DNA from: Solimonas variicoloris DSM 15731
Lineage (GTDB): Bacteria > Pseudomonadota > Gammaproteobacteria > Nevskiales > Nevskiaceae
NCBI RefSeq assembly: GCF_000382285.1
Contig: NZ_KB907929.1
Coordinates: forward strand, 1 to 64,000
Direction: 5' to 3'
DNA: 64,000 nucleotides
The notes under the pieces are model-generated. The model was not told the origin of the DNA. It ran no database searches and saw nothing but the letters and a program-made list of their open reading frames with translations. The position numbers and the translations under genes were made by a program. Below are positions 1-64,000 of this stretch, one piece after another (position 1 is the stretch's first letter; every line of letters starts with the position of its first letter).

Positions 1-161
1 AGGCCTTCGATCGGGCGTCCCTGCCGGTCCTGACGGGCAAAGCACGGCGCCAGCGCCGATTCGATCTCGGCCCACGGCATGCGGGTTGCCAATACCGCGA
101 GCGGGTGACGCAGATCGATCATCGCATCCAGCCGGGCGCGGAAAAAGTCCGGGGTGGTCAT
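1..161 (-). CDS. IS5-type transposase, N-terminal part (runs off the left edge)
   Basis: This is the first 53 residues of a DDE transposase read leftward out of the window. The start is ATG at 161-159. The N-terminus MTTPDFFRARLDAMIDLRHP, followed by a stretch resembling PLAVLATRMPWAEIE, is typical of IS5-family transposases, in which this N-terminal domain (DUF772-like) precedes the catalytic DDE core. The catalytic part is not visible. The gene points away from the efflux genes and its upstream side abuts an interrupted adaptor gene, so the element appears to have inserted there. Assignment to a named IS would need the missing part. Confidence 0.8.
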   Translation of the reverse strand, partial: MTTPDFFRARLDAMIDLRHPLAVLATRMPWAEIESALAPCFARQDRQGRPIEG

Positions 162-272
162 TGAAAACCTGCGCTCCAAATCTTCCAGAAAGTGAATGCG
201 ATTGCACTGGAAACTGGAGGATTCGGCAAGGCCTCAAGGGTGCTCAGCCCGCGCCGGGTAAGGGGCGGGCGG
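1..272 (-). mobile_element. End of an IS5-like insertion sequence
   Basis: The transposase start, about 110 bp of non-coding 5' sequence, and an abrupt change into an in-frame RND adaptor C-terminus mark one end of an insertion sequence. The exact junction is not resolved. It probably lies between about 255 and 278, where GGGTTGTTCAGG could be part of the terminal inverted repeat. The other end and any target duplication lie outside the window. Confidence 0.65.
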
Positions 273-461
273 GTTGTTCAGGGCCGACTCGTTACTGTCG
301 GTCCGACGCGTGGCGACCAGATCGCGATCCTCAAGGGCCTGAAGGCGGGCGACGAAGTCGTCACCAGCGGCCAGCTCAAGCTGAAGACCGGCACGGCGGT
401 GACCATCGACAACAAGGTGCAGCCGCTGAACGAGGCCGATCCGCGGCCGACCGAAGAATGA
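272..461 (+). pseudogene. RND efflux periplasmic adaptor, C-terminal remnant
   Basis: This is the last roughly 63 codons of a membrane-fusion (AcrA/HlyD-type) adaptor, ending at a TGA at 459-461, 22 bp before the RND permease start. The visible segment contains GPTRGDQIAILKGLKAGDEV and TSGQLKLKTG, which match the C-terminal membrane-proximal domain of RND adaptors. Upstream of about 270 the frame runs into IS sequence with no adaptor-like residues, so the gene has lost its natural 5' end here. The adaptor would bridge the inner-membrane pump to an outer-membrane channel. Whether an intact 5' part lies on the other side of the IS cannot be seen. Confidence 0.75.
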
Positions 462-483
462 AGGGGCGGCCCGGGGCGCAGCC

Positions 484-3400
484 ATGAAATTCACAGACAT
501 CTTCATCCGCAATCCGGTCCTGGCGACCGTGGTGAGCCTGCTGATCCTCGTGCTCGGCCTGCGCGCGCTCGCGCAGCTGCCGGTGCGCGAGTTCCCGCAG
601 TCGGAAATCGCCACGGTCACGGTGACCACGCAGTACTACGGCGCCAACTCCGACGTCATCGCCGGCTTCATCACCACGCCGCTGGAGGCGGCGATCGCGC
701 AGGCGCAGGGCATCGACTACATGAGCTCGACGAGCCTGGCCGGCACCAGCACGATCACCGCCAGCCTGCAGCTCAACTACGACTCGAACCGCGCGCTGAC
801 CGAGATCAGCGCCAAGGTCAACTCGGTGCTGAACCAGCTGCCGCCGCAGTCGCAGCAGCCGGTCATCACCGTGTCGACCGGCGAATCGACCGACTCGATG
901 TATCTCGGCTTCTCCAGCGAGACGCTGCCGGGCAACAAGATCACCGACTACCTGATCCGCGTCGTCAAGCCGAAGCTGCAGACGATTCCCGGCGTGCAGC
1001 TGGCCGAGATCCTCGGCGAGCGGCAGTTCGCGCTGCGCGCCTGGCTCGATCCCGACAAGCTCGCCGCGCACGGCCTGACCGCGCAGGACATCTACACGGC
1101 GCTGTCGGCCAACAACTACATCTCGGCGCTCGGCAGCACCAAGGGCCAGATGGTGACGGTCGACATCACCGCCGGCACCGATCTGCACACCGTCGAGGAA
1201 TTCAAGCAGCTCGTCGTCAAGCAGAGCGGCATCTCGGTGGTGCGGCTGCAGGACGTCGCCAACGTCACGCTCGGCGCCGAGCAGTACGACTTCGACGCGC
1301 TGATGGACGACCGGCAGGCCGTGTTCGTCGGCATCAAGGTCGCGCCCGAAGCCAACGTACTGGAAGTGATCAAGAAGGTCCGCGACGCGTTCCCGGACAT
1401 CCAGGCGCAGCTGCCGGCCGGCATCAACGGCAAGATCAACTACGACGCCACCGACTACATCAACAACGCCATCGACGAGGTCATCAAGACGCTGATCGAG
1501 GCGCTGGTGATCGTCACGCTGGTGATCTTCCTGTTCCTCGGCGCGCCGCGCTCGGTGCTGATTCCGGCGCTGGCGATTCCGCTGTCACTGATCGGCGGCT
1601 TCTTCATCATGCTGGTGCTCGGCTACTCGATCAATCTGCTGACGCTGCTGGCGCTGGTGCTGGCGATCGGCCTGGTCGTCGACGACGCGATCATCGTCGT
1701 CGAGAACGTCGACCGCCATCTGAAGGAAGGCAAGACGCCGATGCAGGCGGCGCTGATCGGCGCGCGCGAACTCGCCGGTCCGATCATCGCGATCTCGGTG
1801 GTGCTGATCGCGGTCTACGTGCCGATCGGCTTCCAGGGCGGCCTGACCGGCTCGCTGTTCTCGGAGTTCGCGTTCACGCTGGCCGGCGCCGTCGGCGTGT
1901 CGGCGGTGGTGGCGCTGACCCTGTCGCCGATGCTGGCCTCGCGCTTCCTCAAGCAGGAGCATCAGGAGAGCCGGCTGGTCAAGCTGATCGACCGCAACTT
2001 CGAGTGGGCGCGCGGCCGCTACGAGCGCATGCTCGGCGCGATTCTCAAGGGCTGGCCGGCGGTGGTGACGTTCGGCTTCATCATCATCGCCCTGATCTTC
2101 GTGATGGTGAAGATGTCGCAGCAGGAGCTGGCGCCGGAGGAAGATCAGAGCTTCATGATCGTCTACGGCTACTCGCTGCCGAACGCCTCGACGCAGCAGA
2201 TGCGCGGGTACAGCAAGCAGATCTACGACATCATCGCCTCGCATCCGGAGCACCAGCAGGTGTTCCAGTTCACCGGCGTCAACGGCCAGAACACGACGCT
2301 CTCCGGCATCATCCTCAAGCCCTGGGACCAGCGCGAGATGACCGCCGGCCAGCTGCAGCCGATCCTGCAGAACGAGGTCAACGGCGTCGCCGGCGCGACC
2401 GTGTACGCGTCGCTGCCGCCGCCGCTGCCGGTCGGCACCGGCGGCGTCAACACGCCGGTCGCCTTCGTGCTCGGCACGACCGAGCCGTTCGCCAACCTCG
2501 ACGAGGTCGCGCAGCGCATCCTCGCCAAGGCCCAGGCCAGCGGCAAGTTCTTCTACATCGATACCGATCTGAAGATCGACAAGCCGCAGGTGACGGTCAA
2601 TGTCGACCGCAACAAGGTGGCGGCGCTGGGCCTGACGATGCAGGACGTCGGCAGCGCGCTCGGCGCCATGCTCGGCGGTGGCTACGTCAACTACTTCAGC
2701 ATCTCGGGACGTTCGTACAAGGTCATCCCGCAGGTCCAGCAGTTCGACCGCATCAATCCGGAGCAGTTGAAGGACTACTACATCCGTACCGCCAGCGGCG
2801 CGGTGGTCCCGGCGTCGACGGTGATCTCGATGAAGACCGAGGCGATCCCGACGCGCATCAGCCACTTCCAGCAGCTGAACTCGGCGACGTTCTCGGCGGT
2901 GCCGAACGCGTTCGCCGGCGTCACGCTCGGCGATGCGCTGACGTACCTGCGCGGCCTCGCCGACGAGATGGCGCCGCTCGGCTATACCGTCGACTACGCC
3001 GGCCAGTCGCGCCAGTACATGCAGGAGTCGAGCTCGTTCGCGCTGACCTTCGCGTTCGCCGTCATCATCATCTTCCTGGCGCTCGCCGCGCAGTTCGGCA
3101 GCTTCCGCGATCCGCTGATCGTGATGATGTCGGTGCCGATGGCGATCTTCGGCGCGATGGTGTTCATCTTCTGGGGCGTCAAGAAGGCGACGCTGAACAT
3201 CTACACGGAAGTCGGTCTCGTCACCCTGATCGGCCTGATCGCCAAGCACGGCATCCTGATCGTGCAGTTCGCCAACGACGAGCAGAAGGCCGGCCGCTCG
3301 AAGTGGGACGCGGTGACGGCCGCGGCCGGCATCCGCCTGCGTCCGATCCTGATGACGACGGCGGCGATGGTGCTGTCGGTCGTGCCGCTGGTGATCGCCA

Positions 3401-3588
3401 CCGGCGCCGGCGCCGTCGGCCGCAACCACATGGGTCTGGTGATCTTCGCCGGCATCTCGATCGGCACGCTGTTCACGCTGTTCGTGGTGCCGGCGATGTA
3501 CCTGTGGCTCGCCGCCGAGCATCGCCAGAAGGAAGTCGGCGCCGACGAGGACGTCGACGCGGTCCATCCGGCACCCGGCGTGCCCTGA
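484..3588 (+). CDS. RND multidrug efflux permease (HAE-1 family, MexW/MuxB-like)
   Basis: This is a 1034-residue inner-membrane proton/drug antiporter of normal family length. The first transmembrane helix is at about residues 10-30, followed by the large periplasmic porter domain (STGESTDSMYLGF). The TM4 proton-relay pair is D400/D401 in GLVVDDAIIVVENV, and the TM10 lysine is about K921 in LIGLIAKHGILIV. These correspond to D407/D408 and K940 of AcrB, so the pump looks catalytically intact. It follows the truncated adaptor by 22 bp and would normally be co-transcribed with it. The upstream IS may remove its promoter or supply a new one. A strong terminator follows. The substrate cannot be predicted. 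Confidence 0.93.
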   Translation: MKFTDIFIRNPVLATVVSLLILVLGLRALAQLPVREFPQSEIATVTVTTQYYGANSDVIAGFITTPLEAAIAQAQGIDYMSSTSLAGTSTITASLQLNYDSNRALTEISAKVNSVLNQLPPQSQQPVITVSTGESTDSMYLGFSSETLPGNKITDYLIRVVKPKLQTIPGVQLAEILGERQFALRAWLDPDKLAAHGLTAQDIYTALSANNYISALGSTKGQMVTVDITAGTDLHTVEEFKQLVVKQSGISVVRLQDVANVTLGAEQYDFDALMDDRQAVFVGIKVAPEANVLEVIKKVRDAFPDIQAQLPAGINGKINYDATDYINNAIDEVIKTLIEALVIVTLVIFLFLGAPRSVLIPALAIPLSLIGGFFIMLVLGYSINLLTLLALVLAIGLVVDDAIIVVENVDRHLKEGKTPMQAALIGARELAGPIIAISVVLIAVYVPIGFQGGLTGSLFSEFAFTLAGAVGVSAVVALTLSPMLASRFLKQEHQESRLVKLIDRNFEWARGRYERMLGAILKGWPAVVTFGFIIIALIFVMVKMSQQELAPEEDQSFMIVYGYSLPNASTQQMRGYSKQIYDIIASHPEHQQVFQFTGVNGQNTTLSGIILKPWDQREMTAGQLQPILQNEVNGVAGATVYASLPPPLPVGTGGVNTPVAFVLGTTEPFANLDEVAQRILAKAQASGKFFYIDTDLKIDKPQVTVNVDRNKVAALGLTMQDVGSALGAMLGGGYVNYFSISGRSYKVIPQVQQFDRINPEQLKDYYIRTASGAVVPASTVISMKTEAIPTRISHFQQLNSATFSAVPNAFAGVTLGDALTYLRGLADEMAPLGYTVDYAGQSRQYMQESSSFALTFAFAVIIIFLALAAQFGSFRDPLIVMMSVPMAIFGAMVFIFWGVKKATLNIYTEVGLVTLIGLIAKHGILIVQFANDEQKAGRSKWDAVTAAAGIRLRPILMTTAAMVLSVVPLVIATGAGAVGRNHMGLVIFAGISIGTLFTLFVVPAMYLWLAAEHRQKEVGADEDVDAVHPAPGVP

Positions 3589-3616
3589 GGCGCGCCGCGC
3601 TCTCGCGTCGGATCTG

Positions 3617-3644
3617 GCCCCGCGGCTCGCCGCGGGGCTTTTTT
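3617..3644 (+). terminator. Rho-independent terminator after the RND permease
   Basis: A perfect 9-bp stem GCCCCGCGG / CCGCGGGGC with a CTCG loop is followed directly by TTTTTT. It lies 28 bp after the permease stop and separates that gene from fabH. Confidence 0.92.
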
Positions 3645-3734
3645 CGTTTGGCCCGCGCGCCGCGCTAAGATGGCGGACCGGCCGCAACGCACGGCCCCCG
3701 GACGACAAGTCCTCATATCCCCTGCGAGAAAGAG

Positions 3735-4694
3735 ATGGCGTATTCCCGTATCGTCGGTACCGGCAGCTACCTGCCTGCCCAGGCCCTGAGCAACCAGGAG
3801 CTGGAGAGCCGCATCGACACCAGCGACGAGTGGATCTTCTCGCGCACCGGCATCCGCAGCCGCCACGTCGCGGCGCCGGACGAAAAGACCTCGGATCTCG
3901 CGCTGAACGCCGCGCGCCAGGCGCTCGACGCCGCCGGCATCGAAGCCGCCGAGGTCGATCTGATCGTCGTCGCGACGACGACGCCGGACATGATGTTCCC
4001 GTCGACCGCGGCGCTGCTGCAGCACAAGCTCGGCATCAAGGGCTGCGCCGCGCTCGACGTGCAGGCGGTCTGCACCGGCTTCGTCTACGCGCTCGCGATC
4101 GCCGACAAGTTCGTCTCCAGCGGCCAGAGCAAGTGCGCGCTGGTCGTCGGCGCCGAGGTGTTCTCGCGCCTGCTCGACTGGAGCGACCGGCGCACCTGCG
4201 TGCTGTTCGGCGACGGCGCCGGCGCGGTGGTGCTCAAGCGCAGCGACACGCCGGGCATTCTGTCGACGCATCTGCACGCCGACGGCAGCCAGAGCGGCAT
4301 CCTCAACGTGCCGGGCTCGGTCCACAACGGCGAGATCCAGGGCCGCGCCTTCGTCTACATGGACGGTCCGGCAGTGTTCAAGTTCGCGGTCAAGGTGCTC
4401 GACGAGGTCTGCCGCGAGGCGCTCGACGCCAACGGCCTGAAGGGCAGCGACCTCGACTGGCTGGTGCCGCACCAGGCCAACATCCGCATCATCCAGGCCA
4501 CCGCCGACAAGCTCGGTCTGCCGCGCGAGCGCATCGTCACCACGGTCGAGCAGCAGGGCAACACCTCCGCCGCCTCGGTGCCGCTGGCGCTCGACGCGGC
4601 GGTGCGCGACGGCCGCATCCAGCGCGGCCACAAGGTCATGCTCGAAGCGGTCGGCGGCGGCATGACCTGGGGCGCCGCGCTGCTGGTGTTCTGA
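3735..4694 (+). CDS. fabH: Beta-ketoacyl-ACP synthase III (FabH)
   Basis: This enzyme condenses acetyl-CoA (or another acyl-CoA) with malonyl-ACP to start type II fatty acid synthesis in the cytoplasm. At 319 residues it matches the E. coli enzyme (317). The Cys-His-Asn triad is complete: C113 in AVCTGF, H246 in VPHQANIR and N276 in QGNTSAAS. The start ATG has a purine-rich leader (AGAAAGAG). It stands alone here, without the usual plsX-fabD-fabG-acpP neighbours, so it may be a second FabH-type enzyme with different primer preference. That last point is inference. Confidence 0.93.
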
Positions 4695-5262
4695 GCGCGA
4701 ATTCGCCTGCTGCGCGGGCCGATCTCGCGTCCCTCGTGCTCGCTGTGCACTAGTACCGCTGTGCGCGGCGAACGCGGCCTCGGCCCTGCTTGCAACGGCG
4801 ACTTTTCCGCGCGGTGAGCGGGATGTGGCCGGGCGCGGCGCGGCGCTTCGCGCGCGCCGCAAGAGTCCCGAAGAGTCCGTGCAGCCAGGCATCCAGCTGG
4901 AGCGCAGCGCCGCGCCGTTGCGTCGGCTCTTGCTTTTTTGGGGGCCCTGAGGGGCGCACCGAGCAGTGCAGCGCGCACAGGGGATGGCGTGCCAGGACGG
5001 CGCGACCAGTCGCCATCGCGACCGGGATGTCGCGTTGGCAACGACCCCGAACACGTGAGCAGCGCAGACTCCGCTCGCGTCAGCGAGCGGTGCGGCCCTC
5101 AGGGTATACTTTCTTTTGGCCGAAAGGCGAAATGAAAAGGCCGGATCCAGAAGCACGGCGCAAAGATGCGGCACGCGCGCAGGGCCGGGAACGCCGCTTT
5201 CGTCACGATGACGGTCCCGGGCCTGGTGGACTTCCGTTGCTGCGGACGACAAGCTCGGCGCC
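4695..5262. other. 568-bp intergenic stretch without a credible gene
   Basis: The gap lies between fabH and the end of prpR. Short reading frames cross it on both strands, but they have no good start signals and arginine/alanine-rich compositions typical of GC shadows. It contains an inverted-repeat element at 4945-5104 and, just right of it, TATACTTTCTTTTGGCCGAA. AT-rich TTTTCTTTTGGCC patches of this sort recur in intergenic repeats of Xanthomonadales-like genomes. That comparison is from memory and was not searched. Confidence 0.5.
4945..5104. repeat. 160-bp element bounded by 17-bp imperfect inverted repeats
   Basis: The left end CCCTGAGGGGCGCACCG (4945-4961) and the right end CGGTGCGGCCCTCAGGG (5088-5104) are inverted copies differing at one of 17 positions. 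Next to the right arm lies a perfect 8-bp hairpin CCGCTCGC-GTCA-GCGAGCGG (5071-5090). A T-run (TTTTTTG) touches the left arm and a TTTCTTTTGG run follows the right arm. There is no transposase inside, so a MITE-like or REP-like intergenic repeat is the simplest reading. Only one copy is present in this window. Confidence 0.55.
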
Positions 5263-6888
<1,626 letters not shown>

Positions 6889-6912
6889 TATGTTCCAAGT
6901 CGGCGTTCACGT

Positions 6913-6950
6913 GTTTCGTGAAACTCGAGATTGAAACATTGCGTGTTTCA
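6913..6950. promoter_or_regulatory. Probable PrpR operators (two GTTTC/GAAAC palindromes)
   Basis: Two inverted repeats lie side by side in the prpR-prpB gap. One is GTTTCGTGAAAC (6913-6924) and the other is TGAAACA-TTGCG-TGTTTCA (6932-6950), which is perfect over 7 bp per arm. They share the GTTTC/GAAAC half-site. They sit about 85-120 bp upstream of the sigma-54-like promoter, which is the right place for enhancer sites of a PrpR-type activator. Binding is inferred from position and symmetry. Confidence 0.7.
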
Positions 6951-7034
6951 TCGCGTCGTGGCGCCTTGTCCGGTGCTCGACGATATTTCTTTTCAATCAA
7001 AGAGCTATGAACGGTCTGGCAATTCGGGGCCGGC

Positions 7035-7050
7035 TGGCACGGCCCTTGAG
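7035..7050 (+). promoter_or_regulatory. Sigma-54-type promoter of the prpB operon
   Basis: TGGCACG-GCCC-TTGAG fits the -24/-12 consensus TGGCACG-N4-TTGCA except at the -12 GC, where GA is present. The -24 half is perfect and spacing is exact. It lies about 80 bp before prpB, downstream of the PrpR-like palindromes, and the linked activator is of the sigma-54 class. Confidence 0.7.
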
Positions 7051-7128
7051 TGCAAAGCGCCACCATTCACCGGTGGACGCCCCGGCCCTGCGCCGCGCTG
7101 TTCGTCCGCCGATCACTGAGGAGCCGTC

Positions 7129-8013
7129 ATGACGTCTTCCGCCGGTGCGCGTTTCCGCGCCGCCCTTGCTGCCGAAAAGCCCTTGCAGGTCATCGGTGCC
7201 ATCAATGCCAACCACGCGCTGCTCGCGCAGCGCGCCGGCTTCAAGGCCATCTATCTGTCGGGCGGCGGCGTCGCCGCCGGTTCGCTGGGCCTGCCGGACC
7301 TCGGCATCAACACCATGGACGACGTGCTCACCGACGTCCGTCGCATCACCGACGTCTGCGAGCTGCCGCTGCTGGTCGACATCGATACCGGCTTCGGTCC
7401 TTCGGCGTTCAACATCGAGCGCACGATCAAGAGCCTGATCAAGGCCGGCGCCGCCGCCTGCCACATCGAGGACCAGGTCGGCGCCAAGCGCTGCGGTCAT
7501 CGTCCCGGCAAGGAAATCGTCTCGCAGGGCGAGATGGTCGACCGCGTCAAGGCCGCCGCCGATGCCAAGACCGATCCGGACTTCTTCCTGATCGCCCGCA
7601 CCGACGCGATCCAGGCCGAAGGCGTCGACGCCGCGCTCGAACGCGCGATCGCCTGCGTCGAGGCCGGCGCCGACGCGATCTTCGCCGAAGCCGCCTACGA
7701 TCTGCCGACGTACAAGAAGTTCGTCGATGCGCTGAAGGTGCCGGTGCTCGCCAACATCACCGAATTCGGCGCCACGCCGCTGTTCTCGCGCGACGAGCTG
7801 GCCTCGGTCGGCGTCGGCATCCAGCTGTACCCGCTGTCGGCGTTCCGCGCCGCCAACAAGGCCGCCGAGGCGGTCTACACCTCGATCCGCCAGAACGGTC
7901 ACCAGAAGGACGTGCTCGATCTCATGCAGACGCGCGCCGAGCTCTACGACCGCATCGGCTATCACGCTTTCGAGCAGAAGCTCGACGCACTGTTCGCCGC
8001 CAAGAAGAAGTAA
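7129..8013 (+). CDS. prpB: 2-methylisocitrate lyase
   Basis: PrpB splits 2-methylisocitrate into succinate and pyruvate, the last step of the cytoplasmic 2-methylcitrate cycle. The protein is 294 residues, the usual length. It has the isocitrate-lyase-superfamily signature K120-R-C122-G-H124 with the catalytic cysteine, and the metal-binding DID (84-86) in [10 protein letters not shown]. The ATG is preceded by GAGGAG (about 7116-7121) at good spacing. It is the first gene of the operon, 36 bp ahead of prpC, and is expected to be activated by PrpR with sigma-54. Confidence 0.97.
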
Positions 8014-8049
8014 GGCTGCGTCGCCCCACACAACAGGAGAGCATTCACG

Positions 8050-9207
8050 ATGAGCGAAACCACCGCTGCCCCGACCTTCAAGCCGAAGAAGTCCGTCGCG
8101 CTGTCCGGCACCGCCGCCGGCAACACCGCGCTGTGCACCGTCGGCCGTTCCGGCAACGACCTGCACTATCGCGGCTACGACATCCTCGATGTCGCCGCGC
8201 AGTGCGAATTCGAGGAAATCGCCCACCTGCTGGTGCACGGCAAGCTGCCGAACGTCGCCGAGCTGGCCGCCTACAAGGCCAAGCTGAAGTCGCTGCGCGG
8301 CCTGCCGGCCGCCGTGAAGACTGCGCTCGAACAGCTGCCGCCGTCGGCGCATCCGATGGACGTCATGCGCACCGGCGTCTCGGTGCTCGGCTGCGTCAAG
8401 CCGGAGAAGGATGACCACAATCATCCGGGCGCGCGCGACATCGCCGACAAGCTGATGGCCTCGCTCGGCTCGATGCTGCTGTACTGGTACCACTACGCCT
8501 ACAACGGCAAGGTCATCGACGTCGAAACCGACGACGACTCGATCGGCGGTCACTTCCTGCACCTGCTGCACGGCGTCAAGCCGCCGGAGAGCTGGGTCAA
8601 GGCGATGCACACCTCGCTGGTGCTGTACGCCGAACACGAGTTCAACGCCTCGACCTTCACCTGCCGCGTCGTCGCCGGCACCGGCTCCGACATGTACTCG
8701 GCGATCTGCGGCGGCATCGGCGCGCTGCGCGGCCCGAAGCACGGCGGCGCCAACGAAGTCGCGTTCGAGATCCAGAAGCGCTACGACAATCCGGACGAAG
8801 CGGAAGCCGACATCAAGGCCCGCGTCGAGAAGAAGGAAGTCGTCATCGGCTTCGGCCACCCGGTCTACACGATCGCCGACCCGCGCAACAAGGTCATCAA
8901 GGAAGTCGCGCGCGATCTGTCCAAGGAAGCGGGCAGCATGAAGATGTTCGACATCGCCGAGCGTCTGGAAACGGTGATGTGGGACATCAAGAAGATGTTC
9001 CCGAACCTCGACTGGTTCAGCGCCGTCAGCTATCACATGATGGGCGTGCCGACCGACATGTTCACGCCGCTGTTCGTCATCGCCCGCACCTCGGGCTGGA
9101 GCGCGCACATCATCGAGCAGCGCATCGACGGCAAGATCATCCGTCCGTCCGCCAACTACGTCGGCCCGGAAGATCTCAAGTTCGTGCCGCTGAAGGACAG
9201 AAAGTAG
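8050..9207 (+). CDS. prpC: 2-methylcitrate synthase
   Basis: PrpC condenses propionyl-CoA with oxaloacetate to 2-methylcitrate. The 385-residue protein has citrate-synthase-family hallmarks: [18 protein letters not shown] (catalytic His region) and GFGHPVYT, with a C-terminal [11 protein letters not shown] segment. The N-terminus ([20 protein letters not shown]) is of the PrpC type rather than the longer GltA type. The Shine-Dalgarno sequence is CAGGAGAG. It lies 36 bp after prpB and is followed by a 147-bp gap with two hairpins before acnD. Confidence 0.96.
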
Positions 9208-9229
9208 CGCTGCGAGTAGCGTGGCGGGC

Positions 9230-9303
9230 CCCCACGCGAAAGCGTGGGGATCCTAGCGTTACGAGTCAGCGCAATCGGCGTCTCGCGATAGCGAGGCGCC
9301 GAT
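9230..9303. other. Two GNRA-type hairpins between prpC and acnD
   Basis: The first hairpin is a perfect 8-bp stem CCCCACGC-GAAA-GCGTGGGG (9230-9249). The second is a 13-bp stem with one G-T pair around a GATA loop (9274-9303). No T-run follows either, so they look more like mRNA processing or stabilising structures inside the operon than terminators. Confidence 0.6.
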
Positions 9304-9354
9304 CGTTGCGAAACCATTGTCTTCTTCTGTTGCAGCCAGCGTTCAGTGCAAGCC

Positions 9355-11970
9355 ATGACCAACACCGCCTTCCGCAAGAACCTCCCGGGCACGCAGCTCG
9401 ACTACTACGACGCGCGTGCCGCCGTCGATGCCATCAAGCCCGGCGCCTGGGCGACGCTGCCGTACACGGCGCGCGTGCACGCCGAGAACCTCGTGCGCAA
9501 GGCCGAGCCCGGCAAGCTCAATGCGTATCTCGGCCAGCTCATCGAGCGCAAGCGCGATCTCGACTTTCCGTGGTTCCCGGTGCGCGTCGTGTGCCACGAC
9601 ATCCTCGGCCAGACCGCGCTCGTCGATCTCGCCGGCCTGCGTGATGCGATCGCCGACATGGGCGGCGATCCGGCCAAGGTGAATCCGGTCGTGCCGGTGC
9701 AGCTGATCGTCGACCACTCGCTGGCCGTCGAGCACGCCGGTTTCGAGAAGGATGCGTTCGCCAAGAACCGCGCGATCGAGGATCGCCGCAACGACGACCG
9801 CTTCCACTTCATCAACTGGACCAAGGAAGCGTTCAAGAACATCGACGTCATTCCGCCGGGCAACGGCATCATGCATCAGATCAATCTGGAGCGGATGAGC
9901 CCGGTGATCTACACGCAGGACGGCGTCGCCTTCCCGGATACCTGCGTCGGCACCGACTCGCACACGCCGCACGTCGATAGTCTGGGCGTCATCGCCATCG
10001 GCGTCGGCGGCCTCGAAGCCGAGAACGTCATGCTCGGCCGCGCGTCGTGGATGCGCCTGCCGGACATCGTCGGCGTCGAGCTCTCCGGCAAGCCGCAGCC
10101 GGGCATCACGGCGACCGACGTGGTGCTCGCACTGACCGAGTTCCTGCGCAAGGAAAAGGTCGTCGGTGCATATCTGGAATTCCGTGGCGAAGGCGCTGCG
10201 GCGCTGACGCTCGGCGATCGCGCGACGATCTCCAACATGGCGCCGGAGTATGGTGCGACGGCGGCGATGTTCTTCATCGACCAGAACACGCTCGACTACC
10301 TGACGCTGACCGGCCGCGACGCCGCGCAGGTCAAGCTGGTCGAGACCTACGCGAAGACCGCGGGCCTGTGGGCGGATGATCTGAAGACCGCGCAGTACGA
10401 GCGCGTGCTGAAGTTCGACCTGTCGACCGTCGTGCGCAACATGGCCGGCCCGTCGAACCCGCACAAGCGCCTGCCGGTCAGCGCGCTGCACGAGCGCGGC
10501 ATCGCCGTCGATCTCGACAAGGCGCTGCAGCAGGAAAGCCAGGGCCTGATGCCGGATGGCGCGGTGATCATCGCCGCGATCACCAGCTGCACCAACACCT
10601 CGAACCCCGCCAACGTCATCGCCGCCGGCCTGCTCGCGCGCAACGCCGTGCAGAAGGGTCTCGTGCGCAAGCCTTGGGTCAAGACCTCGCTCGCGCCCGG
10701 ATCGAAGGCCGTCGAGCTGTACCTGAAGGAAGCCGGCCTGCTCGACGATCTCGAAGCACTCGGCTTCGGCATCGTCGCCTTCGCCTGCACGACCTGCAAC
10801 GGCATGTCCGGCGCGCTCGATCCGAAGATCCAGCAGGAGATCATCGACCGCGATCTGTACGCGACCGCCGTGCTGTCGGGCAACCGCAACTTCGACGGCC
10901 GCATCCATCCGTACGCCAAGCAGGCCTTCCTCGCGTCGCCGCCGCTGGTCGTCGCCTACGCGATCGCCGGCACCGTGCGCTTCGACATCGAGAAGGACGT
11001 GCTCGGCAAGGACAAGGACGGCAAGGAAATCCGTCTCAAGGACATCTGGCCGAGCGACGAGGAGATCAAGGCCGTCATCGCCAGCAGCGTCAAGCCGGAG
11101 ATGTTCCGCAAGGTCTACGACCCGATGTTCACGTTCAAGGTCGTCGACGACAAGAGCACCAAGCCGCTCTACAACTGGCGCCCGCAGAGCACCTACATCC
11201 GCCGCCCGCCGTACTGGGAAGGCGCGCTGGCCGGCGAACGCACGCTGAAGGGTCTGCGTCCGCTCGCCGTGCTGCCGGACAACATCACCACCGACCATCT
11301 CTCGCCGTCGAACGCGATTCTCGGCAACAGCGCCGCCGGCGAATACCTGGCGAAGATGGGCCTGCCGGAGGAGGACTACAACTCCTACGCGACGCACCGC
11401 GGCGATCACCTCACCGCGCAGCGCGCAACCTTCGCCAATCCGCAGTTGATGAACGAGATGGTGCGCAACGCGGACGGCACGGTGAAGAAGGGTTCGCTGG
11501 CGCGCGTCGAGCCGGAAGGCAAGGTCATGCGCATGTGGGAAGCGATCGAGACCTACATGGAGCGCAAGCAGCCGCTGATCATCGTCGCCGGCGCCGACTA
11601 CGGCCAGGGCTCGTCGCGTGACTGGGCGGCCAAGGGCGTGCGTCTGGCCGGCGTCGAGGCGATCGTCGCCGAAGGCTTCGAGCGCATCCACCGCACCAAC
11701 CTGATCGGCATGGGCTGCCTGCCGCTCGAGTTCAAGCCGGGCACGACGCGCCTGACGCTGGGCATCGACGGCACGGAGACCTTCGACGTCGTCGGCAAGC
11801 TCGCGCCGCGCACGACGCTGACGCTGGTGATCCATCGCAAGAACGGCGAGAAGGTCGAAGTGCCGGTGACCTGCCGTCTCGATTCCGACGAGGAAGTCTC
11901 GATCTACCAGGCGGGCGGCGTGCTGCAGCGCTTCGCGCAGGACTTCCTGGAGTCCAGCAAGGCGGCCTGA
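9355..11970 (+). CDS. acnD: Fe/S-dependent 2-methylcitrate dehydratase AcnD
   Basis: AcnD is an aconitase-family [4Fe-4S] enzyme that dehydrates 2-methylcitrate to the trans-2-methylaconitate isomer and therefore needs PrpF to convert the product. At 871 residues it has the cluster cysteines in SCTNTSNP and ACTTCNG, GTDSHTPHVDSLGV, and the C-terminal swivel motif GADYGQGSSRDWAAKG. The chosen start, MTNTAFRKNLPGTQLDYYD, aligns with the family N-terminus; an in-frame ATG three codons upstream (9346) is less likely. No strong ribosome site is seen. The operon continues to an SRPBCC gene and prpF. Confidence 0.95.
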   Translation: MTNTAFRKNLPGTQLDYYDARAAVDAIKPGAWATLPYTARVHAENLVRKAEPGKLNAYLGQLIERKRDLDFPWFPVRVVCHDILGQTALVDLAGLRDAIADMGGDPAKVNPVVPVQLIVDHSLAVEHAGFEKDAFAKNRAIEDRRNDDRFHFINWTKEAFKNIDVIPPGNGIMHQINLERMSPVIYTQDGVAFPDTCVGTDSHTPHVDSLGVIAIGVGGLEAENVMLGRASWMRLPDIVGVELSGKPQPGITATDVVLALTEFLRKEKVVGAYLEFRGEGAAALTLGDRATISNMAPEYGATAAMFFIDQNTLDYLTLTGRDAAQVKLVETYAKTAGLWADDLKTAQYERVLKFDLSTVVRNMAGPSNPHKRLPVSALHERGIAVDLDKALQQESQGLMPDGAVIIAAITSCTNTSNPANVIAAGLLARNAVQKGLVRKPWVKTSLAPGSKAVELYLKEAGLLDDLEALGFGIVAFACTTCNGMSGALDPKIQQEIIDRDLYATAVLSGNRNFDGRIHPYAKQAFLASPPLVVAYAIAGTVRFDIEKDVLGKDKDGKEIRLKDIWPSDEEIKAVIASSVKPEMFRKVYDPMFTFKVVDDKSTKPLYNWRPQSTYIRRPPYWEGALAGERTLKGLRPLAVLPDNITTDHLSPSNAILGNSAAGEYLAKMGLPEEDYNSYATHRGDHLTAQRATFANPQLMNEMVRNADGTVKKGSLARVEPEGKVMRMWEAIETYMERKQPLIIVAGADYGQGSSRDWAAKGVRLAGVEAIVAEGFERIHRTNLIGMGCLPLEFKPGTTRLTLGIDGTETFDVVGKLAPRTTLTLVIHRKNGEKVEVPVTCRLDSDEEVSIYQAGGVLQRFAQDFLESSKAA

Positions 11971-11978
11971 GCGCGGTC

Positions 11979-12070
11979 AGAATCTCATCCGGTTGTCGAT
12001 TTCGCCGGCGCCCGTTCGACGTATCGGCAGGAGGACAGCACAGGGGTGCTGTCCCCGGATGAGATTTTCT
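11979..12070. repeat. 92-nt inverted-repeat structure between acnD and the SRPBCC gene
   Basis: AATCTCATCCGG (11981-11992) is repeated inverted as CCGGATGAGATT (12055-12066), 12 of 12 bases, with a bulged extension at the base. Inside it is a perfect 9-bp hairpin GGACAGCAC-AGGG-GTGCTGTCC (12033-12054). The nested arrangement could be an RNA leader ending just before the ribosome site of the next gene, or a tiny mobile repeat. Confidence 0.65.
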
Positions 12071-12085
12071 GAAGGAGAAACTGCC

Positions 12086-12535
12086 ATGACCGGTACCGTC
12101 CGCTTCCACCGTGTCCTTCGCGCGCCGGCCGAGCGCATCTACCGTGCGTTCATCGACCCGGCGGCGATGTGCAAATGGCTGCCGCCGTACGGTTTCACCG
12201 CCACCGTGCACAGCATGGATGCGCGCGTCGGCGGCAGTTACCGCATGTCATTCACCAACTTCGGCACCGGCCACACGCATTCGTTCGGCGGCAAGTATCT
12301 GGAGCTGAAGCCCGGCGAGCGCCTGCGCTACGTCGACGCGTTCGAAGACCCGAACCTGCCCGGCGAGATGCAGGTGAGCGTCGATCTGAAGGCCGTTTCC
12401 TGCGGCACCGAAGTCACGATCGTCCAGGAAGGCATCCCCGACGCGATCCCGACCGAGTTCTGCTATCTCGGCTGGCAGGAATCGCTGGCGATGCTCGCCA
12501 ACCTCGTCGAACCCGATATTCCCGACGGCGCCTGA
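12086..12535 (+). CDS. SRPBCC (AHSA1-like) family protein inside the prp operon
   Basis: This is a 149-residue single-domain START/Bet v1-like protein. The N-terminus FHRVLRAPAERIYRAFIDPA and the central WLPPYGFTATVHSMD, GGSYRMSF and FGGKYLELKPGERLRY are typical of AHSA1/YndB-type SRPBCC proteins, which bind hydrophobic ligands. The ATG at 12086 has GAAGGAG nine bases upstream. There is no signal peptide, so it is cytoplasmic. It lies between acnD and prpF, which are normally adjacent, so a link to propionate metabolism is inferred only from position. No ligand can be assigned. Confidence 0.85.
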   Translation: MTGTVRFHRVLRAPAERIYRAFIDPAAMCKWLPPYGFTATVHSMDARVGGSYRMSFTNFGTGHTHSFGGKYLELKPGERLRYVDAFEDPNLPGEMQVSVDLKAVSCGTEVTIVQEGIPDAIPTEFCYLGWQESLAMLANLVEPDIPDGA

Positions 12536-12566
12536 TGTCCTCGCGCGTCGGCCCACAGAGGCTCAC

Positions 12567-13769
12567 ATGACCCACGTACCGCAGATCAAAGTCCCCGCCA
12601 CCTACATGCGCGGCGGCACGTCGAAAGGCGTGTTTTTCAAGCTCGACGACCTGCCGGAGCGCTGCCGCGTGCCCGGCGAGGCGCGCGACAAGTTCCTGCT
12701 GCGCGTGATCGGCTCGCCGGATCCGTACGGCGCGCAGATCGACGGCATGGGCGGCGCCACGTCCAGCACCAGCAAGACCGTGATCCTGTCGAAGAGCTCC
12801 AAGCCCGACCACGACGTCGACTACCGATTCGGCCAGGTGTCGATCGACAAGCCCTTCGTCGACTGGTCCGGCAACTGCGGCAACCTCACCGCCGCGGTCG
12901 GCTCGTTCGCGATCAACAACGGCCTCGTCGATGCGGCGCGCATCCCGCAGAACGGTCACTGCGTCGTGCGCATCTGGCAGACGCAGATCAACAAGACCAT
13001 CATCGCCCACGTGCCGATCACGAACGGCCAGGTGCAGGAAACCGGCGACTTCGAACTCGACGGCGTGACCTTCCCGGCCGCCGAAGTGCAGATCGAATTC
13101 CTCGATCCCGCCGAGGAGGGCGACGAAGGCGGCTCGATGTTCCCGACCGGAAATCTCGTCGACGACCTCGAAGTGCCGGGCGTCGGCACGCTCAAGGCGA
13201 CGATGATCAACGCCGGCATCCCGACCGTCTTCATCAACGCCGCCGACATCGGCTACACCGGCACCGAGCTGCGCGAAGCGATCAACAGCGATGCCAAGGC
13301 GCTGGCCATGTTCGAGACCATCCGCGCCTACGGCGCGCTGCGCATGGGCCTGATCAAGGACGTCAGCGAAGCCGCCAAGCGCCAGCACACGCCGAAGGTC
13401 GCCTTCGTTGCGCCACCGAAGGATTACAAGGCGTCGAGCGGCAAGGAGATCAAGGCCAGCGACATCGATCTCAACGTGCGCGCGCTGTCGATGGGCAAGC
13501 TGCACCACGCGATGATGGGCACCGCAGCCGTGGCGATCGGCACCGCCGCGGCGATCCCCGGCACGCTGGTCAACCTCGCCGCCGGCGGCGGCGAACGCGA
13601 AGCGGTGCGCTTCGGCCACCCGTCCGGCTCCTTGCGCGTCGGCGCTGCCGCCGTGCAGGAGCCCTTGCCGAACGGGGGGGCTCAGTGGGTCGTCAAGAAA
13701 GCCATCATGTCGCGCTCCGCGCGCGTGCTGATGGAAGGCTGGGTGCGCGTGCCGGGCGATGCGTTCTAA
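12567..13769 (+). CDS. prpF: 2-methylaconitate isomerase PrpF
   Basis: PrpF is the AcnD partner that isomerises trans- to cis-2-methylaconitate so the cycle can proceed. The 400-residue protein carries the family N-terminus (YMRGGTSKGVFF), DGMGGATSSTSK and SGNCGNLTAAVG, matching the diaminopimelate-epimerase-like fold of PrpF/DUF453. It starts 31 bp after the SRPBCC gene with AGAGG upstream. A terminator 30 bp after the stop ends the prpB-prpF transcription unit. Confidence 0.95.
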   Translation: MTHVPQIKVPATYMRGGTSKGVFFKLDDLPERCRVPGEARDKFLLRVIGSPDPYGAQIDGMGGATSSTSKTVILSKSSKPDHDVDYRFGQVSIDKPFVDWSGNCGNLTAAVGSFAINNGLVDAARIPQNGHCVVRIWQTQINKTIIAHVPITNGQVQETGDFELDGVTFPAAEVQIEFLDPAEEGDEGGSMFPTGNLVDDLEVPGVGTLKATMINAGIPTVFINAADIGYTGTELREAINSDAKALAMFETIRAYGALRMGLIKDVSEAAKRQHTPKVAFVAPPKDYKASSGKEIKASDIDLNVRALSMGKLHHAMMGTAAVAIGTAAAIPGTLVNLAAGGGEREAVRFGHPSGSLRVGAAAVQEPLPNGGAQWVVKKAIMSRSARVLMEGWVRVPGDAF

Positions 13770-13799
13770 GCGCTTGCGCTCATGATGCGGTCGTAAAGC

Positions 13800-13829
13800 A
13801 AAGGCCCGGACGGCGACGTCCGGGCCTTT
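13800..13829 (+). terminator. Terminator after prpF
   Basis: A perfect 12-bp stem AAAGGCCCGGAC / GTCCGGGCCTTT with a GGCGAC loop. The T-run is short (TTT, then CT), but the A/T-flanked stem is a typical intrinsic terminator and would also work on the other strand, against the cassette gene. Confidence 0.8.
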
Positions 13830-13869
13830 CTGCATCTAGTGCTGTGGCGGCTTGGTGCCAATTGCGGTC

Positions 13870-13947
13870 GTTTAACGCCTAGCTTCACCTGCGGCCTTGA
13901 CGACGCGAAGCGGCGGCAAGGACGTCGGGTGGAAGCGTTGGTTGGGC
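13870..13947 (-). repeat. attC recombination site of an integron cassette (78 bp)
   Basis: Read on the - strand the site is: R'' GCCCAAC (13947-13941), spacer CAAC, L'' GCTTCCACC (13936-13928), a variable centre with complementary CCTTG/CAAGG, L' GGTGAAGC (13889-13882), spacer TAGGC, then GTTAAAC (13876-13870), which fits GTTRRRY. L'' has one extra base relative to L', the extrahelical-base asymmetry of attC sites. The length is within the known range. The GTTGGGC at the other cassette end (14365-14359) is the exact complement of R'', as expected for the R' of the circular cassette. Confidence 0.85.
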
Positions 13948-14364
13948 ATGAACCGCAGCCTCAGCGAAGGAGCGCAGAGGGTTGTCTTGTGGTGCCGCCG
14001 AGATGACGGCGGAGTAAAAATCTTGAGGCGAACGAAGATAGAGCGGCACTGACCAAGCCATGCCCGAGGCTCGTGAAATACGGACATAAGGCAGCCCCAA
14101 AAAAGAACGCGCCTTTGCTTCTGTTATGTCGGGCCAGCTCAGACGGCTGACTCGGTAGAGCACCAGACCCTGCTCACTGATTGACACGGTGCAAATAGCC
14201 ACGCACATGGCAAGCATGAGCACCACTTTTGCAGTTAAGGCGACCGCAACCCAATAGTGGGGCCACAGAGCTAAGAGCAGCACACCGAGAAGAATGAGTA
14301 GAAGCCACCAGCGACGCAGCCCGACCTCAAGGTAGAACACGCGGCTCATGCTGTTCATGCCCAA
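13876..14364 (-). mobile_element. Single integron gene cassette (489 bp)
   Basis: The cassette runs on the - strand from the point after G of GTTGGGC (14365-14359) to the G of GTTAAAC (13876). It holds one gene and its attC. Rejoining the ends would make an attC with perfectly matching 7-bp R'' and R' boxes. Base composition is visibly less GC-rich than its surroundings. No integrase gene or second attC is visible, so it looks like insertion at a secondary GTT site between prpF and prpD. Confidence 0.78.
13885..14358 (-). CDS. Cassette-borne membrane protein with PH-like tail
   Basis: This 157-residue protein has two closely spaced transmembrane helices at about residues 15-55 (WWLLLILLGVLLLALW and VALTAKVVLMLAMCVA). 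A soluble domain follows (VSISEQGLVLYRVSRLSWPD, then FLGLPYVRIS) resembling bacterial PH-like or YcxB-type domains. The ATG at 14358 directly follows the cassette core GTTGGGC, with no ribosome site, which is common for cassette genes. A TTG two codons upstream falls inside the core site. The last codons overlap the attC. The gene is lower in GC than its neighbours. Function is not known; the domain resemblance is weak. Confidence 0.78.
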   Translation of the reverse strand: MNSMSRVFYLEVGLRRWWLLLILLGVLLLALWPHYWVAVALTAKVVLMLAMCVAICTVSISEQGLVLYRVSRLSWPDITEAKARSFLGLPYVRISRASGMAWSVPLYLRSPQDFYSAVISAAPQDNPLRSFAEAAVHAQPTLPPDVLAAASRRQGRR

Positions 14365-14458
14365 CAGCTAATAGACGGATGCTGGGGTCAGCTTATTCAT
14401 TCCGCCGGCTACGGCTGTAAATCCCGATAAGCGATTGATTCCCATATCCCGTTCCCCT

Positions 14459-14510
14459 GCGATGCGGCATAAGCATGCCGAGCGATCCCCGCCTCATGAT
14501 GCCGTATCGC
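14459..14510. promoter_or_regulatory. Inverted repeat upstream of prpD
   Basis: GCGATGCGGCAT (14459-14470) and ATGCCGTATCGC (14499-14510) are inverted copies with one mismatch of 12, separated by 28 bp. They lie 90-140 bp before the prpD start, in the space left after the cassette. Because prpD is cut off from prpF by a terminator and the cassette, it probably has its own promoter here. The repeat may be an operator. Confidence 0.4.
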
Positions 14511-14600
14511 ACAACGGGATGTCCCACGATCCTGAGAACTGGCGCACGCTGCCCGAAGGTGCATCATGGCGGCGCCTATCCCATGCGAGGAGCCGCCGCC

Positions 14601-16058
14601 ATGTCTTCTCCCGATACGCCGTCCGCCGCCCGCCCCGAATGGGATGCGGTGCTCGTCGACATCGTCGATTACGTCGAGCGCCACGAGGTGCGGTCGGCGC
14701 TGGCCTATGAGACCGCGCGCCACTGCCTGATCGACACGCTCGGCTGCGGGCTGGAAGCGCTCGGGTATCCGGCCTGCACCAAGCTGCTCGGGCCGCTGGT
14801 GCCGGGCACGGTGGTGCCGAACGGCGCGAAGGTGCCGGGCACGCCGTTCCGGCTCGATCCGGTGCAGGCGGCGTTCAACCTCGGCACGATGATCCGCTGG
14901 CTGGACTTCAACGACACCTGGCTCGCGGCGGAGTGGGGGCATCCTTCCGACAATCTCGGCGGCATCCTCGCTGTGGCCGACTGGCTGAGCCGCGAGGCGG
15001 TCGCCGCCGGCAAGCCGCCGCTGGCGATGCGCGCGGTGCTCACGGCGATGATCAAGGCACACGAGATCCAGGGCTGCATCGCGCTGGAGAATTCGTTCAA
15101 TCGCGTCGGCCTCGACCACGTGGTGCTGGTCAAGGTGGCGACGACGGCGGTGGTCGGGCAGTTGCTCGGCCTGTCGCGCGAGGAAATGCTCAACGCGGTG
15201 TCGCTGGCCTGGGTCGACGGCCAGTCGCTGCGCACCTATCGCCACGCGCCGAACACGGGCTCGCGCAAGAGCTGGGCGGCGGGCGACGCGACCAGTCGCG
15301 GCGTGCGTCTGGCGCTGATGGCGCGCACCGGCGAGATGGGTTATCCCTCGGTGCTCACGGCCAGGACCTGGGGCTTCTACGACGTCAGCTTTGGCGGCCA
15401 GCCGTTCCGCTTCCAGCGCCCGTACGGCTCGTACGTGATGGAGAACGTGCTGTTCAAGATCAGCTTCCCCGCCGAGTTCCACGGCCAGACCGGCGCCGAG
15501 GCGGCGATGCAGGTGCATGCGCTGCTGAAGGCCTGCGGCAGGACGGCCGCGGACATTCGCCGCATCACCATCCGCACGCAGGAAGCCTGCCGACGCATCA
15601 TCGACAAGCACGGGCCGCTCGACAATCCGGCCGACCGCGACCACTGCATCCAGTACATGGTCGCGGTCGCGATCCTCTACGGCCGCCTGACGGCGGACGA
15701 TTACGAGGACGAGGTCGCCGCCGATCCGCGCATCGACGCGCTGCGCGAGAAGATCGTCTGCGTCGAAGACCCGCAGTTCACCAAGGACTATCACGACCCG
15801 GACAAGCGCAGCATCGCCAATGCGCTGCGCGTCGAGTTCACGGACGGCAGCGCGCTCGACGAGGTCGTCGTCGAATATCCGATCGGCCATCGCCGGCGCC
15901 GTGCCGAGGGCCTGCCGCTGCTCGAAGCCAAGTTCAAGACCAATCTCGCGCGCCGTTTCGCGCCGCGCCAGCAGCAGCGCATCCTCGACGCCTCACTCGA
16001 CCCGGCCACGCTGGAGCGCTTGCCGGTGCACGAGTACGTCGATCTGTACGCGCTCTGA
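14601..16058 (+). CDS. prpD: 2-methylcitrate dehydratase PrpD (MmgE/PrpD family)
   Basis: PrpD dehydrates 2-methylcitrate to cis-2-methylaconitate without an iron-sulphur cluster. At 485 residues it equals the E. coli enzyme (483). Family stretches include [55 protein letters not shown] and [25 protein letters not shown] precedes the ATG at 14601 by nine bases; an in-frame ATG at 14583 is less likely. Its presence alongside acnD/prpF gives two dehydratase routes. It is separated from prpF by a terminator and the integron cassette. Confidence 0.95.
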
Positions 16059-16130
16059 GCGGCGTGGTCCGAGCGCACGCCGGACGTACACAGGTCGGCG
16101 CGTACGCGGAGCGGTCTGCGTGCGCGGCCT

Positions 16131-16901
16131 TCACAATCCGGCCGCGCGCGCGACGAACACCAGCCCGGCGCCGATCAGGCCGAGGCCGACGAACTGCGCG
16201 ATGCGTACGCCGCGCGGCGTCAGCCGCTCGGCGCTGATCGCGGCGCTCACCAGCAGCATGGCGCGCAGGTCCATGAGGCCGGTGACGAGCAGCACCGCCG
16301 TGAGATTGGCGCAGCAGGCCACGCAGCGCCGCCCGAGGCGCAGGCCGTGCCGCCACGCGGCGCCGGCACCGGGCGCGGCGTGCGCGCACGCATCGGCCTC
16401 GCGGCAGCAGGCCAGACGACGCTGCTTCCAGGTGCCGAGCTGCATCGCGCCGGCGATCAGGACCACGAGGGCGCTTGCCAGCGGTTCGGCGCGCGCCAGT
16501 GACGGCAGCCGCCATTCGGCCGCCGTCAGCGCGACGCTGAGCGCGAAGACCACTGCGCCGGCCGCCGTCCACACGCTGCAGTAGCCGAGGCCGGCGAGCG
16601 CGGTCAGACGCGCGGCGCGGGGCACGCACGCTGCGGCGAGCGCCTGCCGGTAGCGCCACAGCGGCGGCGTCGCCACCGGCAGCATCATCGCCGCCATCAT
16701 CACGATCCACATGACGATGAACGCGGCGGCAGCGCCCGGCCCGCTGCGCTCCGGCAGCCACATCGTCTTCATCGCGCCGCCGCCGCACATCGGCAGCGCC
16801 GCGAAGGGCGGCGCCGGCAGGCTCCACGCGACCGTCAGCGCGGCGCTGCCGGCGAACAGCAGGGCCGCGCCGCCGAAGAAGGCGCGTCGCGACGCGTCCA
16901 C
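16131..16901 (-). CDS. DUF2182 integral membrane protein
   Basis: This 256-residue membrane protein has about seven hydrophobic helices (AAFFIGG-like start, then FIVMWIVMMAAMMLPVATPP). It carries the DUF2182 signature: W-R-H-G followed by a cysteine cluster and a Met-containing helix (RRCVACCANLTAVLLVTGLM). A second cysteine pair sits in a loop (ACCREADAC). DUF2182 proteins are annotated as possible metal-binding membrane proteins, with function unproven. It is 7 bp downstream of the DUF899 gene and surely co-transcribed with it. Confidence 0.85.
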   Translation of the reverse strand: MDASRRAFFGGAALLFAGSAALTVAWSLPAPPFAALPMCGGGAMKTMWLPERSGPGAAAAFIVMWIVMMAAMMLPVATPPLWRYRQALAAACVPRAARLTALAGLGYCSVWTAAGAVVFALSVALTAAEWRLPSLARAEPLASALVVLIAGAMQLGTWKQRRLACCREADACAHAAPGAGAAWRHGLRLGRRCVACCANLTAVLLVTGLMDLRAMLLVSAAISAERLTPRGVRIAQFVGLGLIGAGLVFVARAAGL

Positions 16902-16908
16902 GCGCCGC

Positions 16909-17676
16909 TCAGCGCGCGCCGTACTCGTCGTGGCGACGCCACCAGACGCCGCTTTCGTTGCGGCCCTTCGGGGCGTGGTCGAGCCACTGGTACATGCCCC
17001 ACAGCCGATCGACGCCGCGCGAGTACGCCGAGTAGGTGTGGTAGACGACGCCGTCTTCGAGCACGAAGGTGCTGAGCCCCGGTCGGTCGCGTGTGTACGT
17101 GGGTGCGTCGGTGCCGCTCATCGCCGCCTGGATGGCGACCGGCTCGGGCACCGCGGTCGTCGCGTCCATGACGTGGCCGGCGCGGTGGTAGTTGTATTCG
17201 ATGCTGCCGTCGCGCTGCTGCTGCTCGGTGAAGGCGACGTTGAAGTCGAAGTTGAAGTCGCTGTCGCGCGAGGACGCCCACGGAAAGGTCCAGCCCATGC
17301 GTTTCTTGTAGGCCTGAAGTTTTTCGAGCGGCGCGCGCGAGACCGCGGTCAGCGCGACGTCGTGGTTCGCGAGGTGCACGGCGATGCCGTTGAAGCCGTC
17401 GGCGATCGCCGAGCACGACGGACAGCCGGCGGTGTAGTCCGGGCCGAACATGAAGTGATAGACCATCAGTTGCGAGCGGCCGCCGAACAGCTCGGCCAGT
17501 GTCGCCGGGCCCTGCTCGGTGTCGAAGCGGTAATCCTGATCGACGCGGACCCAGGGCAGCGCCTGGCGCTGCGCGGCGAGCGCGTCGCTGCGCCGCGTCA
17601 ACTCCTTCTCGGCGGCGAGCAAATCAAGACGCGCTTGCAGCCACTGCGCGCGGGTGGCGGTTTTGTGCTTTTCCAT
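16909..17676 (-). CDS. DUF899 thioredoxin-like protein
   Basis: This is a 255-residue cytoplasmic protein of the DUF899 family (thioredoxin fold). The signature elements are LPWVRVDQDYRFDTEQGP, LMVYHFMFGPDY followed by a CPSC pair, and FPWASSRDSDFNFDF. The C-terminus GVDRLWGMYQWLDHAPKGR is also typical. The ATG at 17676 has AGGAGT upstream. It is the first gene of a two-gene operon with the DUF2182 gene, and diverges from a regulator gene. A redox role is plausible from the CPSC pair but unproven. Confidence 0.9.
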   Translation of the reverse strand: MEKHKTATRAQWLQARLDLLAAEKELTRRSDALAAQRQALPWVRVDQDYRFDTEQGPATLAELFGGRSQLMVYHFMFGPDYTAGCPSCSAIADGFNGIAVHLANHDVALTAVSRAPLEKLQAYKKRMGWTFPWASSRDSDFNFDFNVAFTEQQQRDGSIEYNYHRAGHVMDATTAVPEPVAIQAAMSGTDAPTYTRDRPGLSTFVLEDGVVYHTYSAYSRGVDRLWGMYQWLDHAPKGRNESGVWWRRHDEYGAR

Positions 17677-18029
17677 GACGGGACTCCTGGGTGGGATTGC
17701 GAAGGTTCGTGCCGCACGACCGTTCAAGTTCGCCACGACGGGCGGCCGGGCCGGTGTATGTGCCGTGCATCCGGACCGCGGGCGAAGGATGGCCGGCGTC
17801 TGCGAGCGGATCGGGTGAGGCTTGCGTCCGCACCTGCGGCGCGCCGCAGCGTCGACATGGCGGTGCGCAGGAGTCTTTCGGTCGCGATGGCTTCCACTGG
17901 CTTTGTCTCCTGCGGATCGGTCGTTGCGTCGTCGCCGGCGACGGCGGTCGTCGGCCTTGCGCTAGATTAGGAATGGACCGGGCAACGCAGGGAGTGACAA
18001 GTGTGTCGCGATTGCGGTGAGCGCTTGCG
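17677..18029. other. 353-bp divergent promoter region
   Basis: This gap separates the DUF899 gene (leftward) from the two-HTH regulator (rightward) and must hold both promoters. No convincing -35/-10 pair or long palindrome was found. The most AT-rich patch, GCGCTAGATTAGGAATGG (about 17959-17976), lies 55-70 bp before the regulator start and is the likeliest promoter area. No small gene is supported. Confidence 0.4.
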
Positions 18030-19250
18030 ATGGATTCGCTGATCACGGCTGCAGGGCGCGCGCTCGCCGCCGGCGATCCGCTCGGCGCCCTGCAGCGCGT
18101 GGCCCTGCGCGACGACGCGCCGGCGCTCGCGCTGCGCGGCATCGCGATGGCGCAGCTCGGCGATCTGCCGCGCGCGCGCCAGCTCGTGCGACGTGCGGCG
18201 CGGGCGTTCGGCGCCCGCGCGCCGGTGTCGCGCGCACGCTGCGTCGTCGCCGAAGCCGAGATCGCGCTCGCTGCGCGCGAGCTCGGCTGGCCGGTGAAGT
18301 CATTGCATCTGGCGCGCGCGACGCTGGCCGCGCACGGCGACGCCGTCAATGCCGCACACGCGCAACTGCTCGACGTGCGCCGCCTGCTGCTGCTCGGCCG
18401 CCTCGACGAAGCCGAGCAGGCGCTCGACGGCTGCGCGGCGTCGCCATTGCCGCCCGCGTTGCGCGCCGTGCACGGCCTGCTGGTCGCCGGCATCGCGCTG
18501 CGGCGCCTGCGGACCGATGCGGCGCAGCGCGCGCTGGCCGGCGCGGCGCAGGCGGCCGCGCAGGCGCGCATCGCGGCGCTCGGCGCGGAGGTCGAGCACG
18601 CGGCCCGCGCATTGCACGAGCCGGCGGCGCGGCTGATCGCGCGCGGTCGCGAACGCAGCCTGCGGTTCGCCGAGGTCGAGGCCTTGCTCGCCTCGCGTCG
18701 CTTCGTCGTCGACGCCTGCCGCTACGCGGTGCGGGATGCGGACGTGCAGGTCTCGCTGGCGCGGCGCCCGGTGTTGTTCACGCTCGTGCGCGTGCTCGCC
18801 GAGGCCTGGCCGGCCGACGCCTCGCGCGACCATCTGGCCGCGCAGGCTTTTCGTGCGCGGCAGCTCGATGCGTCGTACCGCGCGCGCCTGCGCGTCGAGA
18901 TCGGACGGCTGCGCCGGGCCTTGCGGCCGCTCGCCGAGGTGTATGCCACGGCGGCGGGTTTCGCGCTGCGCCCGCACCGGGCGCGCGAGGTCGTGGTGCT
19001 GGCACGGCCGCGGCACGAGAACCACGCCGCCGTGCTGGCGCTGCTCGCCGACGGCGAGTCCTGGTCGAGCTCGGCGCTGGCGCTGGCATTGGCGACGAGC
19101 CAGCGCAGCGTGCAGCGCGCGCTCGAAGCGCTCGCCGCCGACGGCAAGGTGCAGGCCTTCGGTCGCGGCCGCGCGCGGCGCTGGCTGACGCCGCCGCTGC
19201 CCGGATTCGCGACAAGCTTGTTACTCCCGACGCCGCTGCCGGGCGATTAA
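18030..19250 (+). CDS. Two-HTH transcriptional regulator with helical-repeat N-terminus
   Basis: This 406-residue protein has an N-terminal half (about 1-210) of alanine-rich helical repeats resembling TPR or SARP-type regulators (GIAMAQLGDLPRARQLVRRA, LLLGRLDEAEQALDG). A winged helix follows at about 230-310 (PVLFTLVRVLAEAWP, RVEIGRLRRALRPL, then YATAAGFALRP). A second HTH is at about 335-390 (LALALATSQRSVQRALEAL). It is divergent from DUF899/DUF2182 and 44 bp upstream of a propeller gene, and probably controls this small locus. Signal and operator are unknown. Confidence 0.75.
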   Translation: MDSLITAAGRALAAGDPLGALQRVALRDDAPALALRGIAMAQLGDLPRARQLVRRAARAFGARAPVSRARCVVAEAEIALAARELGWPVKSLHLARATLAAHGDAVNAAHAQLLDVRRLLLLGRLDEAEQALDGCAASPLPPALRAVHGLLVAGIALRRLRTDAAQRALAGAAQAAAQARIAALGAEVEHAARALHEPAARLIARGRERSLRFAEVEALLASRRFVVDACRYAVRDADVQVSLARRPVLFTLVRVLAEAWPADASRDHLAAQAFRARQLDASYRARLRVEIGRLRRALRPLAEVYATAAGFALRPHRAREVVVLARPRHENHAAVLALLADGESWSSSALALALATSQRSVQRALEALAADGKVQAFGRGRARRWLTPPLPGFATSLLLPTPLPGD

Positions 19251-19294
19251 GGTGAGTCCGGCGCCGATCGCGCCCGACGATGGAGGATGACCGC

Positions 19295-19942
19295 ATGAAA
19301 CGACAGGCAGCCGAGATCATTCGCGAGCAGGGACCGTTTCCGGGCATCGCCCAGGTGCACGGTGTGAGTTACGACGGCCACGCGGTCTGGATCGCCGGCG
19401 GCGACCGTCTGGCCGCGCTCGATCCGGACAGCGGCGAAATGCAGCGCGCGCTCGATATCGCCGCGCATGCCGGCACCGCGTTCGACGGCGCGCACCTGTA
19501 CCAGATCGCCGAGGACCGCATCCAGAAAATCGATCCGCGCAGCGGCCGCGTCGTCGCAACGATCCCGGCGCCGGGCGGCGGCGGCGATTCCGGCATGGCC
19601 TGGGCGGAAGGCTCGCTGTGGGTCGGGCAGTATCGCGAACGCAAGATCCATCAGATCGATCCCGACAGCGGCGCGATCCTGCGCACGATCGAGTCGAACC
19701 GCTTCGTCACCGGCGTGACCTGGGTCGACGGCGAGCTGTGGCACGGCACCTGGGAAGGCGAGCAGAGCGAACTGCGGCGCATCGATCCGCGCAGCGGCGA
19801 GGTCCTTGATGCGCTCGAACTGCCGCCGGGCGTCGGCGTCTCCGGGCTCGAGTTCGACGGCGGCGAGCGCTTCTTCTGCGGCGGCGGCAACAGCGGCAAG
19901 CTGCGCACGCTGCGCCGCCCGAAGCGCGGCGCGGCGAGCTAG
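19295..19942 (+). CDS. Small beta-propeller protein, glutamine-cyclotransferase-like
   Basis: This 215-residue protein has four repeats ending in DPxSG (LDPDSGEMQ, IDPRSGRVV, IDPDSGAIL, IDPRSGEVL), each with a W or Y blade motif such as GSLWVGQYRERKIHQID and GELWHGTWEGE. This fits a short propeller related to glutamine cyclotransferase or PQQ-like repeats. There is no signal peptide, which is unusual for secreted members. The ATG at 19295 has GGAGG eight bases upstream; an ATG at 19280 overlaps that ribosome site. It probably belongs with the regulator and DUF899 genes. Enzyme activity is not predictable. Confidence 0.75.
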   Translation: MKRQAAEIIREQGPFPGIAQVHGVSYDGHAVWIAGGDRLAALDPDSGEMQRALDIAAHAGTAFDGAHLYQIAEDRIQKIDPRSGRVVATIPAPGGGGDSGMAWAEGSLWVGQYRERKIHQIDPDSGAILRTIESNRFVTGVTWVDGELWHGTWEGEQSELRRIDPRSGEVLDALELPPGVGVSGLEFDGGERFFCGGGNSGKLRTLRRPKRGAAS

Positions 19943-20231
19943 CGCCGATCCGGATGGCGCCGCCGTCGCGAGGCCGGCGCACCGTGGCGATGGCGCCCCG
20001 TGGCGATGCTGAGACGTCACTGGCGGCGTGCGCCGCGGGCGGGCGCCTCGCCATGATGAGGTACGGTTTTTCAGCAGTTCACTGCGCGCCGGCGCACGAG
20101 CGTCGGCCGAGCGCCGCGCGATCGTCGGCGCCGCGATGTGCCGCGATGCACCGTGGTCGCGGCCGGCGCGGCATTGATCGTCGCCGCCGTTCTGGCAAGC
20201 TGCGCGCCGGAACTTTGCAGGAAGCCCCGTT

Positions 20232-21626
20232 GTGACCAACGCTGAAGCCGGGAAGAACGGCAAGATCGAAGGCGTGCGCCGCCGCCTGCTCGGCCTGCGG
20301 CCGGTGTCGCTGGTGTCGTGGCGCGACGCGATCGCGACGCTGACGCCGATTGTGCTGCTCAGCGCCGCGGCGATCTTCGCGACCCTGCACTTCGTGCGGC
20401 CGGCGCCGCCGCTGCATCTGGTCATGGCCGGCGGCCCGGACGGCAGCAACTTCCGCGCGGTCGCCGAGCGCTACCGGCAGATCCTCGCGCGCAACGGCAT
20501 CGAGCTGCAGGTGCTGTCCTCGCACGGCTCGGCGGACAACCTCGACATGCTGGCGGAGAACAAGGTCGACATCGCCCTCGTGCAGTCCGGCGTGACGCGC
20601 GACGGCGACGTTTCCGACATCGTCTCGCTCGGCACCATGTTTCGCCAGCCGGTGACGATCTTCTACCGCGCGCCGAAGCCGATCGAGCGCCTGTCGCAGC
20701 TGGCCGGCCGGCGCATCGCCATCGGCCACGAGGGCAGCGGCACGCGCGTGCTGGCGATGACGCTGCTCGACGGCAACGGCATCGAGCCCGGCGGCGCGAC
20801 GCAGTTCTTCGATCTCGAAGGCGGCGACGCGGCGGCGGCGCTGCTGGCGCGCAAGATCGACGCGGCGTTCCTGTCCGGCGATTCGGCCAACCTCGGCGCC
20901 GTACGCGATCTGCTGCATGCCGACGGCATCCGCCTGTTCGACTTCGTGCAGGGCGAGGCCTACGAGCGCCGCTATCGCTACCTCAACCGCTTCGAGCTGC
21001 CGCCGGGCGCTTTCGATCTCGGCGCCAACCTGCCGGACCATCGCATCACGATGCTGGCGCCGACCGTCGAGCTGCTCGCGCATGCGGATCTGCATCCGGC
21101 GCTGTCCGATCTGCTGGTCGAGGCCGCGCAGGAAGTGCACGGCCGCGGCACGCTGATGCAGAACCCCGGCGAGTTCCCGCACGCGATCGAACACGATTAC
21201 CCGATGAGCGACGACGCGGCGCGCTACTACAAGTCCGGCAAGGGCCTGGCGTACCGCTATCTGCCGTTCTGGCTCGCCAGCCTCGTCAATCGCGCCGCGG
21301 TGGTGCTGCTGCCGATCGTCGTCGTGCTGATCCCCGGCCTGCGCTTCGCGCCGTATCTGTACGGCTGGCGCATCAAGCGGCGCATCTACAAGCACTACGG
21401 CGAGCTGATGGCGCTGGAGCGCGCGATGCTGGAGCCGATGACGCCGGAGCAGCGCGCCGCGCTGCTCGCGCAGCTCGACAAGATCGAGAAGTCGGTGGTC
21501 GGCACCAAGATGCCGGGCGCGTTCGCCGATCAGGCCTACATCCTGCGTCGCCACATCCACTTCGTGCGCGACGGCCTCGGCGCCGGCGCGACGCGCGAGG
21601 ACGACGAGGTGGCGCTGCTGCGCTGA
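20232..21626 (+). CDS. TAXI-family solute-binding protein with two membrane anchors
   Basis: This 464-residue protein has a TM helix near 35-58 (TPIVLLSAAAIFATLHFV). A periplasmic TAXI/NMT1-type binding domain follows (HLVMAGGPDGSNFRAVAERY, IALVQSGVTRDGDVSDIV, RIAIGHEGSGTRVLAMTLL). A second TM at about 353-375 (LPIVVVLIPGL) and a cytoplasmic helical tail complete it. No TRAP membrane subunits are nearby, and membrane-anchored TAXI proteins without them are known. GTG start. It precedes bcsR by 63 bp on the same strand, so it may be co-transcribed with the cellulose genes. The ligand is unknown. Confidence 0.85.
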   Translation: MTNAEAGKNGKIEGVRRRLLGLRPVSLVSWRDAIATLTPIVLLSAAAIFATLHFVRPAPPLHLVMAGGPDGSNFRAVAERYRQILARNGIELQVLSSHGSADNLDMLAENKVDIALVQSGVTRDGDVSDIVSLGTMFRQPVTIFYRAPKPIERLSQLAGRRIAIGHEGSGTRVLAMTLLDGNGIEPGGATQFFDLEGGDAAAALLARKIDAAFLSGDSANLGAVRDLLHADGIRLFDFVQGEAYERRYRYLNRFELPPGAFDLGANLPDHRITMLAPTVELLAHADLHPALSDLLVEAAQEVHGRGTLMQNPGEFPHAIEHDYPMSDDAARYYKSGKGLAYRYLPFWLASLVNRAAVVLLPIVVVLIPGLRFAPYLYGWRIKRRIYKHYGELMALERAMLEPMTPEQRAALLAQLDKIEKSVVGTKMPGAFADQAYILRRHIHFVRDGLGAGATREDDEVALLR

Positions 21627-21689
21627 GGCGCGTCGCCACGCGGCAGCCGCTTTGTTGCGCGGGTCTGTGCCATTGCGCATGCTGTCCGC

Positions 21690-21881
21690 GTGAATGACGA
21701 TCCGGCCGCCGACAACGACATCGCCCGCCTCCAGGCGCATCTGGGCGCGCCGGGCAGCCTGCGCTATGTCGACCAGCACGAACTCGATGCGGTGGCGCTC
21801 GCGCTCGCGCGCTGGCCGCTGCTGAACGCGCTGCAGGCGGAGCGGCGCGCGGCGAGCGTCGGAGCGGAGGTCTCGGCTTGA
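21690..21881 (+). CDS. bcsR: BcsR-like small cellulose regulator
   Basis: This 63-residue protein matches E. coli BcsR (62 residues) in size and layout. A short acidic N-terminus is followed by DIARLQAHLGAPGSLRYVDQ and a conserved ALARWPLLNAL box near the C-terminus. In E. coli, BcsR and BcsQ stabilise the cytoplasmic side of the synthase complex. The start is GTG. Its TGA overlaps the TTG start of bcsE (TTGA), so the two are translationally coupled. Confidence 0.8.
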   Translation: MNDDPAADNDIARLQAHLGAPGSLRYVDQHELDAVALALARWPLLNALQAERRAASVGAEVSA

Positions 21882-23473
21882 CGACAAGCGCGGCGACGCC
21901 GCTCGGCATCGGCGGTCTGCCGCCCGGCACCGACGCGCTGCGACCCGGCGCCTGCTATGGCCTGGCCTGCGCGCCGCATCCGCCGCCGGCGCTGCTGCTC
22001 GGCCTCGTGCGCGCGGCGGCCGGTGCCAAGCGGCCGGTGCTCGTGCTCTGCGCCGATCCTGCCGCGCTCGCCGCGGAGCTGGCCGGGCAAGGCATCGAAA
22101 TCCGGCGCGCGCAGCAGCGCGGCAGCCTGCGCTGGCTGCAATGGCGGGCCGACGCCGTGGCCCGCGGCCAGCGCGCCGGCGCGCTGCAGCTGTTCGACGA
22201 ACTCGATCACTACGGCTGCGCCGACGGCGCGCTGGTCGTCGTCTGGGGGCTGCATGGCCTGCCGCCGTCGGCCTCGGCCGCCGCTTGCGCCGCCTGGGCG
22301 CGCGCCCGCCGTGCGTCGCTACTGCTGGTTGCCGACGGCGCGGACGAGGCCGCGGTGGCGGCGCGCGCGGCGCTCGACGGCGACGCGACGATGAACGCCG
22401 GGACGGGCGCCGGCGAGGCGCCATGGACCTTGCGCTTGCGGCACTGGAACGGCGCCGCCGGACGGCCCGGACCGGCGCTGCCCGCGCAAAAGCTGAAGCT
22501 CGGCGACGACGGCGCGCTGACGGTGATCCTCGACGACGCCGCCGAGCGCGCGCGCTGGGTGCAGGTGGCGGCGACGGCGGCGGACCGCACGCATGTGCTC
22601 CTCACCGAGCGCGCGGCCGACGGCCGCGACGACTGGCCGGCCGACTGGACGATCGTCGCCGACGGCGCGGCGCTCGAAACCGCGGCCGCCGGCGCGCAGG
22701 CGGCCTGCTGCGTGCTCGACTACGCCGATCTGCAGGCGCAGGCGGCGCTGGTGCGGCGCGTATATCGCCTGCGCCAGCAGGCCGGGCGCGCGCTGAAGAT
22801 CGTGGTCCGCGCCTGCGGCCTGCGCCTGCGTCACGGCCAGATCCAGCTGCTGCTGGCGCTCGGCGCCGACGCCGTCGTCGACCGCGGCGCGACCCCGGCG
22901 GCGCTGGTCGAGCGCGTGGCGGCGCTGCAGGGCCGGATCTACGAGCGCCCGCTCGACGTCGACATCGAGCGCACCATCGCCGCGGCGATGCCGCTGCGCG
23001 GCGGCTATCTGCCGCTGCCGGCCTTCGTCGACGAGGTCGAGCGCGCGATGCACACCGTGGTGGGCGACGACAGCGTGCTGGTCCGTCTGGTGCCGCTGCC
23101 GGATCTGCCGCTGGTCGACGCGCTGCGCTACTGCCGGCCGCGCCGTCCCGGCGATTGCTTCAGCGCCGACGAGCGCGAGGCTTATCTGTTCCTGCCCGGT
23201 TGCGCCACGGCGGAGATCGAAGGCGTGCTCGAACGGATCTTCACGCGCGTGCCCGGCGATCTGTTCCTCGGCTACCTGCTGCAGACCGGTGCCGGTCCGA
23301 TCGGCGAGGCCATGCGCGCCTTGCGCGCGCGCGCGGCCGCACAGCCGCCGCTCGATCTCAGCGACGCGCTGCTGCGCATTCCGTTGCGCCAGGAAGCCGA
23401 GCCGCTTGCGGCCGCGGTGCCGGCGCCGCGCACGGTGCACGCCGCGCCGCGGCGCACCGGGAGCGCGGCATGA
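21878..23473 (+). CDS. bcsE: c-di-GMP-binding cellulose protein BcsE
   Basis: The 531-residue protein corresponds to the BcsE/GIL-domain family, a cytoplasmic c-di-GMP receptor that boosts cellulose synthesis. Visible features include the RecA-like N-terminal half (RPVLVLCADPAALAAELAG, GALVVVWGLHGLPPS), RYLRQQAGRALKI-like helices before GLRLRHGQIQLLLALGADAV, and an RxGD motif (R423-P-G-D426) where the family I-site-like RxxD lies. The TTG start overlaps the bcsR stop and its TGA overlaps the bcsF ATG. The position between bcsR and bcsF supports the call. Confidence 0.85.
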   Translation: MTTSAATPLGIGGLPPGTDALRPGACYGLACAPHPPPALLLGLVRAAAGAKRPVLVLCADPAALAAELAGQGIEIRRAQQRGSLRWLQWRADAVARGQRAGALQLFDELDHYGCADGALVVVWGLHGLPPSASAAACAAWARARRASLLLVADGADEAAVAARAALDGDATMNAGTGAGEAPWTLRLRHWNGAAGRPGPALPAQKLKLGDDGALTVILDDAAERARWVQVAATAADRTHVLLTERAADGRDDWPADWTIVADGAALETAAAGAQAACCVLDYADLQAQAALVRRVYRLRQQAGRALKIVVRACGLRLRHGQIQLLLALGADAVVDRGATPAALVERVAALQGRIYERPLDVDIERTIAAAMPLRGGYLPLPAFVDEVERAMHTVVGDDSVLVRLVPLPDLPLVDALRYCRPRRPGDCFSADEREAYLFLPGCATAEIEGVLERIFTRVPGDLFLGYLLQTGAGPIGEAMRALRARAAAQPPLDLSDALLRIPLRQEAEPLAAAVPAPRTVHAAPRRTGSAA

Positions 23474-23685
23474 GCGCCGCCGTCGCGTTCGCCGTGAAGC
23501 TCGCCGTGGCCGCGCTGCTGCTGCTCGGCGTGCTGCTCGGCCTGTTCGTCGCCGACCGGCGGCTGGCGCCGCGGCGCTGGTATCCGAGGCTGCGGCGTCT
23601 GCGCCGCCGTCTGCTCGGCCGCGCCTGGTATCCGGTCCTGCTCGAACCGTGGACGCCGCCGGACTCCGGCGCGAAGCGCCCGTGA
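23470..23685 (+). CDS. bcsF: BcsF-like small membrane protein
   Basis: This 71-residue protein has one N-terminal TM helix (KLAVAALLLLGVLLGLFVA) and a strongly basic cytoplasmic tail (RRWYPRLRRLRRRLLGR), then WYPVLLEPW. E. coli BcsF (63 residues) has the same one-helix plus basic-tail plan and recruits BcsE to the membrane. Sequence identity is too low to stand alone, but the ATGA overlap with bcsE and the presence of bcsG in the cluster make the call likely. Confidence 0.75.
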   Translation: MSAAVAFAVKLAVAALLLLGVLLGLFVADRRLAPRRWYPRLRRLRRRLLGRAWYPVLLEPWTPPDSGAKRP

Positions 23686-23692
23686 GGCCGGC

Positions 23693-24433
23693 ATGAAACT
23701 CGTGGCCATCGTCTCGCCGTGCGGCGGTGTCGGCCGCAGCATGCTGAGCGCCGCGCTCGCCGATGCGCTGCATCGCCGCGGGCATCCGGTGCTGGCGATC
23801 GACTGCGATCCGCACAACGACCTGGCCCTGCATCTCGGGGCGACGGCGCGCCCGCAGCGCGGCTTTCTCGCGGCGATCAGCGACGGCAGCGACTGGCGCG
23901 AGACCGCGCTCGCCAACTCGGACGGCGTGCAGTTCGTGCCGGCCGGCGCCGCCGGCGACGATCTCGCCTCGGCCTGCGCGGTCGCGCTCGGCGCCGATCC
24001 CGAGGGGCTGCGCAGCCGCTTCGACGTCGGCGAATGGCAGGACGACGCCATCGTCCTGGTCGACACGCCGTCGCTGCCGTCGCGGCTGGCCGCGCAGGTG
24101 GCGGCCGTCGCCGACCGCGTGCTCGCGGTGCTCGGCGCCGACCCGATTTCGTTCGGCGGCATCGCTCGCACCGAGGCGCTGCGGCCCGGGCAGGTGCATT
24201 ACGTGGTCAACGGCTTCGAGCCGAACCGCCCGCTGCAGAACGACATTCGCGTGCTGCTGCGGCGCGAGCTCGGCGAGCGCCTCGCGCCCTATGCCGTGCA
24301 TCGCGACGGCAGCGTCGCCGACGCGCTGGCGCGCAACCGCGCGCTGCTCGCCGATGCGCCGGCCAGCCAGGCCGCCGCCGACCTGCAGCTGCTGGCGTCG
24401 TGGCTGCTGCGCGCGCTGGACGTGACGGCGTGA
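23693..24433 (+). CDS. bcsQ: BcsQ/YhjQ ParA-like ATPase of cellulose synthesis
   Basis: The 246-residue protein is of the MinD/ParA type (MKLVAIVSPCGGVGRSMLSA, LAIDCDPHNDLALHLG, IVLVDTPSLPSR). The deviant Walker A normally has two lysines (KGGVGKT). Here they are Cys and Arg (CGGVGRS), comparable to the lysine-poor RGGVGTT of E. coli BcsQ, so ATP handling may be altered. In enterobacteria it binds BcsR and helps place and activate the synthase. It starts 7 bp after bcsF and its stop overlaps the GTG of bcsA. Confidence 0.9.
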   Translation: MKLVAIVSPCGGVGRSMLSAALADALHRRGHPVLAIDCDPHNDLALHLGATARPQRGFLAAISDGSDWRETALANSDGVQFVPAGAAGDDLASACAVALGADPEGLRSRFDVGEWQDDAIVLVDTPSLPSRLAAQVAAVADRVLAVLGADPISFGGIARTEALRPGQVHYVVNGFEPNRPLQNDIRVLLRRELGERLAPYAVHRDGSVADALARNRALLADAPASQAAADLQLLASWLLRALDVTA

Positions 24434-26973
24434 ACGGCGACGCGCTGCTGGGCCGGCTCGCGGCGCCGCTCGGCGTGCGTCATCCGCGCGCGCTGCGCGA
24501 ATGGCTGCGCAACCTCTTCCTGCTGCCGGCCGAGCAGATGCGGCCGTGGCCGGCCTGGCTCGAGGTGCTGGCCGCGCCGCCGCTGCGCCTGGCGGCGCGC
24601 GAGCTGGGCGTCGCACGGCCGGATTCGGCGCGCGACTGGATCATGGCGCTGCTGTTGTTCCGCCTGCCGCTCGACGCGGCGCCGACGCCGGCTCCGCGCG
24701 CGCCGCTGCTGCGCGCGCTGCACGAGCTCGGCGGCGCCGTGTCGGCGCTGCTGCGCCTGCTGCTGTGGCCGTTCCGGCGCTTCGAGCAGCTGCTCGACCG
24801 CTACGATTTCCAGCCCGCGAGCGCGCGCCTGCACCGGCTCGCCGATCGCGTCGATGCGGTGCCCGTGCCGCTGCGCGTCACCGCCGGCGTGCTGTCCGCC
24901 GTCCTGCTCTGGGTCTGCGCGACCACGCCGCTCGGCTACGCCGAGCAGCTGCTGCTCGGCGCGCTGATGTGGACCAGCGCGCTGATGCTGCGCCGTCTGC
25001 CCGGCAATCTGCCGACGCTGGTGCTGATCGCCTTCTCGCTGATCGCGTCGAGCCGCTACATCTGGTGGCGTCTCACCCACACGCTCGATCTGCAGACCGA
25101 CTTCGACCGCCTGTTCGGCTACGGCCTGATCGCGGCCGAGTGCTACACCTGGCTGATCCTCGCGCTCGGCTATCTGCAGTACTGCTGGCCGCTGCACCGC
25201 AAGCCGGTGTCGCTGCCGGCCGACACCGCGCGGTGGCCGACCGTCGATGTCTTCGTGCCGACCTACAACGAACCGCTGCGCGTGGTGCGGCCGACGGTGC
25301 TCGCCGCGCTCGGCATGGACTGGCCGCGCGACAAGCTGCGCGTCCACATCCTCGACGACGGACGGCGCGACGAATTCCGCGCCTTCGCCGCCGAGTGCGG
25401 CGCGCGCTACCTGACGCGGCCGGACAACGCCCACGCCAAGGCCGGCAACCTCAACCGCGCGCTCGGCCAGACCGACGGCGAGCTGATCGCGATCTTCGAC
25501 TGCGACCACATCCCGGTGCGCTCGTTCCTGCAGACCACGGTCGGCTGGATGCTCGCCGATCCGAAGTGCGCGATGCTGCAGACGCCGCATCATTTCTTCT
25601 CGCCGGACCCGTTCGAACGCAACCTCGGCACCTTCCGCCGCGTGCCGAACGAGGGCAGCCTGTTCTACGGCCTCGTGCAGGACGGCAACGATCTGTGGAA
25701 CGCGACCTTCTTCTGCGGCTCCTGCGCGGTGCTGCGCCGCAAGCCGCTGGAGGAAGTCGGCGGCATCGCCGTCGAGACCGTCACCGAGGACGCGCACACG
25801 GCGCTGAAGATGCAGCGCCGCGGATACAACACCGCCTACCTGCGCCTCACGCAGGCCGCCGGCCTGGCCACCGACAGCCTGTCGATCCACGTCGGCCAGC
25901 GCATCCGCTGGGCGCGCGGCATGGCGCAGATCTTCCGTCTCGACAATCCGCTGTTCGGCCCGGGCCTGAATTTCTTCCAGCGGCTCTGCTACAGCAACGC
26001 CATGCTGCATTTCTTCAACGGCCTGCCGCGCCTGGTCTTTCTCACCGCGCCGCTGGCCTATCTGTACTTCGAGATGCACGTCATCAACGCGGCGGCGGCG
26101 ACGCTGATCACTTACGCGCTGCCGCATCTGTTCCTCGCCAACCTCACCAACTCGCGCGTGCAGGGCCGCTACCGGCATTCGTTCTGGGCCGAGGCCTACG
26201 AGACGGTGCTGGCCTGGTACATCGCCTGGCCGACCACGGTGGCGCTGTTCCGCCCGCATGCCGGCAGCTTCAACGTCACCGCCAAGGGCGGCCTCGTCGA
26301 GCGCGACTATTTCGACTGGCGCATCGCCATGCCGTATCTGGTGCTGATGATCGCCAACGTCGTCGGCGTGGCGCTCGGTGTCGTGCGCCTGGTCGACTGG
26401 AACCGCTTCGAACCGGCGACGGTGCTGATGAACATGGCCTGGGCGGTGTACAGCCTGATCATGCTCGGCGCGGCGCTCGGCGTGGCGGCGGAGATGCGTC
26501 AGGTGCGCGTCGCCTCGCGCGTGCCGATGCGCGTGCCGGCCTCGCTGTATCTGCCGGACGGCTGCGCGCTGGCCTGCACGACCAGCGATTACTCGATCCA
26601 GGGCCTGGGTCTGGTCGCCTCCGCGCCGGTCGAGCTGGCGCGCGGCACGCCGGTGCGCGTGCTGCTGCGCCACGGCGATCAGGAGTTCTCGTTCGGCGCG
26701 CAGGTGGCGGCCGTCCAGGGCCAGCATCTCGGCGTGCTGCTCGACGACATGAGCGTCGAGCAGGAACGCCGGCTGCTGCTCTGCACCTTCGGCCGCGCCG
26801 ACGCCTGGCTCGACTGGAATCAGCAGACGACCCCGGACCGGCCGCTGGCCAGCCTCGCCGAGATCATCCGCTTCGGCGGCCTGGGCTACGTGCGCCTGTG
26901 CGAATCGCTGCTGCGCGGTCTGCGCCGCGGCCTCGCGGCGCGGCGCGCCGCCGTCTCGCCGCAGCCGGTCTGA
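24430..26973 (+). CDS. bcsA: Cellulose synthase catalytic subunit BcsA
   Basis: BcsA is the inner-membrane family 2 glycosyltransferase that polymerises UDP-glucose and extrudes cellulose. At 847 residues it has D,D,D,QxxRW motifs: DDG in LRVHILDDGRRDEF, DCD in IAIFDCDHIP, TED in ETVTEDAHTAL, and QRIRW in VGQRIRWARGMAQ, plus FFCGS. The C-terminal PilZ domain has RVASR (RxxxR) and DYSIQG (DxSxxG), so c-di-GMP activation is expected. The GTG start (24430) overlaps the bcsQ stop as GTGA. Its partner bcsB is not downstream but on the opposite strand, 5 kb away. Confidence 0.97.
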   Translation: MNGDALLGRLAAPLGVRHPRALREWLRNLFLLPAEQMRPWPAWLEVLAAPPLRLAARELGVARPDSARDWIMALLLFRLPLDAAPTPAPRAPLLRALHELGGAVSALLRLLLWPFRRFEQLLDRYDFQPASARLHRLADRVDAVPVPLRVTAGVLSAVLLWVCATTPLGYAEQLLLGALMWTSALMLRRLPGNLPTLVLIAFSLIASSRYIWWRLTHTLDLQTDFDRLFGYGLIAAECYTWLILALGYLQYCWPLHRKPVSLPADTARWPTVDVFVPTYNEPLRVVRPTVLAALGMDWPRDKLRVHILDDGRRDEFRAFAAECGARYLTRPDNAHAKAGNLNRALGQTDGELIAIFDCDHIPVRSFLQTTVGWMLADPKCAMLQTPHHFFSPDPFERNLGTFRRVPNEGSLFYGLVQDGNDLWNATFFCGSCAVLRRKPLEEVGGIAVETVTEDAHTALKMQRRGYNTAYLRLTQAAGLATDSLSIHVGQRIRWARGMAQIFRLDNPLFGPGLNFFQRLCYSNAMLHFFNGLPRLVFLTAPLAYLYFEMHVINAAAATLITYALPHLFLANLTNSRVQGRYRHSFWAEAYETVLAWYIAWPTTVALFRPHAGSFNVTAKGGLVERDYFDWRIAMPYLVLMIANVVGVALGVVRLVDWNRFEPATVLMNMAWAVYSLIMLGAALGVAAEMRQVRVASRVPMRVPASLYLPDGCALACTTSDYSIQGLGLVASAPVELARGTPVRVLLRHGDQEFSFGAQVAAVQGQHLGVLLDDMSVEQERRLLLCTFGRADAWLDWNQQTTPDRPLASLAEIIRFGGLGYVRLCESLLRGLRRGLAARRAAVSPQPV

Positions 26974-26980
26974 GGGTGCC

Positions 26981-28558
26981 ATGGGATTCTGGAGCTTCTA
27001 CTTCTTCGCCAAGCTGCTGCTGTACTACCGCGGCGACATCGGCTTTCACGTCCTCTACAACCTCGGCTTCGCGGCGCTGACGGCGTGGCCGCTGCAGCGG
27101 CGCTGGCTGCGCGTGACGCGTCAGGTGCTCGCCGTGCCGCTCGGCATTTCGCTGCTCTACTACGACTCCTTCCTGCCGCCGATCCGGCGCGTGCTGGCCA
27201 CGGCCGGCGACGTGATGACGTTCTCCGGCGCCTATCTGCTGGAGCTGGCGGCGCGCTTCTTCAATCCGCACGTGGCGCTGGTGCTCGCCGCGCTGCTGCT
27301 GGCCTGGCTGCTGCTCGCGCACCGCCTGCGCATGGCGACGTTCGCCATCATCGGCATCCTGACGGTGCCGGCGGTCGGCGCGCTGCAGCAGCTGCGCGTC
27401 GCGGCGCCGGCGGTGGCGGCGTCGGGCGCTCCCGGCGCCGCCGCTGCCGCCGGCGCGAGCGTCGCGCTGACCGACGCTTCGCTGAGCGAGCGCCTGCAGG
27501 CCTTCTACGCCAGCGAAGCGCCGCGCCGCGTGCGCTTCACGCCGCCGCCGGCCGACAGCGCAGCGTTCGACGTGCTGATCGTGCACGTCTGCTCGCTGGC
27601 CTGGGACGATCTGCAGTACGTCGGCGCGCAGGACCATGCGCTGCTCAAGCGCTTCGACCTGCTGCTGCGCAATTTCAATACGGCGGCGAGCTACAGCGGG
27701 CCGGCGGCGATCCGCGTGCTGCGCAGCGCCTGCGGGCAGACTTCGCACGCGGCGCTGTACAAGCCGGACCCGCCCGAGTGCCACCTGCTGGCGGATCTCG
27801 CGGCGGCCGGTTTCGAGCCGCACTGGACGATGAACCACGACGGCCATTTCGGCGATTTCGTCGGCGACGTGCGCGCCAACCTCGGAGTCGCCGCCCGCCA
27901 GGACGTCGACCCCGGCGCACGCGTGGCGATGCACGCCTTCGACGGCTCGCCGATCTACGACGACTACGACGTGCTGTCGCGCTGGTGGCAGAAGCGGCAG
28001 GCCCTGCCGGCGGCGCGCGTCGCGCTGTTCTACAACACGGTGACGCTGCACGACGGCAACCGCATCGACGGCTATCGCCCGGCGAACTCGCACGACAGCT
28101 ACCAGCGGCGCGTGACGATGTTCCTCGACGACGTCGGCCGCTTCCTGGATCTGGTTGCGCAGTCGGGGCGGCGCGCGGTCGTCGTCATGGTGCCCGAGCA
28201 TGGCGCCGCGGTGCGCGGCGACCGCATGCAGATTTCCGGCCTGCGCGAGATCCCGACGCCGGCGATCACGCTGGCGCCGGTCGGCGTCAAGCTGATCGGC
28301 CCGGGCTACGCCGCGCAGCCGCAGCGCGCCGTCGAGACGCCGACGGCGCTGCTCGCGGTGGCGCAGCTGCTGGAGAATCTGATCGCCGATGCGCCGTTCG
28401 CCGGCGGCGACGCGCTGGCCGCGGCGGCGGCCAACCTGCCGCAGACCGATGCGGTGTCCGAGAACGAGCAGACGGTGCTGATGCGCGTTGGCAGCGACTA
28501 CCAGATGCGTACGCCGGACGGCGCCTGGACGCGCTACGACACCCGCAGCGATCAGTAG
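26981..28558 (+). CDS. bcsG: Cellulose phosphoethanolamine transferase BcsG
   Basis: The 525-residue protein has four or five N-terminal TM helices (LLLYYRGDIGFHVLYNLGF, HVALVLAALLLAWLLL), then a periplasmic alkaline-phosphatase-fold domain. Catalytic residues match E. coli BcsG: the nucleophile S239 in AASYSGPAAIR, C204 in VHVCSL, and E406/H407 in MVPEHGAA, with the same C-to-Ser spacing of 35. It adds phosphoethanolamine from phospholipid to cellulose. It lies 7 bp after bcsA. Its stop overlaps the end of convergent bcsC by 7 bp. Confidence 0.93.
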   Translation: MGFWSFYFFAKLLLYYRGDIGFHVLYNLGFAALTAWPLQRRWLRVTRQVLAVPLGISLLYYDSFLPPIRRVLATAGDVMTFSGAYLLELAARFFNPHVALVLAALLLAWLLLAHRLRMATFAIIGILTVPAVGALQQLRVAAPAVAASGAPGAAAAAGASVALTDASLSERLQAFYASEAPRRVRFTPPPADSAAFDVLIVHVCSLAWDDLQYVGAQDHALLKRFDLLLRNFNTAASYSGPAAIRVLRSACGQTSHAALYKPDPPECHLLADLAAAGFEPHWTMNHDGHFGDFVGDVRANLGVAARQDVDPGARVAMHAFDGSPIYDDYDVLSRWWQKRQALPAARVALFYNTVTLHDGNRIDGYRPANSHDSYQRRVTMFLDDVGRFLDLVAQSGRRAVVVMVPEHGAAVRGDRMQISGLREIPTPAITLAPVGVKLIGPGYAAQPQRAVETPTALLAVAQLLENLIADAPFAGGDALAAAAANLPQTDAVSENEQTVLMRVGSDYQMRTPDGAWTRYDTRSDQ

Positions 28559-31500
28559 TCGGCGTAGGGGCGCGGCGGTTCCGGCGGCGCGCGCAGCACG
28601 CTGCCGGGCAGCAGCAGGCGGCGCACGTAGAGCGTGAGGAAGTTCGGCTCGTAGTAGTCGGAGCGGTCGAGCGCGCCGCGCAGGCCGAGCGCCCAGTCGC
28701 CGTCCAGCGCGTATTCGATGCGCGCCTGCAGGCTGCGCCCCCAGCCGCTGCTCGAACCGCCGTCGTAGACCGGCCGCGTGTAATGCGGTGGCAGCGGCGA
28801 CAGTGCGGCGCTCGCCTGCAGCGCCGCGTCGTCCGGATAGAACGGCGCGTCGTCCTCGCGGCTGTTGGTGTGCGACAGCGCCGCCTGCAGCTGATAGCTC
28901 CAGCGCTCGCTGCGGCCCTGCCATTCGAGCGGCAGACTCAGCGACAGATAACGCTGCGGGCTGTAGTAGCCGCCGTGGCCGAGCGTGTAGTAGCGCAGGT
29001 TCTTCTCGTAGTCCCAGTAACGCAGGCCGAGGCCGATGTAGACGCGCTGCGCATTGCGGTCGTAGAGCCGGTAGTCGGCGCCGGCGCTGCCGCCGATGTA
29101 ACGGTTGTCGGCGACGTTGCGGCCGTCCAGATACGACGCGCCGAACGACGCGCGCCAGCTCAGCGCGCCGCCGTACTGCGCCAGATCGAGCGTCAGGCCG
29201 TTCTCGCGCACGCCGCCCCAGATTTCGTGCGTGACCGGATCGCGCGTGCCGGCGTAGGCCAGCAGCGTGCTCGTCACCGGCCGCCGCGCGAGGTCGATCG
29301 AGTAGCCGAGCGGGCCCAGCTCGCCGTCGTAGCGGATGCCGCCGAGCAGATCCTGCACCGGAAAGCCGAGCGGGCTGGTGCCGAGATCGAGGCGCAGGCC
29401 GCCGCTGGTGTAGCCGGCGGCGAGCGCGACGCCGCTGGCCGACTGCTCCAGCCCGGACGGGAACGCCAGGACCGCGTCCGGGCCGCGCGCCTGCACGCTG
29501 CCGAACAGCGACGCGTCGTCGTAGTTGCCGGGCAGTCGGCCGGCATCGAGATCGATGATGTCGGCATGCGCGAACAGCTGGCCGTCGTAGCGCCAGGGCC
29601 AGCTGACCTCGATCGGCAGCTGCAGGCTGCGCGTGTCCGAGTAGCCGGGCTCGCCGGCCTTGCTCTGCCAGTCGAGGCCGGCGATCACTTCGGCGTGGCG
29701 CTGCGCGGCGAGTGCGGCGAGCGCGGCGCCGAGCGCGGCGTCGTCGGGGCGCTGTGCCAGCGCCGCGCGGTATTCGCGCACCGCGCGCGTGTCATGGCCG
29801 GACAGCTCGCTGAGCCGCGCCGACTGCGCCAGCCAGTCGGCGTCGCGCGCGCCGGCGGCGCCGGCCGCGTCGAGGGCGCGGCGCGCCGCTTCGTAGTCGC
29901 CGAGCGCCTGCAGGCGGCGCGCGGCGCTGCGCAGGACCGCGGCGTCGCCGCCGGCATGGCGCAGCGCGACGTCGATCTCGGCGCGCGCCGCCTTGCGCTG
30001 CCCGGTTTCCTCGAGCGTGCGCGCATGGTCGAGGCGCAGGCCGGCGTCGTCCGGACTGCCGGCGAGCAGCTGCGTGTACTGGCTTTCGGCCTGCGGCCAG
30101 CGTTGCTGCGCGGCGAGCGCGTCGGCGTACAGGCGGCGCAGGCCGGCGTCGTCGCTCTGCCCGAGGGCGCGTTCGTAGACGGCCAGCTGCGCCTGCGCAT
30201 CGCCCTTGGCGAGCGCGGCCTCGGCCTCGCGCTGCACGAGCCCGCGGCGCAGTGCGGCGGCGGTCGCGGCGAGCGCGGCCGGCGCGTCGGCCGGCACTGC
30301 ATCGAGCGCCTTGCGCAGGGCCGCGTCGTCGCCGGCGGCTTCGAGCACGCGCAGGCGCGCCGCGCCGAGTTCGGCGCGGCCGGCGGCGTCGATTGCCGGC
30401 GGCGGCGCGTCGAGCACCGCCAGCGCGGCCTCGGCGTCGCCGATCGCGGCCCAGTACTGCGCCAGCTGGCCGAGCAGGGCGGGGTCGTGGCCGGCCGCCA
30501 GCTGCGCGGTGAGCAGATGGTTCTGCGCCGCCGCCAGATCACCGCCGCGTTGCGCCTCGACGGCCGCGCGTCCGGATACGGCGACCTGCAGGCTCGCGTA
30601 GTGGCGCTGCATGCCGGCGCTGCGCTGCGCCGCCGGCACCGCCTGCAGGGCCTGCAGGGCGTCGGCGTCGGCGCCGAGGGCCGACAGGTACAGCGATTGC
30701 GCGTAGCGGCTGTCGGCGTCGGCCGGCGCGAGCGCCGCACCCTCGGCCATCAGCGCACGGCCGCGCTCGGCCTGGCCGAGCCGTGCGTAGGCGCGCGCCA
30801 GCGCATAGCGCAGCCAGGGATCGGCGGGCGTCGCCTGCAGGGCCTGGTCGAGATCGGCGACGCCGGCCTCGCTGCGGCCTTCGGCGAGCGCCTGCTCGCC
30901 GCGCGCTTCGTGGAGCACGGCGCGGGCGCGGCTGACGTCGGCGCCCGCGTCCGGCGCCTGCGCCAGGAAGGCGTCGGCGACCGCGAAGCCTTCGTCGTAG
31001 CGGCGCAGCGCGGCCAGCGTGCGCACGCGGCCGAGCAGGGTGCGCGCGAGCGTCGGCTCGCGCGCCGCGGCCCGCTCGTAGGCGGCCAGCGCCGCGGCGA
31101 GCGCACCGCTCTCGCGCAGGCGGTCGCCTTCGTCGGCGGCGCTGCGCGCCTCGGCTTCCGCCTGCTGCTGCGCCCGCTGTGCCTCGGCTTCGGCTGCGGC
31201 CTGCGCTTCGGCGCGGCGCCGGGCTTCGGCCGCGGCGAGCGCGCTTGCCTGGCGCGCTTCGGCTGCGGCCGCGGTTTCCGCCGGCGCCGGGGTGGTGGCC
31301 GCTTCTGCCGTTGCGGTCGCGGCGCGGGGCGTCAGTCGCAGCGCCGGCTCGTCGTCCGGCGCGAGGCGCGCGTAACGCGCCAGCATTGCCGCCGTGACTT
31401 CGCCGGGGCCGGCGTCTTCGAGCGCTTCCTTCCAGGCGTTCATCACCGGCTCGTGGCGGACGTCGTCGCGCTCGGCGAGGTCGGCGAGCAGGGCCAGCGC

Positions 31501-32094
31501 CCGCGGCCGCGTCGCGGGTCGCGTGGCGAGATGCTCGGCGAGCGCCAGCAGGTAGCGCGGATCGCTGGGCGTGTCGGCGACGAGCTTTTCGAAGCCCTCG
31601 CGCGCGGCGTTCCAGCCGTCCGGCGTGCGGCCGATCACCCGGTAGTACTCGATGCCGAGATCGTGGCCCGGCGGCCCGTCCGGGAACAGTTCGCGCAGCG
31701 CCGCGAGCGCCTGTGCGTATTCGGAGATTTCGAGCAGCCGCCGGATCGAGGCGAGCTTGATGCGGTCGCGCGTCGATACGCGATAGGCAGTGTCGAACTC
31801 GCGCGTCGCCGCTGCGTCGGGGGCTTGCGCCCGCATCGCGGCGAGGCGCCGGCCGGCGTCCTCGAAGCGGCCCGAGCGCAGCTCCAGCAGGCCCATCTCC
31901 AGCGCGATGTTCAGGTCGTCCGGGCGCGAGCGCTGCAGCTTGGTCAGCGAGTCCAGCGCCAGATCGCCGCGGCCGTGCGCCTCCCAGACCCAGGCGCTGC
32001 GCCACAGCACCGCGTCCGCCGAATCGACGGCCAGCGCGTTGCCGCTCGCGGCGAGCAGGGCGACGGCCAGCAGTCGGCGCAGGTCCGGGTTCAC
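28552..32094 (-). CDS. bcsC: Cellulose export outer-membrane protein BcsC
   Basis: This 1180-residue protein starts with a signal peptide (LRRLLAVALLAASGNALA). Many TPR-like repeats fill about residues 25-850, interrupted near 270-345 by an Ala/Glu/Gln-rich coiled segment. The C-terminal BcsC beta-barrel (about 850-1180) contains LDWQSKAGEPGYSDTRSLQL and YSPQRYLSLSLPLEWQG and ends in a membrane-strand pattern. E. coli BcsC has 1157 residues. It scaffolds the periplasm and passes cellulose through the outer membrane. The start is GTG at 32094, overlapping the bcsB stop as GTGA. No bcsZ gene lies between. Confidence 0.93.
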   Translation of the reverse strand: MNPDLRRLLAVALLAASGNALAVDSADAVLWRSAWVWEAHGRGDLALDSLTKLQRSRPDDLNIALEMGLLELRSGRFEDAGRRLAAMRAQAPDAAATREFDTAYRVSTRDRIKLASIRRLLEISEYAQALAALRELFPDGPPGHDLGIEYYRVIGRTPDGWNAAREGFEKLVADTPSDPRYLLALAEHLATRPATRPRALALLADLAERDDVRHEPVMNAWKEALEDAGPGEVTAAMLARYARLAPDDEPALRLTPRAATATAEAATTPAPAETAAAAEARQASALAAAEARRRAEAQAAAEAEAQRAQQQAEAEARSAADEGDRLRESGALAAALAAYERAAAREPTLARTLLGRVRTLAALRRYDEGFAVADAFLAQAPDAGADVSRARAVLHEARGEQALAEGRSEAGVADLDQALQATPADPWLRYALARAYARLGQAERGRALMAEGAALAPADADSRYAQSLYLSALGADADALQALQAVPAAQRSAGMQRHYASLQVAVSGRAAVEAQRGGDLAAAQNHLLTAQLAAGHDPALLGQLAQYWAAIGDAEAALAVLDAPPPAIDAAGRAELGAARLRVLEAAGDDAALRKALDAVPADAPAALAATAAALRRGLVQREAEAALAKGDAQAQLAVYERALGQSDDAGLRRLYADALAAQQRWPQAESQYTQLLAGSPDDAGLRLDHARTLEETGQRKAARAEIDVALRHAGGDAAVLRSAARRLQALGDYEAARRALDAAGAAGARDADWLAQSARLSELSGHDTRAVREYRAALAQRPDDAALGAALAALAAQRHAEVIAGLDWQSKAGEPGYSDTRSLQLPIEVSWPWRYDGQLFAHADIIDLDAGRLPGNYDDASLFGSVQARGPDAVLAFPSGLEQSASGVALAAGYTSGGLRLDLGTSPLGFPVQDLLGGIRYDGELGPLGYSIDLARRPVTSTLLAYAGTRDPVTHEIWGGVRENGLTLDLAQYGGALSWRASFGASYLDGRNVADNRYIGGSAGADYRLYDRNAQRVYIGLGLRYWDYEKNLRYYTLGHGGYYSPQRYLSLSLPLEWQGRSERWSYQLQAALSHTNSREDDAPFYPDDAALQASAALSPLPPHYTRPVYDGGSSSGWGRSLQARIEYALDGDWALGLRGALDRSDYYEPNFLTLYVRRLLLPGSVLRAPPEPPRPYADY

Positions 32095-34331
32095 TCGGCC
32101 CGCAGCCGCGTCTCGGCGCGTCGCCGCAGATAGCCGTAGATGCCGAACGCGGAGAGGAAGCCGGCGACCAGCGCGAGCAGCAGCAGCAGGCCGGGGTGCC
32201 GGGCGAGGTGGAACCAGATGCGGCGCCAGAGGCTGAGGTCGCCGACGTAGTACGGGCGCTCGCTGGCGAAGCTCGCCACCTCGTGCTCGCGCACGATGGC
32301 GGTGTCGCCGCGGATGTCGCGGATCATGCCGGGGCTGTCGAGCGCCTCGATCAGCGCGTCCTGCGCCGGCACCGTGTTGGCGACCAGCGCGACCACGCTG
32401 CGGCCCGGGCGCAGCGGCGACTCGAAGGCCAGGAAGGCGGCGAGATGTCCCGTCGTCCTGAGGCTGACGCTGCGTTCCGCGGCGCGGTGCGGGTCGGGTT
32501 GCAGGGCATTGGCCTTCATCGACGGCGGCACCGGCGCGTTCCGGAACTGCCGCTTGGCGTCCTCGATCGTCAGGCTGAGCTCGTGGCCCCACTGCGACAG
32601 CAGATCGCCATTGCGGCCGCGGCCGATCACCAGCAGGTCGGCGTCGTGCAGGCTGGCCAGGTCGTGGCTGTCGGCGATGCGCACGCGCAGCGCCGGCGCG
32701 CCGGTGATGCGGCCCATGCGGCCGAGCAGGAACAGCATCGTCTCGAGGTCGTGCGCGCCCGGCGCGTCGGGCAGCACGACGGCCGTTTCGGCGAGGTCGG
32801 CGTAGGTCGTGAACGGATAGCCGGCGTTGGCGAACAGCGCCAGGTCGGGCAGCGCCGTGTAGTGCGCGAAACTGCTGATGTCGATCGTCGAGTCGGCGTC
32901 GATGCCGGCGCGCAGCAGATCGGTGAAGGTGCCGCGGCACAGGCCCTGCTTGTCGTACTCGATCGCGTACTGGAACTGCAGCTGGTTGTCGCTGCCGATC
33001 GCGAACGCCGGGATTTCGAGGCGGCGGTGATCGACGATGCTGCCGTCGCCAAGCACGCCGTCGAGCAGATTGCCGTCCTGGCCCGGCGTCGGCGCTTCGC
33101 GCAGTGCGTAGGAGCGGATCAGCTGATCGTTGAGGCTCAGCGACAGCATCGAATTGCCGCGTACCGCCGGCGGCGTGTAGCGGTAATAGAGGTCGAGCGG
33201 GATGCCGCGATCCCAGAACAGCAGGTCGGGCGGCAGCCGCAGGTTGACGCGCACCGGCGCCGGCGCGTGGCCGTGCGCCTGCAGGTCCGTGGGATCGTCG
33301 ACCAGCTCGCCGAGCTTGACCGGGCGGTCAGCGCGCACCCAGTTCGGCGCGTCGTAGGCCGGCCGCCGCTGGCCGAGCTCGACTTTCTGCACGGTGGTCT
33401 GCGGCCCGCTCAGCGCGGCCTGGCCGAGCACCAGCGCTTCGGCGGCGAGCGCCAGCTGCGCGGCGTCGGCGCCCTGCACGACCAGCAGCATGGCCTGCGG
33501 TTGCTGCGGATTGCGCAGCATGCTCAGCGTCGGCGCCTGCACGGCCGGCAGATCGAGGCCGCTCGGCCGCTCGGCATTGGTGGCGAACACCAGCGCGTGG
33601 CCGTCCGGCAGCGTGTCGAGCGAAACCGGGAAGTGCGCGCCGCGGTAGCCGGCCAGCACGCCGAACCACGAGGCGACGACGCCGGCGCTGCGCAGCAGTT
33701 CCTTCGAGGGCTTGGCCGGCAGCAGTACCGGCAGGTCGAGCCGCTTGTTGTCGCGGCGGTCGAAGAACGGCGCCGGCAGCAGCGCGAGATCCGGCGCCAG
33801 CGGCAGCGGCCGCAGCCGCAGGTCGAGGCGGCTGCCGGTGCTGATGGTCGCCCACAGGCTGCTGTGCGCGGGGTCCTCGCATTCGCGCGTGTAGTGTCCG
33901 ATCAGGTCGAAGCGCAGGCGGTTGAAGTCGCTGAAATACGCCGGGTCGATCGGGATCTCGCGCTCGACCTCGACGCCGGCGTGCTCATGGTCGAGCGGCA
34001 CGGCGGCGATGACTTCGTCGTTGACGCGGATGCGCAGATGCGAGAGGTCCGGCAGCAGCGCTGGCGAGTAGGTGTAGCGCAGGTGCAGCGTCGCCGCCGT
34101 CGCCACTTCGTCGAGGCGGATGCCGAGCGGCACGCCGGCGATGCCCTCGACGCCGCGCAGTTCGAGCGGACTGCCGACGCCGAGCTCGCGAAAGTCGATC
34201 TGCACGTCGCGGGCCGGCGGCTGCAGCGCCTCGGGTTGCTCCGGCGCGGCCGCGGCGGCCAGCGTCACGGCGCAGGCGCAGGCGGCCGCAGAGGACAGCC
34301 ATCGCGAGCGCGGTCGGCGCCTGGTCGTCAT
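32091..34331 (-). CDS. bcsB: Cellulose synthase regulatory/periplasmic subunit BcsB
   Basis: The 746-residue protein has a signal-type N-terminus (SSAAACACAVTLAAAAAP). Two carbohydrate-binding/flavodoxin-like repeats follow (DFRELGVGSPLELRGVEG, LRIRVNDEVIAAVPL, VRVNLRLPPDLLFWDRGIPL). One C-terminal TM helix (LLLLLALVAGFLSAFGIYGY) with a basic tail docks on BcsA. The ATG at 34331 has GGAGA upstream; longer in-frame extensions lack family sequence. It is the first gene of a bcsB-bcsC operon running against bcsA-bcsG, so A and B are made from separate messages. Confidence 0.94.
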   Translation of the reverse strand: MTTRRRPRSRWLSSAAACACAVTLAAAAAPEQPEALQPPARDVQIDFRELGVGSPLELRGVEGIAGVPLGIRLDEVATAATLHLRYTYSPALLPDLSHLRIRVNDEVIAAVPLDHEHAGVEVEREIPIDPAYFSDFNRLRFDLIGHYTRECEDPAHSSLWATISTGSRLDLRLRPLPLAPDLALLPAPFFDRRDNKRLDLPVLLPAKPSKELLRSAGVVASWFGVLAGYRGAHFPVSLDTLPDGHALVFATNAERPSGLDLPAVQAPTLSMLRNPQQPQAMLLVVQGADAAQLALAAEALVLGQAALSGPQTTVQKVELGQRRPAYDAPNWVRADRPVKLGELVDDPTDLQAHGHAPAPVRVNLRLPPDLLFWDRGIPLDLYYRYTPPAVRGNSMLSLSLNDQLIRSYALREAPTPGQDGNLLDGVLGDGSIVDHRRLEIPAFAIGSDNQLQFQYAIEYDKQGLCRGTFTDLLRAGIDADSTIDISSFAHYTALPDLALFANAGYPFTTYADLAETAVVLPDAPGAHDLETMLFLLGRMGRITGAPALRVRIADSHDLASLHDADLLVIGRGRNGDLLSQWGHELSLTIEDAKRQFRNAPVPPSMKANALQPDPHRAAERSVSLRTTGHLAAFLAFESPLRPGRSVVALVANTVPAQDALIEALDSPGMIRDIRGDTAIVREHEVASFASERPYYVGDLSLWRRIWFHLARHPGLLLLLALVAGFLSAFGIYGYLRRRAETRLRAE

Positions 34332-34647
34332 GGATCTCCCTATCCTTCTGGTTCGACGTCGGGCGACATCGCACGGGCAGTGTAGGCCAAGCCGCCGGCG
34401 GAACCGTAGCCGGGCGCTGGCCGGCGCCGCCGGACGATCGGGCGAACGGTCTTCCGGCGGCGCCGCGCCGGTCTGCCGCGGGTGGGCCGCCGCCTGCAGC
34501 GCGAACGCCGCGGGCGGCAGCGGCGCGGGCCGCGGCGGCCCTGCGGCCATGATTCATTTTTACCAGCGCCGCCGGCGTTTCCTGTCATGGCGACGACAAG
34601 CAAGCGGTCTACGCTTTCCGGTTTTCGGGAATCAGGCGGAACGCGCG
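34332..34647. other. 316-bp divergent region between bcsB and a phosphoesterase gene
   Basis: The gap must contain the leftward bcsB promoter and the rightward phosphoesterase promoter. It is extremely GC-rich in the middle. The right end holds the more AT-rich TACGCTTTCCGGTTTTCGGG. The motif TTTCGGGAATCAG (34623-34635) recurs before the next phosphoesterase gene at 36208-36220. No small gene is supported. Confidence 0.45.
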
Positions 34648-36063
34648 ATGGACAACAACGACAACGGGGCCGGCAAGCCGGTCGATCTGACGCGGCGCAA
34701 GGTGCTGGCCGGCATCGCCGCGACGGCCGGCGCGGCCGGTCTGGCGGCCTGCGGCGGCTCGGGCGACACCAGCGATGATGCGGCCACGCAGCCGCTGCCC
34801 GCGCCCGAGGCGTCCGGCATCGACCACATCGTCGTGGTGATGATGGAGAACCGTTCGTTCGACCATTACTTCAGCTGGGTGCCGGGCGCGACGACGGTCA
34901 ACCTGTCCCGGCTCAAGCTGCTCGACAGCGACGGCAACGCGGTCGCCGGGCGGCAGCTGACCGACTACCAGAACTGCCAGCTCGCCGACCCGGATCACGG
35001 CTACGACGGCGGCCGCCTGCATCTCAACGGCGGCAAGATGGACGGCTTCCTGCTGACGCAGCCGGTCGGCGACGACTTCCCGATCGGCTTCTACACCGCC
35101 GACGATCTGCCGTTCTACAAGGGCGTGGTCGAGAACTTCACGCTCTGCGACCGCTACTTCACCGGCATCCTCGGCCCGACCCAGCCGAACCGCTACTACA
35201 TGCACGCCGGCCAGACCGACAAGAAGAACAACGACATCACCTTCTTCTCGCAGCCGACGGTCTGGGACGGTCTGAAGAGCGTCGGCCGCAGCGGCCGCTA
35301 CTACTACGGCGATCTCGCCGGCTGGGCGCTGGTCAGCCTCGAATTCGCCGGCCACAACCCGGGCGTCGCCAACATCCGTCCGTACGCGCAGTTCCTCAAG
35401 GATGCGGCTAGCGGCGACCTCGCCGATGTCACCTACATCGATCCGTCGATGCTCGGCGAAGGCGCCGGCACCTCCAACGACGATCATCCGCTGGCCGACA
35501 TCCGCAAGGGCCAGGTGCTGCTCAACGAGATCTACGACGCGCTGCGCAACAGCCCGGCCTGGGAAAAGACGCTGCTGATCATCAACTACGACGAGTGGGG
35601 CGGCTTCTACGATCACGTCGAACCGCCGTTCGCGCCGGTCACGTACGAGGAATACCAGGCCACCGGCAACGACGGCCGCCTCGGCTTTCGCGTGCCGTGC
35701 ATGGCGATCGGCCCGCGCGTGAAGCGCGGCCACATCGCCAAGCAGCAGCTCGATCCGAATTCGATCCTCAACATGATCTCGTGGCGCTTCGGTTTCGCGC
35801 CGCTCGGCGCGCGCGGCACCACGTCGATGAACTTCGCGCACATCCTCGACTTCAAGTCGGCGCCGAAGCTCGACGCGCCGGCCTTCAACGTGCCGGACGA
35901 TGCGTCCTACGGCCAGGCCTGCTCGGCGCAGCTGTCGTCGGCCAAGACGACGATGACGGCGGAGCGCTACGCGGAAGTGCAGCGCCGCCACGCCGAGCAC
36001 ATCGACGAGTGGAAGGGGCTGGTGCAGGCGGCGCTCGACGCCGGGCTGGTGCCGCCGAACTGA
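34648..36063 (+). CDS. Tat-exported lipoprotein phosphoesterase (phospholipase C/acid phosphatase family)
   Basis: This 471-residue protein has a twin-arginine lipoprotein signal: R16-R17 in LTRRKVLAG and lipobox LAAC with C35. The phosphoesterase domain (PF04185 type) carries MMENRSFDHYF with E67/N68, GPTQPNRYYMHAGQ around the likely nucleophile, and the metal site NYDEWGGFYDHVEPP. It would sit in the periplasm anchored to a membrane and hydrolyse phosphate mono- or diesters. The exact substrate (phospholipid, nucleotide or other) is not predictable. A related gene follows 160 bp downstream. Confidence 0.88.
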   Translation: MDNNDNGAGKPVDLTRRKVLAGIAATAGAAGLAACGGSGDTSDDAATQPLPAPEASGIDHIVVVMMENRSFDHYFSWVPGATTVNLSRLKLLDSDGNAVAGRQLTDYQNCQLADPDHGYDGGRLHLNGGKMDGFLLTQPVGDDFPIGFYTADDLPFYKGVVENFTLCDRYFTGILGPTQPNRYYMHAGQTDKKNNDITFFSQPTVWDGLKSVGRSGRYYYGDLAGWALVSLEFAGHNPGVANIRPYAQFLKDAASGDLADVTYIDPSMLGEGAGTSNDDHPLADIRKGQVLLNEIYDALRNSPAWEKTLLIINYDEWGGFYDHVEPPFAPVTYEEYQATGNDGRLGFRVPCMAIGPRVKRGHIAKQQLDPNSILNMISWRFGFAPLGARGTTSMNFAHILDFKSAPKLDAPAFNVPDDASYGQACSAQLSSAKTTMTAERYAEVQRRHAEHIDEWKGLVQAALDAGLVPPN

Positions 36064-36223
36064 GGCGGCGCGCGACGCCGTCGGGGTGGCGTCAACTGTC
36101 AAACCACTGACACGCTCGTCAGCTAGAGTGCGGCGTTCGGAAGGGGACCGGACGCCGCACGCACGGCGCCGGCCTCGTACAGCCGCCATGCAGGCGGCCC
36201 TGCGTCGTTTCGGGAATCAGAGA

Positions 36224-37471
36224 ATGGACAAGCGGTTGGGTTTGGCGCTGCTGGCAGTACTCGGTCTGCTCGGGCTCGCCGCCTGCGGCGGCAGCAACGG
36301 TGCCGGCGGCTCGCCGGCGAAGACCGACAGCGTCGGCCATGTCTTCGTCATCGTGATGGAGAACAAGAGCTACGACAAAACCTTCGGTCCGGATAGCGCG
36401 GCGCCGTACCTCGCCACGCAGCTGCCGGCGATGGGTGTGCTGCTCGAGAACTACTACGCGACCGGCCACGCCAGTCTCGACAACTACATCTCGATGGTCA
36501 GCGGCCAGGGGCCGAACGCCGACACGCAGGCCGACTGCGCGATCGTCTTCGACAGCTTCCTCAGCAACATCGACAGCGACGGCCAGATCCAGGGCCTGAG
36601 CTGCATGTATCCCGACACCGTGCCGATGCTCGCCGACCAGTTCCGCGCCGCCGGCATCAGCTGGAAGGGCTACATGCAGGACATGGGCAACGACCCGAGC
36701 CGCTACGACTCGGCGCTCGCTGCTTCGGACGCCCGCCCGCAGGGCCCGCGCACCTGCGGCCACGCCGCGATCGGCGGCGTCGACAACACGCAGTCGGCGA
36801 CCGCCGACGATCAGTACGCGATGCGGCACAACCCGTTCATGTACTTCCACAGCGTCATCGACGATCAGCCGTACTGCGACGAGCACGTCGTCAATCTCGA
36901 CGACGCTTTCGCCGAGGATCTCAAGCGCATCGACACGACGCCGGCGTTCAGCTTCATCACGCCGAATCTCTGCGACGACGGCCACGATTCGAGCTGCGCC
37001 GACGGCACAGTCGGCGGCCTGACCGGCATCGACCGTTTCCTGCAGAAGTGGATCCCGATCATTATGGCCTCGCCGGCTTACCAGAAGGACGGCCTGATCG
37101 TCGTCACCTACGACGAGTCCTCGAACAGCGCGAGCAATTCCGGCGACATGGACGCCTGCTGCGGCGAGAAGGGCACCGGCTGGCAGCTGCTGTTCAAGCC
37201 GGGCATCCTCGGCCCGGGCGGCGGCCGCGTCGGCGCCGTGCTGATCTCGCCGTTCATCAAGCCCGGCACGGTGTCGACGCTCGCCTACAACCACTATTCG
37301 CTGCTGCGCAGCGTCGAGGATATCTTCGGCCTCGACTACCTCGGCCACGCCAAGGACGGCAACACCGCGAATTCGGTCTCGCCCTGCGAGCACGACAAGC
37401 AGCCGTGCAGCTTCGGCGCCGACGTCTACACGCGGCAGATGCCGAGCATGCCGCCGCGCCCGGCGGGCTGA
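36224..37471 (+). CDS. Lipoprotein phosphoesterase, second family member
   Basis: This 415-residue protein has a Sec lipoprotein signal (LALLAVLGLLGLAACGG). Its phosphoesterase domain has VFVIVMENKSYDKTFG, GHASLDNYISMVSGQ around the expected nucleophile, FITPNLCDDGHD, and the C-terminal metal segment VVTYDESSNSAS followed by GDMDACCGEKG. Several cysteines suggest disulphides. It resembles acid phosphatases of the AcpA/PhoC-like branch more than the upstream gene does. ATG 36224 follows the signature closely; longer starts add no family sequence. It is 6 bp ahead of the di-haem lipoprotein gene, so the two are coupled. Confidence 0.85.
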   Translation: MDKRLGLALLAVLGLLGLAACGGSNGAGGSPAKTDSVGHVFVIVMENKSYDKTFGPDSAAPYLATQLPAMGVLLENYYATGHASLDNYISMVSGQGPNADTQADCAIVFDSFLSNIDSDGQIQGLSCMYPDTVPMLADQFRAAGISWKGYMQDMGNDPSRYDSALAASDARPQGPRTCGHAAIGGVDNTQSATADDQYAMRHNPFMYFHSVIDDQPYCDEHVVNLDDAFAEDLKRIDTTPAFSFITPNLCDDGHDSSCADGTVGGLTGIDRFLQKWIPIIMASPAYQKDGLIVVTYDESSNSASNSGDMDACCGEKGTGWQLLFKPGILGPGGGRVGAVLISPFIKPGTVSTLAYNHYSLLRSVEDIFGLDYLGHAKDGNTANSVSPCEHDKQPCSFGADVYTRQMPSMPPRPAG

Positions 37472-37476
37472 GCACG

Positions 37477-39093
37477 TTGCGGTTCCTGCTGCGCCGCCGC
37501 TGCGCCGCCGCGCTGACGCTCGCGGCGATGGCGCTCGCCGCCTGCGGCCCGGCCTACGATCCGACCGCCGCGGCTGCCGCCGAGAAGGCGCGCGGCCGTA
37601 TCGGCAACGTGCTCGCGCACATTCCGCCGCAGTGCTATACCGCGACCGAAGGCGGCGCCAATCCGTGCTGGGTCTGCCACACGGCGAAGAACAACCGCAA
37701 CGGCGCCGACGACCGGGAACTGCAGGCGCAGTACCAGTTGAATCCGATGGGGCGCGTCAATCACTGGACCAACCTGCACGCCGACCGCCGCGCGGCGGTC
37801 GCCGCGCAGACCGACGCCGACACGCTGCGTTATGTGCGCGAGGACAACTACGCGCCGCTGCGCGCGGCGCTGGCGCGGCTGCCGGCGGCGCAGCGTCCGC
37901 GCTGGCAGCCGGATCTCGATCTGGCGCGCGGCTTCGCCGCCGACGGTTTCGCGCGCGACGGCAGCGGCTGGCGCGCGTACCGCTACAAGCCGTTCCCCGG
38001 CACCTTCTGGCCCACCAACGGCAGCGCTGACGACGCCATGGTCCGCCTGCCGCCGGCCTTTCGCCGCGATGCCGCCGGCCGTGATTCGGACGCGGTCTAT
38101 CGCGTCAACCTGGCGATCGTCGAGGCCGCCGTCGCGGTGCCGGACACGCGCGGCGACGCTGCGCTCGATCTGCCGACCGAGCCGCTCGACGAGCGCGCCG
38201 CCGGTTTCGATCTCGACGGCGACGGCCGCCTCGGCACGGCGCGCCGCATCGCCGCGCTGCCGGCGCACTACGCCGGCGCCGCGCAGGAGATCGCGGTGAA
38301 GCGCTACGCGTATCCGCTCGGCACCGAGTTCATGCACGGCGTCTACTACCTCGATCCGGACGCGCCCGAGATGCGCGCGCGCCGCCTCAAGGAACTGCGC
38401 TACGCGCGCAAGATCTTCGAGCTCGACGACGCGCACCTCGCGCTGCAGTACGCGAAGGACGCGCGCGAGCAGCAGACCGGCGGCTGGCCGTACTTCGGCG
38501 GCGACGCCTTCAGCGGCCTCTTCAGCGAATACGGCTGGCAGCTGCAGGCCTACATCGAGCAAGCCGACGGCCGCCTGCGGCTGCAGACGCGCGAGGAGCA
38601 GATGTACTGCATGGGCTGCCACAGCGGCATCGGCGTCACCGTCGACGGCAGCTTCAGCCTGCCGCGCAAGCCGCCCGGCGCGGCCGGCTGGGGCTATGCG
38701 CGTCTCGCCGGACTCGTCGACGCGCCGCAGGCCGGCAGCGACGAACCCGAATATCTGCGCTACCTGCGCCGCGCGCACGGCGGCGACGAATATCGCGCCA
38801 ACGACGAGATGCTCGCGCGCTACTTTCCGGGCGGCGTGCTCGACGAGGCGCGCGTGCGCGCCGCCGCGGTTGCCGAGCTGATCCTGCCGTCGCGCGAGCG
38901 GGCGCTGGCGCTCGACAAGGCCTATCGCGCCGTGGTCCGCGAACAGAGCTTCACGCTGGGCCGCGACGCGCTGCCGGCGCCGGCGGCGCATGTGCATCGC
39001 CGTGTCGACGGCGCCGAGACCGGCCTGCGCGAGGTGGACGGCCGCGTCTACCGGGACGGCCGTCTGTGGCTGGACGGGTCCGCGACGCCCTGA
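37477..39093 (+). CDS. Di-haem lipoprotein of unknown function
   Basis: This 538-residue exported protein carries a lipoprotein signal (RRRCAAALTLAAMALAACGP; Cys of the lipobox AAC). It has two CxxCH haem-c motifs: CWVCH near residue 64 and CMGCH near 381. A DLDGDGRLG calcium-loop-like motif lies near residue 248. The TTG at 37477, 6 bp after the previous stop, is the only start that keeps the signal short. I do not recognise a named family. A covalently haem-loaded, membrane-anchored electron-transfer or peroxidase-like role is possible but unproven. Confidence 0.75.
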   Translation: MRFLLRRRCAAALTLAAMALAACGPAYDPTAAAAAEKARGRIGNVLAHIPPQCYTATEGGANPCWVCHTAKNNRNGADDRELQAQYQLNPMGRVNHWTNLHADRRAAVAAQTDADTLRYVREDNYAPLRAALARLPAAQRPRWQPDLDLARGFAADGFARDGSGWRAYRYKPFPGTFWPTNGSADDAMVRLPPAFRRDAAGRDSDAVYRVNLAIVEAAVAVPDTRGDAALDLPTEPLDERAAGFDLDGDGRLGTARRIAALPAHYAGAAQEIAVKRYAYPLGTEFMHGVYYLDPDAPEMRARRLKELRYARKIFELDDAHLALQYAKDAREQQTGGWPYFGGDAFSGLFSEYGWQLQAYIEQADGRLRLQTREEQMYCMGCHSGIGVTVDGSFSLPRKPPGAAGWGYARLAGLVDAPQAGSDEPEYLRYLRRAHGGDEYRANDEMLARYFPGGVLDEARVRAAAVAELILPSRERALALDKAYRAVVREQSFTLGRDALPAPAAHVHRRVDGAETGLREVDGRVYRDGRLWLDGSATP

Positions 39094-39145
39094 GCGGCGT
39101 TTCCTGCCGCCCGCGCGCGGCGCGCGACTGCGGGCCGTGATCGGC

Positions 39146-39163
39146 TGGGGCGGGCGCGCCCGC
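39146..39163. repeat. Perfect 18-nt GC palindrome before the endonuclease V gene
   Basis: GGGCGGGCGCGCCCGCCC is a perfect palindrome in the 153-bp gap after the di-haem lipoprotein gene. No T-run follows. It may act as a weak terminator hairpin or be chance in so GC-rich a region. Confidence 0.4.
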
Positions 39164-39246
39164 CCACCCGATGCGCGCCGCGCCCGGCGCGAGGGGCGCG
39201 AGGCCGCGGCTCTTGCGCGTGACGCCCGGCGTGCGACGATGCGGCG

Positions 39247-39957
39247 ATGAGCGTCAAGACCTATCCCGTCGATGCCGCTGCGTTCGCCGGCTGGGACGGC
39301 AGCATCGCCGGCGCGCGCCGCCTGCAGCGCGAACTGGCGCAGCGCGTGCGGCTGGTCGACGACTTCGCGCCGCTGCGGCGGATCGCCGGGCTCGACGTCG
39401 GCTTCGAGGACGGCGGCACGGTCACGCGCGCTGCCGCCGTGCTGCTCGATGCGCACAGTCTCGCGCTGCAGGCGGAGACGGTCGTGCGCCGGCCGACGAC
39501 CATGCCCTACGTGCCGGGCCTGCTCTCGTTCCGCGAACTGCCGGCGCTGCTCGAAGCGCTGCGCGCGCTGCCCGAAGTGCCCGATCTGGTCTTCGTCGAC
39601 GGCCACGGCATCGCCCATCCGCGCCGGCTCGGCATCGCCGCGCATGTCGGTGTGGTCAGCGGCCTGCCGACCATCGGCGTCGCCAAGAGCATTCTCGTCG
39701 GCACACATGCCGCCGTCGGCGAGACGCGCGGCGCGCGCGCCGAGCTGCGCGATGGCGAGACGCCGATCGGCACCGTGCTGCGCAGCAAGGATCGCGTCGC
39801 CCCGCTGATCGTCTCGCCGGGCCACCGCGTCAGCCTCGCCACGGCGCCCGAGCTGGTGCTGCGCACGGTGACGCGCTACCGCCTGCCCGAGCCGACGCGA
39901 CTCGCCGACCGTCTCGCCTCGCGGCGTGGCGGCTATACCGGCGCGCCGCGCCCATGA
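39247..39957 (+). CDS. nfi: Endonuclease V (deoxyinosine repair)
   Basis: Endonuclease V nicks DNA one base 3' of deoxyinosine and other deaminated bases. The 236-residue protein has all core elements: D50 in AGLDVGF, the strand-separating wedge PYVPG (87-91), E97 in [26 protein letters not shown] with D118, and GHRVSL plus [11 protein letters not shown] toward the C-terminus. The length matches E. coli Nfi (223). It has its own ATG after a GC palindrome and appears monocistronic. Confidence 0.95.
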
Positions 39958-40143
39958 ACGCCGCACCGCTGGACGACCGCTGCCCGTGACGCGGCTGTCA
40001 GCTTCGGGTCAGCGGTTCAGCCTCGGGGCTCCGTTACAGTGCCCGGCCTGCGCCGCCCGCCGGATCCCGGCCGCCCCGATATGATGCGGAAGGCTGGTGG
40101 TCCGCCGACGCGGCCGGCACGCCTGAACCGAGACTCGCCCCAG

Positions 40144-40833
40144 ATGAAGATCCTCATCGTCGAAGACGAAAGCAAGACCGCCGACTACCTGCAGCGCGGC
40201 CTCACCGAGCAGGGCTACGTCGTCGAGGTCGCCAACAACGGCCCCGATGGCCAGCACTACGCGCTGCAGTACGACTACGACCTGATCATCCTCGACGTGA
40301 TGCTGCCCGGCGCCGACGGCTTCGCGGTGCTGCGCGCGATCCGCGCCGTCAAGCAGACGCCGGTGATCATGCTGACCGCGCGCGACCGCGTCGACGACCG
40401 CGTCAAGGGCCTGCGCGACGGCGCCGACGACTATCTCGTCAAGCCGTTCTCGTTCCTCGAACTGGTCGCCCGCATCCAGGCCATCACGCGCCGTGGCCGC
40501 GGTCAGGATCCGATGCAGATCAACGTCGGCGACCTGCAGATCGATCTGCTCAGCCGCCGCGCCTGGCGTGACGGCCGCCGCCTCGACCTCACCGCCAAGG
40601 AGTTCGCGCTGCTCGCCGCGCTGGCGCGCCGCCAAGGCGAGATCATCAGCAAGACGGTGATCGCCGAGCAGGTCTGGGACATCAACTTCGAGAGCAACGC
40701 CAACGTCGTCGAGGTGGCGATCAAGCGCCTGCGCGCCAAGATCGACAACCCGTTCAAGCACAAGCTGCTGCACACCATCCGCGGCATGGGCTATGTGCTC
40801 GAATCGCGCGACGGCGAGGACGGCGCGACGTGA
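40144..40833 (+). CDS. OmpR/CusR-type response regulator
   Basis: This is a 229-residue response regulator with receiver residues E8-D9 (VEDES), phospho-acceptor D51 ([10 protein letters not shown]), T/S region (MLTARD) and VKPFSF. A winged helix follows ([43 protein letters not shown]). The sequence style is that of heavy-metal regulators (CusR/CopR/IrlR). The ATG at 40144 is chosen because upstream frame adds non-family residues. The stop overlaps the kinase GTG. TCAG repeats just upstream (about 39998-40022) could be binding sites. No metal efflux genes are adjacent. Confidence 0.92.
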
Positions 40834-42200
40834 CATCGACGTCGATCGCGCGGCGCCTGTCGCTGATGTTCGCGACGGTCGCCGTGCTGATCTTCGCGCT
40901 GGTCGGCGTCGCCCTCTACCAGGTGCTGCGCACCGAGCTTGAGCGCCAGCAGCTCAACGAGCTGTCGACCAAGTTCAGGCTCGGCGAGCAGCTGATCGAG
41001 CACTGCACGACCTATGTGAAGTGGGAGTTCGTGACCGGCCGCCTGGCCGGGCTGTCGCCGGGTGACGACAGCACGCAGTTCTGGGCGCAGAGCGCGGACC
41101 CGCGCTTCCGCTTCGGCGATCTCGGCCGCCTCGACAGCCTGCGTCCGCCGGTGCCGGACGGCTTCAGCCATCTCGAACTGAGCGGCCACCGCGCGCCGCT
41201 GCGCAGCTTCGCGCGCACCATCGCCGCCAGCGGCGAGCGCCCCGACGTGCGCTTCATCGTCGCCATCGACGCCTCGCCGTACCTGCACACCGAGCGCACC
41301 TTCGCGATCGCGCTGGCACTGATTTCGGCGCTCGGTGTCGGGCTCGCGGCGCTGCTCGGCCACTGGGTGGCGCGCCTCGGGCTGGCGCCGCTCGATCGCC
41401 TGTCGCGCGAGGCGCAGCATCTGAGTCCGCAGCACCTTTCGCAGCGCCTCGTGCTGGAGCCGCTGCCGCGCGAGCTGTCGGAGCTGGCGGCCTCGTTCAA
41501 CGGCGCGCTCGATCGCCTGGAGCGCGCCTACATGCAGCTGCAGGCTTTCAACGCCGACGTCGCCCACGAGCTGCGCACGCCGCTGACCAATTTGATCGGC
41601 CAGACCGAGGTCGCGCTCGCCAAGAAGCGCGCGCCCGAGGAGCTGGAGGACGTGCTGCAGTCGAATCTCGAGGAGCTGGATCGCCTGCGCGCGATCATCA
41701 ACGACATGCTGTTCCTCGCCCGCGTCGATCAGGGCGCGCAGGCCGAGACGCGCGCCAGCGTGTCGCTCGCCGACGAGGTCGGCAAGGCCGTCGAGTTCAT
41801 GGACGTGGTGCTCGACGAGGCCGGCATGCGCGTGGAGGTCGAAGGCGACGCGCGCGCCGGCATCGAGACCTCGCTGTTCCGCCGCGCGATCACCAACCTG
41901 CTGCAGAACGCCGTGCAGTATTCGGCGCCGGGCGCCGAGATCCGCGTGCTGATCGAGCCGCGCGAGCAGGCGGTACAGGTCGCGGTCGCCAACCCCGGCG
42001 AGCCGATCCCGGGCGAGCACCTCGGCCGCCTGTTCGACCGCTTCTATCGCGTCGATCCATCGCGCGGCAGCGGCGCCGCCAACCACGGCCTCGGCCTGGC
42101 GATCGTCAAGGCGGTGGCGACGATGCACGGCGGCACCGTCTTCGCGCGCAGCCGCGACGGCATCAACACCATCGGCTTCACGCTCGCGCGTCCGGCCTGA
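40830..42200 (+). CDS. Heavy-metal-type sensor histidine kinase
   Basis: This 456-residue inner-membrane kinase has TM1 at about 13-33, a periplasmic sensor at about 34-155, and TM2 at about 157-180. A HAMP segment ([20 protein letters not shown]) is followed by the phospho-acceptor H246 in [15 protein letters not shown]. The HATPase_c has N box [16 protein letters not shown] and G box [16 protein letters not shown]. It is coupled to the regulator by a GTGA overlap. It is CusS/IrlS-like, but the metal or signal is unknown because no target operon is next to it. Confidence 0.92.
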
Positions 42201-42321
42201 GCGGCGGTGCGCAAAGCAAAATGAGAACGCTTCCGACAGCGTGGCCGACGCTCCGGCATCATCAGCTTCCTTGTTCAACCACCACCACGTTCTGGGGCCT
42301 CCAACCCCGAGGAGACGGGTC

Positions 42322-42651
42322 ATGAAGCACAACCTCGATCGCCGCCATTTCCTGAAGACCGCCGCCACTTCGGCCGCCGCCGTCGCCGCCTGCGGCCTGT
42401 TCACGCTGCCGGCCGCCGCGCAGGAAAAGCTGTCGCCGAGCGATCCGACCGCCAAGGCGCTGAACTACACGGAAGACGCCGCCAAGGTCGATCCGGCCAA
42501 GGCGCCGACCTTCAAGAAGGGCAGCCACTGCGCGAACTGCGCGCTGTACCAGACCGCCGCCGCCAAGGGCGACTACGCGCCGTGCGGCGCCTTCGGTGGC
42601 CGCCTGGTCGCCGGCAAGGGCTGGTGCGCCGCCTGGGCCGCCAAGGCCTGA
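42322..42651 (+). CDS. High-potential iron-sulphur protein (HiPIP)
   Basis: This 109-residue periplasmic electron carrier has a Tat signal (DRRHFLKTAATSAAAVAA) ending near AAAQ at 33-34. The mature HiPIP holds four cluster cysteines: C70-x2-C73 (HCANCALYQ), C88 (YAPCGAFGG) and C102 (GKGWCAAW), the exact HiPIP spacing pattern for one [4Fe-4S]. It would pass electrons to a terminal oxidase or photosynthetic/anaerobic partner. The ATG at 42322 has GAGGAGA upstream. It is monocistronic, followed by two strong hairpins. Confidence 0.95.
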   Translation: MKHNLDRRHFLKTAATSAAAVAACGLFTLPAAAQEKLSPSDPTAKALNYTEDAAKVDPAKAPTFKKGSHCANCALYQTAAAKGDYAPCGAFGGRLVAGKGWCAAWAAKA

Positions 42652-42661
42652 AGCTGAAAAC

Positions 42662-42715
42662 GGCGCGGCGCGCTGCGCGCCGCGCCATCGCCGGCGGGCC
42701 CCGACGGCCCGCCGG
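42662..42715 (+). terminator. Tandem GC hairpins downstream of the HiPIP gene
   Basis: GGCGCGGCGC / GCGCCGCGCC (42662-42686) and CCGGCGGGCC-CCGAC-GGCCCGCCGG (42691-42715) are two perfect 10-bp stems just after the HiPIP stop. There is no T-run, so termination is likely only if assisted. They may equally protect the mRNA 3' end. Confidence 0.5.
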
Positions 42716-42810
42716 TCGTCCGCTCTGCCGCGACCGGCGCCGCGTCGTCCGCCTGGCTCCGCCCATCATGGCTGTCCTGATGCGCGCGCCGACGCCGGCA
42801 TAATGGCGCC

Positions 42811-43848
42811 ATGAACGCTCCCGTCGCGGCCGCGCACGGCCGCATCATCCGCAGCGAATTCCGCCCTCATCCCTGGCTGCGCGGCCCGCACGCGCAGACC
42901 CTGCTGCCGACACTGCTGCGTCCGCCGCCGGCGGTCGATTTCGAGATCGAGACGCTGGAGCTGCCGGACGGCGACTTCGTGCGCGTCGGCTGGAGCGGTG
43001 CGGTCCAGGCCGGCGGCCGCATCGCCGTGCTCGTGCACGGTCTGACCGGCGGGTTCGAGTCGAAGTACCTGCGCGGCCTCGCGCGCCTGCTCGGCGACGC
43101 GGGCTGGCGCGTCGCCGCGCTCGAACTGCGCGGCGGCGCCGACACCCCGAACCGCGTCGCGCGCAGCTACCACCACGGCGACACCGCCGACCTGCGCCTG
43201 TTCTGGCAGCGCCTGCGCGAGCGCGATCCGGCAGCGCGCATCGCCGCGGTCGGCTGGTCGCTCGGCGCCAATGTCGTGCTCAAGGCGATGGGCGAGGCCG
43301 GCGCCGACGCGCCGGTCGAGGCCGCGGTCGCGGCCAGCGCGCCGTTCCTGCTCGAACCCTGCGCGCACAAGCTGCGCAGCGGCTTCGCCCGCGTCTATCA
43401 GGCGCGCCTGATCCGCGATCTGCGGGCGATGGTCGGGCGCAAGCGCGAGCTGCTCGCCGCGGCCGGTGTCGATGTCGGCGCCGTGCTGCGCGCCCGCGAC
43501 TTCATCGAGTTCGACGACGCCTACACGGCGCCGCTCAACGGCTTCGCCAACGCGCGCGACTACTACGCGCGCTGTTCCTGCGCACAGTTCCTCGGCGCGA
43601 TCGCGCGGCCGACGCTGATCGTCAACGCGGTCGACGATCCGTTCATGGTGCGTTCGATCCTGCCGAGCGCCGAGCAACTCGCGCCGCCGGTGACGCTGGA
43701 GCTGTCGCGGCGTGGCGGCCATGTCGGCTTCGTCGCCGCCGGCACGGACGGCGGCTTCTCGTACTGGCTCGAACAGCGCATCGCCGCCTGGCTCGAACAG
43801 ACCGTGCCGGCTCAGGCCAGCAGTGCCAGCGCGCGGTTGACGGCGTAG
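42811..43848 (+). CDS. YheT-family alpha/beta hydrolase
   Basis: This 345-residue cytoplasmic hydrolase has the family N-terminus (FRPHPWLRGPHAQTLLPTLL), LVHGLTGGFESKYLRGLA, nucleophile S150 in GWSLGANVVLK, and Asp/His partners in NAVDDPFM and GGHVGFV. YheT proteins are predicted esterases of unknown substrate. The C-terminal 12 residues are read from sequence antisense to the end of the YeiH gene, a 37-bp convergent overlap. It is probably transcribed alone. Confidence 0.92.
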   Translation: MNAPVAAAHGRIIRSEFRPHPWLRGPHAQTLLPTLLRPPPAVDFEIETLELPDGDFVRVGWSGAVQAGGRIAVLVHGLTGGFESKYLRGLARLLGDAGWRVAALELRGGADTPNRVARSYHHGDTADLRLFWQRLRERDPAARIAAVGWSLGANVVLKAMGEAGADAPVEAAVAASAPFLLEPCAHKLRSGFARVYQARLIRDLRAMVGRKRELLAAAGVDVGAVLRARDFIEFDDAYTAPLNGFANARDYYARCSCAQFLGAIARPTLIVNAVDDPFMVRSILPSAEQLAPPVTLELSRRGGHVGFVAAGTDGGFSYWLEQRIAAWLEQTVPAQASSASARLTA

Positions 43849-44849
43849 CCGCCGACGCCGAGCACCGCGAACAGGATCGCGCCGAGCAGCAGCGGCCGCG
43901 GGCCGGCGGCGCGCAGCATGCTCAGGCGTGCCGACCAGCCGAGCGCGGCCATCGCCAGCGCCAGCAGCAGCGCGTCGAGCTGCAGCAGCGCCGCTTCGAG
44001 TCCGGCCGGCAGCAGGCCCAGCGAGTGCACGACGACCAGCGCGACGAAACCGAGCACGAAGCCCGGCACCGGCGGCGTGCGCCGGCCCTGCGTGGCGGTG
44101 CCGTCCGGGCGGTGCCGCGCGAGCAGCACGAGCAGCGGCGCGAGCAGGGCGACGCGCAGCAGCTTGACGATCACCGCCTCGTCGCCGGCGGCGGCGCTGA
44201 CCGCCTTGCCGGCGGCAACGACCTGCGCGACTTCGTGCACGGTCGAGCCGACGAACATGCCGTACTGCTGCGGGTCGAAGCCGAGCAGCGGATAGAGCGC
44301 AGGGTAGAGGAACACCGCGCAGGAGCCGAACACGGTGACGGTGGCGACCGCGATCGCCACCTTGTGCGGCGGCGCGCGCAGCACCGGTTCGGTGGCCATC
44401 ACCGCGGCGGCGCCGCAGACCGCGCTGCCCATGCCGACCAGCAGCGCGGTGTCGCGATCGAGCTTCAGCCAGCGCGTGCCGACCCACCAGGCCGTCGCCA
44501 GCACCAGCGCGATCATCGTCACGTCGGCCGCGAAGCCGCGCACGCCGCAGGCGGCGACGTCGTGCCACGTCAGGCGCAGGCCGTAGAGCGCGACGCCGGC
44601 GCGCAGCAGCGTGCGCTGTGCGAACGCGGCGCCGTCGCCGGCGCGTGCGTGCACCGAGGCCGGCACCAGATGCGCGGCGAGCATGCCGAGCGCGATTGCC
44701 ACCGTCAGTGCGCCGATGCCCGACGAAGCGAGGCCGGGCAGGCGGTCGAGGACGATGGCGGCGGCGGCGATTGCGGCGACGATCAGCAGGCCCGGCAGCG
44801 TCGCGCGCAGCGCGGCGGACGGCGAGCGGGGACGTTCGTGATGGATCAT
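43812..44849 (-). CDS. yeiH: YeiH-type putative sulfate exporter (PSE family)
   Basis: This 345-residue inner-membrane protein has about ten TM helices. Family motifs are LRAGVALYGLRLTWHDVA, GMGSAVCGAAAVMA, VFGSCAVFLYPAL and the central GSTVHEVAQVVAAGKAV. It belongs to UPF0324/YeiH, linked by annotation to sulfate or sulphur-compound export, without strong proof. It diverges from a LysR gene, as yeiH does from yeiE in E. coli. That regulator probably controls it from the TTATCGTATAA site between them. Confidence 0.92.
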   Translation of the reverse strand: MIHHERPRSPSAALRATLPGLLIVAAIAAAAIVLDRLPGLASSGIGALTVAIALGMLAAHLVPASVHARAGDGAAFAQRTLLRAGVALYGLRLTWHDVAACGVRGFAADVTMIALVLATAWWVGTRWLKLDRDTALLVGMGSAVCGAAAVMATEPVLRAPPHKVAIAVATVTVFGSCAVFLYPALYPLLGFDPQQYGMFVGSTVHEVAQVVAAGKAVSAAAGDEAVIVKLLRVALLAPLLVLLARHRPDGTATQGRRTPPVPGFVLGFVALVVVHSLGLLPAGLEAALLQLDALLLALAMAALGWSARLSMLRAAGPRPLLLGAILFAVLGVGGYAVNRALALLA

Positions 44850-44915
44850 GGCGCGGCCTGCGGGCGAGGAGAACGGATGCAGGCTAAGGCGCGGACATCA
44901 ATCGATCCAACGGAT

Positions 44916-44926
44916 TTATCGTATAA
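44916..44926. promoter_or_regulatory. Probable LysR operator between yeiH and its regulator
   Basis: TTATCGTATAA is a perfect TTAT-N3-ATAA inverted repeat in the most AT-rich part of the 113-bp divergent gap, about 37 bp before the regulator start and 67 bp before yeiH. LysR regulators bind T-N11-A-like palindromes in such gaps. Confidence 0.6.
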
Positions 44927-44962
44927 GATGAATCGGTTTTCTGGATAAGAGAGGCGAGCTCG

Positions 44963-45865
44963 ATGCGCATCAGCCTGCGCCAGCTCGAAGTGTTCGACGC
45001 GGTCTGCCGGCTCGGCAGCGTCACCGCCGCCGCGCAGGCGGTGAACCTCTCGCAGTCGGCGGCGAGCCAGGCGCTCGCCGAGCTGGAACTGGCACTCGAC
45101 GGCGCGCTGTTCGCGCGCATCGGCCGTCGCCTGCTGCTCAACGAGCGCGGCGAGCAGCTGCGCGCGCAAGCCGCCGAACTGCTCGAACGCGCCTCGACGA
45201 TCGAAGCCACGCTGCGCGGCACCACGGTCGTGGCACCGACGCTGCGCATCGCGGCGTCGCGCACGGTCGGCGGCTATCTGCTGCCGGAGCGGCTCGCCGC
45301 CTATCTGCAGGCGCAGCCGGACGCGCGCATCGAGCTGGCGGTGATGAACACCGAGGCGGTGGTCGACGAGGTTGCCTCGCTGCGCGCGGTCGCCGGTTTC
45401 GTCGAGGGCAGCGTGCATCGCGCCGACGTCGTCGCACACCGCTGGAGTGACGACGCGATGATCGTCGTCGCCGCGCCCTCGCATCCGCTCGTCGCACAGC
45501 GCCCGACCGTCAAACGTTTCGCGGCGGCGCGCTGGATCATGCGCGAGCGCGGCTCCGGCACGCGCGAGATGTTCGAGCACGCCGCCCAGCTCGCCGGCTT
45601 CGTGCCGGATGTCGCGCTGGAACTCGGCGCGCCGCAGGCCGTGGTGCGCGCGGTGGCGGCCGGCGCCGGGCTCGGCTGCATGTCGCGGCTGGTGGTCGGC
45701 GACGCGCTGCGCCGCGGCGATCTCGTCGAATTGCCGGCGCCGTTTCTCGACCTGCGCCGGCCACTGATGGTGGTGCTGCGGCGCGGCGCCTACGTCGGCG
45801 CCGGCCTGCGTGCGCTGCTCGACGCGCTGGCGCCCGGCGTGGTGCCGGCGCGCCTCAGGCGCTGA
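44963..45865 (+). CDS. LysR-family regulator (YeiE-like)
   Basis: This 300-residue regulator has an N-terminal winged helix (LRQLEVFDAVCRLGSVTAAA, NLSQSAASQALAELE). The effector domain (about 95-290) has IAASRTVGGYLLPERLAAY and GAGLGCMSRLVVGDAL. The divergent pairing with yeiH follows the E. coli yeiE-yeiH arrangement, so it most likely controls that exporter and perhaps sulphur metabolism. Its last 11 bp overlap the end of the convergent sirtuin gene. Confidence 0.92.
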   Translation: MRISLRQLEVFDAVCRLGSVTAAAQAVNLSQSAASQALAELELALDGALFARIGRRLLLNERGEQLRAQAAELLERASTIEATLRGTTVVAPTLRIAASRTVGGYLLPERLAAYLQAQPDARIELAVMNTEAVVDEVASLRAVAGFVEGSVHRADVVAHRWSDDAMIVVAAPSHPLVAQRPTVKRFAAARWIMRERGSGTREMFEHAAQLAGFVPDVALELGAPQAVVRAVAAGAGLGCMSRLVVGDALRRGDLVELPAPFLDLRRPLMVVLRRGAYVGAGLRALLDALAPGVVPARLRR

Positions 45866-46565
45866 AGCGCTGTGACAGCGCCGCGCTCGCCGGCTCGCGC
45901 AGCGTGCGCATGAACAGCGGCGAGGCCTCGGTCGCCTGCGGATTGATCTCGACCATCGTGGCGCCATGGCGCTGCGCGAGCGGAATGAAGCTCGCGGCCG
46001 GATAGACGACGGCCGAGGTGCCGACGGCGACGAACAGCTCGCACTGCGCAATCCGCTCGCCGGCGCGCGCGAACACATCCTCGTCGACCGGGTCCTCGAA
46101 CCAGGTGATGTCCGGTCGCAGTGGCGCGCCGCAGTCCGGGCAGGCGCGCGTCGCGTACGTCGCCGCCGCGAGATCCTCGCGCACGCCGTGCCGCGCGCAG
46201 CGCACGCGCCACAGCGAGCCGTGCAGCTCGGCGGCGACCCGCACGCCGGCACGCTGCAGCAGGCCGTCGATGTTCTGCGTGACGACGTGCAGCTGCGGAT
46301 GCGCGGCCTGCAGCGCCGCGAGCGCGTGGTGGCCGGCGTGCGGCGCGCAGCCGAGCACGGTCTGGCGGCGCAGCTCGTGGAAATCGAGCACCTTCTGCGG
46401 ATCGCGATCGAAGGCGCGCTGGCAGGCGTACTCGCCGTAGTCGTACTGCGCCCAGATGCCGCCGCGGCCGCGATAGGTCGGCACACCGCTCTCGGCCGAC
46501 ATGCCGGCGCCGATGAAGAACACGGCGGAGCGGAAGTCGGCGAGGCGGATGCGGGTATCTTCCAT
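45855..46565 (-). CDS. cobB: NAD-dependent protein deacylase (class III sirtuin, CobB-like)
   Basis: This 236-residue sirtuin has GAGMSAESGVPTYRG, TQNIDGLLQRAG, catalytic H115 (ELHGSL), and a zinc site with C123, C142 and C145 (CPDCGAPLRPDITWF). It removes acyl groups from lysines using NAD. The class III desuccinylase pair is usually Y-x-x-R (FYxxRR). Here the position is H63-x-x-R66 (FHELRR), so the Tyr is replaced while the Arg is kept, and acyl preference may differ. The gene is convergent with the LysR gene and overlaps it by 11 bp. Confidence 0.92.
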   Translation of the reverse strand: MEDTRIRLADFRSAVFFIGAGMSAESGVPTYRGRGGIWAQYDYGEYACQRAFDRDPQKVLDFHELRRQTVLGCAPHAGHHALAALQAAHPQLHVVTQNIDGLLQRAGVRVAAELHGSLWRVRCARHGVREDLAAATYATRACPDCGAPLRPDITWFEDPVDEDVFARAGERIAQCELFVAVGTSAVVYPAASFIPLAQRHGATMVEINPQATEASPLFMRTLREPASAALSQRFSA

Positions 46566-46762
46566 GGGCGTGAATGCTATTACGGCGCTGCCGAGCGCGT
46601 TCTCGGTGCGGTCGACGGTTCAGCGATGTCCATCATTCCGCGGTCGGTATGACGGGCGAGGCGCATGGTGGCGCAGCCGTCCGGCGGCGTGATCGGATCG
46701 GGCCGCACACTAGATGGCTGCGCTGCGCTCGCCATGACGATGTGCAGCGGCGCAGATTGTCC

Positions 46763-49600
<2,838 letters not shown>

Positions 49601-49750
49601 CGGGGGGAGAAGCGGGGAGTCGGAACGCTCCACTATAGGGGCGGCAGTCGGCGTATTAAAGAGCGCCGTTCGTCGAAAAGCGCGGCAGAATCGCAGCGCC
49701 GCGCCATCGCCAGCCGCTAAGCTGCCGCCATCGTCCTGACACGATTCGTC

Positions 49751-50134
49751 ATGCGCTACGCCCTGCTCGCTCTCGCCTTTCTCAGCCTCTCGCTCGGCAT
49801 CGTCGGCATCTTCGTGCCGGGCCTGCCGACGACGGTGTTCGTGCTGATCGCCGGCTGGGCGGCGGCGCGCAGTTCGCCGCGCTTCCACGACTGGCTGGAG
49901 AACCATCCGCGCTTCGGGCCGATGCTGCGCAACTGGCGGCAGACCGGCGCCGTCAGCCGCCGCGCCAAGTGGAGCGCGACGGCGATGATGTCGCTGAGTG
50001 CGGTAATCCTGTTCGCTACCGCGCCGCAGCTGTGGATCGCCGAACTGGCGACGGCGATCATGGCGACGGTCGCGGTGTGGCTGTGGCTGCGTCCGGAACC
50101 GCAGGCGATGATCGCGGTCTGTCGTTCCGGCTGA
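49751..50134 (+). CDS. DUF454 (YbaN) family membrane protein
   Basis: This 127-residue protein has two or three hydrophobic helices ([46 protein letters not shown]). The DUF454 core is [20 protein letters not shown], then [11 protein letters not shown]. YbaN proteins are small inner-membrane proteins of unknown role. It is divergent from uvrA and upstream of the MFS gene. Confidence 0.9.
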
Positions 50135-50175
50135 GCCTGCGCCGGTTCGTGGCGTGACGCGGTAACATGCGGACT

Positions 50176-50216
50176 CGCCGGGCGGGGCCCGGCGGGTCTC
50201 ACGACGTGGTGAGGCC
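50176..50216 (+). other. Tandem hairpins in the leader of the MFS gene
   Basis: CGCCGGGC-GGG-GCCCGGCG (50176-50194, perfect 8 bp) is followed at once by GGTCTCAC / GTGAGGCC (50195-50216, 8 bp with one G-T pair, six-base loop GACGTG). They lie within a 185-bp leader before the MFS start. The structure does not match a riboswitch I can name. Confidence 0.45.
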
Positions 50217-50319
50217 AGGGCAACGCCGCCACCGGCCGTGAGCCCGCGCAGTGCCGGATCGCCGGCGCCGGCGCGGTTCATGCCCTCCGTCGTCTTTCTC
50301 GTTACCGCAGCGAAAGTTC

Positions 50320-51498
50320 ATGAATCGTTTCGAATGGCGCGCCACCGCCGCGCTGTCCCTGCTGCAGGCTCTGCGCATGTTCGGCATGTTCATGATCCTG
50401 CCGGTATTCGCGCTCTACGCCCGCGACCTGCCCGGCGGCGCGACGCCCGCGCAGGTCGGCCTGGCGATCGGCCTGTACGGTCTCGTGCAGGCCGTCCTGC
50501 AGATTCCGTTCGGCATGCTGTCCGACCGCGTCGGCCGCAAGCCGGTGATCGTGCTCGGCCTGCTGCTGTTCGCGTTCGGCAGCTTCGTCGCCGGCCACGC
50601 CCAGGAGATCCACTGGATCCTCGTCGGCCGCGCGCTGCAGGGCGCGGGCGCGATCTCCGGGGCGCTGTCGGCGCTGCTCGCCGACAGCACGCGGCCGCAG
50701 GTGCGCACGCAGGCGATGGCGATCATGGGCGCCGGCATGGGCCTGTCGTTCATCGTCGCGCTGGTGCTCGGGCCGGTGCTCAGCGGCTGGATCGGGGTCG
50801 ACGGCATCTTCACGCTGACCGGCGCGCTGGCGCTGCTGGCGGTGCCCGGCATCCTGCTCGCGGTGCCGACCGTGCCGCGTGTGCCGAGCCAGCCGGGCAG
50901 CCTGCGTCGCGCGCTGGCCGACACGCAGCTGCTGCGTCTCGACGGCGGCATCTTCCTGCTGCACGCGATGATGACGACGCTGTTCATCGCCGCGCCGCAC
51001 GCGATCGAGGAAACCCTGCACCTGCCGGCCGCGCGCCACTGGGAGCTGTACCTGCCGGTGCTGCTGCTGTCGGTGCTGCCGGTGTTCGCGCTGATCCGCC
51101 GCGTCGAAGGCGCCGGCCTGCTCAAGCCGACGCTGCTCGGCGCGATCGTACTGCTGTCGGTCGCGCTGCTGGGCGCCGCGGAGCTGCACACGGTCGCGGT
51201 CGGCCTGTGCCTGACGCTGCTGGCGTTCTTCGTCGCCTTCAACTATCTCGAAGGCACGCTGCCGTCGATGATCTCGCGTCGCGCGCCGCCCGAGCACAAG
51301 GGCGCGGCGCTCGGCATCTACGCGAGCAGCCAGTTCCTCGGCGGTTTCGCGGGCAGCTCGATCGGCGGCTTCGCGCTCGGCCACTGGGGCATCGACGGTG
51401 CGTTCGCGGTGGCCGGCCTGCTGCCGCTGCTGTGGCTCAGCTTCGCCGTCAGCCTGACGCCGCCGCCGGTGCCGCGGCTGGAGTCGAGCTCGTCGTAG
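50320..51498 (+). CDS. MFS transporter (YajR-like)
   Basis: This 392-residue protein has 12 predicted TM helices. MFS motif [21 protein letters not shown], lies between TM2 and TM3, and motif-C-like [19 protein letters not shown] follows. It resembles the YajR group found next to uvrA and ssb in many gammaproteobacteria, but lacks the C-terminal YAM domain of E. coli YajR. It is probably a proton-driven exporter; substrate unknown. ATG 50320 is chosen because the upstream frame has no membrane-type N-terminus. Confidence 0.88.
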
Positions 51499-51530
51499 CG
51501 CCGCGCGCGGACCGGGGTCCGGCATGCAGA

Positions 51531-51554
51531 AAAGGCGGCCCGCGGGCCGCCTTT
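51531..51554. terminator. Bidirectional terminator between MFS and iorB genes
   Basis: A perfect 10-bp stem AAAGGCGGCC-CGCG-GGCCGCCTTT, A-rich on one side and T-rich on the other, sits between the ends of two convergent genes. It can stop transcription from both sides. Confidence 0.85.
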
Positions 51555-51576
51555 CTCGTTGCCGCGACGGTGTGTC

Positions 51577-53802
51577 CTACGTGGCGGTGCCGAACGACTG
51601 GCGCGCGAACGGCAGGCTGCGCACGCGTTGCCCGGTGAGCCGGTAGAGCGCGTTGGCGACGGCCGGCGCGAGTGGCGGCACGCCCGGCTCGCCGACGCCG
51701 GTCGGCGCCGCCGCGCTCGGCACGATATGGACCTCGACTGCCGGCATCGCCGGCAGGCGCAGGACCGGGTAGTCGTGGAAATTGCTCTGCCGGGCGGCGC
51801 CCTGGTCGAGGTCGATCGCGCCGTACAGCGCGGCCGCCAGCGCGAAGCCGACGCCGCCCTCCATCTGCGCGCGGATCACGTCCGGGTTGATCGCCGTGCC
51901 GCAGTCGACGCCGACCACCACGCGCTCGACCTTCGGCTGGCCGTCGACGAGGCGCACGTCGACGATCTGTGCGACCACCGTGTTGAACGACTCGTGCAGG
52001 GCCACGCCGCGGGCGATGCCGGCGGCCGGCTTGCGCTGGCCCCAGCCGGCCTTGTCGGCGGCGAGCTTGAGCGCGGCGACGTGACGCGGTCGGTCCTTGA
52101 GCAGCGCCAGGCGCAGCTCGACCGGATCGCGCCCGGCGGCTTCGGCGATCTCGTCGATCAGCGTCTCGACCACGTAGGCGGTGTGGGTGCTGCCGACCGA
52201 TCGCCACCACAGCACCGGCAGGCCGACCTTGGTCGAATGCAGTGTCAGCGCGTGGTTCGGGATCGCGTACGGCAGCTCGGCGGCGCCCTCGACCGAGGTC
52301 GGATCGACGCCGTCCTTGATCATCATCGCGAACGGCGTGCCGGCAACGATCGACTGGCCGACGATCGTGTGCTGCCAGGCCGCCGGCAGGCCCTGCGCGT
52401 CGAGGTCGAGCCTGACGCCGTGCACGTACAGCGGGCGGTAGTAGCCGGCCTGCATGTCGTCCTCGCGCGTGCGCTGCACGCGCACCGGCGCGCGGCCGCC
52501 GATCGCCTTGGCGACGTGCACCGCTTCGACGACGAAGTCGGCCTCGGCGTTGGCGCGGCGGCCGAAGCTGCCGCCGGACACCAGGGTGTGCAGCGTGACT
52601 TTCTCCGGCGGCAGGCCGGCGGCCTTGGCGGCGTTCATCTGGTCAGTGGTCTGCAGCTGGTGGCCGCTGTAGGTTTCCAGCTGGCCGTCGTGCAGCCAGG
52701 CCACGCAGTTCATCGGCTCCATCGCCGCATGCGCGAGGAACGGGAATTCGTAGACCGCCTCGATGCTGCGCGCCGCCGGCGCGGCGGCAGTCGCCGTGGC
52801 CTGCGGCTTGCTCGCCGGCACGCCCGGCCGCTTGGCCAGCTCGCGGTACTCGGCGAACAGCTGCGCCGACGAACGCGCGTCGACGCCGGCGAGATCCCAG
52901 TCCAGCTTCAGCGCCTTGCGGCCCTGCAGCGCCGGCCACATGCCGGTGGCGACCACGGCGACGCCTTCCGGCACCTGCACGACGTCGGTGACGCCCTTCA
53001 CCTGCCGGGCGGCGCTCGCGTCGAAGCTTTTGAGTCTGGCGCCGAACGCCGGCGGCCGCGCGATGACGGCGGTCAGCAGGCCCGGCAGCTTGACGTCGAT
53101 GGTGTAGGTCGCGGTGCCGGTCGACTTGGCGAGCGAATCGAGGCGGCCCTTGCGATCCTTGCCGATCAGCGTGAACTGCGCGGGGTCCTTGAGCGGCACG
53201 TTCGCCGGCGGCGTCAGCTGCGCCGCCGCGCCGGCCATCTCGCCGTAGCGCGCGCGCTTGCCGGACGGGTGCGTGAGCACGCCGTTGGCGGTCCTGATCT
53301 CGGCGGCCGGCACCTTCCAGCTGTCGGCGGCGGCCTGCACCAGCATCGCCCGCGCGGTCGCGCCGGCCTTGCGCATCTGCTCCCAGGAATTGGCCATCGC
53401 CGTCGAGCCGCCGGTGCCCTGGATGCCCATCGCCAGATTCGCGTAGCGCTTCGGATCGGACGGCGCGTACTCGGCGACGACCCGGCTCCAGTCGGCGTCC
53501 AGCTCGTCGGCGGCGATGGTCGCCAGGCCGGTGGTCGCGCCCTGGCCCATCTCGTGATGCTTGATCATGATCGTGACGGTGTCGTCCGGCGCGACGCGGA
53601 TGAACGCGTCGGCGGCGAGCACGCCGGGCTGGCCGGCCGGATCGGCGAGCGCCGCACCCGACCAGCCGAGCGGCACGGCGACGACCAGACCGGCGGCGGC
53701 GCCGGACTTCAGGAAATCGCGACGCGACAGCGCCGGGGCGGGCGTCGTCTCGGCGAGCGTCTGGCGCAGCTGCGCCTGCTGCAGCGTATCGAACATGCGC
53801 AT
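51577..53802 (-). CDS. iorB: Molybdopterin-binding oxidoreductase large subunit (isoquinoline 1-oxidoreductase beta type)
   Basis: This 741-residue periplasmic enzyme of the xanthine oxidase family has a Tat signal ([20 protein letters not shown]). The molybdopterin domains contain [66 protein letters not shown] and [11 protein letters not shown], and the C-terminal [20 protein letters not shown] includes the catalytic Glu. It hydroxylates an N-heterocycle or aldehyde with water. The real substrate is unknown. The ATG at 53802 has GGGAGG upstream. It is 4 bp after iorA. Confidence 0.92.
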
Positions 53803-53806
53803 GGCT

Positions 53807-54259
53807 TCAGGCCTCCCGGGCGGCAGCGTGGATCGCGGCGCGGATGCGCTGATAGGTCGCGCAGCGGCAGATGTTGCCGGCCATCGCACCGTCGATGTCG
53901 GCGTCGCTCGGTTTCGGCTTCTGCTCGAGCAGGGCCACCGCCGACATGATCTGTCCCGACTGGCAGTAGCCGCACTGCACGACGTCGAGCGCGACCCAGG
54001 CCTTCTGCACCGCCTTGGCCGCCTTGGACTGCAGGCCCTCGATCGTCGTCACCGACTTGCCGGCGGCGGCGGCGACGGGAAACGAGCAGGAGCGGATCGG
54101 CGCGCCGTCCAGATGCACGGTGCAGGCGCCGCACTGGGCGATGCCGCAGCCGTACTTGGTGCCGGTGAGACCGAGATCGTCGCGCAGCACCCACAGCAGC
54201 GGCGTTTGCGGATCGGCGTCGACCGTGCGGGTCTGGCCGTTAACCTTGAGTGTGATCAT
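53807..54259 (-). CDS. iorA: [2Fe-2S] small subunit of the iorB-type oxidoreductase
   Basis: The 150-residue protein has two ferredoxin-like clusters. The plant-type set is C38, C43, C46 and C58 ([17 protein letters not shown]), and the second set is C96, C99, C131 and C133 ([20 protein letters not shown]). It carries electrons from the molybdenum centre of the large subunit. It has no signal peptide and probably travels with the Tat-exported partner. A dedicated cytochrome c subunit, present in many such operons, is not visible. Confidence 0.94.
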
Positions 54260-54563
54260 TTTCTCCCCCTTGGGTTCTGGCGGGCGCGGCGCCGGGTGCG
54301 GCGGGCGGCCGGCGGCGGGCTGGGCTGGAGCGGCCGAGCTTACCCAAATCGCCGCGCGCGCGGACGACGCTCCGGCAGACGTGGACTTTTAGGCAAGCCT
54401 GCGCCACGTTTCGCCGCTGCCTTTGACGCCTGCCTGCTGCCGCAACGGGTTTGTGGTCTAATTCCGCCGGTCATTTTTGTCGTCGCCCGCGGCGCGGTCC
54501 GCACCGGGGAAACAATAGGCGGCGATCGTTCTCGTAGCTCTCGTACGGATTCTCGGAGGCAGC
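54260..54563. other. 304-bp divergent region between iorA and ssb
   Basis: This gap carries promoters for both directions. The likely ssb -10 is TCTAAT (54457-54462) with no strong -35. GGAGG (54554-54558) is the ssb ribosome site. No LexA box (CTGT-N8-ACAG) was found. Mid-gap is a GC tract without coding signal. Confidence 0.45.
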
Positions 54564-55046
54564 ATGGCCCGTGGCGTCAACAAGGTGATTCTGATCGGCA
54601 ATCTCGGCAAGGACCCCGAGGTGCGCTACTTCCCGAGCGGCGACGCCGTGGCCAATGCGACCATCGCCACCACCGAGAGCTGGAAGGACAAGCAGAGCGG
54701 CGAGCAGAAGGAAGCGACCGAGTGGCACAACGTCGTGTTCCCGGGCAAGCTCGGCGAGATCGCCGGCAAGTACCTGAAGAAGGGCTCGAAGGTCTACGTC
54801 GAAGGCTCGCTGCGCACGCGCAAGTGGACCGACAAGGAAGGCAAAGACCGCTACACCACCGAGATCCGCGTGCAGGACATGCAGATGCTCGACGGCCGTC
54901 CGGGCGGCTCGGCGCCGATGGGCGATGACGCCCGCGGCGGCTACGGCGGCGGCGCTCCCGCGCGCGCGCCGGCGCGCAGCGCCCCGGCCGCCGCGCCGGC
55001 GGCCGACATGGATGCGCCGTTCGAGGACGACGACATTCCGTTCTGA
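54564..55046 (+). CDS. ssb: Single-stranded DNA-binding protein
   Basis: This 160-residue OB-fold SSB begins [20 protein letters not shown] and contains [20 protein letters not shown] and [20 protein letters not shown] Gly/Ala/Arg linker leads to the acidic tip [12 protein letters not shown], which binds partner repair proteins. The length is near E. coli SSB (178). The ribosome site is GGAGG. A good terminator follows. Confidence 0.97.
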
Positions 55047-55074
55047 GTGCCGCGCCGCATCGGCGCGTGACCCG

Positions 55075-55107
55075 CAGGCCCGCCTTCGTGCGGGCCTGTT
55101 CGTTTTT
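55075..55107 (+). terminator. Rho-independent terminator after ssb
   Basis: A 9-bp stem CAGGCCCGC / GCGGGCCTG with loop CTTCGT is followed by TTCGTTTTT. Confidence 0.88.
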
Positions 55108-55169
55108 GCGGGCCGGCGTGCCGCGCGGCGCCGTACACTGCGCGCTCGAAAATGATCCGGAGGAGCGTC

Positions 55170-56144
55170 ATGCGAGCCGTCGTCTGCAAGGAGCTGGGCC
55201 TGCCCGAGCAACTGGTCGTCGAGGCGCTGCCGTCACCGCCCTGCGGGCCGTCCGGCGTGCGCATCAAGGTTGCCGGCGCCGACGTGAACTTTCCGGACGT
55301 GCTGATCATCCAGGGCAAGTACCAGATGAAGGCGACGCCGCCGTTCGTGCCGGGCGCCGGCGTCGCCGGCACGGTGCTCGAGGTCGGCGAGAAGGTGAAA
55401 CACGTGAAGCCGGGCGATACGGTGGTCGCGTTCACCAATGTCGGCGGCTTCGCCGAAGAGGTGGTCGCCGACGCGGCACTGTGCCTGCCGCTGCCGCCGG
55501 GGCTCGATCTCGCCGAAGCGGCGGCCTTTCCGCTGGTCTACGGCACCTCGTATCACGCGCTCAAGCAGCGTGGGCAGCTGAAGGCCGGCGAGACCCTGCT
55601 GGTGCTCGGCGCGTCCGGCGGCGTGGGGCTTTCCGCCGTGCAGCTCGGCAAGAAGATGGGCGCGCGCGTGATCGCCGCGGCTTCGAGCGTCGACAAGCTG
55701 GCGCTGGCCAAGGCCAGTGGCGCCGACGCGCTGATCGATTACTCGAAACAGAGCCTCAAGGATGCGGTCAAGGAGCTGACCGGCGGGCAGGGCGCCGACG
55801 TGATCTACGATCCGGTCGGCGGCGCGCTCGGCGAGGAATGCCTGTCGTGCATCGCCTGGAACGGCCGCTACCTCATCATCGGTTTCGCGTCGGGGCCGAT
55901 TCCGAATCTCGCCGCCAACCGCCTGCTGCTCAAGGGCGCGTCGGCGGTCGGCGTGTTCTGGGGCGCGTTCGCGCAGCGCGAGCCGCAGCTCAACGCCGCC
56001 AACTTCCGCGAGCTGTTCGCGTGGTACGCCGCCGGCGAGATCCGGCCGCACGTGTCGAAGCGCTATCCGCTCGCACAGGCGCCGCAGGCGCTGCGCGACA
56101 TGATGGACCGCAAGGTCACCGGCAAGATCGTCGTCGTGCCCTGA
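55170..56144 (+). CDS. Zinc-free NADPH:quinone reductase-type oxidoreductase (MDR family)
   Basis: This 324-residue protein of the medium-chain dehydrogenase/reductase family lacks the zinc-cysteine loop. It has PFVPGAGVAGTVLEVGEKV, the NADPH-binding LVLGASGGVGLSAVQLGKKM, IDYSKQSLKDAVKEL and DVIYDPVGGALGEECL. This is the QOR/crotonyl-CoA-reductase-like branch, and it probably reduces quinones or enoyl compounds. The ATG at 55170 has GGAGGA upstream; a GTG/ATG earlier in frame adds only six residues. It is monocistronic. Confidence 0.92.
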   Translation: MRAVVCKELGLPEQLVVEALPSPPCGPSGVRIKVAGADVNFPDVLIIQGKYQMKATPPFVPGAGVAGTVLEVGEKVKHVKPGDTVVAFTNVGGFAEEVVADAALCLPLPPGLDLAEAAAFPLVYGTSYHALKQRGQLKAGETLLVLGASGGVGLSAVQLGKKMGARVIAAASSVDKLALAKASGADALIDYSKQSLKDAVKELTGGQGADVIYDPVGGALGEECLSCIAWNGRYLIIGFASGPIPNLAANRLLLKGASAVGVFWGAFAQREPQLNAANFRELFAWYAAGEIRPHVSKRYPLAQAPQALRDMMDRKVTGKIVVVP

Positions 56145-56284
56145 GCGCGGCCTGCGCGGCGCGGCGCAGCACGCGGCCGTGCATCGCCGCGCATTGCGGC
56201 GCGGGCGTTGCGGGTAGAATCCGGACTCCGCACCGCCATTCATGACTGGCCCGCGCCGTCCACCGGCCGAGCCGCCGCCATCGC

Positions 56285-56722
56285 ATGTTCAATCGCATCA
56301 TCGTCGTCTGCACCGGCAACATCTGCCGCAGCCCCATCGGCGAAGGCCTGCTGCGGCAGCGCCTCAACGGCCGCAACATCGAGATCCTTTCGGCCGGCAC
56401 CGGCGCGCTCGTCGGCTTTCCGGCCGATCCGCTCGCCGTCGAAGTCGCGGCCGACCACGGCCTCGACATTTCCGCGCATCGCGCCCAGCAGGCGACGCTG
56501 CCGCTGCTGTCGTCGATGGATCTGGTGCTGACGCTCGACCAGGGCCACAGCGACTGGATCAACGCGCGCTATCCGCAGCTGCGCGGCCGCGTGCACAAGC
56601 TGCTGAAATGGCGCGAGAACGCCGACGTCGCCGACCCCTACCGCCAGCCCAAGCAAGCCTTCGAGCAGGCCTGGTCCGACATCGACGCCGGCGTCGACGA
56701 CTGGCTGCGGAAGCTGGGCTGA
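56285..56722 (+). CDS. Low-molecular-weight protein tyrosine phosphatase
   Basis: This 145-residue phosphatase has the CX5R loop C9-TGNIC-R15 (VVCTGNICRSPIGEGLL) and general acid D117 (VADPYRQP). It belongs to the Wzb/Etp type that dephosphorylates BY-kinases in polysaccharide export or other Tyr-phosphorylated proteins. No tyrosine kinase or wza gene is near, so it stands alone here. The second cysteine (C14) in the loop could make it redox-sensitive, as in related enzymes. Confidence 0.94.
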   Translation: MFNRIIVVCTGNICRSPIGEGLLRQRLNGRNIEILSAGTGALVGFPADPLAVEVAADHGLDISAHRAQQATLPLLSSMDLVLTLDQGHSDWINARYPQLRGRVHKLLKWRENADVADPYRQPKQAFEQAWSDIDAGVDDWLRKLG

Positions 56723-56834
56723 CGCGCGCCGGCGGGCGGCGGCCGGACCGGCGCGCCGGATGACCGCCCAGCAGCGGGCGCCGCCGTGAAAGTGGGTGAA
56801 ATCCCGCCCGCCGGCTGCACCGGCGGCCGTCCTT

Positions 56835-56840
56835 TATACT
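56835..56840 (+). promoter_or_regulatory. Possible -10 element of the miaB operon
   Basis: TATACT lies 11 bp before an ATG at 56851 and 41 bp before the ATG at 56881. If it is a real -10, transcription starts near 56847, so the 56881 start is more sensible for miaB. No good -35 is seen. Confidence 0.45.
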
Positions 56841-56880
56841 GTCGGGCCTCATGTCCGCCGGCCGCGATGGCCGATCTTCG

Positions 56881-58257
56881 ATGTCCGACGCCGTACCCTC
56901 CGCTTCGCCGAGCCGCCCGCAGCGCAAGCTGTACCTGATTTCCTGGGGCTGCCAGATGAACGACTACGACTCGGCCAAGATGGCCGACGTCCTGGCCGCG
57001 TCGCACGGCTATGCGCGTACCGACAAGCCGGAGGAAGCCGACCTGCTGCTGCTGAACACCTGTTCCGTGCGCGAGAAGGCGCAGGAGAAGGTGTTTTCCG
57101 AGCTGGGCCGCTGGCGCGACTGGAAGCAGGCCGCGCCGGGCCGCGTGATCGGCGTCGGCGGCTGCGTCGCCTCGCAGGAAGGCGAGGCGCTCGCCGAGCG
57201 CGCGCCGATCGTCGACCTGGTGTTCGGCCCACAGACCCTGCACCGCCTGCCGCAGATGCTCGACGCCACGCGCGCCGCGCAGCGGCCGATGGTCGACGTC
57301 AGCTTTCCGGAGATCGAGAAGTTCGATCGTCTGCCGGAGCCGGTGGCCTCGGGGCCGACCGCCTTCGTCTCGATCATGGAAGGCTGCTCGAAGTTCTGCA
57401 CCTTCTGCGTGGTGCCGTACACGCGCGGCGCCGAAGTCTCGCGTCCGCTCGACGACGTGCTGCTCGAATGCGCGCAGCTGGTCGAGCAGGGCGTCAAGGA
57501 AATCACCCTGCTCGGCCAGAACGTCAACGCCTACCGCGGGCGCATGGGCGACACCGCCGAGACCTGCGATCTGGCGCTGCTGATCGACTACCTCGCGCAG
57601 ATTCCGGGCCTGGCGCGCATCCGCTACACGACCTCGCATCCGGCCGAGTTCACCGACGCGCTGATCGAGTCGTTCGCCGCGCAGCCCAAGCTCGCGTCGT
57701 ACCTGCACCTGCCGGTGCAGTCCGGCTCCGACCGCATCCTCGGCATGATGAAGCGCGGCTACACGCGCGCGCAGTTCCTCGACAAGATCCGCCGCGTGCG
57801 CGCGGCGCGGCCCGACCTGTCGCTGTCGTCGGACTTCATCGTCGGCTTTCCGACCGAGTCGGACGACGATTTCGTGCAGACCATGGACCTGATCGCCGAG
57901 GCGCGTTTCGACTGCGCGTTCTCGTTCAACTACAGCCCGCGTCCGGGCACGCCGGCCGCGAACCTGCGCGATACCGTGCCGCCGGAGATCAAGGACCAGC
58001 GTCTGGCGATCCTGCAGGCGCGTATCCGCCAGTTCGACGACGCTTTCCGTCACGCGCTGGTCGGCACCACGCAGCGCATCCTCGTCGAGCGTCCGGCCCG
58101 GCGCGGCGAAGGCCGCATGGCCGGCCGCACGTCGAGCAACCGCGTGGTCAATTTCGAAGGGCCGGAGACGCTGATCGGCCAGCTCGTCGACGTCGAGATC
58201 ACCGAGGCCGCGAGCAACTCGCTGCGCGGCCGCCTGTCGGGGGCGGAGGCGGCGTGA
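56881..58257 (+). CDS. miaB: tRNA-2-methylthio-N6-dimethylallyladenosine synthase MiaB
   Basis: MiaB adds a methylthio group to i6A37 in tRNAs. The 458-residue protein (counting from 56881; 10 more if started at 56851) has the three N-terminal cluster cysteines (C24, C61, C95: [26 protein letters not shown]). The radical-SAM motif is C169-x3-C173-x2-C176 ([10 protein letters not shown]). The TRAM domain at the C-terminus is [20 protein letters not shown]. It is the first gene of an operon coupled to a dehydratase gene by a GTGA overlap. Confidence 0.96.
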
Positions 58258-59237
58258 GCGCCGTCCCCGCCATGCCCCGCTACACGCTGGACGAGCTGCG
58301 CGACGCCGCACGCAGCGTGCAGGCGGCGATGACGCCGACGCCGGCGCAGCGCTGGCCGCTGCTCGAAGCCGCGCTCGGCACCGAGGTCTGGCTCAAGCAT
58401 GAGAACCACACGCCGCTCGGCGCCTTCAAGCTGCGCGGCGGCCTGGTCTACTTCGAGCGTCTGCTGCGTCGCGAGCCGGACATCGCCGGCGTGATCTGCG
58501 CGACGCGCGGCAATCACGGCCAGTCGGTCGCCTTTGCCGCGGCGCGCGCCGGCCTGCGCAGCGTCATCGTCGTGCCGCACGGCAACAGCCGCGAGAAGAA
58601 CGCGGCGATGCGCGCGCTCGGTGCCGAGCTGATCGAACACGGCGAGGATTTCCAGGCAGCGCGCGAGCACGCCGAAGGTCTCGCCACCGCGCGCGGCCTG
58701 CATCTGGTGCCCTCGTTCCACGACGATCTCGTGCTCGGCGTCGCCAGCTACGCGCTCGAACTGTTCGAGAGCGCCGGCCCGCTCGACGTGGTCTACGTGC
58801 CGATCGGCCTCGGCTCCGGCATCTGCGGGACGATCGCCGCGCGCGACGCGCTGGGCCTGGCGACCGAGATCGTCGGCGTCGTTTCGGCCGGCGCGCCGGC
58901 CTACGCGCGCTCGCTCGCCGCCGGCCGGGCGCTGCCGCATCCGGTCAGCACGCAGATCGCCGACGGCATGGCCTGCCGCGTGCCGGAGCCGCGGGCGCTG
59001 GCGATCATCGGCGCCGGCGCGGCGCGCGTCGTCGAGGTTTCCGACGCCGAGGTCGCGGCGGCGATGCGCCTGCTGTTCGAAACCACACACAACGTCGCCG
59101 AGGGCGCCGGCGCCGCGAGCACCGCCGCCGCGCTGCAGGCGCGCGACGCCCTTGCCGGGCGCCGCATCGGCCTCATATTGAGCGGCGGCAATATCGACCG
59201 CCCGCTTTACACGGCCGTACTGGCCGGATCCCTATGA
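58254..59237 (+). CDS. Threonine/serine dehydratase-like PLP enzyme
   Basis: This 327-residue fold-type II PLP enzyme has catalytic K59 in [10 protein letters not shown], then [37 protein letters not shown] and the phosphate-binding [12 protein letters not shown]. The C-terminus is [13 protein letters not shown]. No ACT domain follows, so it is the catabolic or biodegradative type (threonine or serine, possibly 3-hydroxyaspartate). It starts GTG with GGAGG four bases upstream, overlapping miaB. It is wedged between miaB and phoH, which are usually adjacent. Confidence 0.9.
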
Positions 59238-60241
59238 GCAAACCTGTCACGACCGCCAGGCTCGACCTGGTCCTCGAATCCGATGACGCGCAGCGTCTCG
59301 CCAATCTGTGCGGGCCGTTCGACGCGCACCTGCGTCAGATCGAGCTGCGCCTCGGCATCGAGATCCGCAATCGCGGCAATCGCTTCCAGCTGGTCGGCGG
59401 CCGCAACGACATCCGCCGCGGCGAAGCCGTGCTGCAGGAGCTGTTCAATTTCGCCGCCGACGACACGGTGACGACCGAGAACGTGCACATGGCGCTGGCC
59501 GAGCAGCTCGGCGCCGCCGACGAGACGGCCGACGACGACGAGCCGGCCTCGCGCGACGACGTCGTGATTCGCGGCAAGCGCGGCGTGATCCGCGGCCGCG
59601 GCGTGCAGCAGAAGCAATACCTCAAGAACATCGCCACGCACGATCTCAACTTCGGCATCGGTCCGGCCGGCACCGGCAAGACCTATCTCGCCGTCGCCAG
59701 CGCCGTGCATGCGCTGGAGCGCGACCGCGTGCGCCGCATCGTGCTGGTGCGGCCGGCGGTCGAGGCCGGCGAGAAGCTGGGCTTCCTGCCCGGCGACATG
59801 GCGGAGAAGATCAACCCGTACCTGCGCCCGCTGTACGACGCGCTGTACGAAATGCTCGGCTTCGAGCGCGTCGCGCGCCTGACCGAGAAGAACGTCATCG
59901 AAGTCGCGCCGCTGGCCTTCATGCGCGGCCGCACGCTGAACGAATCGTTCGTGATCCTCGACGAGGCGCAGAACACGACCATCGAGCAGATGAAGATGTT
60001 CCTGACCCGCATCGGCTTCGGCTCGGTCGCCGTCGTCACCGGCGACATGACGCAGACCGACCTGCCCAAGCACATGACCTCGGGTCTGAAGCAGGCGCTG
60101 ACCGTGCTCGACGGCGTGCCGGGCATCAGCTTCACGCACTTCCGCAAGGAAGACGTCGTGCGCCATCCGCTGGTGCAGGCCATCGTCCACGCCTACGAAC
60201 AGCACGAGCGCGCCGCGCCGCGCGAAGGCGGCGAGGCATGA
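59234..60241 (+). CDS. ybeZ: PhoH-like ATPase (YbeZ)
   Basis: This 335-residue P-loop protein has an N-terminal PhoH/KH-like part ([20 protein letters not shown]) and Walker A GPAGTGKT (143-150). The middle carries [19 protein letters not shown], Walker [12 protein letters not shown], and [12 protein letters not shown]. YbeZ works with YbeY in rRNA maturation and stress. It is coupled to the dehydratase (ATGA overlap) and to ybeY (ATGA overlap). Confidence 0.96.
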
Positions 60242-60705
60242 GCGCGAAGAAGGCCGCGGCCGCCGGCGGCGAGATCGTCGTGCAGCGCCAGCTGGCGTCG
60301 GCGCGCGGCGTGCCGTCGGCGCCGAGCCTGCGCGCGTTCGCGCGCGCGGCGCTGCCGAAGCGCTTCGGCGAGCTGACGATCCGCATCGTCGATGAAGACG
60401 AGAGCCGCGCGCTCAACCGCGACTATCGCGGCAAGGACAAACCGACCAACGTGCTGTCGTTCGACGGCGATGCGGCGATGAGCGCGCAGGGCGTGCTCGG
60501 CGATCTGGTGATCTGCGCGCCGGTCGTCGCCCGCGAGGCCGTCGAGCAGAACAAGACGCTGCGCGAACACTGGGCGCACATGGTCGTGCACGGCTGTCTG
60601 CATCTGCAGGGTTATGATCACGAGATCGAGCCCGATGCCCGGCGCATGGAAGCCCGCGAGATCCGTATCCTCAAGAGCCTGGGATTCCCAGACCCTTACC
60701 AATGA
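60238..60705 (+). CDS. ybeY: Endoribonuclease YbeY
   Basis: This 155-residue metal-dependent RNase trims 16S rRNA 3' ends and acts in ribosome quality control. The H3 motif is complete: H118, H122 and H128 ([14 protein letters not shown]). The [17 protein letters not shown] segment is family-typical. It overlaps phoH (ATGA) and corC (ATGA), giving a tight four-gene unit with them. Confidence 0.96.
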
Positions 60706-61571
60706 CCGACGACGAAGAAGACGACAGTCCGCAGCGAGAAGAAACCCAGCTGAGCAACTGGTGGCGGCGCGTCACGCACCGCCTGGCCGGGGGGCCGCGG
60801 ACCCGCGAGGACCTGCTCGAACTGCTGCGTGACGCGCGCGAGGCGCAGCTGATCGACAACGACGCGATGTCGATGTTCGAAGGCATCGTGCAGACCACCG
60901 AGATGCACGTGCGCGACGTCATGGTGCCGCGCGCGCAGATGGTCATCGTCGAGGCGGACTGGACGCCCGACCGGATCTTCAGCGTCGTCATCGAATCCGG
61001 GCATTCGCGTTTCCCGGTGATCGGCGACTCCAAGGACGAGGTCGTCGGCATCCTGCTCGCCAAGGACCTGCTCAAGCTGAGCTCCGGCGTGCCGGGTTTC
61101 GGGCCGGGCACTTTCGAGCTGTCGCGCCTGCTGCGTCCGGCGACCTTCGTGCCGGAGTCCAAGCGCCTCAACGTGCTGCTCAAGGAGTTCCGCCGCAGCC
61201 GCAACCACATGGCGCTGGTCGTCGACGAATACGGCGGCATCGCCGGCCTGATCACCATCGAGGACGTGCTCGAACAGATCGTCGGCGAGATCGACGACGA
61301 GTACGACGAGGCCGAGGGCGCGCGCATCCTCAAGCAGGACGAGCGCCGCTATCTGGTCAGCGCGCTGGCGACGGTCGAGGAGTTCAACGCCTACTTCGGC
61401 ACGCAGTTCCCGACCGATGAGTTCGACACCATCGGCGGCTTCGTGCTGCACCGCTTCGGGCATATGCCCAAGCGCGGCGAGAACGTGCGCATCGACCGTT
61501 TCAGCTTCAACGTGCAGCGTGCCGATACGCGGCGTGTGCACCAGTTCATGGTGACCGTGTCCGCGTCCTGA
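60702..61571 (+). CDS. corC: CorC/YbeX CBS-domain protein
   Basis: This 289-residue cytoplasmic protein has a basic N-terminus ([20 protein letters not shown]). Two CBS domains follow ([40 protein letters not shown], and [20 protein letters not shown]). The CorC_HlyC C-terminal domain closes it ([18 protein letters not shown]). It is implicated in magnesium/cobalt efflux and ribosome homeostasis. It ends the ybeZ-ybeY-corC block. Confidence 0.95.
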
Positions 61572-61585
61572 AGGCGCGCCCGCGG

Positions 61586-61607
61586 CCCGCCGCCGATCGG
61601 CGGCGGG
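61586..61607 (+). terminator. 22-nt perfect palindrome after corC (weak terminator or processing hairpin)
   Basis: CCCGCCGCCG-AT-CGGCGGCGGG forms a 10-bp stem right after corC. No T-run follows, so it may not stop transcription, and the next gene may still be co-transcribed. Confidence 0.45.
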
Positions 61608-61672
61608 TGCGCACCGGGGGCGTTCGTGCGCCCGCCATCGCCGTTTCGATGTGCCCGACAAGGAACCGTCGC

Positions 61673-62929
61673 ATGCGTTCGAGCGTGTACCGCTGTCTCG
61701 CGCTGCTGTGCCTGCTGTTCGCCGCGCCGCTGTTCGCGCAGGGGGCCGCCGATTCCGCCGCCGCGCCGGCGACGGCTGACGAGACGGCGCCGAACATCGA
61801 GCTGATCACCTTTGGCCCCGGCCCGATCTACTGGGAGCGCTTCGGCCACAACGCCATCCTCGTGCGCCAGCCGGGCAGCAGCCGCGGCCTGCTCTACAAC
61901 TACGGCATGTTCGATTTCGGGCAGAAGAATTTCTTCCTGAACTTCGCGCGCGGCTACATGCAGTACCGCCTCGCCGTGCAGCGCTTCCCGCAGGCGCTCG
62001 ACGGCTACGCGCAGGAAGCGCGCTGGGTCTACTTCCAGAGCCTCGATCTGCCGCCCGCCGCGCGCCGCGAGCTCGCCGCCTTTCTCGCCTGGAACGCCGA
62101 GCCCGAGCACGCCGAGTACCGCTACGACTACTTCATCGCCAACTGTTCGACGCGCGTGCGCGATGCGCTCGACGTCGCCACCGGCGGCGCGCTCAAGCGC
62201 CAGAGCGAAGGTCTGGCGACGCAGCGCAGCTACCGCTTCGAGGCGACGCGCCTGATCGGCCCGGACCTCGTGCTCGCGCTCGGCATGGATCTCGGCATGG
62301 GGCCGGCGGCCGACCGGCCGATCGATCTCTGGCAGCAGAGCTTCGTGCCGATGGTGCTGATGGACGCGGTGCGCAAGGTGCAGCTCGGCGATGCCGACGG
62401 CCGCACGCATCCGCTGGTCGCGCGCGAGGGCTGGCTGCTGCAGAGCGAGGCCTGGCCGGAACCCACCGCACCGCCCTCGGCGCTGCTGCCGCTGCTCGCC
62501 GCCGGCCTCGCCATCGGCGCGCTGCTGGTCCTGCTCGACCGCGCGCGGCGCCGCGCGCCGGCGCGCTGGGCGTTCGCGCTGCTCGCGTTCGCGATCAGCC
62601 TCACGGCGGGCGTCGGCGGACTCGTGCTGGTCGCCGGCTGGACGCTGACCGAGCACTGGATCATGTGGGCCAACCGCAATCTGCTGTTGCTCAGCCCGCT
62701 GTGCCTGCTGCTGCTGCCGGCCTGGATCGCGTCGGCGCGCGCCGGCTGGCGGCCGCGCCGCTGGCAGCGCACGCTCGCCGTGCTCGTCGCCGCCGGCGCC
62801 GCGTTGAGCGTGCCGCTGCTGCTGCTCCCGGGCGCGCAGCACCATCTGCCGTGGATCGCGCTCTGGCTGCCGGCGCAGCTGGCGCTGGCCCGGAGCCTCG
62901 TCCGCGCCGCGCGTGCGTCGTCGCGCTAG
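61673..62929 (+). CDS. DUF4105 membrane protein, candidate Lnb-type lipoprotein N-acyltransferase
   Basis: This 418-residue protein has a signal peptide (YRCLALLCLLFAAPLFAQ). A periplasmic domain (about 40-270) of the DUF4105/Lnb_N type has a candidate His-Cys pair, H59 (YWERFGHNAILVR) and C158 (YDYFIANCSTRVRDALD), as in papain-like transferases. About five C-terminal TM helices follow (AGLAIGALLVLL, LLAFAISLTAGVGGLVLV). Lnb of Bacteroides N-acylates lipoproteins where Lnt is absent. The gene follows corC, where lnt sits in other gammaproteobacteria. Function here is inference; DUF4105 proteins also occur beside Lnt in other species. Confidence 0.8.
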   Translation: MRSSVYRCLALLCLLFAAPLFAQGAADSAAAPATADETAPNIELITFGPGPIYWERFGHNAILVRQPGSSRGLLYNYGMFDFGQKNFFLNFARGYMQYRLAVQRFPQALDGYAQEARWVYFQSLDLPPAARRELAAFLAWNAEPEHAEYRYDYFIANCSTRVRDALDVATGGALKRQSEGLATQRSYRFEATRLIGPDLVLALGMDLGMGPAADRPIDLWQQSFVPMVLMDAVRKVQLGDADGRTHPLVAREGWLLQSEAWPEPTAPPSALLPLLAAGLAIGALLVLLDRARRRAPARWAFALLAFAISLTAGVGGLVLVAGWTLTEHWIMWANRNLLLLSPLCLLLLPAWIASARAGWRPRRWQRTLAVLVAAGAALSVPLLLLPGAQHHLPWIALWLPAQLALARSLVRAARASSR

Positions 62930-63147
62930 GCAGGCTCTGAAAGAGTTCATGCGGCGTCGTGGCGCGGCGCCACGGGCGACGACGCAGACCAGTGGCGCGC
63001 GACGCCAAAGGCATTTCCGGATCGCCACGGCGCGCGGCGCGGCCTGGCGATGACAGCGTCATGGAGCCCGTCCGTCGCGCCGCGCGAATCTTGCAGCGCG
63101 ACCTTGCGCCGCGAGGCGAGGGTGAGCGGAGCGGAGGAGACAGACGA

Positions 63148-63555
63148 ATGAGCCAGAACACTGCGGGATCGTGCCTGTGCGGCGCCGTGCGCTTCGAGGT
63201 GGAAGGCGACTTCGAGCGCTTCTATCTCTGCCACTGCGCGCGCTGTCGCAAGGACACCGGTTCGGCGCACGCCGCCAACCTGTTCTCGTCGAGCGCGCGG
63301 CTGCACTGGCGGTCGGGGCAGGAGAACGTCCGCAGCTTCGGGTTGCCGGGCACCCGGCATCGCCGCAGCTTCTGCGCGGTCTGCGGTTCGGCGCTGCCGG
63401 ATCTGCAGATGAACGGCGAGCTGCTGGTGGTGCCGGCCGGCAGCCTGGACACGCCGCTGGCGCTGGCGCCGGATGCGCACATCTTCACCGCCAGCCGCGC
63501 CGACTGGGATCACGAGCTGCAGCGGATTCCGTCGCTGGCGCGCGCTCCGTCCTGA
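63148..63555 (+). CDS. GFA-family zinc protein (glutathione-dependent formaldehyde-activating type)
   Basis: This 135-residue zinc-binding protein of the GFA/CENP-V fold has GSCLCGAVRFEVEG, CHCARCRKDTGS and RSFCAVCGSALP. This gives the two zinc-cysteine sets typical of the family, with LVVPAGSLDTP at the end. Most members have no proven activity; only some activate formaldehyde-glutathione. The ATG at 63148 has GGAGGA upstream. Confidence 0.92.
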   Translation: MSQNTAGSCLCGAVRFEVEGDFERFYLCHCARCRKDTGSAHAANLFSSSARLHWRSGQENVRSFGLPGTRHRRSFCAVCGSALPDLQMNGELLVVPAGSLDTPLALAPDAHIFTASRADWDHELQRIPSLARAPS

Positions 63556-63821
63556 GCGGACGCGCGGCGATCGTCGGTTCCTGTACGGCTTCCTGCCCGG
63601 TGCGCCGATCGTGGCGGCATAGTGGCGCGGCCCGGCAGCCGGCTCCCGAAATGAGGTGGCCGGCTTTCGATTGCACCGGAGGCGAACTCGGCCGGGCCCC
63701 GACGCGCATCCGGCGCACGCGCCGCCGACGCTTTCCGTTTCGTGCTGTGCGCGGACTTCTGCGGCGATCTGTACTCGCGCTGTGGCTGTCGCGGCCGTGT
63801 CGTGCCGAACACAATGCGGCG

Positions 63822-64000
63822 ATGTCTTCCCTCTCTTCCAGCGCCTGGCGCAACGGTCTGATCGGCGTGCTGATCTTCAGTGGCTCGCTGCCGGCGACGC
63901 GCGTCGCGGTGGCGGCGCTCGATCCGTGGTTCGTGACTTGGGCGCGGGCGGCGATCGCGGGCCTGCTCGCCGGCGGCCTGCTGCTCGCGCTGCGGCAGCC
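63822..64000 (+). CDS. EamA/DMT-family transporter, N-terminal part (runs off the right edge)
   Basis: The first 59 residues read LIGVLIFSGSLPATRVAVAA and DPWFVTWARAAIAGLLAGGL, matching the first two helices of EamA-type drug/metabolite transporters. The ATG at 63822 has no strong ribosome site. The rest lies outside the window, so the substrate cannot be guessed. Confidence 0.8.
   Translation, partial: MSSLSSSAWRNGLIGVLIFSGSLPATRVAVAALDPWFVTWARAAIAGLLAGGLLLALRQ

Follow-up and report, generated by a model that had tools for sequence, protein, structure and literature searches.

How did a single gene cassette come to lie between prpF and prpD of Solimonas variicoloris DSM 15731? The question arises from the window, that is, the whole 64-kb stretch of contig NZ_KB907929.1 analyzed here. 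Neither tblastn nor a profile search gave an IntI match anywhere in it, and prpD directly follows the element with no intI relic in between. With a probability of about 0.86, comparison of related genomes suggests that the cassette is docked at an orphan attI site. This site would be one of several dispersed platforms that have no integrase of their own and are apparently supplied in trans, and cassette turnover at these platforms would outpace the divergence of the species. The features of the locus are listed in Table 1.

Table 1. Features of the prpF–prpD locus in window coordinates; a slash in a sequence marks the crossover point
Feature	Position	Strand	Basis
prpF, flanking gene	12567..13769	+	PF04303, E 5.7e-176
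GC-rich hairpin AAAGGCCCGGACG-GCGA-CGTCCGGGCCTTT after prpF, terminator-like by eye	13800..13829	+	sequence
attI, right half, /TTAAACGACCGC	13864..13875	-	sequence comparison with S. flava and the C9/C11 loci
attC, 78 bp: R'' GCCCAAC, L'' GCTTCCACC, L' GGTGAAGC, R' GTTAAAC	13870..13947	-	covariance model, bottom-strand fold
gene cassette, 489 bp from crossover to crossover	13876..14364	-	sequence; S. flava junctions at the same points, content different
cassette ORF, 157 aa from ATG, hydrophobic N-terminal part	13885..14358	-	sequence; homologue in a G040 cassette (32% identity)
attI, left (upstream) part, ends ...CCGTCTATTAGCTG/	14365..14510	-	80-82% identical to the intI-side attI of S. flava G007:C8
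block GCGCCAGTTCTCAGGATCGTGGGACATCCC, present in most orphan attI copies of the species group and not in intI-linked copies	14511..14545	-	alignment
prpD / MmgE-PrpD family gene, likely start 14601	14601..16058	+	PF03972 and PF19305

The attC site was recognized by a covariance model with a score of 78.9 bits (E 4.6e-16), and no other sequence in the window came near it. The model had been trained on 25 attC sites of other loci, taken from integron arrays of related genomes and from other contigs of the same genome; none came from the window. The bottom strand of the site, which is the recombinogenic one and corresponds to the plus strand of the window, folded at -22.3 kcal/mol (z = -3.86), and one of 200 shuffled sequences folded as well. 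The opposite strand was unremarkable (z = -0.55). A rule-based scan returned exactly one attC in the window; 20 sequences of 64 kb obtained by Markov shuffling gave none. A stricter finder, which required five paired R positions, missed the site. On the minus strand, R'' and L'' occupy 13947-13941 and 13936-13928 (including one extra base), and L' and R' occupy 13889-13882 and 13876-13870. R'' is matched by an exactly complementary core on the gene side, GTTGGGC (14365-14359). Both G/TT boundaries of the cassette are precise and coincide with the junctions at the prp locus of S. flava. The GC content is 55-59% over the cassette versus 65-70% in its surroundings, and an Rfam scan of the window matched no family. 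The segment is an integron gene cassette. The original prediction, which had described a minus-strand cassette with this attC, this complementary core and the crossover G/TTAAAC, was borne out in each of these elements, as it was in finding a single cassette with no adjacent intI. The fold and the covariance-model score that it had offered as checks both came out in its favor.

The cassette ORF traverses most of attC (13885-13947) and stops within the L' box, so its last ~20 residues are encoded by the recombination site itself. The ORF of an S. flava cassette (G007:C11) likewise extends into its own attC. No Pfam or NCBIfam family matched the cargo protein. Its single-sequence structure model was poor (pLDDT 68.5, pTM 0.30) and gave no significant PDB match, which left the earlier suggestion of a PH-like tail unconfirmed. 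Clear homologues were found in two of about 430 genomes. The homologue in G040, a genome from another family of the same order, is encoded in a cassette on a contig that ends within the attC; near the homologue in G392, no attC was detected. A pattern search of genome and viral contigs and a tblastn search of plasmids yielded no relatives.

The target of the insertion was identified from the flank of the cassette. Positions 14360-14545 matched the prp locus of S. flava and several further loci in both genomes. The match to S. flava G007:C8 (82%, E 1.2e-36) fell on the stretch that directly separates intI from the first cassette in an array of about 20 attC sites. In S. marina, too, a homologous block adjoins an intI (G001:C29). 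The block aligns over ~150 bp without large gaps, and the clear copies share the end TATTARCTG/TTGG, with single changes in a few. An exact pattern detected the core in S. flava DSM 18980, S. marina C16B3 and S. fluminis HR-BB. We take the block to be attI because it adjoins an intact intI in two species. By this homology, the flank at 14365-14510 is an attI site, and the cassette would occupy a site of the primary type. The same homology contradicts the insertion at a secondary site within a metabolic operon that the original prediction had proposed.

The window and S. flava are about 95% identical across a shared stretch of 16.8 kb, and 97.7% over prpF. The order in S. flava is prpF, the same flank, two other cassettes, the same attI block and prpD. 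These two cassettes, with one clear and one decayed attC, are unrelated to the cassette of the window and use the same crossover points. The two outer junctions common to both species are ...CCGTCTATTAGCTG/ and /TTAAA(C)GACCGC. The prpF–prpD neighborhood occurred only in these two species; in the other congeners examined, prpD does not directly follow prpF. A comparison with cassette-free prpF–prpD gaps, which had also been proposed, found no cassette-free attI at this locus; the sole other genome with the gap gave the pair of S. flava cassettes. The cassette lies on the strand opposite to prpF and prpD. Together with the strong hairpin distal to prpF, this orientation makes an uninterrupted prpF–prpD transcript doubtful anyway. 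A simple terminator scan, which wants a longer T run, did not flag this hairpin. In S. flava, ~194 bp lie between direct repeats GGCGTGCGCCAG upstream of attI (L034 16700-16900). They are absent from the window (14530-14580), and the window lineage likely deleted them.

The attI block is not confined to the prp locus. A sequence model located it at three loci in the window genome, four in S. flava and five in S. marina (one of them weak), with weak matches at one locus each in two other congeners and in a genome of another genus. Nine clear copies are without intI: C5 (the window), C3 and C9 in the window genome; C10, C11 and C13 in S. flava (G007); and C33, C13 and C8 in S. marina (G001). Weaker copies without intI lie at G001:C31, G005:C40 and G008:C11. 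The clear copies all continue into G/TT (G/CT in the prp copy of S. flava) and cassette-like sequence, and the weak G001:C31 and G005:C40 copies are without the full canonical core. In tblastn searches with both integrase types, no intI adjoined the tested orphan copies, except for a 46-aa relic at G001:C13. The prp, C3, C9 and C11 copies and the C13 copy of S. flava had no such relic. In S. fluminis (G017:C29; L074 2200-5013), the attI core is followed by at least six attC sites, and no IntI in that genome exceeds the family cut-off. The first cassettes at the other orphan attI sites of the window genome encode a Fic/Doc-family protein (C9, L068 6450-7310) and an AAA_15 ATPase (C3, L069 1-1340). 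Genes of these kinds often have toxin-antitoxin or defense roles.

Two orthologous loci provide a relative age for these sites. The second one, C9 in the window genome and C11 in S. flava, has the same attI with a different single cassette in each species, between flanks that are 97% (upstream) and 95% (downstream) identical. The right half /TTGAACGAyCGC is common to C9 and C11 and ends both orphan arrays. It resembles /TTAAACGACCGC of the prp locus, as expected for copies of one attI. Identity between attI blocks is 91-93% when their positions are orthologous and 74-80% when they lie at different loci within the window genome or within S. flava. Since the orthologous copies are closer than the within-genome copies, attI dispersal is older than the species split. 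So the attI copies had taken their places by the time the window species and S. flava separated, and the cassettes have changed since. The prp locus is common to two species only, and cassette replacement therefore rests on these two orthologous loci. In S. marina, seemingly the same first cassette occurs at two attI copies, as judged from ~66 bp before one contig ends. G008 shows an element-free arrangement of the C9 locus, in which the two neighboring genes are adjacent. At the C9 locus of G003, a 47-bp piece of the attI block is followed by transposase-like sequence.

The earlier statement that no integrase or other attC is visible holds for the window, and fails for the genome as a whole. 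At E 0.001, 13 attC sites were found in the window genome and 28 in S. flava. Two integrase loci of the window genome exceed the family cut-off. The C23 integrase is intact and scores 456 bits with the curated IntI family; its attI, beyond which its cassettes lie, differs in sequence from the attI of the window. The C1 integrase is broken: it has an in-frame TAG, misses its N-terminus and lies at a contig end, with transposase-like sequence adjacent by eye. Compared with the intact IntI of S. flava C8, identity is 75% for the C1 relic and 49% for the C23 type. The broken C1 intI shares no flanks with the S. flava C8 locus or with the C3 attI, and orthology is not supported. For the other integron type, the C21 (L017, 1-1900) and C23 (L013, 1-2900) copies share sequence past the last attC and have a similar attI; the C21 copy retains only about 70 intI residues.

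These data suggest the following course of events. Before the split between the window species and S. flava, an attI without an integrase gene of its own already occupied the prp position. Insertion of a circular cassette would then have taken place by attC × attI recombination, through the bottom-strand attC hairpin and the G/TT crossover. The reaction was presumably catalyzed in trans by an integron integrase whose gene lies at another locus, perhaps of the matching type. Repeated insertion and excision would leave a different cassette in each species at the same attI. The cassette would be transcribed from a promoter within the attI block, where no consensus promoter was found. Because the matching-type integrase is broken in the window genome, exchange at the site may have ceased, unless the intact C23 integrase recognizes this attI. 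Since the attI of C23 is of a different sequence, its action there is at most possible.

The strongest competing explanation is that the locus is the relic of a complete integron, whose intI was deleted. The cassette differences would then date mostly from around or before this loss, with no continuing activity in trans. The 46-aa intI relic at G001:C13 and the variable left edges of the orphan copies agree with such decay, and intI decay is common in Xanthomonas (PMC12444791). We nevertheless consider this explanation rather unlikely, since relics are missing from the prp, C3, C9 and C11 copies and the C13 copy of S. flava. Moreover, the sister species, with flanks 94-98% identical, are both without intI at these loci, two of which nevertheless have different cassettes. 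Turnover most simply continued after intI had gone from the locus.

A native integrase could also have put a stray cassette into a chance G/TTAAAC between prpF and prpD. Insertion at attG sites is established (Loot 2024, as cited in PMC11023631), and it resembles the window locus in leaving an isolated cassette at a chromosomal GTTRRRY. The single cassette, the missing neighboring intI and the G/TTAAAC crossover all fit. The target of an attG insertion is unlike attI or attC, however, whereas the window target is homologous over ~150 bp to the intI-linked attI of two species and recurs at many cassette-bearing loci. S. flava also uses the same site for different cassettes. Taken together, these observations make attG insertion very improbable here. 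A chance hairpin next to an ordinary intergenic ORF, with no part played by integrons, can be dismissed, as it has only the shortness of the conserved boxes in its favor, against an E value of 4.6e-16 from an independent model and a cargo homologue in another cassette.

How the platforms arose is a separate matter. The C3 attI of the window genome and the intI-linked C8 attI of S. flava are 92.6% identical over just 148 bp, and their remaining flanks are unrelated. This match would fit an attI block that moved alone; deletion of intI together with rearrangement would fit as well. It is conceivable, though doubtful, that the block is a dispersing unit, which spreads without intI and founds new docking sites, with one integrase serving several platforms. 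The motif CAGCCCAAAGCGG or a near variant was observed upstream of attI copies (L034:16868, L069:1568, L071:4979 and L074:5232); in the 461 kb of fetched sequence, four of its five occurrences have this position. We do not claim a transposon with CAGCCCAAAGCGG as terminal inverted repeats, as neither a consistent partner at the right end nor a duplication of the target was found.

Among the known systems, CALINs also consist of one or more attC cassettes with no neighboring intI and are mobilizable in trans (PMC9024848; PMC12444791). They are defined by attC only, whereas the Solimonas loci also have a recognizable attI, most of them with one or two cassettes. The window locus has an attC without a nearby intI, as a CALIN does. 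Its one attC falls short of the at least two asked for by default in IntegronFinder 2, and it is without the intI next to attI that marks a complete integron. The sedentary chromosomal integron of S. flava (G007:C8) shares the homologous attI, the attC type and the cassette orientation, but comprises intI and about twenty cassettes, in contrast to one cassette and no adjoining intI in the window. Position-conserved CALINs of Xanthomonas (lamG, secF, recD) likewise occupy fixed loci away from intI within a species group, whereas attG insertions made in E. coli are scattered (PMC12444791); the sections consulted report no attI there, while the Solimonas loci have one. Off-target recombination by integrases at attI-like sites is known (PMC10127599).

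Our literature search, with most subscription journals outside its scope, turned up no description of attI copies that are dispersed and loaded with cassettes. Within the same scope, no paper combined Solimonas with integron gene cassettes. Beyond class 1 integrons, attI sites are poorly described. IntegronFinder has no attI detection outside class 1, and attI is no longer searched by default (PMC9024848). For these reasons, an orphan attI would be overlooked, and its cassettes would be classed as a CALIN or as secondary insertions. If action in trans is true, a genome would have several independent docking places for cassettes, beside different genes. The fixed CALIN positions of Xanthomonas (PMC12444791) would then be testable through attI homology. 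If the attI block is indeed a dispersing unit, position-fixed CALINs of other bacteria might share the arrangement.

Apart from the integron, ARAGORN predicted a tRNA-Thr(cgt) at 2418-2511 of the window, which at 94 nt is long for such a tRNA.
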